Assembly (NCBI GenBank): GCA_944324475.1
Contig: CALUWK010000016.1
Location: 1-39,285, forward strand
Length of the DNA: 39,285 bases
DNA from: Candidatus Gastranaerophilales bacterium
GTDB lineage: Bacteria > Cyanobacteriota > Vampirovibrionia > Gastranaerophilales > Gastranaerophilaceae
Direction: 5' to 3'
This document shows, piece by piece, positions 1-39,285 of the stretch. Positions within the stretch are counted from its first letter, which is position 1. Each line of letters begins with the position of its first letter. The notes under the pieces were generated by a model that made no database searches, had not been told where the DNA came from, and worked only from the letters and a program-made list of their open reading frames with translations. Made by a program: the position numbers and the translations under genes.

Positions 1-3
1 AAA

Positions 4-408
4 ATGTTAATGCCTAAAAAAACAAAATTTCGTAAAAAAATGAAAGGCAATATGAAGGGAACCGAAACAAGAGGATGCTCTCTTGAATTTGGACAGTACG
101 GACTCCAAGCACTTGAACCGGCTTGGATAACTTCAAGACAAATCGAAGCTGCGCGTCGTGTAATTACAAGAAAAATTAAACGTGGCGGTAATGTATGGAT
201 TAAAATATTTCCCGATAAACCAATTACTGCGAAACCTGCGGAAACTCGTATGGGCAAAGGTAAAGGTAATCCTGAATATTGGGTTGCAGTCGTTAAACCG
301 GGACGAATTTTATTTGAAGTAGCTTTTGATGTCAAAGAAGATGCTATAGAAGCACTGGATTTAGCTGCTCAAAAATTGCCTATCAAATTAAGAGTAGTAG
401 AAAAGTAG
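4..408 (+). CDS. rplP: 50S ribosomal protein L16
   Basis: L16 is a 23S rRNA-binding protein of the large subunit near the A-site tRNA elbow. The 134 residues match the family's usual length (about 135-145). They carry the diagnostic N-terminus [12 protein letters not shown] and the conserved segments [36 protein letters not shown] and [18 protein letters not shown]. The start at base 4 was chosen because MLxPKxTKFRK is the normal L16 beginning; an ATG two codons later is the only close alternative. Its ribosome binding site lies outside the window. It is the first visible gene of the S10/spc ribosomal cluster and precedes rpmC by 7 nt. It ends in TAG. Confidence 0.98.
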
Positions 409-415
409 GTGCCAG

Positions 416-613
416 ATGAAACTTCAAGAAATAAAAGAAAAAACAATCGAAGAATTAAAAGAGATAATTCTAACATCAAAAAAAGAGTTATTCACCTTAA
501 AAATGGGACATAATAAATTAAAACAGTTAGAAAATACAGCTTCAATAAAAAATAAAAAAAGAGAAATAGCTCGTTTAAAAACCGTTTTAAGACAAAAAGA
601 ACTAAATGTGTAA
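416..613 (+). CDS. rpmC: 50S ribosomal protein L29
   Basis: L29 is a small, mostly helical protein at the peptide exit tunnel beside L23, where chaperones and SRP dock. The 65 residues open with MKLQEIKEKTIEELKEII and contain the family's second helix (INKKREIARLKTVLRQKE-like segment, residues about 44-62). Length and position between rplP and rpsQ are canonical. It starts 7 nt after rplP; an AGG overlapping the rplP stop is the likely ribosome binding site, which suggests translational coupling. Confidence 0.96.
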   Translation: MKLQEIKEKTIEELKEIILTSKKELFTLKMGHNKLKQLENTASIKNKKREIARLKTVLRQKELNV

Positions 614-625
614 AAGGATAACAAA

Positions 626-871
626 ATGCCTAAAAAATTAAAACAAGGAACAGTCGTAAGTGATAAAATGGAAAAAGCAATCGTAGTTGAGGTTGCAGAG
701 CATAAAGCTCATAAAAAATACAAGAAAACTATGACTTTTACAAAAAACTTTAAAGTTCGTGATGAACAAAATCAATGTCATGTAGGCGACGTAGTTACAA
801 TAATTGAATCCAAGCCATTGTCTGGGTCTATCAGATGGACTTTGGATAAAGTTGTAAGCGTTGCTAAATAG
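626..871 (+). CDS. rpsQ: 30S ribosomal protein S17
   Basis: S17 is an OB-fold primary binder of the 16S rRNA 5' domain. The 81 residues show the family pattern GTVVSDKMEKAIVVEV near the N-terminus, then HKKYKKT, and a C-terminal GDVVTIIESKPLS followed by the RWTLDKVV segment, equivalent to the usual PLSKxKRWxLxxVV. It starts 12 nt after rpmC with an AAAGGA ribosome binding site and lies in the canonical order rpmC-rpsQ-rplN. It ends in TAG. Confidence 0.97.
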   Translation: MPKKLKQGTVVSDKMEKAIVVEVAEHKAHKKYKKTMTFTKNFKVRDEQNQCHVGDVVTIIESKPLSGSIRWTLDKVVSVAK

Positions 872-892
872 TTTAAAGAAAAGGTAACGAAA

Positions 893-1261
893 ATGATACA
901 ACAAGAAACCAGATTACAAGTTGCTGATAATACGGGTGCCAAAGAACTTTTGTGCATACGTGTTATGGGCTCTAGTAATAAAAAGTACGCAAGCGTAGGT
1001 GACGTTATAGTTGCTACGGTTAAAGATGCAACACCAAATATGACAGTTAAAAAGTCTGATGTTGTTTCTGCAGTAGTTGTAAGAACAAAAGCCGACATAA
1101 AACGTAATGACGGTTCTGTTATTCGCTTTGATGACAACGCAGCAGTTATAATTTCAAAAGACGGTGCTCCAAGAGGAACTCGTGTATTTGGACCAGTTGC
1201 AAGAGAACTTAGAGAAAAGAATTTCATGAAAATCATTTCTCTGGCTCCGGAAGTAATATAA
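893..1261 (+). CDS. rplN: 50S ribosomal protein L14
   Basis: L14 binds 23S rRNA and forms inter-subunit bridges with 16S rRNA. The 122 residues are the standard family length. The start [19 protein letters not shown], the central [17 protein letters not shown] and the C-terminal [16 protein letters not shown] all match L14 closely. It is the first gene of the classical spc operon and follows rpsQ after 21 nt with an AAGGTAA-type ribosome binding site. Confidence 0.98.
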
Positions 1262-1280
1262 AAAATAGGAATGAAGGAAA

Positions 1281-1631
1281 ATGGCTAAAAATACTAGATC
1301 TTTGGCAAATAAAAAACTTCACACAAAAGTAGGTGACAGAGTTATTGTTATCTCCGGCAAAGACAAAGGAAAGCAGGGCAATGTTAAGGAGGTTAACCTT
1401 ACGAACGGCACTGTCTTAGTTGATGGTGTGAATGTTGTAACAAAAGCGCAAAAAGCAAATCCAATAGCAGGAGTTCAAGGTGGATTAAATAAAATCGCAC
1501 GTCCGGTTAATGCTTCAAAAGTTATGATTTGCTGTCCGTCTTGCGAAAAAGCCACAAGAGTAAAAAAAGAAATAAAAGACGGCAAAAAAGTTCGCATTTG
1601 TAGCAAATGTGGCGAAATAATTGACGTATAG
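1281..1631 (+). CDS. rplX: 50S ribosomal protein L24 with a C-terminal zinc ribbon
   Basis: L24 is an assembly-initiating 23S rRNA-binding protein. A KOW motif lies at residues about 16-35 (KVGDRVIVISGKDKGKQG), followed by the usual NVVTKAQKANP. The 116-residue protein ends in a four-cysteine cluster (C85/C88 and C107/C110 in CPSC...CSKC), as in L24 proteins with a zinc-binding tail. It starts 19 nt after rplN with an AAGGAAA ribosome binding site. The 83-nt gap after it is much longer than other gaps in this run of genes and is predicted to fold (see 1633-1690). Confidence 0.97.
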   Translation: MAKNTRSLANKKLHTKVGDRVIVISGKDKGKQGNVKEVNLTNGTVLVDGVNVVTKAQKANPIAGVQGGLNKIARPVNASKVMICCPSCEKATRVKKEIKDGKKVRICSKCGEIIDV

Positions 1632-1632
1632 A

Positions 1633-1690
1633 CCGCAAATATGCGGGGCATTGAAATTCGACAGGTATTAAAACTAATACAGATTTTCAA
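1633..1690 (+). promoter_or_regulatory. Structured rplX-rplE intergenic RNA, candidate S8-type autoregulatory site
   Basis: Two stem-loops are readable. The first is CCGCA/TGCGG with a 4-nt loop (1633-1646). The second is a nested hairpin (1651-1690): an outer stem TTGAAATTC/GATTTTCAA with one mismatch, an asymmetric internal loop (GACAG on the left, a single A on the right), and an apical stem GTATTA/TAATAC closed by AAAC. Neither is followed by a T run, so they are not simple terminators. In E. coli, S8 represses the spc operon by binding an mRNA structure at this same rplX-rplE junction. Equivalence here is inferred from position and shape only. Confidence 0.5.
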
Positions 1691-1714
1691 AGGCTAAAAA
1701 AAAGGGAAAATAAG

Positions 1715-2272
1715 ATGTCTGAAAAACATACAGGTAATTTAAAAAACCATTATGTAAACAATGTAAGAGCAAAATTAAAAGAGGAATTTTCATATTCAAA
1801 CGATATGCAAATTCCAAAAATGGTTAAAATTGTTCTCAATATGGGTGTAGGAGAAGCTTCGCACAATTCAAAACTTGCAGAAAACATTGTAAATCAATTA
1901 ACAAAAATTGCAGGACAAAAAGCTCTTTCAACAAAAGCAAAAAAATCAATCGCTTCTTATAAATTAAGAGAAGGAATGCCAGTTGGTGCAATGGTTACAC
2001 TAAGAGGCGACAGGATGTATGATTTCTTTCAAAAATTGGTGTGCGTTGTACTTCCGCGTATCCGTGACTTTAGAGGTGTTAGTCCTAAAAGTTTTGATGG
2101 CAGAGGAAATTATACCTTTGGCTTAAAAGAGCAGTCATTGTTCCCCGAGATTCATTATGAAGAAGTAGATATAGTGAAAGGTATGAACGTTTCCATAATT
2201 ACAACAGCAAGAACAGATGAAGAAGCAAGAGCATTATTAAAACATCTAGGTATGCCCTTTAAACAAAAATAA
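1715..2272 (+). CDS. rplE: 50S ribosomal protein L5
   Basis: L5 binds 5S rRNA and contacts P-site tRNA at the central protuberance. The 185 residues include the conserved [57 protein letters not shown] and the C-terminal [18 protein letters not shown]. Length is typical (about 180). The gene follows an 83-nt structured gap after rplX and has an AAAGGGAAAA ribosome binding site. It precedes rpsN by 20 nt. Confidence 0.98.
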
Positions 2273-2292
2273 CAAAAAGGAGATAAAAATAA

Positions 2293-2499
2293 ATGGCTAA
2301 AAAAGCAATGATTAATAAAGAACAAAGAAGAGAAGCTTTGGCTGCTAAGGGTAAATACCCAAAAGTTAGACTTCACAATCGTTGTTCTATCTGCGGAAGA
2401 CCTCATGGTTTTCACCGTGATTTCGGAATTTGCAGAATTTGCCTAAGAAAAATGGCGCATCAAGGCTTATTACCAGGTGTCACAAAGGCATCTTGGTAA
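2293..2499 (+). CDS. rpsN: 30S ribosomal protein S14, zinc-binding form
   Basis: S14 is a late-assembly head protein of the small subunit. At 68 residues it is the short form, and it keeps two CxxC pairs (C31/C34 and C47/C50, in CSICGRP and CRICLRK), which bind zinc in type-Z S14. The C-terminus [11 protein letters not shown] is characteristic. An AAGGAG ribosome binding site precedes the ATG. It is the last gene before a strong terminator, which separates it from rpsH although the two are normally contiguous. Confidence 0.97.
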
Positions 2500-2512
2500 G
2501 AAATGCAAATTT

Positions 2513-2546
2513 AAAACAAAGACCCTTTAATAAGGGTCTTTGTTTT
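2513..2546 (+). terminator. Intrinsic terminator after rpsN, possibly bidirectional
   Basis: A 15-bp perfect inverted repeat (AAAACAAAGACCCTT / AAGGGTCTTTGTTTT) with a 4-nt loop lies 14 nt after the rpsN stop. The right arm ends in TTTT and the left arm begins with AAAA, so it can serve both rpsN (+) and the convergent small gene at 2599-2829 (-). It ends the upstream ribosomal transcription unit. Confidence 0.88.
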
Positions 2547-2598
2547 ACTGTTACAAATACAACAACACTAAATATATCAATATAATATTTTAATATTT

Positions 2599-2829
2599 TT
2601 AAGATTTAACTTCATGTATGCCATAGTCGGCATTTGCTCTAACAAATGCATCAGCAAAATCAGAAGATTTGCAATCCTTAAATACAAGTTCTTTATTTAA
2701 ATCATCAACCAAATGAACACTAGTACCTAAAGGTAAAATTTTAGAATTAGTACCTGAAATATATGCAATTCTATCAGTATTAACATAAGTATCCTTGCAT
2801 TTTATTAACCCACCCATAAAATTAATCAT
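2599..2829 (-). CDS. Small unknown protein encoded antisense within the ribosomal protein cluster
   Basis: The 76-residue product is not recognised. It opens with MINFMGGLIKCKDTYVNTDR and continues through IAYISG, SVHLVDDLNKELVFKD and ADAFVRA to IHEVKS. The pattern of short beta strands (YVNTDRIAYI, TSVHLVDD, ELVFKD) followed by a helix resembles small beta-rich domains such as FlbD-like proteins, but I cannot assign it. A ribosome binding site AGAAAGGA lies 11 nt before the ATG on the minus strand. It points against the surrounding ribosomal genes and shares the terminator at 2513-2546 with rpsN. A TATAAT-like -10 for it may lie at 2873-2878 (minus strand), though no good -35 was found. Confidence 0.72.
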   Translation of the reverse strand: MINFMGGLIKCKDTYVNTDRIAYISGTNSKILPLGTSVHLVDDLNKELVFKDCKSSDFADAFVRANADYGIHEVKS

Positions 2830-2958
2830 ATGAATTTCAATCCTTTCTAATAAAAACTACATGAATACAAAAATTATAATTATTTTTACTCGCTACATGT
2901 ATAAAAAAATTAATAAAATTTAACAAATATTTGCAAAAAAAATATGTTTAAAATAAGA

Positions 2959-2997
2959 TATAATAGCTTACACTAAACTACAAGGCTTATGTCCTTG
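2959..2997 (+). promoter_or_regulatory. Probable rpsH promoter -10 and 5' UTR hairpin
   Basis: A perfect TATAAT (2959-2964) lies about 50 nt before the rpsH start, in the only gap where the ribosomal cluster could restart after the antisense gene. The -35 is poor: TTGCAA at 2931-2936 is 22 nt away, too far for a good match. Downstream, CAAGG/CCTTG with a 7-nt loop (2981-2997) would form a small hairpin in the leader, and the GAAAGGA ribosome binding site follows it. Confidence 0.5.
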
Positions 2998-3016
2998 CAA
3001 GTAGAAAGGAAAACAA

Positions 3017-3412
3017 ATGACAATCAATGATCCAATTTCAGACGCTCTAACGCGTATTAGAAATGCAAATTTAGTAAAACATGAAAATGTTTCAATGCCG
3101 CACTCAAACTTAAAAGAAGAATTAATTAAAGTTCTTCAAAAAGAAGGTTACATTGAATCATATCTTGTTGAAGAAAAAAACAAATTTAAATTTATCAATG
3201 TAACTCTCAAATATCAAAACAATCAACCTGTAATTACAGGTTTACAAAGAGTTTCAAAACCAGGTTTAAGAGTATACTCAAAAGCCAAAAATATGCCAAG
3301 AGTATTTGATGGTATGGGTATTGCTGTTATATCAACATCAAAAGGTTTAATGACAGAAAAAGAAGCACGTACAAACAAGCTCGGTGGCGAAGTTCTTTGT
3401 TATGTATGGTAG
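3017..3412 (+). CDS. rpsH: 30S ribosomal protein S8
   Basis: S8 is a central-domain 16S rRNA binder, and in E. coli also the translational repressor of the spc operon. The 131 residues match the family length. The N-terminus NDPISDALTRIRNANLVKHE, the central RVSKPGLRVYSK and the C-terminal STSKGLMTEKEARTNKLGGE are diagnostic. It is separated from rpsN by a terminator, an antisense gene and its own probable promoter, so its expression may be uncoupled from rplE and rpsN. It ends in TAG. Confidence 0.98.
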   Translation: MTINDPISDALTRIRNANLVKHENVSMPHSNLKEELIKVLQKEGYIESYLVEEKNKFKFINVTLKYQNNQPVITGLQRVSKPGLRVYSKAKNMPRVFDGMGIAVISTSKGLMTEKEARTNKLGGEVLCYVW

Positions 3413-3425
3413 TATAAAGGGTTAA

Positions 3426-3440
3426 ATCGTTTAAAACGAT
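3426..3440 (+). other. Short stem-loop between rpsH and rplF
   Basis: ATCGTT/AACGAT with a 3-nt loop forms a 6-bp hairpin in the 67-nt gap between rpsH and rplF. No T run follows, so termination is unlikely. It could stabilise or process the mRNA, but no function is shown. Confidence 0.35.
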
Positions 3441-3479
3441 GCGTTCCCGCTTAGATAAATGAAGCAAAAGGAGAAAACT

Positions 3480-4019
3480 ATGTCAAGAATAGGCAAATTA
3501 CCAATTTCAATACCCGAAGGTGTTGAAGTGAAAATCACAGGCAATACGTTAACAGCCAAAGGTCCAAAAGGTGAAGAATCCGTTACTTTACCTGATGAAA
3601 TAGAAGTAAAAATCGAAGAAAAAGAAGTTATAGTAAACCGCAAAGCAGACGACAGAAAATCAAGAAGCTTACATGGTTTATTTAGAACTTTGATTTTTAA
3701 TGCTATAATAGGTGTTAAAACACCATTTGAGAAAAAACTTGAAATAGTTGGTGTTGGATACCGTGCCGCTATGCAAGGAAATTCCATCAATCTTTCTTTA
3801 GGATATTCACACCCTATTATAATAGAGCCACCAAAAGGTATAACTATAGCGGTTGAAGCTAATACAAAAATAACAGTTTCAGGTTCCAACAAACAAATGG
3901 TTGGCGATATTGCAGCATTAATTCGCTCTAAACGTCCACCTGAAGTATACAAAGGAAAAGGCGTTAAATATGAAGGCGAATATATTGCTCGCAAAGCAGG
4001 AAAAGCAGGTAAGAAATAA
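3480..4019 (+). CDS. rplF: 50S ribosomal protein L6
   Basis: L6 sits near the sarcin-ricin loop and the factor-binding region of the large subunit. The ATG at 3480 was chosen because it gives the family start MSRIGKLPISIPEGV and has an AAGGAG ribosome binding site 6 nt upstream; an in-frame ATG at 3459 would add seven non-family residues. The product is 179 residues, the normal length. Conserved segments include LTAKGPKGEES, EIVGVGYRAAMQG, NLSLGYSHPI and the C-terminal RPPEVYKGKGVKYEGE. Confidence 0.97.
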   Translation: MSRIGKLPISIPEGVEVKITGNTLTAKGPKGEESVTLPDEIEVKIEEKEVIVNRKADDRKSRSLHGLFRTLIFNAIIGVKTPFEKKLEIVGVGYRAAMQGNSINLSLGYSHPIIIEPPKGITIAVEANTKITVSGSNKQMVGDIAALIRSKRPPEVYKGKGVKYEGEYIARKAGKAGKK

Positions 4020-4028
4020 TAATCAACA

Positions 4029-4134
4029 TGTTTGTGATAATTAATTTAAATTACCGCAAACACTGTAAAAACGACCAAATAAATAATATAAAGTTGCCAA
4101 CATAAACCGTCCAGAACAAAAAAGGAAACGGTTT
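4029..4134 (+). other. Structured 132-nt gap between rplF and rplR
   Basis: Two inverted repeats are visible. The first (4029-4062) is a stem of about 14 positions, TGTTTGTGATAATT/AATTACCGCAAACA, interrupted by one A-C mismatch and closed by a 6-nt loop. The second (4104-4134) is AAACCGT/ACGGTTT with a 17-nt loop, ending just before the rplR ribosome binding site. A TATAAA at 4087-4092 with a weak TGTAAA 17 nt upstream could be a promoter. Neither hairpin has a T run. Whether this is an attenuator, a repressor site or a promoter region is not decided by the sequence. Confidence 0.4.
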
Positions 4135-4151
4135 TGGTGAAAGGAAAGAAA

Positions 4152-4514
4152 ATGATTAAACAAGTGAACAAAAAAACACAAACAAGAAAAAGACATCAAA
4201 GAGTGCGTCTTAAAATTTCAGGAGATGCTCAATGGCCACGTTTAGCCGTATATCGTTCGACAAAACACATATATGCTCAAATCATAGATGATGTTAAAGG
4301 TGTAACTCTTGTTTCTTCTTCATCAAAAGTTAAAGAACTTAACTTAAAGCATGGTGGAAATATCGAGTCAGCCAAAATCGTAGGTGCAGACATTGCTAAA
4401 AAAGCGTTGAGCAATGGAATTGAAGGCGTTGTATTTGATAGAGGCGGATTCTTATTCCATGGAAGAGTAGCCGCTCTGGCAGATGCAGCAAGAGAAGCAG
4501 GGTTGCAATTCTAA
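4152..4514 (+). CDS. rplR: 50S ribosomal protein L18
   Basis: L18 binds 5S rRNA together with L5. From the ATG at 4152 the product is 120 residues, typical for the family. An AAAGGA ribosome binding site lies 6 nt upstream; an upstream TTG (4134) in frame overlaps the hairpin and is less likely. Conserved segments are [31 protein letters not shown] and the C-terminal [20 protein letters not shown] followed by REAGLQF. The gene is followed directly by a terminator, and the normally adjacent rpsE, rpmD, rplO and secY are absent. Confidence 0.97.
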
Positions 4515-4526
4515 TTAAATAAAATA

Positions 4527-4560
4527 TTAAAAAACCTCAGAATTTTCTGAGGTTTTTTAA
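4527..4560 (+). terminator. Intrinsic terminator after rplR
   Basis: An inverted repeat TTAAAAAACCTCAGA...TCTGAGGTTTTTTAA lies 12 nt after the rplR stop. The GC-containing core CCTCAG/CTGAGG is followed by six T residues. It closes the ribosomal protein transcription unit before cysE. Confidence 0.92.
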
Positions 4561-4632
4561 TATAATCCAACACAATAATAATTGATAAACGACCATATTA
4601 TTGTTAATATTTATAAAAAATAAGGAAAAAAA

Positions 4633-5268
4633 ATGGCAATAATAAGATGGATTAATACAATAATTGAAGATATTAATACAATCAAAGAAAAAGATGCAGC
4701 CGCAAAAAGCATTATTGAAGTCATCCTTTTATACCAAGGATTTCATGTGCTACTTGCGCACAGAATAGCACACAAACTCTTAAGCTGGAAAATACCTTTT
4801 ATACCAAGACTAATCTCACAAATAGCAAGATTTTTAACAGGTATAGAAATTCATCCGGCGGCAACCATAGGAAAAAGATTTTTTATAGACCATGGCATGG
4901 GAGTTGTAATTGGAGAAACAACAATAATTGGTGATGATGTCCTAATATACCAAGGCGTAACACTTGGAGGAACAGGAAAAGACTTAGGCAAAAGGCATCC
5001 CACACTTGGTAATTTTGTAACCGTAGGTGCAGGCGCAAAAGTTCTAGGCAATATAACCATTGGAGATTACTCATCCATAGGTGCAGGCTCAGTCGTAATC
5101 GATAATGTACCCGAACATTGCACAGTAGTTGGAATTCCCGGGCGAATAGTTAAACAGAAAAAATACATTCAAGGACAACTCCAACACAACCGCATACCTG
5201 ACCCCATTTCATGTGAATTAAACAGACTAAAATACGAAGTTAAAGAATTACAAAAAAAAATTAATTAG
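4633..5268 (+). CDS. cysE: Serine O-acetyltransferase
   Basis: CysE transfers acetyl from acetyl-CoA to L-serine, the first committed step of cysteine synthesis in the cytoplasm. The 211-residue protein is the short form common outside the gamma-proteobacteria. An N-terminal helical part (residues 1-65) leads into a left-handed beta helix built of hexapeptide repeats (about 70-165). The signature residues D86/H87 ([17 protein letters not shown]) and H122 (GKRHPTLGN) form the active site. An AAGGAAAAAA ribosome binding site precedes the ATG. It is monocistronic or begins a new unit after the rplR terminator. It ends in TAG. Confidence 0.94.
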
Positions 5269-5337
5269 TAAGAGCAAAAAATTTTTTTTACAAGCTTTTT
5301 AGTAATAAAATAAATGCTGGGAAAAAAGGATAAAAAG

Positions 5338-6219
5338 ATGATTAATTGTACGTACGCAAGCATGAATAGCAAAAATAAGAAGATACAAAGAATTAAAAGA
5401 CTGGCTCTTATAGCAACTACTGCTCTTGCTGTAGGGACAGCAATATACCTAATAAAAAATAGAACACTTAAAAAAGATATTTTTACAAAAACCGAAAAAA
5501 ATATTAATACCCAAACTAATCCAAATATTCCAAGTGTAAAACAAAATGCAAAAATTGAGAATCAAACTCCAACAGCAGCTATAAAAAATTACTATTTTCA
5601 AAAAGGAAAAGCCTACAATAATGATGGAAGCCTTTTTTCAGGAATAATAACAGAAAAAACAAAATCCTCAGATACATTTGAAATTGCATATAAAGATGGA
5701 CTACCTCAAACATCCACAAAAAATGGAAAACTTATGAAAAAATGGGGCTATTCAAAAACAAATGAAGAAATTCCGAGCACAAAAATAGAAATAGAAGAAT
5801 ATGATGGAGACCAAAACATAGCAAAAAAAACTTACCTTTTTATAAGAAACAGATTAAAAAGATTAATAACAGCAGATTATAACAAAAAAACTCTTAATGC
5901 TACTGATTTTTCAAACGAAGGTAAAATAAAAAGAAAAACAAATTATTTTGCAAATTTTAGTCCGAATTCAAGAGCCCTTAATGAAGAAATAGAGTCTCAA
6001 ACCGAATATGATAAAACTGGAAATGTCATTAGCAAAATTCAATTTCACCCCTTTGACAGATGCAACATTACCGTAAATAACGAAACCAAGGACGGAATTT
6101 ATCGTGGACATAGCATAAATTTTGACAGATCCGACTCACTTGTGGATATAATGGTTCCAAAATCAAAAAACCGCTTCATAAGAAGTTTATCAAATTTTAC
6201 AAGAGGATTTAAAAATTAA
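5338..6219 (+). CDS. Unknown membrane-anchored protein with MORN-like segments
   Basis: The 293-residue product is not recognised. A basic N-terminus is followed by one membrane helix at about residues 23-40 (LALIATTALAVGTAIYLIKN), then a Lys/Asn/Thr-rich region. A part around residues 95-145 (NDGSLFSGIITEK, AYKDGLPQTSTKNGKLMKKW) resembles the strand-turn repeats of MORN/YwqK proteins, and later segments (TEYDKTGNVISKIQF) look similar. The inferred topology is a short cytoplasmic start with the bulk outside. The ATG at 5338 has an AAAAGGA site 7 nt upstream and is preferred over the in-frame ATG at 5314, which lacks one. Its stop is only 2 nt from the end of the convergent emrB. Confidence 0.75.
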   Translation: MINCTYASMNSKNKKIQRIKRLALIATTALAVGTAIYLIKNRTLKKDIFTKTEKNINTQTNPNIPSVKQNAKIENQTPTAAIKNYYFQKGKAYNNDGSLFSGIITEKTKSSDTFEIAYKDGLPQTSTKNGKLMKKWGYSKTNEEIPSTKIEIEEYDGDQNIAKKTYLFIRNRLKRLITADYNKKTLNATDFSNEGKIKRKTNYFANFSPNSRALNEEIESQTEYDKTGNVISKIQFHPFDRCNITVNNETKDGIYRGHSINFDRSDSLVDIMVPKSKNRFIRSLSNFTRGFKN

Positions 6220-6221
6220 TG

Positions 6222-7757
6222 CTATTCTGCTTTATTTTTCATTAAAAAACACAATGGAATAAAAATTAAACAAATCAATGAAAATATAGCAAAAACATCT
6301 ACATAACTCATTAACTTTGCTTGAACTATAAGATTATGATACAAAATCCCATTTGCCTTTTTAAAGGCAACTGCTTGAGGAAAAAAATTAGACAATTTTG
6401 AAGATAACGTAGCCAATCTCACAATGAAAGTTTGATTCAAAGAACTTAAATTACCAATTAAATAATTTTGATGAACTTGCGAAAAAGCAATTATTAAAGC
6501 ATTTGTAACAGAAATTGTAAAAGCCGTTACAACACATTTTGATAAAGAATGAAGCCCTGCAGCAACCGCCAACTTTTCTTTTGGAACTGTTGCAAGTGCC
6601 AATTTTGTTATAGGAATAAATGCAAACATGATACCTGCGCCAAGAATTATATTTGGCAAAACAAAATATGTAAATGAAACTTGTAAATTAAGTTGAGTAA
6701 AACTGTATGTGCTAATTAAAAGAAGAATGTAGCCAATTCCTGCAATAATACGATTATCTATAAACTCACACAGTTTAGAAACAATAACCATAAAAACTAT
6801 GCAAGATAGTGCACGAGAAGCCAAACTTAACCCTGCAAGCTCAGCATTATAGCCCATCAAACTTTGAACAAATCCCGGCAAAGTAGATAAGGTCATATAT
6901 GCCAACATATTTACACCAGAGCCCAACACTGTACCAAGACAAAAATTCCAATCTTTAAAAATTCTAAAATCAGTTATGGCATTTTTATACTCTAATTCCC
7001 ACACAATAAAAAATATCATTGAACAAACAGAAAAACCGCTCAACCAACAAATCCAAGTACAATCAAACCAACCATATTGAGCACCCTTATCTAAAACAGT
7101 CTGCATTGGCAAAAGCCACAAAATTAGAGCACTAAAACCAATAATATCAAATCTGTCAACTTTTTGCCGCAAAGTACTGTTCATAACATTGCAATGCACC
7201 ATAACTATAGACATAATAACTACAGGGATATTTATTATAAAAATCCACTCCCAACACAAATGTTCAACCAAAAAACCACCAACAGCAGGTCCTAGTATGG
7301 CAGATACCATAACTCCGAGCCCAAAAATACCCATGGCTGTAGCTTGAAGCCTTTTTGGAAAAGTTTGTATTAAAATAGCCTGACTTAAAGGCATAAATGG
7401 TCCACCCCCAATACCTTGAACAATTCTACCAATAATTAAAATATTCAAAGAAGGAGCAATAAAACAAATAACAGAACCCAAAGCAAAAATTACACTTATA
7501 GCCTTAAGCAACTTTCTTCTTGAAAACTTATTTTCAAGCCACCCTGTAATTGGAAGCATCATAGCATGAGCGATCATATAGCTTGTTATAACCCAATTAG
7601 CCTCATCTCTGGTTGAGCCAAACTGCCCTGCGATGTATGGGATAGCGACATTAACGGAAGATGAAGCAAGCATTGAAAAAACAGTCGGAAGCATAACCGA
7701 TATAGTTACCAACCATAAAGGAATATTCAATTTTTCATATAAAGTCTTTGTTTGCAT
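6222..7757 (-). CDS. emrB: MFS drug efflux permease, DHA2 family (EmrB-like)
   Basis: This is a proton-driven multidrug exporter of the 14-helix DHA2 subfamily, the inner-membrane part of a tripartite pump. The 511 residues are the usual length, with hydrophobic segments throughout. Visible motifs are motif A GWLENKFSRR (residues 72-81), motif B beginning R111 (RIVQGIGGGP), and the antiporter motif C GLGVMVSAILGPAVGG (146-161). It is the last gene of a leftward marR-emrA-emrB operon, 24 nt after emrA, with only a weak ribosome binding site. The substrate cannot be read from sequence. It ends in TAG. Confidence 0.93.
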   Translation of the reverse strand: MQTKTLYEKLNIPLWLVTISVMLPTVFSMLASSSVNVAIPYIAGQFGSTRDEANWVITSYMIAHAMMLPITGWLENKFSRRKLLKAISVIFALGSVICFIAPSLNILIIGRIVQGIGGGPFMPLSQAILIQTFPKRLQATAMGIFGLGVMVSAILGPAVGGFLVEHLCWEWIFIINIPVVIMSIVMVHCNVMNSTLRQKVDRFDIIGFSALILWLLPMQTVLDKGAQYGWFDCTWICWLSGFSVCSMIFFIVWELEYKNAITDFRIFKDWNFCLGTVLGSGVNMLAYMTLSTLPGFVQSLMGYNAELAGLSLASRALSCIVFMVIVSKLCEFIDNRIIAGIGYILLLISTYSFTQLNLQVSFTYFVLPNIILGAGIMFAFIPITKLALATVPKEKLAVAAGLHSLSKCVVTAFTISVTNALIIAFSQVHQNYLIGNLSSLNQTFIVRLATLSSKLSNFFPQAVAFKKANGILYHNLIVQAKLMSYVDVFAIFSLICLIFIPLCFLMKNKAE

Positions 7758-7781
7758 TATTAAAAATATTACAGTTTAAAA

Positions 7782-8855
7782 TTATCTTACTTTTACTTTT
7801 GGCACCACACTCATACCAGGAACTATATTATATTCCGATATATCATCAGTGAATAATATTTTAACAGGAACCCTCTGGACAACCTTTACATAAGAACCCA
7901 CAGCATTTTCTGGTGGAAACAAACTTGCTTTGGCTCCCGAAGCCTTTTGAATACTATCAACAATTCCATTAAACTTTTTATTTTTATAAGTATCAATTTT
8001 TATTGTTACCTTTTGACCCTTTTTCATATTTGTAAGCTGCGTTTCTTTAAAATTTGCAATAATATAACAATCCTTTGGAACAATTGTCATAATAGGATGG
8101 GCAACTTGTACATAATTACCTAACTCAACAGTTTTATTTGTCACAGTACCGTCCACAGGAGAAATCAAAGTTGTATACGAAAGATTTAATCGAGCTTGAT
8201 CGACATCAGCCATTAATTTTTTTATTTCAGCCATTTGAGAAGCTTTTTTTGAAATTGTAGATTTTAAAGCACTGTCTGTAGCCTTTAGACCATCCTGGGC
8301 CTCTTTATATTGAGCTCTTGCAACATCAAGATTTTTAACAGCGTTATCTAAATCTTGTTTAGTAACTGCACCATCCCTGTATGCATTCTTATATCTAATA
8401 TAATCACTATTTGCATATTCCAATTTAGACTTTGCACTTTCTATATTATTTTTATTCTGGTTGGTAATAGCAGACATCTTATCTATATCACTTATTGAAA
8501 CTTTTAATTCCGCTTGCGCCTTTTCAAGTTTCGCTTCAGCATTTTTTAAAGCAATTTCATAATCTCTCGTATCAATTTGAGCTAATATCTCTCCTTTTTT
8601 TACAGAAACATTATCATCAACATTTAATTCTACGATTTCACCAGATACTTTTGGTGATAAATAAACAATATGTGCCTCAACGAAAGCATCATCAGTAGAT
8701 TGATAAAAAGATGAATAAATTAATGAAAAAATGCCAAAAACAATAAATAAAATTGCTGTAATAACTGGCACTATAACTCTTTTTTTCTGATAACTTTTTC
8801 TTTTAGCCTTAACCTTTTCTCTGGCTGCAGAATAATATTTTGACGCTTTATTCAT
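7782..8855 (-). CDS. emrA: Membrane fusion (HlyD/EmrA-type) efflux protein
   Basis: EmrA is the periplasmic adaptor linking EmrB to an outer-membrane channel. The 357-residue protein has a basic N-terminus, one membrane anchor (about residues 28-50), then the family hallmark QSTDDAFVEAHIVYLSPKV and a biotinyl-lipoyl-like domain (GEIVELNVDDNVSVKKGEIL). A long coiled-coil hairpin spans about residues 100-225 and is followed by the second lipoyl half (LISPVDGTVTNKTVELGNYV) and a beta-barrel domain with GMSVVPKVKVR at the end. An AAAGGAATAAAGT ribosome binding site precedes the ATG. It lies between marR and emrB. Confidence 0.94.
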   Translation of the reverse strand: MNKASKYYSAAREKVKAKRKSYQKKRVIVPVITAILFIVFGIFSLIYSSFYQSTDDAFVEAHIVYLSPKVSGEIVELNVDDNVSVKKGEILAQIDTRDYEIALKNAEAKLEKAQAELKVSISDIDKMSAITNQNKNNIESAKSKLEYANSDYIRYKNAYRDGAVTKQDLDNAVKNLDVARAQYKEAQDGLKATDSALKSTISKKASQMAEIKKLMADVDQARLNLSYTTLISPVDGTVTNKTVELGNYVQVAHPIMTIVPKDCYIIANFKETQLTNMKKGQKVTIKIDTYKNKKFNGIVDSIQKASGAKASLFPPENAVGSYVKVVQRVPVKILFTDDISEYNIVPGMSVVPKVKVR

Positions 8856-8869
8856 ACTTTATTCCTTTT

Positions 8870-9334
8870 TTAAATTTTTAACTTTGTATTCATTGATATA
8901 TTATCTTTTATTTTATTTAATGTATCAAGACATTTTTTTAATTCATCATAATCAATATTATACAAATAACTTTTTCTTATTTCGGATATTATAGGATAAA
9001 TTTTATTTCTTATTTCAACACCTCTTTTTGTGACAGAAATCCTATTTATTTGCCTCCCGTTTGAATCAATATTTTTCTCAACAAGTCCCTTTCTTTCTAA
9101 TATTCCTATCAACCTTGCAATATTAGCGCGATCTTTACCGAGCAATATACCTAATTGTCTTTGATATAAATTTTTAGATTCATTATTATCCAACAAGGCA
9201 TCAAGTAAAACAAACTGTTCAAGCGTAATTTCAAACTGATACTTCCTAAAACACCTCAAAGTTAAAACCTTTATCAACGTTGCACAAGAAACGATACCAT
9301 TTGAAATTGAAGTTCTTTTTAATTGATTCAACAT
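8870..9334 (-). CDS. MarR-family transcriptional regulator
   Basis: The protein is a winged-helix dimeric repressor, probably ligand-responsive. In its 154 residues the winged helix runs about 45-115: YQRQLGILLGKDRANIARLI forms the helix-turn-helix and GRQINRISVTKRGVEI the wing, typical of MarR. The N- and C-terminal helices would form the dimer interface. It is the first gene of the efflux operon (14 nt before emrA), and the 30-bp palindrome upstream is a natural candidate for its operator. Autoregulation is inferred from this arrangement. The likely ribosome binding site (AAGGAC) is somewhat far, about 14 nt from the ATG. Confidence 0.92.
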   Translation of the reverse strand: MLNQLKRTSISNGIVSCATLIKVLTLRCFRKYQFEITLEQFVLLDALLDNNESKNLYQRQLGILLGKDRANIARLIGILERKGLVEKNIDSNGRQINRISVTKRGVEIRNKIYPIISEIRKSYLYNIDYDELKKCLDTLNKIKDNISMNTKLKI

Positions 9335-9361
9335 AATTATAAGAAAGTCCTTTACTTTTAT

Positions 9362-9391
9362 TTTTTTATGTTATCATGATAACATAAAAAA
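9362..9391. promoter_or_regulatory. 30-bp perfect palindrome, likely MarR operator between divergent efflux genes
   Basis: The half-site is TTTTTTATGTTATCA and its exact reverse complement follows without a spacer, centred between 9376 and 9377. It occupies the 80-bp gap between marR (leftward) and the outer-membrane factor gene (rightward). Possible divergent promoters share a CATGAT -10 inside it, each 18 nt from a -35-like hexamer: TTTACT at 9351-9356 for the + strand and TTGCAA at 9397-9402 for the - strand. The -10 matches are only 4 of 6. MarR proteins typically bind palindromes of this kind over their own promoter. Confidence 0.78.
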
Positions 9392-9414
9392 GTTTTTTGC
9401 AAGTGTTAGCAACC

Positions 9415-10791
9415 ATGAAAAAAAACCTCCTGACTATATTTTCAATATTTCTAATCTCTCAACTGTTTGTCTCTTGTTTTGCGCAAATGCAAGACAAGAG
9501 ACAATATTTGAACTTACCCTTTTGGGAAAAATTTAATGATGAAATTCTTATAAATAATATTATAAAAGCATATGAAAACAACCCTGATTTAAAAATTGCA
9601 GACACCAAAATTAAAGAAAGTGAAAAAATTGTAAAATTGTCTCTTGCAGAAGAACTCCCGCATATAAATTTTGAGGGCATGCTAGGAAGAACTTTTGCAT
9701 CCTCTGACATGTTAAGGGGGAAAAATAATTTCATGATTTATAATTATAGCCAAACAAGATTTTTATTACCTTTAACTGCAAGCTATGAAATTGATATTTG
9801 GGGCAAAAACAGACTAAAAACAAAAAGTTTTAAAGAAAGCGAAAAAATGCTAAAAGAAGATGAAAGAGCAGTTTATATAGCTCTTACATCTGCCATAGCA
9901 GCAGACTATTTTAATTTAATTAAAACAGATAAAACTTTAGAGCTTCAAAAAGAGCTACTAGAACTTAACAAAAAATTACTTAATATCACAAAAACAAAAG
10001 AAAAAAACGGTCTTGCAACCATTGACAATATTCTTGAAATAGAAAACAAAACAGCACAAAACGAACTCATAATTAACAATTTAGAAGCAAAAAAAGAAAT
10101 TTTTGAAAACCAATTAGATTATCTTTTGGGTGATAAATTATTTTCTAAAATTGAAAGAAATACTTATGATAATGTAACGATATTAAACGAAGTTCCAGAT
10201 GAAATAAATTCAAGCATTATAATAAATAGACCCGATGTAAAAAGCTCAGCTTATAATATTCTAAGGGCAAATTACGAAGCAAAAAGCGCAAAAAGAGATA
10301 TACTGCCAAGTTTTACAATAATGGGCACTCTAGGCTTTAATGGATATAGCCATGGAACACATCTTTTTTCACCAAATTCTGGTCTGGCAGACCTTTGGAT
10401 TATCCCAAATTTTGATATATTTGATGGCGGAAAAAAATATCATCTCATGAAATTAAAAAAACTCGAATACAAAAGAGCTCAAGAAGAGTATGAAAAAGCT
10501 GTTTTATCATCCATTCAAGAAGTAAATGATGCGTTAGCCATAACTAAAAAAGAAAAGAATAATTTAAAAATTTCATCAAAAATTTTAGAAATACAATCAC
10601 AAAAGTTAAGATTAAAAGAAATTAATAAAATATACGGACTTGCCGACGAATTAGATTACATTTTGTATCAACAAGCACAAATTTTGTCACAACAAAAACT
10701 TATCGATGATAAAATAAACTATGTAATCTCAACCATAAACCTATATAAATCAGTCGGCGGAGTTGATTTTACAAACAAAGAAAACCTGTAA
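9415..10791 (+). CDS. Outer-membrane efflux channel protein (TolC/NodT family), probable lipoprotein
   Basis: This is the outer-membrane factor expected to complete the pump with EmrA and EmrB. The ATG at 9415 starts a signal peptide MKKNLLTIFSIFLISQLF followed by VSC, a lipobox-like site (FVSC; the -3 residue F is less usual than L). The 458-residue mature region shows the two-repeat OMF pattern: NPDLKIADTKIKESEKIVKL with PHINFEG, and YEIDIWGKNRLK, then NRPDVKSSAYNILRANYEAK with LPSFTIMGTLGFNGY and a C-terminal helical pair (QEVNDALAITKKEK). The presence of this gene implies a diderm envelope. An in-frame TTG at 9397 is a less likely start. Confidence 0.92.
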   Translation: MKKNLLTIFSIFLISQLFVSCFAQMQDKRQYLNLPFWEKFNDEILINNIIKAYENNPDLKIADTKIKESEKIVKLSLAEELPHINFEGMLGRTFASSDMLRGKNNFMIYNYSQTRFLLPLTASYEIDIWGKNRLKTKSFKESEKMLKEDERAVYIALTSAIAADYFNLIKTDKTLELQKELLELNKKLLNITKTKEKNGLATIDNILEIENKTAQNELIINNLEAKKEIFENQLDYLLGDKLFSKIERNTYDNVTILNEVPDEINSSIIINRPDVKSSAYNILRANYEAKSAKRDILPSFTIMGTLGFNGYSHGTHLFSPNSGLADLWIIPNFDIFDGGKKYHLMKLKKLEYKRAQEEYEKAVLSSIQEVNDALAITKKEKNNLKISSKILEIQSQKLRLKEINKIYGLADELDYILYQQAQILSQQKLIDDKINYVISTINLYKSVGGVDFTNKENL

Positions 10792-10805
10792 ATAAGGAAA
10801 AAATT

Positions 10806-12098
10806 TTGGAAATTATATCAAAATTTAACGGACTATTTGGAATAATTATTATTCTTTTTATTTGCTTTTTGATGTCAAATAATAAGAAAAAAATCAATTA
10901 TAAAACAGTAGGAGTTGGGCTTTTATTACAGTTCATACTGGCAGTTTTCATTATGAAAACTCCGCTGGGAGTAAAGATTTTTGGATTTTTAGCGATACTT
11001 ATAGACAAAATCTTAAACGCCTCCATTGAAGGCTCTAACTTTGTCTTTGGGTGGTTATCTAATTCACCCGAAAAAATAAGCGAACTTTTTCCTCAAAAAG
11101 ATTTCATATTCGCACTTATATTGATGTCAACAATGATATTAATATTAGTCATAGTAAACATTTTATACTATTACGGAATTATGCAAAGGGTAATACTAAT
11201 TCTAGGAAAAATAATGAACAAAATCCTTGGAGTTAGCGGAGCAGAAGCACTCTCGAATTGCGCAAGTCCTTTTGTAGGAAATGTTGCAGCACAATCATTG
11301 ATAAAACATTACCTTCCAAATATGACACGCTCAGAAATGTTAGCTATAATGACAGGTTCTATGGCCTGTATTTCAGCAAGCTGTATTGCAATGTATACAG
11401 GCTTCGGAATAAATACCGAATACCTGTTAGCAGCTTCCATTATGGCAATACCTGGTTCTTTTGTAGTATCCAAAATAGTTTATCCAGAAACTCAAGAACC
11501 ACAAACTATAAAAAACTTTAAAATCAGCAACAGAAAAACTGATGTTAATATACTTGCTGCAATTTCAAAAGGAGCCTCTGAAGGTATGAGAGTTTCGCTT
11601 AATGTAATTGCAGTTTTGTTAGGACTTGTAGCATTAATTACATTCTGTAACGAACTTTTGGCAAAGCTCGGAATATTCCTATATAACTACTGTCACTTGA
11701 ATCTTTCTTTTATTGGAATTGATTTACAGCATCTTTCAATTCAGCTCATAGTAGGTAAAATTTTTGCTATCTTCTCTGCTTTAATAGGTGCAACATGGGG
11801 AAATATCGAAACTGTAGGCATTTTAATCGGAGAAAAGCTAATTTTAAATGAAACAATAGCATACATAGATTTAGCTGGACATATCAATGCTGCAACACTA
11901 AGCCAAAAAAGTATAGCAGTTGCAACATTCGCATGTTGCGGCTTTGCAAACCTCTCTACCATAGCCATTCAAATAGGAGGTATAGGAGAGCTTGCACCAA
12001 ATCAAAGAAAAAACCTTGCAAGATTAAGCATAAAAGCGCTCATTTGCGGAACTTTAGTAAGCTATATTTCGGCAGCAATGGCAGGAATTTTACTCTAA
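10806..12098 (+). CDS. nupC: Concentrative nucleoside transporter (NupC/CNT family)
   Basis: NupC imports nucleosides with H+ or Na+ across the inner membrane. The 430 residues carry about ten hydrophobic segments and CNT signatures: GVSGAEALSNCASPFVGN, MTRSEMLAIMTGSMACISAS and, near the C-terminus, TFACCGFANLSTIAIQIGG. Translation appears to start at TTG (10806), 14 nt after the preceding stop, with a TAAGGAAA ribosome binding site at about 7 nt spacing. It probably shares a transcript with the efflux channel gene, which would place nucleoside uptake under the same promoter region. Confidence 0.93.
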   Translation: MEIISKFNGLFGIIIILFICFLMSNNKKKINYKTVGVGLLLQFILAVFIMKTPLGVKIFGFLAILIDKILNASIEGSNFVFGWLSNSPEKISELFPQKDFIFALILMSTMILILVIVNILYYYGIMQRVILILGKIMNKILGVSGAEALSNCASPFVGNVAAQSLIKHYLPNMTRSEMLAIMTGSMACISASCIAMYTGFGINTEYLLAASIMAIPGSFVVSKIVYPETQEPQTIKNFKISNRKTDVNILAAISKGASEGMRVSLNVIAVLLGLVALITFCNELLAKLGIFLYNYCHLNLSFIGIDLQHLSIQLIVGKIFAIFSALIGATWGNIETVGILIGEKLILNETIAYIDLAGHINAATLSQKSIAVATFACCGFANLSTIAIQIGGIGELAPNQRKNLARLSIKALICGTLVSYISAAMAGILL

Positions 12099-12284
12099 AT
12101 GAACAAAATTATCTCAAAAACTATAAAAATTAAATCAAATCAAATGCCTCCAAAGGTTGATTTTATTGAAAATGAAATTAAAAAGCGAGGATATGAACCA
12201 ATAAGATGGGCGATTGTAGATGTTGTTGATAACAAACTCATTATTAATCTTTCTGCTCAACCATCCAACCATCAATTATTCTAA
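12099..12284 (+). CDS. Small unknown protein directly downstream of nupC
   Basis: The ATG follows the nupC TAA without any intervening base, so translation could be coupled by reinitiation; an AGGAA lies 12 nt upstream. The 61 residues are basic at the N-terminus, then contain PPKVDFIENEIKKRGYEPIR and WAIVDVVDNKLIINLSAQ, which read like a small alpha-beta fold. No family was recognised. Its last 41 nt overlap the end of the convergent gene at 12244-13200. Codon content resembles its neighbours, but with no homologue in view the call is moderate. Confidence 0.55.
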   Translation: MNKIISKTIKIKSNQMPPKVDFIENEIKKRGYEPIRWAIVDVVDNKLIINLSAQPSNHQLF

Positions 12285-13200
12285 TAACTTTATTAAAAAA
12301 TCTTATTCTTAACTTTTCAATGTCTGCTTTATCTTGATTTTCTTGAACATTTTTAAAAAAGAAAAGATTGGCTTTAGTATATGCTTCAATCTCATTCAAA
12401 AAAGACAATTTCAAATTATCATAAAAATATTGACGCGAAACAGAACTGTTAGCTTTATTGCTAAAATAAACAGTATCAATATTTTTCAATTTATACTTCA
12501 ATAAAAAAGCAAGTCTATCCATACAATCATTATAATAACAATTAATTCTATCGCCACCAATATCTTTTACATTTACAATATATTCTACGTTATTATATAT
12601 AAAAGCTGTAATAGAAATAATCAAAGAATCCAACTCATTATCTAAATTATTAAAAGTAGGACTGCTAATATAAGGCAAATATTTTGAAACATAGTCCACA
12701 TGAGTCAATCTGTCTGCAGCCTTATCTTGCATAAGATGTATAGCTTCATGTAACAAAGCTCGTGCAAATTTAAATCTTTCATTTATTAAATTATCAATCG
12801 GAGGTTTTACATAAATCGCTCTTTTAACACCTGAAATTATTTTCCTTCCAAATACTGATTTCAAATTATATGATACAACATAACACGCACGAATATCCAA
12901 ATCTTTTGAAAACTCATCTTTATCAAAAGGAAAAATTTTAACATCTCTTGAAATAGAAGACAACAAAGCCTTAGCACCCGATAAAGAAGGTTTTTTTGAA
13001 CAAATCGCATAACTTATAATTTCATCACAATTCGACCTATACAAATCATCAAAATTTCTTTTAGAACCAAAACTTGTATTAGCACATTTTACAAATTTGT
13101 CGCAAGGTAATTCATTCAAAAATACCTTTGAAGAAGTATCTTTGATTTTATTTTTACAACCAATATTTATAAGATTAATCGATTCGATTTTCATAAGCAT
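12244..13200 (-). CDS. Unknown protein with an HExxH zinc-metalloprotease-like motif
   Basis: The 318-residue protein was not assigned to a family. Residues 148-163 read ALLHEAIHLMQDKAAD, an HExxH motif (H151, E152, H155) on a predicted helix, as in zincin metallopeptidases. A third metal ligand was not identified; E and D residues downstream are candidates. There is no clear signal peptide. The N-terminal third is Cys-containing (C15, C33, C39, C58, C67). It lies 30 nt after the tagO-like gene as the last gene of a glyA-tagO unit. The start could be at 13200 or, two codons later, at 13194; neither has a strong ribosome binding site. Confidence 0.75.
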   Translation of the reverse strand: MLMKIESINLINIGCKNKIKDTSSKVFLNELPCDKFVKCANTSFGSKRNFDDLYRSNCDEIISYAICSKKPSLSGAKALLSSISRDVKIFPFDKDEFSKDLDIRACYVVSYNLKSVFGRKIISGVKRAIYVKPPIDNLINERFKFARALLHEAIHLMQDKAADRLTHVDYVSKYLPYISSPTFNNLDNELDSLIISITAFIYNNVEYIVNVKDIGGDRINCYYNDCMDRLAFLLKYKLKNIDTVYFSNKANSSVSRQYFYDNLKLSFLNEIEAYTKANLFFFKNVQENQDKADIEKLRIRFFNKVIRIIDGWMVEQKD

Positions 13201-13230
13201 TTTCTAAAAAACGCCTGAAAAAAAATTTTT

Positions 13231-14277
13231 CTAATTATCCTTTTTTTTGATTAATTTTGAAACAATATTTAATATAATTAAAACACCAATTAAACTTAAA
13301 GCAATAATTATAAACTTACTTTTGGTACTTACAACAATAATAGATAACAATGCACATATCATTGAAAAACCTGCAAGCAACAAAACCAACTTATCTTGAG
13401 AATATCCAGCATGCAGCAACTTATGATGTATATGCTCTGCATCTGCAACAAAAGGACTCTTACCTTTAAGCATTCTTCTAACAGATGAATAAGCAACATC
13501 CATCAAAGGAACAGCTAAAATCACTATAGGCAAATACATCGAAACACCGACACTGGGTTTCACCACTCCTGTTATAGACAATGTAGCAAGCAAAAACCCT
13601 GCATACAAAGCCCCTGAATCACCCATAAAAATCTTAGCAGGATTATAATTAAAAGTTAAAAAAGCGCACATTGAACCCGTCAATATAAATGCAATTAAAG
13701 CATTAATCGGAATAGTAGGCTCTAAAACCAAAGATACAATGCCAATAGCAAGAGCAGAGATACTGACAATTGAACCTGCAAGACCATCTATGCCATCTAT
13801 AAAATTAATCGCATTGGTTATCCCAACTATCCAAAGTAGAGTTATTGGATAAGATAAAACCCCTAAATCAAAATTAGTGCCAAAAGGATTATATAAACTT
13901 TCTATTCTTACACCTAAAAGTATTACTATAGTTGCAATAGCTATTTGAATAAACAATTTAAATTTAGCATTTAAACAATATATATCATCTACAAGCCCCA
14001 TTAAAAACATCAAAGACCCGCCGACAATAATAGCCGAAAGCCCCTGTCCTTTTGGATAATAACTTAAAAGAATTAAAAACAAAAAAGACAACATAACAGA
14101 AACCCAAATTGCAACACCTCCTAGTCGGGAGATATTACCATGATGGATTTTTCGTTCGTTTGGAACATCAACCAACCCCATTTTTTGAGAATAATAAATC
14201 ACTAAGGGAACAATAAAAATTCCGAGCAAATAAGCAATTATAGTACCCAGTACATGGGCTTGAGACAATTTTATCAT
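13231..14277 (-). CDS. tagO: Undecaprenyl-phosphate N-acetylhexosamine-1-phosphate transferase (WecA/TagO family)
   Basis: This MraY-like integral membrane enzyme transfers a sugar-1-phosphate from a UDP-sugar, usually GlcNAc, to undecaprenyl phosphate, starting the lipid-linked synthesis of surface glycans. The 348 residues form about eleven helices. Key motifs are D97/D98 (LVDDIY), NAINFIDGIDGLAGS with D161 and D164, FMGDSGA with D220, and the HIHHKLL histidine motif at 282-285. The HIHH motif and overall order favour the WecA/TagO branch over MraY. It starts 8 nt after glyA. The exact sugar is not known from sequence. It ends in TAG. Confidence 0.9.
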   Translation of the reverse strand: MIKLSQAHVLGTIIAYLLGIFIVPLVIYYSQKMGLVDVPNERKIHHGNISRLGGVAIWVSVMLSFLFLILLSYYPKGQGLSAIIVGGSLMFLMGLVDDIYCLNAKFKLFIQIAIATIVILLGVRIESLYNPFGTNFDLGVLSYPITLLWIVGITNAINFIDGIDGLAGSIVSISALAIGIVSLVLEPTIPINALIAFILTGSMCAFLTFNYNPAKIFMGDSGALYAGFLLATLSITGVVKPSVGVSMYLPIVILAVPLMDVAYSSVRRMLKGKSPFVADAEHIHHKLLHAGYSQDKLVLLLAGFSMICALLSIIVVSTKSKFIIIALSLIGVLIILNIVSKLIKKKDN

Positions 14278-14285
14278 TATATACC

Positions 14286-15521
14286 TTACATTTCCTTATA
14301 TAACGGGAACTTTTTACACAATTCCAAGCTTCTTTTTCTTATATTTTCTTTCTCATCTCTTTCAAGAATAGCATCTGCAATAATTTTTGCAATCATTTTC
14401 ATTTCATCAATTTTCATTCCTCTTGTAGTAACCGCAGCAGTACCGACTCTAACACCAGAAGTTACAAAAGGACTTTGAGGATCATTTGGAACAGTATTTT
14501 TATTCGCGGTTATTCCAACTTCTTCTAACAAATTTGCAACATCTTTTCCTGTTTTATTCAACCTTCTTAAATCGAGTGTCATAACGTGATTTTCAGACTT
14601 ACCACCTACTATGTCTATTCCTTCTTTAATTAAAAAAGATGCTAAATATTTCGAATTTTCAACAACTTGAAAGGCATATTGCTTAAATTCATCACTTTGA
14701 GCTTCCTTAAGAGCAATAGCTTTTGCTGCGACAATATGTTCCAAAGGGCCACCTTGAATACCTGGAAAAACAGCTTTATCTATACCTGCTGCATGTTCTT
14801 GTTTACACATTATAATACCGCCCCTTGGACCTCTCAAAGTCTTATGGGTCGTCGTTGTGACAAAATCAGCATAAGGGACAGGGCTCGGATGACAACCTGC
14901 AGCGACAAGTGCTGCAATATGAGCAATGTCTACCATTAAATAAGCACCTACCATTTTTGCAATTTCAGAAAATCTTTTGAAATCAATAATTCGTGAATAA
15001 TTACTTGCACCGGCAATAATCAATTTTGGCCTATATTCTAGGGCTTTTTTTTCAACATCATCGTAATCTATAATACCTTCATCGTTTACCCCATATGAAA
15101 TTGCATTATAATTTATACCTGAAAAATTAACAGGCGAACCATGAGTTAAATGACCGCCATTAGATAAATCCATTCCTAATACCGTATCACCAACTTTAAG
15201 AGCATATAAAAAAACTGCCATATTGGCTTGTGCGCCTGAATGCGGCTGTACATTTGCATGGTCACATCCAAATAATTCACAACATCTTTTTTGAGCAAGT
15301 TCCTCAATTTTATCAACATTCTCGCAACCATTATAATATCTTTTATAAGGTTTTCCTTCCGCATATTTGTTCGTTAAAACACTACCGCATGCTGCCATTA
15401 CAGCCGGAGATGTAAAATTTTCGGATGCAATCAACTCAATCGTATTTCTTTGGCGCTCAAGTTCGAGTTCAATATAATATGCTACTTCATTATCAGTTTT
15501 TTTTATAATATCAAGTTCCAT
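14286..15521 (-). CDS. glyA: Serine hydroxymethyltransferase
   Basis: GlyA is a cytoplasmic PLP enzyme converting serine and tetrahydrofolate to glycine and 5,10-methylene-tetrahydrofolate. The 411 residues are standard. The PLP lysine is K227 in [15 protein letters not shown]; other hallmarks are [42 protein letters not shown] and [15 protein letters not shown] clear GAGGAG ribosome binding site precedes the ATG. It heads a leftward unit with the tagO-like gene and the HExxH protein. Its product links to cysE at the serine/glycine node, but the two are not adjacent. Confidence 0.97.
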
Positions 15522-15672
15522 TAAATTCTCCTCAAAAAAATTACTTTATAAAACTATTCTACATTAAAAATAATCTATAAAAAAGAAACTTGCAATAACA
15601 AAAATTTTTTATTGTAAAATATTTTTATCACAAGTTTTATAAAATTGTCGAAGTAAAAGAAAGTTAACAACA

Positions 15673-17460
15673 ATGAAAAATAAGAAATTAAGAAATATAG
15701 CAATTATTGCCCATGTTGACCATGGTAAAACAACTCTCGTAGACTGCATTTTAGATGCCACAAATGTATTCAAAGAACACCAGGAAATGGGTACTTGCGT
15801 TCTTGACAACAACGACATAGAAAAAGAAAGAGGAATAACAATCCTCTCCAAAAATGTTGCAGTTGAATATAAAGGAGTTAAGATTAATGTTGTAGATACC
15901 CCTGGGCACGCAGATTTTGGAGGAGAAGTCGAACGAGTACTAGGAATGGTTGATGGAGCATTACTAATTGTTGATGCTCAAGAAGGTCCAATGCCCCAAA
16001 CAAGATTTGTATTATCCAAAGCACTTGAACTAGGAATTAAAATCATTGTTGTAATAAATAAAATAGATAAACCAGGAGCAAACCCCGATGCGACATTAGA
16101 TAAAGTATTTGATTTATTTACAGAATTAACGGACAGAGACGATTTAATTGATTTTCCTGTAATTTATGCAAGCTCATTAAACAGATATGCTAAAGTTAAC
16201 CTTGAAGATGAAAACAAAAACATTCTTCCTCTGCTGGATTGTATACTGGAAAACATTGAAGGTCCTGAAGCAGATATTGATTTACCATTACAACTTCAAA
16301 TAACAACCCTCGATTATAACGAATATGTTGGTCGCATTGCCATAGGAAGAATTAAAAACGGAACAATCAAATCTCAAGAACAAGTCACACTCCTAAAAAG
16401 AGATGGTTCAGCTCAAAAAGGAAAAATTGTTAAATTATTTGGATTTAAAGATCTTGGTAGAGTCGAAATTCAAGAAGCGTCAGCAGGAGATATTATTGGA
16501 ATTGCAGGATTTTCAGACATTCAAATCGGAGAAACGATATCTTGCTTGACTAATCCTGTTGCGCTACCATTAATTAAAATTGATGAGCCTACACTTCAAA
16601 TGAATTTCTCAATTAACGATTCACCATTTGCAGGAACTGAAGGAAAATTTGTTACCTCGAGACAACTCAGAAAAAGATTATATTTTGAACTTGAAAAAAA
16701 CGTTTCTTTAAGAGTTGAAGATACTAATTCAACCGATGTGTTTAAAGTTTCAGGCAGAGGAGAGCTTCATCTTGGAATTTTAATTGAAACAATGAGAAGA
16801 GAAGGATATGAATTTCAAGTTTCAAAACCTGAGGTTATTTTTAAAGAAGAAGAAGGAATAAAACTTGAACCATTTGAAAATCTCATTGTTGATGTTCCAG
16901 AAGAATTTGTGGGTTCAGTTATTGAAAGATTAGCTTCAAGAAAAGCGCAAATGCAGAATATGGAAGCCGGACCCAAAAGAACAAACATAGATTTCATAAT
17001 CCCCGCAAGGGGCTTAATCGGTTTTCGTTCCGAATTTATAAGAATGACAAAAGGTGAAGGTATTATGTATCATACATTTGAAAAGTATGATGAATACGCA
17101 GGCGACATTCCCAGACAAAGGACAGGTTCTCTTATAGCACACGAAGATGGTGAAGCAGTAGCCTATGCCCTGCACCAATTTGAAGACAGAGGAGTATTCT
17201 TTATAACCCCCAAAACAAAAGTCTATAGAGGTATGATTGTAGGCGAATGCAATCGCCCTCAAGATATAGCCGTTAATGTATGCAAAACCAAAAAAATGAC
17301 AAATATGCGCTCAGCTACAGCAGACGTTATGGTCACATTACAAGCTCCAAAAATAATGGGACTTGAAGATGCACTTGAATATATTCAAGATGACGAGTTG
17401 GTTGAAATAACTCCCAAGAACATAAGGATAAGAAAAGCAGATTTAGTTAAATTAAGATAA
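15673..17460 (+). CDS. typA: Translational GTPase TypA/BipA
   Basis: TypA is a ribosome-associated GTPase related to EF-G and LepA, with roles in 50S assembly and stress or cold growth. The 595 residues match the family (about 600). The G domain has AHVDHGKTT (residues 13-21), the switch I segment EKERGITILSKN, DTPGHADFGGEVERVLGMVD and NKIDKPGA. A beta-barrel domain II, two EF-G-like domains (SGRGELHLGILIETMRREG) and the TypA-specific C-terminal domain (MTNMRSATADVMVTLQAPK) follow. The ribosome binding site is weak (AGAAAG). A TTGCAA (15590-15595) and TAAAAT (15615-15620), 19 nt apart, may be its promoter. Confidence 0.97.
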   Translation: MKNKKLRNIAIIAHVDHGKTTLVDCILDATNVFKEHQEMGTCVLDNNDIEKERGITILSKNVAVEYKGVKINVVDTPGHADFGGEVERVLGMVDGALLIVDAQEGPMPQTRFVLSKALELGIKIIVVINKIDKPGANPDATLDKVFDLFTELTDRDDLIDFPVIYASSLNRYAKVNLEDENKNILPLLDCILENIEGPEADIDLPLQLQITTLDYNEYVGRIAIGRIKNGTIKSQEQVTLLKRDGSAQKGKIVKLFGFKDLGRVEIQEASAGDIIGIAGFSDIQIGETISCLTNPVALPLIKIDEPTLQMNFSINDSPFAGTEGKFVTSRQLRKRLYFELEKNVSLRVEDTNSTDVFKVSGRGELHLGILIETMRREGYEFQVSKPEVIFKEEEGIKLEPFENLIVDVPEEFVGSVIERLASRKAQMQNMEAGPKRTNIDFIIPARGLIGFRSEFIRMTKGEGIMYHTFEKYDEYAGDIPRQRTGSLIAHEDGEAVAYALHQFEDRGVFFITPKTKVYRGMIVGECNRPQDIAVNVCKTKKMTNMRSATADVMVTLQAPKIMGLEDALEYIQDDELVEITPKNIRIRKADLVKLR

Positions 17461-17514
17461 ATATACTTAAAAATAAAATCATAAAACCTTTTAAATAATA
17501 AGATTTTTATTAGA

Positions 17515-17871
17515 TTACATTTTTATTTCAAGAGGTATTTTTCTTTCTGTAGAATGATTCAACCTAAAATTTTTAAATCTCTGCATAAGACTTATGTGCT
17601 GTTTTTGGTTTTTTTCGGATGTAGTTTTCTTAAAAACTTTAGCAACTTTGTCTGAGCTAAAATTTTTATTAAACCATGAACTAATGTTTTTTCTTTTTGC
17701 AAGCGCAACACAGCCAGCAGCAATAGTACCCAAGACTAGCAGTCCGTAAGAAACGGCTTTTCTTTCATTTACATTTTTTAAATTAACATTTTTTCGTCGT
17801 TCTCTACATTTATTGCAAACAGAATATCTAGTTTGCATATTATATGGTGAACCTAAAAATATACGATTCAT
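17515..17871 (-). CDS. Small unknown one-helix membrane protein with an N-terminal CxxC
   Basis: The 118-residue product is unrecognised. It has CNKC at residues 19-22, a single hydrophobic segment at about 40-58 (AVSYGLLVLGTIAAGCVALA) and a strongly basic C-terminal half (FKKTTSEKNQKQ, STERKIPLEIKM). An AGAGG-type ribosome binding site lies just before the ATG. A 15-nt box, ATATAAAGTTATTTT read on the + strand, sits 30 nt upstream and recurs at nearly the same distance before the gene at 18115-18519. The low complexity of the tail lowers confidence, but the promoter-like box supports a real gene. Confidence 0.65.
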   Translation of the reverse strand: MNRIFLGSPYNMQTRYSVCNKCRERRKNVNLKNVNERKAVSYGLLVLGTIAAGCVALAKRKNISSWFNKNFSSDKVAKVFKKTTSEKNQKQHISLMQRFKNFRLNHSTERKIPLEIKM

Positions 17872-17900
17872 TTAAACCTCTAAATAAGACTCCTATGTTA

Positions 17901-17915
17901 ATATAAAGTTATTTT
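17901..17915 (-). promoter_or_regulatory. Shared upstream box, copy 1
   Basis: On the minus strand the segment reads AAAATAACTTTATAT, preceded by TTGA. It ends 30 nt before the ATG of the 118-residue gene. The same 15 nt occur at 18550-18564, 31 nt before the ATG of the neighbouring small membrane protein. The likely meaning is a common promoter element or regulator site. Confidence 0.5.
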
Positions 17916-18007
17916 TTCAAAAAATATTGTTAAAAATTTACATTTTAAATAAATAATTTACAATTAAAGTGATGCTGTTTTTAAATATATAAAACCTACA
18001 AAATATC

Positions 18008-18032
18008 AAAGTAGCATGCTAAATGCTACTTT
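18008..18032. terminator. Candidate terminator hairpin for the 18115-18519 gene
   Basis: AAAGTAGCAT and ATGCTACTTT pair perfectly over 10 bp with a 5-nt loop. On the minus strand the right arm ends in CTTTGATATTTT, a weak T-rich tail. On the + strand the tail is TTTAATTT. It can end leftward transcription, though the T run is imperfect. Confidence 0.5.
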
Positions 18033-18044
18033 AATTTAAGGTTA

Positions 18045-18065
18045 GAGGAGTATTTTTTACTCCTC
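18045..18065. other. Second stem-loop downstream of the 18115-18519 gene
   Basis: GAGGAGTA and TACTCCTC form an 8-bp perfect stem with a TTTTT loop, 12 nt from the preceding hairpin. It has no T run after the arm on either strand. It may stabilise the 3' end of the leftward transcript or cooperate with the hairpin at 18008-18032. Confidence 0.45.
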
Positions 18066-18114
18066 GATAAATATAAAACCAAAAAAGCAAATTTAATTAA
18101 ATAATATAAATAAA

Positions 18115-18519
18115 TTAAGCTTTCTGTTCATCTTGGACTTCATTTTGATTTTTATTTATAAGCAACGCTGCCACTATACCCAAAGACACAATACCTGCAG
18201 TGAGTGCGGTTGCAAATTTATGTTTTTTTACATAATTCAATACGTCAGAGCATTTAGATTTAATTTTACCCAAAAAACCTTTTTCTTTGGATGGAACATA
18301 CTGTTTTGAATAATTTTCAACCGAATTAGGATTTATAGCATATTGCGACCCAGCTCTTTGAAAACTATCATTTGACAGAGCTTTGTTGGCAATAGCCTGC
18401 TTAGCTTCATCACTCAATTCAACATGACTAGCAGGATCTAATGTAGTTGTTGGTATATTCTCATAACCAGAAAAACTTTTTTGATCATGAAAAAACCTTA
18501 GCATATCTAAATCAGACAT
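18115..18519 (-). CDS. Small unknown protein with a C-terminal membrane helix
   Basis: The 134-residue product is unrecognised. The soluble N-terminal part (residues 1-95) contains SHVELSDEAKQAIANKALSN and a basic stretch, followed by a single hydrophobic segment at about 105-125 (FATALTAGIVSLGIVAALLI) and a short polar tail (NKNQNEVQDEQKA). This is a tail-anchored layout. The ATG at 18519 has an AGGAGA ribosome binding site and is preferred over an in-frame ATG at 18573. It shares the upstream 15-nt box with the 118-residue gene at 17515-17871 and diverges from pfp. Confidence 0.72.
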   Translation of the reverse strand: MSDLDMLRFFHDQKSFSGYENIPTTTLDPASHVELSDEAKQAIANKALSNDSFQRAGSQYAINPNSVENYSKQYVPSKEKGFLGKIKSKCSDVLNYVKKHKFATALTAGIVSLGIVAALLINKNQNEVQDEQKA

Positions 18520-18540
18520 AATTAAATCTCCTACAAATCT

Positions 18541-18569
18541 TATATATAGATATAAAGTTATTTTGTCAT
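18541..18569 (-). promoter_or_regulatory. Promoter and shared upstream box, copy 2
   Basis: Reading the minus strand, ATGACA (18569-18564) and TATATA (18546-18541) are 17 nt apart, giving a plausible sigma-70-type promoter. The box AAAATAACTTTATAT (18564-18550) fills most of the spacer. The same box occurs before the gene at 17515-17871, where a standard -10 is less clear. Confidence 0.5.
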
Positions 18570-18608
18570 ACAAAATTGATACAGCTACAAAAACATTCTT
18601 AATTTTTC

Positions 18609-18644
18609 TTTACAATTTTTAAAACCTATTTTTTGTGAGATAAT
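18609..18644 (+). promoter_or_regulatory. Possible pfp promoter
   Basis: An extended -10 TGAGATAAT (hexamer GATAAT, 18639-18644) lies 27 nt before the pfp start. The best -35 candidates are TTTAAA at 18618-18623 (15-nt spacer) and TTTACA at 18609-18614 (24-nt spacer, too long). The spacing is imperfect, so the extended -10 would carry most of the recognition. Confidence 0.4.
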
Positions 18645-18671
18645 TAAACTAACAGTATAAAGGAGAATATC

Positions 18672-20351
18672 ATGAGAGAAATTTCACCTCTTCAAAAAGA
18701 AAGAATGGCATACAAACCTAAACTTGCAGGAATTTTAGCTTCAGGAATTAATAATATTAAACTTTCACTTGGCGAAAAAACAACATCTGTTGCAGATGAA
18801 AATGAAATAAAAGCCTTATTTCCACATGTATACGGTCAACCAATAGCAAAATTCAGCTCAAATGGCACTGATTTATCAGAACAGCAAAGAAATGTTGGTG
18901 TAATTTTATCTGGTGGGCAAGCTCCCGGCGGACACAATGTTATCGCAGGACTATACGATGCCATTAAAACACAGAACACCGAAAATAAACTATATGGCTT
19001 TTTAGGTGGACCCTCAGGAATTGTGGATGGAAACTATACTGAAATTACAAATGAATTAATGGATAAATACAGAAACACCGGCGGTTTTGATATTATAGGC
19101 TCAGGCAGAACAAAACTTGAAACAGAAAGCCAATTCGAAAAAGCACTGGATGTATGTAAAAAATTAAATATTACAGCCATTGTTATAATCGGAGGAGATG
19201 ACTCGAATACAAATGCTTGTCTTTTAGCAGAATGGATGAAAGCTAAAAATACGGGAATTTCAGTAATCGGTTGTCCTAAAACTATTGATGGAGACCTTAA
19301 AAACGACCAAATTGAAATTTCTTTCGGCTTTGATACTGCAACAAAAACATATGCAGAGTTAATCGGAAACATTCAGAGAGATGCAAATTCAGCTAAAAAA
19401 TACTGGCATTTTATCAAATTAATGGGAAGAAGTGCATCTCACGTTTGTCTTGAAACAGCACTACAAACTCAACCAAACATCACTTTAATTGGCGAAGAAG
19501 TTGAAGCAAAAAAACAATCACTAAATGATATTGTAACATACATGGCAAACATAATTGCAGCAAGAGCATCAAAAGGCAAGAACTTTGGAATTGCTCTAAT
19601 TCCTGAAGGTTTAATAGAATTTATTCCAGAAATGAAAGTAATGATTTCATCCTTAAACGATCTTCTTGCAGGACTTGAAAAAGATGAAAAATATCAATCA
19701 GCAACTCAAAATGAAAAATATGAAATAATAATTTCAAAACTTGATGATTCATCTGCAAAACTCTTTAAGTCCCTACCTTCTCAAATAAAAGCACAACTTT
19801 TAATGGATAGAGATCCTCATGGCAACGTTCAAGTTTCTAAAATTGAAACAGAAAAACTCTTAATTGAAATGGTAAAAGAAAAATTAGAAGAAATGAAAAA
19901 ACAAGGCTCTTATAAAGGCAAATTTTCAGATCAAGCACATTTTTTCGGATACGAGGGAAGATGTGCAGCTCCATCTAATTTTGATGCGGATTATTGTTAT
20001 TCATTGGGCTATAATGCATTTGCATTGATTCAAGCAGGTCTTACAGGGTATTTATCATCAATCAAAAACACAACAAAACCTGCGGACAAATGGATTGCAG
20101 GCGGAGTACCCCTTACAATGATGATGAATATGGAAAAAAGACACGGTGAAATGAAACCGGTAATAAAAAAAGCATTAGTTGAATTAAACGGACCTGTATT
20201 TAAAGCACTTGAAAGCCATAGGGAAAAATGGGCACTAAATGACTGCTATATATTCCCTGGGGCAATTCAATATTTTGGTCCGTCAGACGTATGTGATGTA
20301 ACAACAATTACACTGCAATTAGAACAAGAAAAAGCTCTTTTGAATGTTTAA
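18672..20351 (+). CDS. pfp: Diphosphate-fructose-6-phosphate 1-phosphotransferase (PPi-PFK)
   Basis: The enzyme reversibly phosphorylates fructose 6-phosphate with pyrophosphate in glycolysis and gluconeogenesis. The 559 residues match the long PPi-PFK group rather than the ~320-residue ATP-PFK. Visible motifs are GVILSGGQAPGGHNVIAG (from residue 76), GGDDSNTNA (174-182), in which the second Asp marks PPi specificity, CPKTIDGDLKND (201-212) with K203 and catalytic Asp residues, and MGRSASH for substrate binding. A GGAG ribosome binding site precedes the ATG. It is monocistronic, with a terminator 9 nt after the stop. Confidence 0.94.
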   Translation: MREISPLQKERMAYKPKLAGILASGINNIKLSLGEKTTSVADENEIKALFPHVYGQPIAKFSSNGTDLSEQQRNVGVILSGGQAPGGHNVIAGLYDAIKTQNTENKLYGFLGGPSGIVDGNYTEITNELMDKYRNTGGFDIIGSGRTKLETESQFEKALDVCKKLNITAIVIIGGDDSNTNACLLAEWMKAKNTGISVIGCPKTIDGDLKNDQIEISFGFDTATKTYAELIGNIQRDANSAKKYWHFIKLMGRSASHVCLETALQTQPNITLIGEEVEAKKQSLNDIVTYMANIIAARASKGKNFGIALIPEGLIEFIPEMKVMISSLNDLLAGLEKDEKYQSATQNEKYEIIISKLDDSSAKLFKSLPSQIKAQLLMDRDPHGNVQVSKIETEKLLIEMVKEKLEEMKKQGSYKGKFSDQAHFFGYEGRCAAPSNFDADYCYSLGYNAFALIQAGLTGYLSSIKNTTKPADKWIAGGVPLTMMMNMEKRHGEMKPVIKKALVELNGPVFKALESHREKWALNDCYIFPGAIQYFGPSDVCDVTTITLQLEQEKALLNV

Positions 20352-20360
20352 AATATCAAA

Positions 20361-20403
20361 AAATATTAAAAAGCTCGTGATATTCACGAGCTTTTTAATA
20401 TTT
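20361..20403 (+). terminator. Intrinsic terminator after pfp
   Basis: A 20-bp perfect inverted repeat, whose core is AAAAAGCTCGTGA/TCACGAGCTTTTT with a TAT loop, begins 9 nt after the pfp stop. The right arm supplies the T run. Confidence 0.93.
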
Positions 20404-20407
20404 AATT

Positions 20408-20434
20408 TTAACAGCAGCATATTTATGTTAAAAT
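20408..20434 (+). promoter_or_regulatory. Possible ychF promoter
   Basis: TTAACA (20408-20413) and an extended -10 TGTTAAAAT (hexamer TAAAAT, 20429-20434) are separated by 15 nt, just after the pfp terminator and 29 nt before the ychF start. Spacing is slightly short. Confidence 0.4.
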
Positions 20435-20463
20435 CTATTTACGTAAAATAAAAAGGAAATAAA

Positions 20464-21555
20464 ATGCTTAAAGTAGGAATTGTAGGACTCCCCAATGTCG
20501 GAAAATCAACATTATTTAACGCACTAACAAATGCAAAAATTGCACAAAGTGCAAATTATCCCTTCTGTACAATAGAACCAAACATTGGAGTTGTTAATGT
20601 TCCTGATGAAAGACTTTATAAATTGCAGCCATTAGTAAAAACAAACACTGTAATACCTACAACCATTGAATTTGTAGACATTGCAGGACTCGTCAAGGGT
20701 GCAAGCAAAGGAGAAGGTCTAGGTAATCAATTTTTACACAACATAAGAGAAGTTGACGCCATTGTTCAAGTTGTGAGATGTTTTGATGACGTTAATACAA
20801 TCCATGTTTCAGGAAAAATCAACCCAGTTGATGATATCGAGACAATAAATATGGAACTTGCATTAGCCGATATTTCGACTCTTGAAAATATTTCAAAAAG
20901 AATATCAAAAAATGTTAAATCAAAAGATAAAGAAGCCTTAATACAAGATAACGTCATAAATAAATGTATGCCATATCTGGAAAAAGGCAAATTTATAAAC
21001 ACATCAGAATTTAATGAAGATGAAAAAAAAGCATTGCACTTTTTTCATCTTCTAATGGCAAAACCAGTTATTTATTGTTGTAATGTATCAGAAACAGATT
21101 TGCTAAAAGGTAATAACTACACAAATGAAGTTCGTAAATATGTGGGGAATGAAGCAGAAGTTGTGCTCATCTGCGCCAATCTTGAAGAAGAACTTGTTGA
21201 TTTAGGAGAAGATGAAGCAAAAAACTACCTAAAAGAACTTGGAATAGAAAATTCTGGCATAGAAAGAATGATTAAATCAGCTTACGATATTTTAAATCTG
21301 AGAACATATATAACAGCCGGCGAAAAAGAAGTTAGAGCATGGACAATTACAAAAGGAACAAAAGCTCCGGCTGCGGCTGGAGTTATACACTCTGATTTTG
21401 AAAAAGGCTTTATAAAAGCAGAAGTTATTTCTTATAAAGATTTTATATCAACAGGCTCTTGGGCAGCAGCAAGAGAAAAAGGGGTTGCTCGACTCGAAGG
21501 AAAAGATTACATTGTTCAAGACGGTGACATTATGTTGTTTAGATTCAACAATTAA
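20464..21555 (+). CDS. ychF: Ribosome-binding ATPase YchF (Obg family)
   Basis: YchF is an Obg-family P-loop protein that hydrolyses ATP and associates with ribosomes. The 363 residues match the family. The P-loop GLPNVGKSTLFNALTNA lies near residues 8-24. Other conserved parts are NYPFCTIEPNIGVVNVPDER, DIAGLVKGASKGEGLGNQFL, FLHNIREVDAIVQVVRCF and the C-terminal TGS domain ending GKDYIVQDGDIMLFRFN. The nucleotide motif NVSE replaces NKxD, as in ATP-specific YchF. An AAAAGGAAAT ribosome binding site precedes it. The R3H ATPase follows 69 nt later. Confidence 0.97.
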   Translation: MLKVGIVGLPNVGKSTLFNALTNAKIAQSANYPFCTIEPNIGVVNVPDERLYKLQPLVKTNTVIPTTIEFVDIAGLVKGASKGEGLGNQFLHNIREVDAIVQVVRCFDDVNTIHVSGKINPVDDIETINMELALADISTLENISKRISKNVKSKDKEALIQDNVINKCMPYLEKGKFINTSEFNEDEKKALHFFHLLMAKPVIYCCNVSETDLLKGNNYTNEVRKYVGNEAEVVLICANLEEELVDLGEDEAKNYLKELGIENSGIERMIKSAYDILNLRTYITAGEKEVRAWTITKGTKAPAAAGVIHSDFEKGFIKAEVISYKDFISTGSWAAAREKGVARLEGKDYIVQDGDIMLFRFNN

Positions 21556-21624
21556 TTTCAAAATGTTTTTTAAAGTAATTTCAGGGAATAATATAATTAA
21601 GGGCAACAAAAGGTTCAAAGGAAA

Positions 21625-23220
21625 ATGAGCGAAATACAATTCCGAACAGACATTGAAAAATTAATAGAAATTTTACCATTAAAAATAAAAAGAAACATCC
21701 AAGAAGGACTTTTGGATGATGCGATAGAAATTGTACTTGATATAGGAAGAATACCTGAAATAAGGCTTGGTAACGGTAAAATCATCTCTCTTGGAAATGA
21801 AAATATTACAAGAGAAGATTTAGATTTTATTACAAAACAACTTCCCGAGTTTACATCGGATAATCGCTCCGGCATAGCAGGAACATTGCATAGAATAAGT
21901 GCAATAAGAAACAGGCAGGGAAAAATCGTCGGTTTAACTTGCAGAATAGGAAGAGTCATAACCGGAACAATAGAATGTATCAAAGATTTTGTCATACAAA
22001 ACAAATCTATTCTTTTTCTTGGTCGTCCTGGAGTTGGAAAAACCACAAAACTAAGAGAAATTACCAGACTTATGGCAGATGAACTAGAAAAACGCGTTGT
22101 TGTTGTCGACACCTCCAATGAAATTGCAGGAGACGGAGATGTTGCCCACCCTGCAATAGGAAAAGCAAGAAGAATGCAAGTTAGCCAACCTGAGTATCAA
22201 AAAGACATAATGATTGAAGCTGTCGAAAATCATACACCCGAAGTTATTGTTGTTGATGAAATAGGAACAGAGCTTGAAGCACAAGCAGCAAGAACAATAG
22301 CGGAACGAGGAGTAATGCTAATTGCAACAGCGCACGGAAATACACTTGACAATCTTATCAAAAATCCAACGCTATCAGATTTAATCGGAGGAGTTGACAC
22401 AGTTACTCTTGGAGACGACGAAGCAAAACACAGAGGATGTCAAAAAACGGTATTAGAAAGGCAAAAACAACCAACTTTTGATATAGTAATAGAAATAATA
22501 GACAGAAACACACTTGCAATATACAAAGATACCGCACAAGCGGTTGACTATATTCTAAGAGGTTGGCCAATAACCCCTGAAATAAGAAAAGTGGACGGAA
22601 ATTACAAAGAAAAGAAACTTGAAATTAATATAATGCAAAAAGTTGAAGAACTTGAAACCAAAGTTCAAAAAACGGAAATTTCACCATTAAGCTTCAATTT
22701 TAACAGACAAAAATACATACAAGAAAATAAAAAACATAAAAAAATTTATATTTACGCCGTCTCAAGATCTATAGTAGATAAATTAATTGAAAGACTTGAC
22801 ATAGATGCTTCCATTGTAAGAAATGTTGAAGAAGCTGATTTTGTCATAGCTCATAAAAACTTTGCAAAAGGAGGAACAAAAATACTTTCAACTGCAAACG
22901 AATACCATCTTCCGGTATTTTTTGTCAGAACTAACTCAATGAGTCAGATTCAAAGAGTATTAAAAGAAGCGCTAAACTTAACACAAGAAAACCAAGAAAT
23001 ACACAAACTAACCAACTACAAAGACTCAACAGAATTAGCTCTTGACGAAACCAATGCTGCAATAGCAAAGTTATCCGAAGGAGCAGAAGTAATAGAACTT
23101 GAACCACAGGAAAAAAATGTAAGAAAGCTGCAGCATGAATTAGTAGATGCTCACGGATATAAATCAATTAGCGTTGGAGAAGGAAAGCAGCGTCATCTCA
23201 AAATCTTTAAAGACGAGTAA
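21625..23220 (+). CDS. R3H-domain AAA ATPase (Ycf45 / SpoIIIAA-like)
   Basis: This is a single-stranded nucleic-acid-binding ATPase family known from Cyanobacteria and algal plastids (ycf45) and related to SpoIIIAA. Function in cells is poorly defined. The 531 residues comprise an N-terminal part, an ATPase domain with Walker A GRPGVGKTT (133-141) and Walker B VIVVDEIG (residues 207-214), a linker with a region related to nucleotide or RNA binding (IYAVSRSIVDKLIERLD), and a C-terminal R3H motif (RKLQHELVDAHGYKSISVGE). It precedes a YgjP-type peptidase gene by one base. An AAAGGAAA ribosome binding site is present. Confidence 0.92.
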   Translation: MSEIQFRTDIEKLIEILPLKIKRNIQEGLLDDAIEIVLDIGRIPEIRLGNGKIISLGNENITREDLDFITKQLPEFTSDNRSGIAGTLHRISAIRNRQGKIVGLTCRIGRVITGTIECIKDFVIQNKSILFLGRPGVGKTTKLREITRLMADELEKRVVVVDTSNEIAGDGDVAHPAIGKARRMQVSQPEYQKDIMIEAVENHTPEVIVVDEIGTELEAQAARTIAERGVMLIATAHGNTLDNLIKNPTLSDLIGGVDTVTLGDDEAKHRGCQKTVLERQKQPTFDIVIEIIDRNTLAIYKDTAQAVDYILRGWPITPEIRKVDGNYKEKKLEINIMQKVEELETKVQKTEISPLSFNFNRQKYIQENKKHKKIYIYAVSRSIVDKLIERLDIDASIVRNVEEADFVIAHKNFAKGGTKILSTANEYHLPVFFVRTNSMSQIQRVLKEALNLTQENQEIHKLTNYKDSTELALDETNAAIAKLSEGAEVIELEPQEKNVRKLQHELVDAHGYKSISVGEGKQRHLKIFKDE

Positions 23221-23221
23221 A

Positions 23222-23902
23222 ATGAATTATACAAAAGAAGAAACGATAGAAAATTTTAAAGTAAAATACAAAAAACACATTTTTTCAAAATCGATTAAAA
23301 TAACACTAATTAAAGATGGAGCAATTCTTATTACAATGCCTGTTTTATGCCCATTTAAAAATGCAAAAAAATTTTTAATCGAAAATTTTGAAAAAATAAA
23401 ATCATTTAAATTTAAAAACGAAATATTAAAACCTGATTTCAAAACCAAATTTGAAACCCTAAAAACAATAAAATCCAATATTTTAAAAATTCAAACAATA
23501 AAAAATATTGTACATTTTTACTATCCTGAAAACCAAGATTTTTATTCCAAAGAAATTCAAGAAAAATATAAAGAAGCAATAAAAAAAGCAATTAAAATAG
23601 AAGCAAAAAACTATTTGCCAAAAAGGCTTGAATTTTTAGCAAAGAAATTTAATTTTAAATATAACAAAATCACTCTTAGGAATCAAAAAACGCGCTTCGG
23701 GAGCTGCTCTTTTAAAAATAATATAAATTTAAACATAAATTTAATGCTATATGATTTTGAAATTATAGACTATGTAATAATCCATGAACTTGCTCACACT
23801 AAAATCAAAAATCACTCTGAAATTTTTTGGAATGAAGTTAATAAGTTTTGCCCAAACTATAAAGAATTAAGAAAAAAATTAAAACAAAAAAAATATTTTT
23901 AA
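23222..23902 (+). CDS. YgjP-type zinc metallopeptidase (DUF45/WLM-like)
   Basis: The protein belongs to the family of YgjP-like metallopeptidases, whose substrates are mostly unknown. The 226 residues are basic and Lys-rich. Near the C-terminus VIIHELAHTKIKNHSEIFWN contains the HExxH zinc site with a third His in NHSEIFW, followed by FCPNYKELRKKL. Upstream, RFGSCSFKNNINLNINLML matches the conserved RWGSCs segment. The ATG at 23222 is 1 nt after the TAA of the preceding gene, suggesting coupling. An in-frame start at 23147 lies inside the preceding gene and is less likely. Confidence 0.9.
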   Translation: MNYTKEETIENFKVKYKKHIFSKSIKITLIKDGAILITMPVLCPFKNAKKFLIENFEKIKSFKFKNEILKPDFKTKFETLKTIKSNILKIQTIKNIVHFYYPENQDFYSKEIQEKYKEAIKKAIKIEAKNYLPKRLEFLAKKFNFKYNKITLRNQKTRFGSCSFKNNINLNINLMLYDFEIIDYVIIHELAHTKIKNHSEIFWNEVNKFCPNYKELRKKLKQKKYF

Positions 23903-24000
23903 TTGTTACAATTTTTTTACATATATCACAAAAATGAACATTTTTTTTGAATTTTCGTTTTAATAAATATAAAATACAAGTGTATGTATGGAGGAAATTT

Positions 24001-24267
24001 ATGAAAAAACTTTTAGTATTAGCACTAATCGCAAGTTTTTGTTGTTCCGGAATGGTTTTGGCAAGAACAAAGTATGATTCAACAGGAAGAAATATAATAT
24101 ACGATGGCACTTTGCGAGGTCAAAAAAGAGCTGCAGAAGCACGAGCAGAAAGACAAAAGAAACTTGAAGCAGCAGCAGCAGCAAAAATGGACTATGAAGA
24201 AGCCCTAAGATCCCTTGAAGAACCAAAACCAAAAACAAATTTTTACCAAGACAGAATTAAAAAATAA
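24001..24267 (+). CDS. Small exported protein with an Ala/Lys/Glu-rich helix
   Basis: The 88-residue product is not recognised. The N-terminus MKKLLVLALIASFCCSGMVL ends in A, giving a good signal peptide with a cleavage site after VLA. The mature part starts RTKYDSTGRNIIYDGTLRGQ, then becomes a charged helix (RAAEARAERQKKLEAAAAAK) and ends KTNFYQDRIKK. The ribosome binding site GGAGG 7 nt before the ATG at 24001 decides this start over an in-frame one at 23947. A Cys pair (FCC) in the signal could be a lipobox, but the spacing is poor. It is transcribed alone and ends at a terminator. Confidence 0.82.
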   Translation: MKKLLVLALIASFCCSGMVLARTKYDSTGRNIIYDGTLRGQKRAAEARAERQKKLEAAAAAKMDYEEALRSLEEPKPKTNFYQDRIKK

Positions 24268-24269
24268 AT

Positions 24270-24298
24270 TTAAAAGCCCTCAAATTGAGGGCTTTTAA
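24270..24298. terminator. Bidirectional intrinsic terminator
   Basis: TTAAAAGCCCTCAA and TTGAGGGCTTTTAA are perfect inverted repeats around a central A. The hairpin ends the small exported protein gene (+) and, read on the other strand, the EF-hand gene (-), whose stop lies at 24316. Confidence 0.9.
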
Positions 24299-24315
24299 TA
24301 TATTACAATCACATA

Positions 24316-25476
24316 TTATGCAGCTATACTTACTTTTAAATTCGCTCCGATATATGATGCAGAAGAATCTATTATATATTTTGACTCAACATAACTTTTT
24401 GCTTTTTGTCTTGCTTCAGTAAATTCCATTTTATCATTTTCAATATATTGATTTGTTAATTCCGTTAACAATTTATGATAATCAAGAGCGGAAACTTTAG
24501 TTTTATTTGAATTTTCTATTTCCATTTTTTCATTCATTTCTTCTGTTTGCGCTTCTGTATAACTACCATTCAACAATCCTCCGGCACTCGCAGAACCAGA
24601 AGAAATTCTTACACCGCCGAATTTTTGATAATTGCTTGTGTCTATTTGAGCAGAAATACCAGTTAAAAGTTCATTCATAAATAACTCTTCAACTTCAATA
24701 GCTCCATTTCCGTTTGCATCGACAATCTTTATTTCAGCACCAGTTTCAGGATCTCGAACAGTAAACACTGTAACCGAACCATTTGTCAGCTGTCCACCAC
24801 CATCTGCATCGCTCTTTTTATCGTCAATAATATAAGATGTCTTAACAGATTTCCTATCTACTTCAAAACCTGCAGCTTCTAATGCTCGTCTAAAATCACC
24901 ATTTTTCACATCATTACTATTTTGAAACAAAGCCGCTATCTCTTGTTGCAATATATAATCCGCTTCACAATCAAAACTATCAATTACTTCTTGCTTTAAC
25001 TCATCTGATAGCGCAGCAGCATACTCAGCAAAATTTACTTCATTTTTACCCAATGATGTTGTCTTTAATCCTGCAGACTTCAATCTTGAGACAAATTCAT
25101 CATAACCCTGCTCTAATTCTACCTGAGTAATTTTTGAAGCTTCCTCTTGAGCATCTTCTAATTCTTGTTGCGCTAATTTTTCTTCTTCTTTTTGTTTAGA
25201 TTTATCTTTATCTGAAACTTCTTTCTTATCATCATTTAATTCTTTATCAAAAGAAAACAATGTTTGTTCAACTTCATCATATTCCGAATCTCGTTGTTGA
25301 GTATAACTGTATTGAGATAGATCCTGCACCTGAACTTGTTGAGTTTTGGGAGCAGAAGTATTTTTTTGCACTGATACCTTTTGCGTTGTTTTTTGATTAT
25401 CAGATGCAGTAGTACTTTTTGCTTTAGAACTGATAGAAGAAACATTTTTTAAAATTTTTTCTAATGTAGAACTCAT
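24316..25476 (-). CDS. Unknown protein with a canonical EF-hand calcium-binding loop
   Basis: The 386-residue product has no recognised family. Ser/Thr/Gln-rich sequence at residues 1-65 leads into an acidic, probably coiled segment (about 66-125, KEEEKLAQQELEDAQEEASK). A loop of EF-hand type, DANGNGAIEVEE (253-264), has ligands at positions 1, 3, 5, 9 and 12 and the hydrophobic I at position 8. A second Asp/Gly-rich stretch, DDKKSDADGGGQLTNG (218-233), may also bind metal. No signal peptide or membrane segment was seen. The C-terminal part is helical. It is isolated, with a terminator shared with its convergent neighbour and its own leftward promoter region at 25477-25540. Confidence 0.78.
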   Translation of the reverse strand: MSSTLEKILKNVSSISSKAKSTTASDNQKTTQKVSVQKNTSAPKTQQVQVQDLSQYSYTQQRDSEYDEVEQTLFSFDKELNDDKKEVSDKDKSKQKEEEKLAQQELEDAQEEASKITQVELEQGYDEFVSRLKSAGLKTTSLGKNEVNFAEYAAALSDELKQEVIDSFDCEADYILQQEIAALFQNSNDVKNGDFRRALEAAGFEVDRKSVKTSYIIDDKKSDADGGGQLTNGSVTVFTVRDPETGAEIKIVDANGNGAIEVEELFMNELLTGISAQIDTSNYQKFGGVRISSGSASAGGLLNGSYTEAQTEEMNEKMEIENSNKTKVSALDYHKLLTELTNQYIENDKMEFTEARQKAKSYVESKYIIDSSASYIGANLKVSIAA

Positions 25477-25551
25477 AATTTATATCCTCATTATTTTTTA
25501 TGTATATCTTATTTATATAAAAAATATTTTATTAAAAAAATTGACAGCTTG

Positions 25552-25581
25552 TTTACAAAAATTTACATTAATTGATATAAT
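25552..25581 (+). promoter_or_regulatory. Radical SAM gene promoter
   Basis: TTTACA (25552-25557) and a perfect TATAAT (25576-25581) are 18 nt apart. The -10 is extended (TGATATAAT). The start codon lies 29 nt downstream. A TTGACA at 25541-25546 is 29 nt from the same -10 and so is not its -35. Confidence 0.72.
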
Positions 25582-25610
25582 ATTCATACAAACATAAATA
25601 GGAAAAAACA

Positions 25611-27428
25611 ATGAATAAACAAAACAAAAAAATGATTTTGATTTTTCCTCCGCAATGGACACCAATCAGCCCACATTATGCGCTCATGGCTCTTGCAGGA
25701 CAATTAAAATCAAAAGGATATAATGTTAACTGCATGGACTTAAATGTCGATTTTTATAATGAAATTTTAACAAAAGATTATCTAAATTTTATTAACGAAA
25801 AAATTAAAAAAGACTACGTAAAATTATTCACAAACATAAGAAAAATATATACAAAAGGAAAAAAAGCAGAAAAATATTCTCTTGATGAACAATGTGAAAT
25901 TTATAAGTTTGGAAAAATTAAAGAATACATATCAAAAAATGATACATATCACGAAAGAGTACCTAATACAATTCAATTTGCACTAGAAGTAATACGCTCA
26001 AAAGAAAGATTTTATCAACCTATTAATTTGATTAAAGCCATGAATATAGTAGACTACGCACTTGAACTTATATCAATAGCGTACAGCCCTCTACACATTG
26101 GTTTCGAAAGCTGTTATCACTCTTTTATGAAGCTAAATTATGAAAATATCAAACATTTTGTATTTCATAAAGAAAGCAATATTTTCTGGGATTTTTTCAA
26201 AAAAAGACTAGACGAAATAAAATCAAAAAATCCTGCATTTATAGCAATATCTCTAAACTCTTCAAGCCAATTAATACCAGGACTTACCCTAGCTTATCTT
26301 TTAAAAAAATACACCAAAGCGCATATTAACATAGGAGGGAATTTCTTCGGAAGAGTTAAAGACGAGATAATGAAAAATCCTGAATTTTCAACATTCTGTG
26401 ACTCAATATCAATAGAAGAAGGCGAAGGTCCAATTATAGAAATAGCAAAATTTGTTAATGATGAAATTCCAATAGATAAAGTCGCAAACTTAATATATTT
26501 TAAGAATAAAAAAACATATTTTACAGAAAAAATGAAACCAATAAAATTAAATGAAATGGCAAATTTAAATTTGGATGATTTTGATTTAAATAAATATTTC
26601 TGCCCAGAAATTGTGCTACCCTACCAAACATCAAGAGGATGTTATTGGGGAAAATGTACCTTTTGTGATCAAGACTTCGGGCAAGAATTCAATGTAAAAT
26701 CAATAGAAAAAGTTATATCCGAAATGCGGGAACTAAAAGATAAATATAATATAGAACATTTTGAATTTATTGATGAATCAGTGTCTCCAACATACCTGAA
26801 TGATTTATCAAAAGAACTTATGAAAACTAACTTAAAACCAAAATTCTTTTGTGATGCAAGATTAGAAACAGCATTTGATGAGACAACCCTAGAAAATGCA
26901 TCAAAAGCAGGACTAAAAATGGTTATGTGGGGACTTGAGTCTGGTTCTAAAAAAATAATGGAATCTATAAATAAAGGTATTGATTTAGATAAAAGATTTG
27001 AAATTCTTAAGAATGCAAATAAATATGGAATTTGGAATTTTGCGTTTATTTTTTTCGGCTACCCACTTGAAACCAAAGAAGACGCGAGAGAAACAATAAA
27101 AATGATTGCAGAAAACAAAGATATTATTAATTCCTATGGAAGAAGTGTTTTTACAATGGGTAAACATGCAAAAATAGCAGCAAACCCTGAAAAATTTGGA
27201 ATCACAAAAATATTTGAAAAACAAGGTGAATTCTCGCCAAGCATAGAATTTGAGTGTATTGGAATGACAAAAAAAGAACTCGATGAAATAATATTAGAAT
27301 GCAAACATAGCAGTTTAATACACTATAAAAATCCCCTTTGGATGTATTTAAGATATCGTGAATGGCTATTTTTATACATAGATAAATTTGGGCTAAATTG
27401 GGTTTCAAAATACGAAGTAAAACTATAG
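25611..27428 (+). CDS. B12-binding-like radical SAM protein with Cx4Cx2C cluster motif
   Basis: Radical SAM enzymes use a [4Fe-4S] cluster to cleave S-adenosylmethionine and start radical chemistry; the substrate here is unknown. The 605 residues begin with IFPPQWTPISPHYALMALAG, like the N-terminal cobalamin-binding fold of this class, and continue to SLNSSSQLIPGLTLAYL and NIGGNFF. The DxHxxG cobalamin-ligand motif is not seen. The cluster motif is SRGCYWGKCTFCDQDFG (C344, C349, C352), with four rather than three residues between the first two Cys. Later come EFIDESVSP, MWGLESGSKKIMESINKG and FIFFGYPLETKEDA, typical of the TIM-barrel part. It is followed after 8 nt by a small protein gene. 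It ends in TAG. Confidence 0.88.
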   Translation: MNKQNKKMILIFPPQWTPISPHYALMALAGQLKSKGYNVNCMDLNVDFYNEILTKDYLNFINEKIKKDYVKLFTNIRKIYTKGKKAEKYSLDEQCEIYKFGKIKEYISKNDTYHERVPNTIQFALEVIRSKERFYQPINLIKAMNIVDYALELISIAYSPLHIGFESCYHSFMKLNYENIKHFVFHKESNIFWDFFKKRLDEIKSKNPAFIAISLNSSSQLIPGLTLAYLLKKYTKAHINIGGNFFGRVKDEIMKNPEFSTFCDSISIEEGEGPIIEIAKFVNDEIPIDKVANLIYFKNKKTYFTEKMKPIKLNEMANLNLDDFDLNKYFCPEIVLPYQTSRGCYWGKCTFCDQDFGQEFNVKSIEKVISEMRELKDKYNIEHFEFIDESVSPTYLNDLSKELMKTNLKPKFFCDARLETAFDETTLENASKAGLKMVMWGLESGSKKIMESINKGIDLDKRFEILKNANKYGIWNFAFIFFGYPLETKEDARETIKMIAENKDIINSYGRSVFTMGKHAKIAANPEKFGITKIFEKQGEFSPSIEFECIGMTKKELDEIILECKHSSLIHYKNPLWMYLRYREWLFLYIDKFGLNWVSKYEVKL

Positions 27429-27436
27429 GAGAAAAA

Positions 27437-27787
27437 ATGGATATTTTTGAAAAAATTGGAAAAAAATTTGGAATAATAAAAGAAACATCTAAAACCGAAG
27501 AAATAATGAAACAAAGAGAGGATATAAAGCTAAATCTTGCAGTAAAATTATATGAAGCAGGTTTTTTAGATGAAGAAATAGAAACAGTGCTTGATATAAT
27601 AAAAAATGCGGAAGACGACATACAAAAAATTAAAGATAGCCTCATTGGAACAAATATCAATCCTGAAGGAGATCCGGTTAAACCTTTATATGAAGGTAAA
27701 GAAAAAATAAGAGAAAGACAAATTGAAATGCAAAAAGAAATAAATGAAGCAATAATAAGATTTCAAAAAAAACATCAAACTAACTAA
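27437..27787 (+). CDS. Small charged coiled-coil protein coupled to the radical SAM gene
   Basis: The 116-residue product is unrecognised. It is helical and highly charged: MDIFEKIGKKFGIIKETSK, then LNLAVKLYEAGFLDEEIETV and a C-terminal EKIRERQIEMQKEINEAIIR. A short non-helical segment SLIGTNINPEGDPVKPLYEG separates two helices. The start at 27437 has AGGAG 6 nt upstream, only 8 nt after the radical SAM stop; an in-frame ATG at 27398 lies inside the preceding gene. It could be a partner or scaffold for that enzyme. It overlaps the end of galE by 8 nt on the opposite strand. Confidence 0.75.
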   Translation: MDIFEKIGKKFGIIKETSKTEEIMKQREDIKLNLAVKLYEAGFLDEEIETVLDIIKNAEDDIQKIKDSLIGTNINPEGDPVKPLYEGKEKIRERQIEMQKEINEAIIRFQKKHQTN

Positions 27788-28775
27788 AACTCTCTAAAAT
27801 CTTTTCCCATTGATAAGCATTATAAATACTATCACTTATAGAATTTCTGGCTTTCCAATTAAGAATTTTTTTTGCTTTAGAAGAATCTGCAAGCAAAATT
27901 GCACAATCCCCTTGTCTTTTTGAAGTGTACTCTATAGAAATTTTTTTATCTAAAATCTTAGATACAAGATTGCACATTTGCTTAACACTTACGCCATCTT
28001 GACTTCCTAAATTAAATACATCCGTTTTATTATTTTTATTCAAATAATTATAAGCAAGTCTGTGAGCTTCTGCTATATCTTCAACATCAATATAATCTCT
28101 AATACAAGTCCCATCAAACGTAGGATAATTTGCACCAAATATTTTAAACTTAAATTTCGATTTTAAAACTGATTTTATGATATTTGGCAAAAGATGAGTT
28201 TCAACATCATGCCATTCGCCGATATTTTCTTTATAATTTGCGCCAAGAACATTAAAATACCTCAATCTAATTGATTTTAAACCATAAGCTAAATCATAAT
28301 CATCCATTATATTTTCTACAACAAGTTTAGTCTTGCCATAAGTATTTATTGGATTTTTAGGATGAGTTTCATCAACCGGAATATAACTTGGTTCGCCATA
28401 TATTGCAGCCGATGACGAAAAAATAATTTTTAAGACATTATTTTTAACCATCGAACTTAAAAGATTTAAAGTACCCAAAACATTGTTTTCGTAGTATACT
28501 TCAGGTTCTAATATACTTTGTTTAACTTGTGAAAATGCAGCAAGATGAACTACTGCATCAATTTGATATTTTCTAAAAACAATATCTAAATCTTTTTTAT
28601 TTCTTAAATCACCTTGAAACAAAACAATATTAGGATAATTAAACATAATATTGTCAATAATCTTTTTATGACCCAAAGAAAAATTATCAAATACAATAAC
28701 ATCAAAACCATTTCTCAAAAATTCTATCGAGCAATGGCTTCCGATATATCCCGCACCACCAGTAATTAAAATCAT
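27780..28775 (-). CDS. galE: UDP-glucose 4-epimerase (GalE family)
   Basis: GalE interconverts UDP-glucose and UDP-galactose, or the N-acetyl forms, for surface glycan supply. The 331-residue short-chain dehydrogenase-like protein starts with the NAD-binding motif MILITGGAGYIGSHC, followed by VIVFDNFSLGH. The catalytic S-YxxxK set is SSSAAIYG and NTYGKTK. RLRYFNVLGANYKENIGEWH and GTCIRDYIDVEDIAEAH are GalE-specific. It starts 5 nt after pheT, so it is co-transcribed with it. Substrate range (glucose versus GlcNAc) is not decided here. It ends in TAG. Confidence 0.93.
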   Translation of the reverse strand: MILITGGAGYIGSHCSIEFLRNGFDVIVFDNFSLGHKKIIDNIMFNYPNIVLFQGDLRNKKDLDIVFRKYQIDAVVHLAAFSQVKQSILEPEVYYENNVLGTLNLLSSMVKNNVLKIIFSSSAAIYGEPSYIPVDETHPKNPINTYGKTKLVVENIMDDYDLAYGLKSIRLRYFNVLGANYKENIGEWHDVETHLLPNIIKSVLKSKFKFKIFGANYPTFDGTCIRDYIDVEDIAEAHRLAYNYLNKNNKTDVFNLGSQDGVSVKQMCNLVSKILDKKISIEYTSKRQGDCAILLADSSKAKKILNWKARNSISDSIYNAYQWEKILESFS

Positions 28776-28780
28776 AAAAC

Positions 28781-31246
28781 CTATCTTAAAACAAGACTAT
28801 TGACATTTTTTTCAAGTCCAAACCTTATCTTATTGATTTCAGCTTGTATAATATCATCTGTTAGAGTTTTATTTTCATCTTGGAGTGTAATTCTCACAGC
28901 CAAAGATTTTTTGCCATTCTCAATCCCATGACCTTCATATATATCAAAAATCTTAGATGTTTTAAATATGCCTTTATCTGCCGATTTCTTAATAACTTTA
29001 TAAATTTCATCCGCAGTAATACTTTTATTTACAACAAAAGCTATATCTCTTTGCACGGCTCCAAATACCGGCAATTTTTTAAACTTAATAATTGACGGAG
29101 TCATAGCAAAAATTACTTCATCTAAATTGATTTCAAAAACATACAAAGCTTGATTAAATTTTAATTTATCCGACAAAACAGGATGTAATTTGCCAATATA
29201 ACCAACCGATTCTTTATTTTTTCCCAATATTGAAATTGATGCACTTTGAGCAGGATGCAAAAATTCAAAAGCTTTTATTTCGCTTTCATTCAAAGAAGAA
29301 AAAACAACCCTCTTTGATAGCCCCAAGCTCTCAAATAAAGCTTCAAGAACACCTTTTAGAGTGTAAAAATCATACTCTCTTTTTTTATATAGAGCATTTT
29401 CAATAGAACCAAAAATACAACCAGAGAGTCTTCTAATTTCTTTAACGCCAGAAAAATCTTCACTTGGTTCAGAAATTTTAATATATGCTTTTCCAATTTC
29501 ATATAATCTAAAATTCTTCTGCCCGTTATCGAAATTATTTTTAACAACTTCAAGCATATTGGGCATCAAAGCCTGTCTTAGGGTCGTATAATCTTCCGAA
29601 TGTGGATTCAATACATTAACCGCCATTAAAGCATCCAAAGGTTGCATATAATATTTACATAAATTATCACCAACCAAAGAACCTGTTACTATTTCATCAA
29701 ATCCATAAGAAAGCATTATCTCATTTACTTTTTTCAGAGTCTTTGTATCAAAACTTATGTTAGCTCCTTCAGATATATATGGTATTTCAGGATTAATCTT
29801 ATCAAACCCTTCTATTCTTGAAATTTCTTCAATCAAATCAATTTCCCTAACAACATCATTATATCTGTAACTCGGAACTCTAAACTTTGCTGCCAATTCA
29901 TTTTTACCCAACAGTTGAAACCCAAGATTTTCAAGCACTTCAATACATCTTGCTTGAGGAATTTCAATACCTAAAATCCTCTTTATTTCAAAACTCCTTA
30001 AAGTTATGTCAATAGGTGGTAAACTATCACATCCACATTTAGAAATACCTATAAACTCAGCATCTGCATATTTTTCTAATAATTCAATAGAACGATACAA
30101 AGCAGGCATGACCATTTCTATATCAATCCCTCTTTCGTATCTGGATGAAGCCTCTGAACGATAACCGACACTATGAGCAGATTTTCTGTTAGTGTGAGAT
30201 GTAAAATATGCAGCTTCAAGAGCAATGTTTTTGGTATTATCATCAATTTCGGAATTTAGCCCTCCAAAGACACCTGCAATACAAACAGGTTCATCTTTAG
30301 AGGCAATAACAACACTTTGATTGTTTACAAGTTTCCTTTCAACTCCATCAATAGTTACTATACTTTCATTATCATCAGCATACCTGACACATAAATAATT
30401 ATTTAATTTATCATAATCAAAAGCATGCTGCGGTGTTCCATACTCCAACATTACATAATTTGTTATATCAACTATATTATTTATCGGACGCATGCCTGAA
30501 GCTATAATTCTTCTTTGTATAAAATCAGGTGAAGGCTTAATTTTTAAATTTTTCAAAACTCCTACAGAATAAAACTTGCAAATCTCCTTATTTTTTATTT
30601 CAACTTCAAAATCTGATAGTTTCTTTTCTTCTATTACAGGTCTTTCAAACTTAATTTTTCGATTGAATAGTGCGCACAACTCTCTTGCTATCCCTAGCAC
30701 ACTCATCTCATCGCCACGATTTGCAGTAGGGGCAACATGAAAAATAATCTCGTCAGATAAATTCATCAACTTTTCTAACGGTTGATTTAATTCAACATTA
30801 TCATATAAACGATTTAATATTAAAATTCCATCTTCTTCCTGCAAATTAGATAAACCAAGCTCATCTTGCGAACACAACATACCTTGTGATTCAACTCCTC
30901 GTATAACAGCCGGAGTAAGTTCAAAACTTTCACCCGTTTTTCTGTTTAAAACAGTTGAACCAACAGAAGCATAAGGAACTATCTGACCAACTTCGATATT
31001 TTGAGCACCGCATACGACTCTTTTTTCCAAACCACCAACATCCAAAGTAACAAGATGTAATTTATCAGCATTAGGATGATTTTCAATTTTAACAATTTTT
31101 ACCGTTTTAATATCTTTAAAAGCAGGTTTTTTATATTCAATTTCTTCAACCTCTAATCCTGACATAGTAAGATTATGAGCAATTTCTTGAGGAGTTATTC
31201 CGTCTAAATCAACAAACTCATTTAGCCATTCATATGAAACCTGCAT
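28781..31246 (-). CDS. pheT: Phenylalanyl-tRNA synthetase beta subunit
   Basis: PheT pairs with PheS to charge tRNA-Phe and edits mischarged Tyr. From the ATG at 31246 the product is 821 residues, near the family norm (about 800). It starts MQVSYEWLNEFVDLDG and has the tRNA-binding domain (residues about 40-150, HPNADKLHLVTLDVGG), B3/B4 editing domain (MRPINNIVDITNYVMLEYG), B5 (GYRSEASSRYERGID), and the C-terminal ferredoxin-fold anticodon domain (FGAVQRDIAFVV). An AAGGAA ribosome binding site supports this start over the longer frame to 31279. The adjacent genes are NFACT and galE; pheS is not next to it. It ends in TAG. Confidence 0.95.
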   Translation of the reverse strand: MQVSYEWLNEFVDLDGITPQEIAHNLTMSGLEVEEIEYKKPAFKDIKTVKIVKIENHPNADKLHLVTLDVGGLEKRVVCGAQNIEVGQIVPYASVGSTVLNRKTGESFELTPAVIRGVESQGMLCSQDELGLSNLQEEDGILILNRLYDNVELNQPLEKLMNLSDEIIFHVAPTANRGDEMSVLGIARELCALFNRKIKFERPVIEEKKLSDFEVEIKNKEICKFYSVGVLKNLKIKPSPDFIQRRIIASGMRPINNIVDITNYVMLEYGTPQHAFDYDKLNNYLCVRYADDNESIVTIDGVERKLVNNQSVVIASKDEPVCIAGVFGGLNSEIDDNTKNIALEAAYFTSHTNRKSAHSVGYRSEASSRYERGIDIEMVMPALYRSIELLEKYADAEFIGISKCGCDSLPPIDITLRSFEIKRILGIEIPQARCIEVLENLGFQLLGKNELAAKFRVPSYRYNDVVREIDLIEEISRIEGFDKINPEIPYISEGANISFDTKTLKKVNEIMLSYGFDEIVTGSLVGDNLCKYYMQPLDALMAVNVLNPHSEDYTTLRQALMPNMLEVVKNNFDNGQKNFRLYEIGKAYIKISEPSEDFSGVKEIRRLSGCIFGSIENALYKKREYDFYTLKGVLEALFESLGLSKRVVFSSLNESEIKAFEFLHPAQSASISILGKNKESVGYIGKLHPVLSDKLKFNQALYVFEINLDEVIFAMTPSIIKFKKLPVFGAVQRDIAFVVNKSITADEIYKVIKKSADKGIFKTSKIFDIYEGHGIENGKKSLAVRITLQDENKTLTDDIIQAEINKIRFGLEKNVNSLVLR

Positions 31247-31294
31247 ATCAAATTCCTTTTTTATACTTCTTAAATTCATTATATTACAAAAAAG

Positions 31295-32878
31295 CTAGAT
31301 AACAATTTCAACTTCATTTTTATAAGTAACATAACCTGGATATGTATTTGGCGGTTTTTTTACATTTTTTCTTTTCGTCATAATTATTGAAGTCTTACCA
31401 GAATATTTTGCCTTAGAATTTTCTTTAACTAACTTTGCGCAAAACTCCAATACATCCCTATTTGGAAAATTTTTATTATTTTTAATTTTCAACAAAACAT
31501 GAGAACTTGCAAAATTAAGCCCATGGAACCACAAATCCTCACCTTGGGCAATCTTTGAAATTATATAATCATTTTGCTTGTTATTTTTACCAAAATAAAT
31601 TTCAAATCCCTTGTAAATAATAGGTTCTAACCTTATTTTATCAACTTTTTTTGCCTGATTTTTTAATAATCCTATTTCTGAAAATTCATCTTCAATCTGA
31701 CTTATAGTATCAAAATCCTGCGCAAGTTCAACATTCAAAAGTAAACTATCATAATATTCAAGCTTTTCCTTCGCTTCATTATACCTTTTTATTGAATATT
31801 CAAACTCAACTTTTGCTTTTTTATATAAAGAATAATAATCCTGCGCATTTTGATTCAAAGAAATATTCTTGTCCACATCAATTTGCACTCCATCAATATA
31901 AAAATTATCCAAACAATTCTTATATAGATTGGCCATTATATAATCACCAGCTTTTTTGTATTTTTCAAACTTTTTACAATCAGGTTTCTTTAACAATGTT
32001 TTTTTTAATTTATTATAATTTTTTCTCAAACATTTTATAAGACAAACTTTTTTAGTACTCAAAATTTCTTCAAACATAACATTAGAAAAATAATTATCTA
32101 TAGCATCTGAAATGTTGTCGCCTGAACCCCAAAAAGAAATCATAAAAGAAAAACTATTACCTGCTTGCAAATTTTGAAGAAAAGAAAACAATTCCTCAAT
32201 GCTTTGAAACTTGCTTAAAATTTTATTTAAAAGAGGTTTTGAAAAATAATAAAAATTTTCATTTATAACATTAACATTAAGATTTTTCGCAATTTCAAAA
32301 AAAGTTGAATAACTGCAACTAAGGACATCGAGTTTTTCTTTTATGGGAGGATAAATATATCTAGCACCGCCAAAAACCTCTCTAATCGAACTTTTCTGAA
32401 TAGACACATTATGAATTGAACCGATAATAACCTTAGAAACTGCATTATATAAAATAACATTCGAATACTTACCCATAAACTCAAATACCAAACATAATTT
32501 TGTCAAAGAACCAATTTCATCAATATAATCAAAATAAAGCTCAAGTATTCTTTCGTATTTAACTATATTAAAACTTTTTATTTTTGAACCATTTAAATAT
32601 TTTCTTAACTGCATACAAAACATTGGGGGATTTTTTGGGATAGATATATCTCTCTTTTTTATAGAAAATTCATTTACAAAACAAATATGAGGATATTTAG
32701 GATTTACGTTTATATATAATTTTTTATTTTCGCTTTTTTTTATATTTCTTAAATTTAAAATAATTTCAAATCGACTTGGAAGTTGAATCTTTTGAACAAC
32801 AGCTCCATTTATAAAATCTTGATTTTCATCAAAAAAATATTTTAAACTTAAAGAATCAATATTTAACACATTATTCAA
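31295..32878 (-). CDS. rqcH: NFACT-family ribosome quality control protein (RqcH/FbpA-like)
   Basis: Bacterial RqcH binds stalled 50S-peptidyl-tRNA complexes and adds alanine tails; some homologues were described as fibronectin-binding. The 527 residues show an NFACT-N region (KNPPMFCMQLRKYLNGSKI and ILELYFDYIDEIGSL, with LVFEFMGKYSNVIL), a coiled-coil middle (about 360-400) and the NFACT-R domain EDLWFHGLNFASSHVLLKIK near the C-terminus. The residues aligning with the Asp-Arg pair needed in RqcH read E109-R110 here. Translation appears to begin at TTG (32878) with little ribosome-binding signal; a GTG three codons later is an alternative. It is upstream of pheT. It ends in TAG. Confidence 0.88.
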   Translation of the reverse strand: MNNVLNIDSLSLKYFFDENQDFINGAVVQKIQLPSRFEIILNLRNIKKSENKKLYINVNPKYPHICFVNEFSIKKRDISIPKNPPMFCMQLRKYLNGSKIKSFNIVKYERILELYFDYIDEIGSLTKLCLVFEFMGKYSNVILYNAVSKVIIGSIHNVSIQKSSIREVFGGARYIYPPIKEKLDVLSCSYSTFFEIAKNLNVNVINENFYYFSKPLLNKILSKFQSIEELFSFLQNLQAGNSFSFMISFWGSGDNISDAIDNYFSNVMFEEILSTKKVCLIKCLRKNYNKLKKTLLKKPDCKKFEKYKKAGDYIMANLYKNCLDNFYIDGVQIDVDKNISLNQNAQDYYSLYKKAKVEFEYSIKRYNEAKEKLEYYDSLLLNVELAQDFDTISQIEDEFSEIGLLKNQAKKVDKIRLEPIIYKGFEIYFGKNNKQNDYIISKIAQGEDLWFHGLNFASSHVLLKIKNNKNFPNRDVLEFCAKLVKENSKAKYSGKTSIIMTKRKNVKKPPNTYPGYVTYKNEVEIVI

Positions 32879-32920
32879 TCTATCTATACTATTTTATAAA
32901 ATTGTTATATCATATAAATT

Positions 32921-33529
32921 ATGAATTGCTATTTTTTTGGAACATTTAATCCAATACATCTGGGACATATTGAAATTTCGAAACAAGTTAAGGAACTTGG
33001 TTTTAAAAATATTATATTTGTGCCTTCTTATATGCCACCTCACAAATCGACCATCGAAACACTTAGTTTTATACACAGATTTAACATGGTAAAACTTGCT
33101 GTCGGAGAAGAACCTGTTTCAGACATAGAATCTAAACTAAAACCTCCCAGTTATACATACAGAACAATTCAACATTTACCTGAATTCAATCAAGAAAAGA
33201 TAAATTTTATAATTGGCTATGATCAATTTTTTCAAATAGAAAATTGGAAAGAAGCGCAATTTTTAAAAGAACATCTTAATTTTATTATTGTCCCTAGAAA
33301 ATTTAAAAATGGCCAAACTATAAACGAAAGAGCATTTGAATATTTTAAAAACAGAGGTTACAGCTACAAAATATTAAATATTGATTTTCTTAATATATCC
33401 TCTGAAGCAATAAGAAAAATGGTACAAAACAAAGAAGATATAACTAATTTAGTTCCAAAAGGGGTAAAAGAGTACATTGAAAACAACGGACTATATAAAA
33501 AATTGGCTCAAAGAGAATCTATCGACTAA
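32921..33529 (+). CDS. nadD: Nicotinate-nucleotide adenylyltransferase
   Basis: NadD adenylates nicotinate mononucleotide in NAD synthesis. The 202-residue protein starts with the nucleotidyltransferase motif FGTFNPIHLGHIEI (H13 and H16) and continues FVPSYMPPHKS, and near the C-terminus NISSEAIRKMV matches the SSTxIR motif. No ribosome binding site is visible upstream of the ATG in the 42-nt gap shared with the divergent RqcH gene, so initiation may be weak or leaderless. The downstream yqeK overlaps it by 53 nt; nadD-yqeK is a common bacterial pair. Confidence 0.93.
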   Translation: MNCYFFGTFNPIHLGHIEISKQVKELGFKNIIFVPSYMPPHKSTIETLSFIHRFNMVKLAVGEEPVSDIESKLKPPSYTYRTIQHLPEFNQEKINFIIGYDQFFQIENWKEAQFLKEHLNFIIVPRKFKNGQTINERAFEYFKNRGYSYKILNIDFLNISSEAIRKMVQNKEDITNLVPKGVKEYIENNGLYKKLAQRESID

Positions 33530-34088
33530 AAGATATTCACACTCAATCGGTTGCGCCGAGTGTGCAAAAAAGCTCGCAAAAATATTTAATCAAGATGAAA
33601 ACGCAGCTTATATAGCAGGATTAATCCATGATCTTGCAAAAAATTTGAATAATGAAGAACTATATAAAATTATTACCAATGAAATAAAATCAGGCTACAG
33701 TTGTGATGAATTAAAAAATTCTAAAACATATCACGCTATAGCAGGGGCATATTTAGCAAAAAAAATATTTGGAATAGAAGATAAAAAGATTATATCCGCT
33801 ATAAGAAACCATACCATAGGCAAAGTTAATATGGACACTTTTGATAAAATAATATTTCTAGCAGATAAAATTGAGCCTAACGAACGAGATGAAAAATATT
33901 CTAAAAAAATACACAAAATTTTAGAAAAAAATAAAGGTACTATAGGACTTGATTTAGCAATACTGAAATGCACGCAAGAGACAATTAAAAGCTTAATCAA
34001 AAGGCAGCTTTATATTTGTTCGGAGACAATTAATTTATACAATCACCTTATTATAAAAGTCGGAGATTTACTGGAAAAAAGTGATTAA
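33477..34088 (+). CDS. yqeK: HD-domain diadenosine tetraphosphate hydrolase YqeK
   Basis: YqeK hydrolyses Ap4A symmetrically to two ADP, limiting stress-related dinucleotides. The 203 residues start at TTG (33477), inside nadD in another frame, with AAAAGGGG about 12 nt upstream. The start gives the family opening WLKENLSTKRYSHSIGCAEC. HD residues are H22, H51-D52 (GLIHDLAKN) and H86 (YHAIAGAYLA), followed by AIRNHTIGKVNMDTFDKIIF and LADKIEPNERDE. Its end overlaps the helicase gene by 4 nt on the opposite strand. No alternative ATG gives a complete domain. Confidence 0.9.
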   Translation: MKTTDYIKNWLKENLSTKRYSHSIGCAECAKKLAKIFNQDENAAYIAGLIHDLAKNLNNEELYKIITNEIKSGYSCDELKNSKTYHAIAGAYLAKKIFGIEDKKIISAIRNHTIGKVNMDTFDKIIFLADKIEPNERDEKYSKKIHKILEKNKGTIGLDLAILKCTQETIKSLIKRQLYICSETINLYNHLIIKVGDLLEKSD

Positions 34089-36415
34089 TCAACATTAATA
34101 GGTTCAATATTTATAAGCTTAATAGCTTCTTTTGCGTTTTGCTTAAGATTTTCACTAATATCATCCAAAATCAATAGTTGTCTTAATACATCAATAGTTC
34201 TTTTGAACGTTCTAACAACGTCACCTTGGGATGTTTGAGTATCTTCAAACATATTTTCCCAAGTATTTATCGGATTATTTTCAGGATTTAAATTTGCCCC
34301 TATCCAATATTCAATGAAATAACAATAAAAAGGATTGATATACATTGGATTTTCAATGTTATTATCGCGCTCAAGCAGAAATATTTTTCTTCTAATATCT
34401 TTTATTTGATTTAGGGTTTTTCGAACGTTTTTTGAACATGGTTTTGCTATTTCATCATCACTTTTTCTTGCTTCTTCAGATACTAAAGCGCAAATTACAG
34501 AGGCTAATTCAACCACATTTAAATTATCCAATAAACCGGATAAAATAATTTCAGATAAATATAATTCATTTTCACATCTTAGCGCCATGGTAATTTTGCC
34601 TCTTTGAGTTGGATAATCGTCAGACAAATTACCTGTTTTTTCAAGGATATATTTATGAGCTAAGAATTTTTGCCAATATACGTCTTTTTGAAATTCTATT
34701 TCTTTATCAAGTTTTTTGATTTCTTTTTCGTATCTTTGAGTTAATTCGATGCATTTTTTATGTTTTTTATAGATTTTACAAGTATTACAGCCAAAATTTT
34801 CAATTCTTTTTTGTAATTCTTTTGATTTTTGATAAAACTCAATAACCTCTGGAGCCATCATCGGGTCTTTATATTTTCCTTTTGCTTGGCGTTTTAGAGT
34901 TTTATAGAGTGTTCTTGTTTGAACAAATTGATTTTTTAACTTGTTATAAGTTTCAAAATCTTCATCAGATAAATTCCATCTGCAAGTAAAATCGTGTATA
35001 TTTTTAATATCTTCAAACCTTGCTTCTTTTTTCTTTAACAAAGGAGTTAATCTATCAGTTGATGAAAAATAGCCAAATGTCTTAAATATAAGCTCTCGAG
35101 CTTCTTCAAGAGAAAATCTTTGAAGTAAATTTAAAACCATTGAATATCTTGGAGAAAACTTAGATTCTAAAGGGTTTGCGTCTGATTTAACTAAAGTTGC
35201 TACTTCATCAGGAGTCTGAAAAGGTGTTCCAATAATTACAACATAGCCGATTTCATCCATACCTCTACGACCAGCTCTACCTGACATTTGCAAAAATTCA
35301 TTTGCAGATAACATTCTATGACCATCATCTGTTCTTTTAGATATTGAGCTTATTATAGTGGTTCTTGCCGGCATATTAATTCCAGCCGCTAAGGTTTCAG
35401 TTGCAAAAACAACTTTTATTAAACCCATTTGAAATAATTTTTCAACCAATGCTTTCCAAGCAGGCAACAAACCCGCATGATGAGAGGCAATTCCTGCTTT
35501 TATTAAATCAATTTGAGGATTATTTTCTAAATACGGATTTTCTTTAATATATTCATCAACTATTTCATTAATTTTTATGATTTCATCTTTATTTAAAAGC
35601 TCTAATTTCAAGCATTTTCTAGCGTTTTCATCACATTTTTTTCTTGAAAAAGTAAAATATATGCAAGGGAGCATATTTTTTTCATTTAACACTTGAATAA
35701 CGCTTGTTGTAGGGTTTTTTAGTTTTTCTTTTTTATTAAAATATTTATATTTGCTCTCAGGGCGAATTTTGCTGTTTAATTTACCATCCGGAGTTAACAG
35801 CGGTAATATTGTGTTTGGTTTTGAGCTATCATAGTAAAAAAATCTCAAAGGAACAGGACGAAAATCGGTATAAACAAGCTCTGTTTTTGAATGAACTGTG
35901 TTTATCCAATCTGTTAATTGTTGAGAATTTTTTACTGTTGCACTTAGTGCTATTATTTGAATATTAGTTGGACAATAAATAATGCTTTCTTCCCAAACAG
36001 TACCTCTTGATTCATCATTCATGTAATGAACTTCATCTAAAACAACATAGCGGACATCTCTTAAATTATCCTTAACAGTGCCGAATGTTGTACCATAGAG
36101 CATATTTCTAAATACTTCTGTAGTCATTACAACAACTTGAGCATCACGATTTATAGTGGTATCACCTGTTAAAAGCCCAACATTATCAGCCCCATAAGAC
36201 TTTGAAAAATCATTATATTTTTGATTGGATAAAGCCTTCAGAGGAGTTGTATAAAATATTCTTTCACTTCGCTCGAGCGCTAAATGTATTGCACTTTGAG
36301 CAATACAAGTTTTACCTGCGCCTGTTGGAGCACAAACTACAACACTTTTCCCATTTTGAATGTGCTCAATTGCTTCTTTTTGAAAATCGTCAAGTTCAAA
36401 ATTAAATCCGTACAT
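34085..36415 (-). CDS. Ski2-like DEVH-box helicase
   Basis: This is a superfamily 2 RNA-helicase-like protein related to Ski2/Mtr4, a group also found in Cyanobacteria. The 776 residues have motif I CAPTGAGKT (28-36), TTPLKALSNQK (motif Ia), LLTGDTT, DEVH (127-130), LSAT (157-160), GIASHHAGLLPAWK and motif VI QMSGRAGRRGMDEIGY. The C-terminal half contains helical DSHCT-like sequence, and four Cys in the middle (CNTCKIYKKHKKC) could bind zinc. A role in RNA turnover is inferred. It is the last gene of a leftward unit: proS, gatD-like, coaX, dut and this gene. Confidence 0.9.
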   Translation of the reverse strand: MYGFNFELDDFQKEAIEHIQNGKSVVVCAPTGAGKTCIAQSAIHLALERSERIFYTTPLKALSNQKYNDFSKSYGADNVGLLTGDTTINRDAQVVVMTTEVFRNMLYGTTFGTVKDNLRDVRYVVLDEVHYMNDESRGTVWEESIIYCPTNIQIIALSATVKNSQQLTDWINTVHSKTELVYTDFRPVPLRFFYYDSSKPNTILPLLTPDGKLNSKIRPESKYKYFNKKEKLKNPTTSVIQVLNEKNMLPCIYFTFSRKKCDENARKCLKLELLNKDEIIKINEIVDEYIKENPYLENNPQIDLIKAGIASHHAGLLPAWKALVEKLFQMGLIKVVFATETLAAGINMPARTTIISSISKRTDDGHRMLSANEFLQMSGRAGRRGMDEIGYVVIIGTPFQTPDEVATLVKSDANPLESKFSPRYSMVLNLLQRFSLEEARELIFKTFGYFSSTDRLTPLLKKKEARFEDIKNIHDFTCRWNLSDEDFETYNKLKNQFVQTRTLYKTLKRQAKGKYKDPMMAPEVIEFYQKSKELQKRIENFGCNTCKIYKKHKKCIELTQRYEKEIKKLDKEIEFQKDVYWQKFLAHKYILEKTGNLSDDYPTQRGKITMALRCENELYLSEIILSGLLDNLNVVELASVICALVSEEARKSDDEIAKPCSKNVRKTLNQIKDIRRKIFLLERDNNIENPMYINPFYCYFIEYWIGANLNPENNPINTWENMFEDTQTSQGDVVRTFKRTIDVLRQLLILDDISENLKQNAKEAIKLINIEPINVD

Positions 36416-36441
36416 CTGTTAATTTAATTCCACAAAACAAA

Positions 36442-36888
36442 CTATTTAACGCCTGTTGAACCAAATCCGCCCTCTGCTCTTTTAGTATCTGATAAATCGT
36501 CAGCAACAACAATTGATGGCTTTAAAACCTCCATTATTGCCATTTGAGCAATTCTATCTCCTCTTGAAATTTTAAAATCAGCTTTAGAATGATTAATTAA
36601 ACCGACACAAATTTCACCTCTATAATCTTCATCAATTGTTCCGATACCATTAACCACAGCAATCCCTGATTTTATTGCTAAACCGGAGCGGGAGCGTACT
36701 TGAGCTTCTGTATTATGAGGCAATTCAATTGCAATTCCTGTTGGTATCATTCTGATTTCGCCTGATGGAATAACAATATCATCATCAATTGCAGCAACTA
36801 AATCCATGGCAGAAGCGCCTGATGTTTTATATTCGGGCATTGAAACAAAATTTTCTAATTTTTTAATTTTTAAAACAAGATTTTCCAT
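36442..36888 (-). CDS. dut: dUTP diphosphatase
   Basis: Dut hydrolyses dUTP to dUMP, keeping uracil out of DNA and providing the precursor for dTMP. The 148 residues contain the five trimeric dUTPase motifs: GASAMDL, RSRSGLAIKSGI, the uracil pocket GIGTIDEDYRGEI, RGDRIAQMAI and the C-terminal GGFGSTG. Lengths and spacings are normal. It is 5 nt from coaX and 26 nt before the helicase gene. It ends in TAG. Confidence 0.96.
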   Translation of the reverse strand: MENLVLKIKKLENFVSMPEYKTSGASAMDLVAAIDDDIVIPSGEIRMIPTGIAIELPHNTEAQVRSRSGLAIKSGIAVVNGIGTIDEDYRGEICVGLINHSKADFKISRGDRIAQMAIMEVLKPSIVVADDLSDTKRAEGGFGSTGVK

Positions 36889-36893
36889 TGTTG

Positions 36894-37661
36894 TTATTCC
36901 TTATTTAAATAATATAGCTCTTTTAATCCAAACAGTGTCAAATTTTTATCAATATAATTAAAAACATTAGCTGTGCTTTTAAACAAAACATCTGAATAAC
37001 CGCCTGTTGCAATAACTGTGGCCTTTTTTCCAAGCTCTTTTTCACATCTTCTTATCATGCCTTCAATCATTGCACCATGACCTAATACAATACCTGATAG
37101 CATAGCAGAAATTGTATCTTTACCTATTGAATTTTCAGGGGCCTCTATTTTAAGCTTTGGAAGTTTTGAAGTAAATTGAGAAAGAGAATTAGCCTGAATT
37201 TTAAGCCCAGGGGCAATAATACCGCCTATAAAATTAGCGTTTTCATCAACAATATCAAATGTTGTTGCCGTACCAAAATCTATAACTATTGCAGGCAACT
37301 TATATTTTAAACACACAGCAGTAGCATTTGCAATCCTATCTGCACCAATCTCTTTATTATTTTTTAATGATAACTTAACAGGCATGTTAGATTTATAAGA
37401 AAGACTTATTGCTTCTATATTTAAATATTTAAATATAGAACTTTTAAAAACCTCGCACAACTGAGGTACAACCGAAGAAACAATCGCACCTTCAATTTTA
37501 TTTAATAAGTTATTATGCTTTAAAATTGAAAGCAAAATAATACCATATTCATCATCTGTTTTTTTTATATCGGATGAAAAACTAAAAGTCTTTATCAATT
37601 TGTCATCATCAAAAATTCCAATCGATGTATTTGTATTTCCAATATCAATTACTAAAAGCAT
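36894..37661 (-). CDS. coaX: Type III pantothenate kinase
   Basis: CoaX phosphorylates pantothenate as the first step of coenzyme A synthesis and, unlike CoaA, is insensitive to CoA feedback. The 255 residues start MLLVIDIGNTNTSIGIFDDD, giving the ASKHA phosphate motif with D6. GADRIANA (106-113) and DFGTATTFD (128-136) with GGIIAPGL are family signatures. It is 35 nt after the gatD-like gene and 5 nt before dut, so the three probably share a transcript. Confidence 0.96.
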   Translation of the reverse strand: MLLVIDIGNTNTSIGIFDDDKLIKTFSFSSDIKKTDDEYGIILLSILKHNNLLNKIEGAIVSSVVPQLCEVFKSSIFKYLNIEAISLSYKSNMPVKLSLKNNKEIGADRIANATAVCLKYKLPAIVIDFGTATTFDIVDENANFIGGIIAPGLKIQANSLSQFTSKLPKLKIEAPENSIGKDTISAMLSGIVLGHGAMIEGMIRRCEKELGKKATVIATGGYSDVLFKSTANVFNYIDKNLTLFGLKELYYLNKE

Positions 37662-37696
37662 AAATTATTTTTACCACAGACATAAATATTTTTAAA

Positions 37697-38434
37697 TTAT
37701 TTTGCATCTACAATATAATTATGCGAATACCACTCAAGATCATCAGTTAATTTTGTCAAGGGAATACGACATTTATATTTGATTCTCAAAGCAACAGCAA
37801 TTAAAAAATCACAAAAATGTGGGTTTTGAGCTAATATGGGACTCACCATATAAGTCCCTATAACATTGTTAAATCTGGCTCCTTCTGTTTTATCTCTACC
37901 GTTATTTCCAAGACCGCGCTTTAATATTAAAAATGGACTTACCCCTGATTTTAAATAAGTTAAAATACCATGATTTTCAAAACCAGCTACTATCTTATTT
38001 TTCAAAAATTCACAAGTTCCGTAAATATTACCAAAATGATGTTTTTTTCCTGCTATTGAATCAACATCCAAAATCTTTATACCTTCAATTTGAGCTTGAT
38101 TATGCAACTGATAAAAATTTCCAAAAAGTTGGTAACCACAATTAACAGCCAGCATTGGAACGGCAGAAATAGCAGCGATTTTTAATTCATCTTCATTTTG
38201 TAGCAAATATTTTTGTACAAGACTTAAATCTTCAATATTAGAGCCGCCAATGTAATAAAAATCATATTTAGAAGCTTGAACTTTATCATTTCCATAAATT
38301 TCATAAAGAGACACGTCTATATCTCTGCATCTTGCACGCATACAAAATACATCAACATTTGCCCTATCGCAGTTAGATTTCAAAATATCAGGGTAAAGAT
38401 ATGCGATTTTTAATTTAAGAGGATTTCTTGACAT
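37697..38434 (-). CDS. gatD: GatD-like glutamine amidotransferase lacking the usual catalytic histidine
   Basis: GatD is the glutaminase half of the MurT-GatD complex that amidates the D-glutamate of lipid II. The 245 residues match GatD: LYPDILKSNCDRANVDVF, YYIGGSNIED, the nucleophile elbow AVNCGYQLFG (C99), GFENHG and GLGNNGRDKTEGARF. Where the family has GTYLHGP, this protein has GTYMVSPIL (V197, codon GTG), so the catalytic His is replaced. No MurT partner gene is adjacent; the neighbours are proS and coaX. The start overlaps proS by 25 nt and is the only ATG. Whether the enzyme is inactive or uses another base is open. Confidence 0.84.
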   Translation of the reverse strand: MSRNPLKLKIAYLYPDILKSNCDRANVDVFCMRARCRDIDVSLYEIYGNDKVQASKYDFYYIGGSNIEDLSLVQKYLLQNEDELKIAAISAVPMLAVNCGYQLFGNFYQLHNQAQIEGIKILDVDSIAGKKHHFGNIYGTCEFLKNKIVAGFENHGILTYLKSGVSPFLILKRGLGNNGRDKTEGARFNNVIGTYMVSPILAQNPHFCDFLIAVALRIKYKCRIPLTKLTDDLEWYSHNYIVDAK

Positions 38435-39285
38435 TTTTCAACTGCTTCATTTACAGGAATTTTAACCATTTCACCATCTGCCCTTGTTTTAAATTCAACA
38501 AGACCTTCTGATATTGTTTTACCTACTGTTATTCTAATCGGAAAACCGATTAAATCAGCGTCTTTAAATTTTACACCGGCTCTTTCATTTCTATCATCAA
38601 TCACAACTTCAATTCCAAGAGCGCATAATTTTTCATATAATTCATTTGCAACACGAGCTTTAAGTTCATCTTCAACATTTACAGGCACAATATCCACATG
38701 ATATGGTGCTATTTCTTTTGGCCAAATTATACCAAAATCATCGTGGTATTTTTCAATAGCAGCAGCCATTGTTCTTGAAACACCAATACCATAACAACCC
38801 ATAATATATGGTTTTAATTGACCGTCCACATCAGTATAGCAAGCATTCATTGGCTTTGAATATTTTGTTCCTAATTGAAAAATGTTACCTACTTCAATTC
38901 CTCTTGTAACTTTAAGAGGTTTTTTGCAAACAGGGCAGTATTCACCTTCTTTAACCACTGAAACATCGACAAATTCAATACCTTCTTCAAGATTAGCTCC
39001 AACTATATGTTTATCTTTTTCATTTGCACCGAGAACAAAATTTTTCATTCCTTTTGCAGTGTTATCAAATAAAACTTTTACTTTTGTTTTATCAATTCCA
39101 CGATATGAAATAAATCCTGCACTTGAATTCAACAATTCAGAAACTTCACTTTCTTCCATTGGTCTTATTTCAAGAGCATTAAGTGCATTCATTAATTTTG
39201 TTTCTTCAATTTCTTTATCGCCTCTAATCATTACAAGAGCAGGTTTTGAATCATAAATATAAGCTACTGCTTTTAAAATGCAATT
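38410..39285 (-). CDS. proS: Prolyl-tRNA synthetase, C-terminal part (5' end beyond window)
   Basis: ProRS charges tRNA-Pro and deacylates mischarged Ala through an inserted editing domain. Reading stays open to the right edge of the window, so the first part of the gene is missing; 291 codons are visible. The visible part includes the end of the editing domain (YDSKPALVMIRGDKEIEETK, GANEKDKHIVGAN), a two-Cys segment CPVCKKP with VTRGIEVGNIFQLGTKYS, motif 3 MGCYGIGVSRTMAAAIE, and the anticodon domain (DIVPVNVEDE, IDDRNERAGVKFKDADLIGF). The stop overlaps the start of the gatD-like gene by 25 nt, so translation is likely coupled. Confidence 0.95.
   Translation of the reverse strand, partial: NCILKAVAYIYDSKPALVMIRGDKEIEETKLMNALNALEIRPMEESEVSELLNSSAGFISYRGIDKTKVKVLFDNTAKGMKNFVLGANEKDKHIVGANLEEGIEFVDVSVVKEGEYCPVCKKPLKVTRGIEVGNIFQLGTKYSKPMNACYTDVDGQLKPYIMGCYGIGVSRTMAAAIEKYHDDFGIIWPKEIAPYHVDIVPVNVEDELKARVANELYEKLCALGIEVVIDDRNERAGVKFKDADLIGFPIRITVGKTISEGLVEFKTRADGEMVKIPVNEAVEKCQEILLN

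Follow-up and report, generated by a model that had tools for sequence, protein, structure and literature searches.

What a radical SAM enzyme with an unusually spaced cluster motif acts on, and with which partners, is the question raised by a locus in the genome of a Candidatus Gastranaerophilales bacterium (1.72 Mb, 97% complete). We analysed contig 16 of this genome, a stretch of 39,285 nucleotides that we refer to as the window. A preliminary description had read the locus as a possible two-gene enzyme-partner system of unknown product. The dedicated partner withstood analysis, but the system comprises three genes; the gene for a protein that we call A had been overlooked.

Three linked genes

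The features of the locus are as follows.

24316..25476, minus strand: protein A, 386 aa, the proposed substrate (ORF; neighbour of the enzyme in the family loci), with a low-complexity N-terminal part and a conserved domain at about residues 130-279
24685..24720, minus strand: EF-hand-type loop of A, DANGNGAIEVEE, residues 253-264 (kept in the class 1 A alignment; Pfam below cut-off)
25552..25581, plus strand: promoter-like TTTACA-18-TATAAT with TG before the second hexamer (not above shuffled expectation)
25611..27428, plus strand: radical SAM enzyme (B), 605 aa (ORF list, Pfam Radical_SAM, model, 33-member family), with a Rossmann-like cobalamin-type N-terminal domain carrying a helical insert, a radical SAM barrel and a conserved C-terminal part
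25737..25754, plus strand: DLNVDF, near the expected place of DxHxxG (D-x-N-x-x-F in 33/33 loci; presumed positional equivalence)
26640..26666, plus strand: cluster motif CYWGKCTFC (Cx4Cx2C, kept as such in 33/33 loci)
27427..27431, plus strand: AGGAG, putative ribosome binding site of C, overlapping the enzyme stop codon (read from the sequence)
27437..27787, plus strand: small partner C, 116 aa, charged, probably helical (ORF list, helical moments, 33/33 loci)

The preliminary description was accurate about the gene pair: the radical SAM frame carries the Cx4Cx2C motif, and the ATG of the 116-residue partner lies 8 nt past the enzyme stop codon, behind its own ribosome binding site. A strong promoter had also been assigned to the pair. 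The string TTTACA-18-TGATATAAT does exist, with 11 of 12 matches, and by eye TATAAT is conserved in five of seven aligned upstream regions, but such strings occur at chance level in this AT-rich window (14 observed versus 15.3 +/- 3.8 in shuffles), and we rejected the promoter as evidence. A small exported-looking protein (MKKLLVLALIA...RTKYDSTGR) is encoded at 23995-24267 of the window, and look-alikes were seen by eye near the module in five loci (L042, L043, L044, L045 and L047).

We then collected relatives of the enzyme. A search with a single sequence against 97 genomes of the family yielded close relatives, at 46-54% identity, in G012 (three), G067, G036, G066 and G057, and a scan of the collection gave six further named loci. 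An enzyme profile run against 289 class genomes produced 30 matches above 900 bits in 24 genomes, the next being at 681 bits and below. Together with L044, L046 and L052, the 30 profile matches make up 33 distinct loci. C lies directly after the enzyme on the same strand in all 33 (gap -32 to 22 nt), and the expected co-occurrence of the two genes is thus borne out. A lies within 200 nt of the enzyme start in 32 of the 33 loci by profile. In the remaining locus, L113, A was absent from the default profile search and was counted from a --max search of a three-sequence file (E 1.5e-15).

The loci fall into two classes. In class 1, A is transcribed divergently from the enzyme; most class 2 loci have all three genes in one direction, an arrangement compatible with a single operon of A, the enzyme and C. 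CYWGKC predominates in class 1 enzymes, and CYWRKC or CYWHKC in those of class 2; the exceptions to this association of motif and orientation are L114 and L115, of class 1 with CYWRKC, and L049 and L113, of class 2 with a divergent A. One further locus (L057:1673-6868) holds three tandem radical SAM paralogs with the motifs CYWHKC, CYWNKC and CYWNRC.

The A profile matched 23 of the 289 class genomes, all among the 24 with the strict enzyme; the 24th, G226, holds L113. The C profile matched 25, namely these 24 and G032. Five genomes of the same genus (G021, G084, G242, G256 and G310) had none of A, enzyme and C at the thresholds used. By our tally, C and enzyme counts were equal in 24 of 24 genomes, and A outnumbered the enzyme in six (G253, G294, G295, G298, G282 and G285), with surplus A on contigs without a listed enzyme in G298 (C97) and G295 (C2); the A of G226 was missed by the profile. 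Over 32 of the 33 loci, mean identity was 55% for the enzyme, 33% for C and 28% for A, and distances correlated at 0.76 both between enzyme and C and between enzyme and A (0/2000 permutations each). This correlated divergence fits a module, yet it also follows from shared descent. A, the enzyme and C are linked and co-inherited.

Fold and cofactor of the enzyme

The enzyme belongs to the radical SAM superfamily, with 60.8 bits to PF04055 (Radical_SAM) against a cut-off of 29.5. C344, C349 and C352 are invariant across the 33 members and are spaced Cx4Cx2C instead of Cx3Cx2C; since this spacing recurs in every locus, it is not a sequencing slip. The unusual cysteine spacing noted earlier is therefore real, but we rejected it as a novelty, as Cx4Cx2C has been published for GenD1 and is also found in the sequence of queuine lyase 6p78.

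A model built from 33 sequences had a mean pLDDT of 90.8 and showed a Rossmann-type N-terminal part broken by helices at about residues 44-205. Its structural matches were OxsB (Z 21.8, rmsd 3.0, 405 residues), AprD4 (20.6), TsrM (20.6) and MgmA (19.5), which cover nearly the whole range of the model; Foldseek gave 1.3e-16 to 3.8e-14 against these folds. The alignments span residues 1-566 of the model with OxsB and 4-605 with TsrM, both of which have cobalamin-binding domains. Model alignment and strand-helix order thus place a Rossmann-type cobalamin-binding domain at the N terminus, in agreement with the preliminary description. In this confident model the enzyme carries the predicted radical SAM and cobalamin-type folds; the matches to OxsB, AprD4, TsrM and MgmA support the type of fold, which does not extend to binding. 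Both motif and fold are of known kinds.

The enzyme also matched one unnamed PHROGs family (48.5 bits). Viral contigs yielded two partial relatives at 22% identity, and plasmids four partial matches with a coverage of at most 48%; a mobile or phage origin was not supported.

Whether the fold holds cobalamin is a separate matter. The Pfam B12-binding family scored 15 bits on the enzyme against a cut-off of 32.1, and DxHxxG is absent, as had been noted; D43-x-N45-x-x-F48 stands near its place in all 33 loci. In the excerpted text of PMC8828468, Mmp10 binds B12 without DxHxxG, so the missing motif does not decide cobalamin use. The enzyme's own genome, with 21 radical SAM matches altogether, had no B12-binding domain at E 0.001 (12 of 14 controls positive) and no CobA/BtuR (7 of 14 controls positive). 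We consider it distinctly unlikely that the enzyme is a cobalamin-free one of the AprD4 type, acting on A or some other target as a dehydratase, epimerase or dehydrogenase. AprD4, which works without cobalamin, is among the best whole-chain matches (6fd2, Z 20.6), and the missing motif and these genome searches point the same way. Against this, the genome gave one weak B12-binding match at E 0.01 (17.1 bits), 23 of 30 related genomes had a match above the cut-off, most of these matches lying in frames of about 440-540 aa, and the Mmp10 precedent weakens the argument from the motif. On bound cobalamin, genome content is weak evidence in either direction.

A candidate maturation module and its rivals

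With one C per enzyme and a variable number of A, A is the likelier substrate and C the likelier helper; this is the main reason for our assignment of roles. We give close to an even chance to the reading of A, the radical SAM enzyme and C as one protein-maturation module, in which the enzyme most likely modifies A and C helps. The enzyme would use SAM radical chemistry on a cobalamin-type scaffold to install a modification on A, whose sequence is of low complexity and includes an EF-hand-type loop. C, present once per enzyme, would present A to the enzyme or stabilise the enzyme-A pair. The roles of A as substrate and of C as adaptor, and contact among the three, are inferences. Judging by named relatives, our first guess for the chemistry would be C-methylation, and our second a cobalamin-free radical reaction of the AprD4 type.

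The NCBIfam models bear on the kind of target. The best five were TIGR03975 (111.9 bits), PhpK TIGR04479 (104.7), HpnJ (77.9), TIGR04014 (74.3) and ApyD (63.4). None reached its cut-off (281.85 for TIGR03975 and 600 for PhpK), and the enzyme thus does not fall into a well-characterised family, an outcome that would have counted against the preliminary description. By name, TIGR03975 is a RiPP C-methyltransferase and TIGR04014 the methyl-coenzyme M reductase glutamine C-methyltransferase; with ApyD, three of the five act on peptides or proteins by name, which together with the match to MgmA (9ccb) speaks for the module.

PhpK and HpnJ, in second and third place, are no protein modifiers and argue against a protein target. 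They fit instead an enzyme that produces or modifies a lipid or small molecule, with A and C as accessories (scaffold, Ca2+-responsive regulator or carrier). This reading, which we place on the unlikely side, also draws on the close fold relatives OxsB, AprD4, TsrM, CysS and TokK, all of which have small-molecule or carrier-bound substrates. It is at odds with the copy numbers, since that of A varies and that of C does not, and with the neighbourhood: beside the module, no other biosynthetic gene recurs outside close relatives in the 15 loci whose neighbours we read by eye (the window, L042-L050, L052-L055 and L113). The other 18 loci were covered by the A, B and C profiles.

Returning to the maturation module, we looked at its proposed substrate. 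A ranges from 245 to 536 aa over the 33 loci. When it was modelled as a 267-aa piece, 11 of 15 ten-residue blocks in residues 11-160 had a mean pLDDT above 90. The fold had no clear match (best Foldseek E 0.14, best VIA-align Z 4.0), which does not make it new, and a PDB profile search with A gave no match up to E 1. We take the loop of A to resemble a canonical EF-hand loop, although none of the Pfam EF-hand models scored above its threshold. EF-hand_1 scored 15.9 bits on the window A domain, below its cut-off of 25.4, and at E up to 0.1 matched 7 of 24 class 1 members and 0 of 13 class 2 members; Pfam gave only weak, scattered rows on class 2 A. The two classes have in common an SFDxExD stretch and a modest homology (probability 74, E 2.7e-5, a single 53-column stretch). 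Seven columns are invariant over both, none an obvious modification target. No signal peptide of A was seen by eye.

Unrelated ORFs in four loci (L048:9255-10949, L049:10415-11020, L050:1381-2349 and 2353-3324, L058:157-1953) have an N-terminal SFKG/SFKR/SFLTG-like stretch, and this short stretch could be a common N-terminal signal.

C ranges from 101 to 222 aa. Its helical moment exceeded that of shuffles at residues 42-70 (p 0.0016) and 80-112 (p 0.046), was borderline at 1-14 (p 0.061) and showed no excess at 20-44 (p 0.88). With two of four stretches above shuffles, the coiled coil proposed earlier is plausible. The best row of a PDB profile search with C was a de novo designed protein at 3e-5, followed by 13 weaker ones (E 0.037-0.99), and Pfam gave only weak, scattered rows.

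The small size of C, its place directly downstream and its fast evolution would also suit a RiPP-like or proteusin-like precursor, with C as the substrate and A as a helper or regulator, and distant enzymes of the superfamily cluster with peptide-like ORFs of 58-69 aa. We find this very unlikely. C occurs strictly once per enzyme, the window C contains neither Cys nor Trp, its clearest motif, GTNIN, is not conserved in class 2, and C-like proteins occur without the enzyme. For both constant neighbours of the enzyme, A and C, core and leader are not distinguishable by sequence.

C-like genes without A or enzyme were found at six loci in four genomes (G018, G032, G054 and G081). Three of them (L060:8877-9224, L061:7146-7556 and L062:7609-7971, in G032, G054 and G018) lie, by eye, directly beside a SerB-like HAD phosphatase gene.

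To follow the maturation module beyond the class, we searched 386 phylum genomes; families f13, f19 and f22 yielded full-length enzyme relatives scoring 590-651 bits. Of seven such loci fetched, six had sequence on both sides (L184, L185, L186, L188, L189 and L190), and L187 ends just after the small gene. In all six, the enzyme is immediately preceded by genes for a protein with the EF loop (A') and for another that is small and charged (C'); in L189 the two are fused into one 405-aa frame. L195 (G334, f13) holds a piece of the enzyme only. A' was found in 5 of the 386 genomes, each with that enzyme; G348 (64% complete) and G334 (86%, the enzyme piece) had the enzyme and no A' match, and in G326 neither enzyme nor C' lies within about 6 kb of A' (L204). 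In L118, a C-like gene precedes the enzyme (E 0.00038) and an A-like protein follows it (E 0.0002 to the A' profile). By neighbour reading and loop pattern, L118 and the six loci of other families contradict the rule that A and C are missing beside enzymes scoring under 700 bits, which we dropped. In five f15 genomes (317-357 bits; L191-L194 and L196), profiles and loop pattern found none of A, A', C and C'. At L191:5039-7722 and L192:5051-7149, the end of the enzyme-relative frame meets, by eye, an alpha/beta-hydrolase-like gene at the place of C.

A tree of 70 rows had 40 labelled as module, L118 among them on its weak matches. These 40, the truncated L187, L117 and four f15 rows form a set of 46 (96/98). 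L117 and the four f15 enzymes lie in that clade without a module, as does the f15 locus L192, absent from the tree. The module labels need three changes, two of them forced by well-supported branches; the module may have been gained once and lost twice. The gene order of the phylum relatives differs from that of the window, with four orders and one fusion over several families. The other 24 rows, all from the window genome's family, had no A or C by profile, and several belong to clusters that combine several radical SAM genes and ORFs of peptide size.

Six loci (L051:2838-11493, L130:822-18257, L128, L129, L131 and L132) hold one or more radical SAM genes each and look like RiPP clusters; in L051, L129, L131 and L132 the peptide-like ORFs beside these genes encode 58-69 aa. 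In L130 a set of genes is duplicated at a distance of about 10.7 kb, and the enzyme pairs of the two copies are identical, possibly an assembly effect.

Taken more broadly, this would be an undescribed maturase system of cyanobacterial-phylum lineages, in which a cobalamin-type radical SAM enzyme modifies a folded EF-loop protein A through a dedicated small helical adaptor C, and whose age would account for its spread over several families. We hold this view tentatively, short of an even chance. The C-like genes found alone tell against the module reading, as do C', which has no detectable homology to C (hhalign probability 0.2%), and the modest homology of A and A' (probability 77, E 1.9e-5, in one pairwise comparison). 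The similarly modest homology between the two A classes, the lack of an obvious target among their invariant columns, the module-free enzymes L117 and f15, and the enzyme-bearing genomes G348 and G334 with no A' match count on the same side.

Comparison with known systems

What appears new here is the three-gene unit with families A and C, undescribed in the libraries and literature searched. None of the libraries used describes either family, and titles and abstracts of the open-licence literature held no description of the unit among the matches listed. To our knowledge, few radical SAM enzymes modify whole proteins instead of short peptides or metabolites. With a proposed substrate and a helper that are both constant, and with numerous natural variants, the unit offers a case that can be tested directly, and this in Gastranaerophilales, on whose biochemistry little work exists.

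Several known systems resemble parts of the module. The best-scoring named family, the TIGR03975 (rSAM_ocin_1) RiPP C-methyltransferases, matches residues 184-534 of the enzyme, including part of the cobalamin-type domain. The enzyme differs in its score, far below the cut-off, and in its surroundings: no short precursor peptide was recognised here, and the proposed substrate is a protein of at least 245 aa in every locus. Cluster spacing differs too, being Cx7Cx2C in the RiPP enzymes discussed with PoyC in the excerpted text of PMC5682303 and Cx4Cx2C in the window enzyme.

OxsB (PDB 5ul4) and TsrM (6wte) are among the top whole-chain matches at 16% identity, and their substrates are small molecules. 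AprD4, which by its entry title acts on paromamine, aligns over 399 residues (rmsd 3.6) at 17% identity. The gentamicin C-methyltransferase GenD1 is, in the part of PMC4340712 consulted, an active cobalamin radical SAM enzyme with Cx4Cx2C that acts on an aminoglycoside; the likeness to the window enzyme lies in the published motif. MgmA, the methyl-coenzyme M reductase glutamine methylase, is a radical SAM enzyme with a protein target, as we propose for the window enzyme, and aligns with it over 365 residues (rmsd 3.7) at 20% identity; the target of MgmA is presumably unrelated to A.
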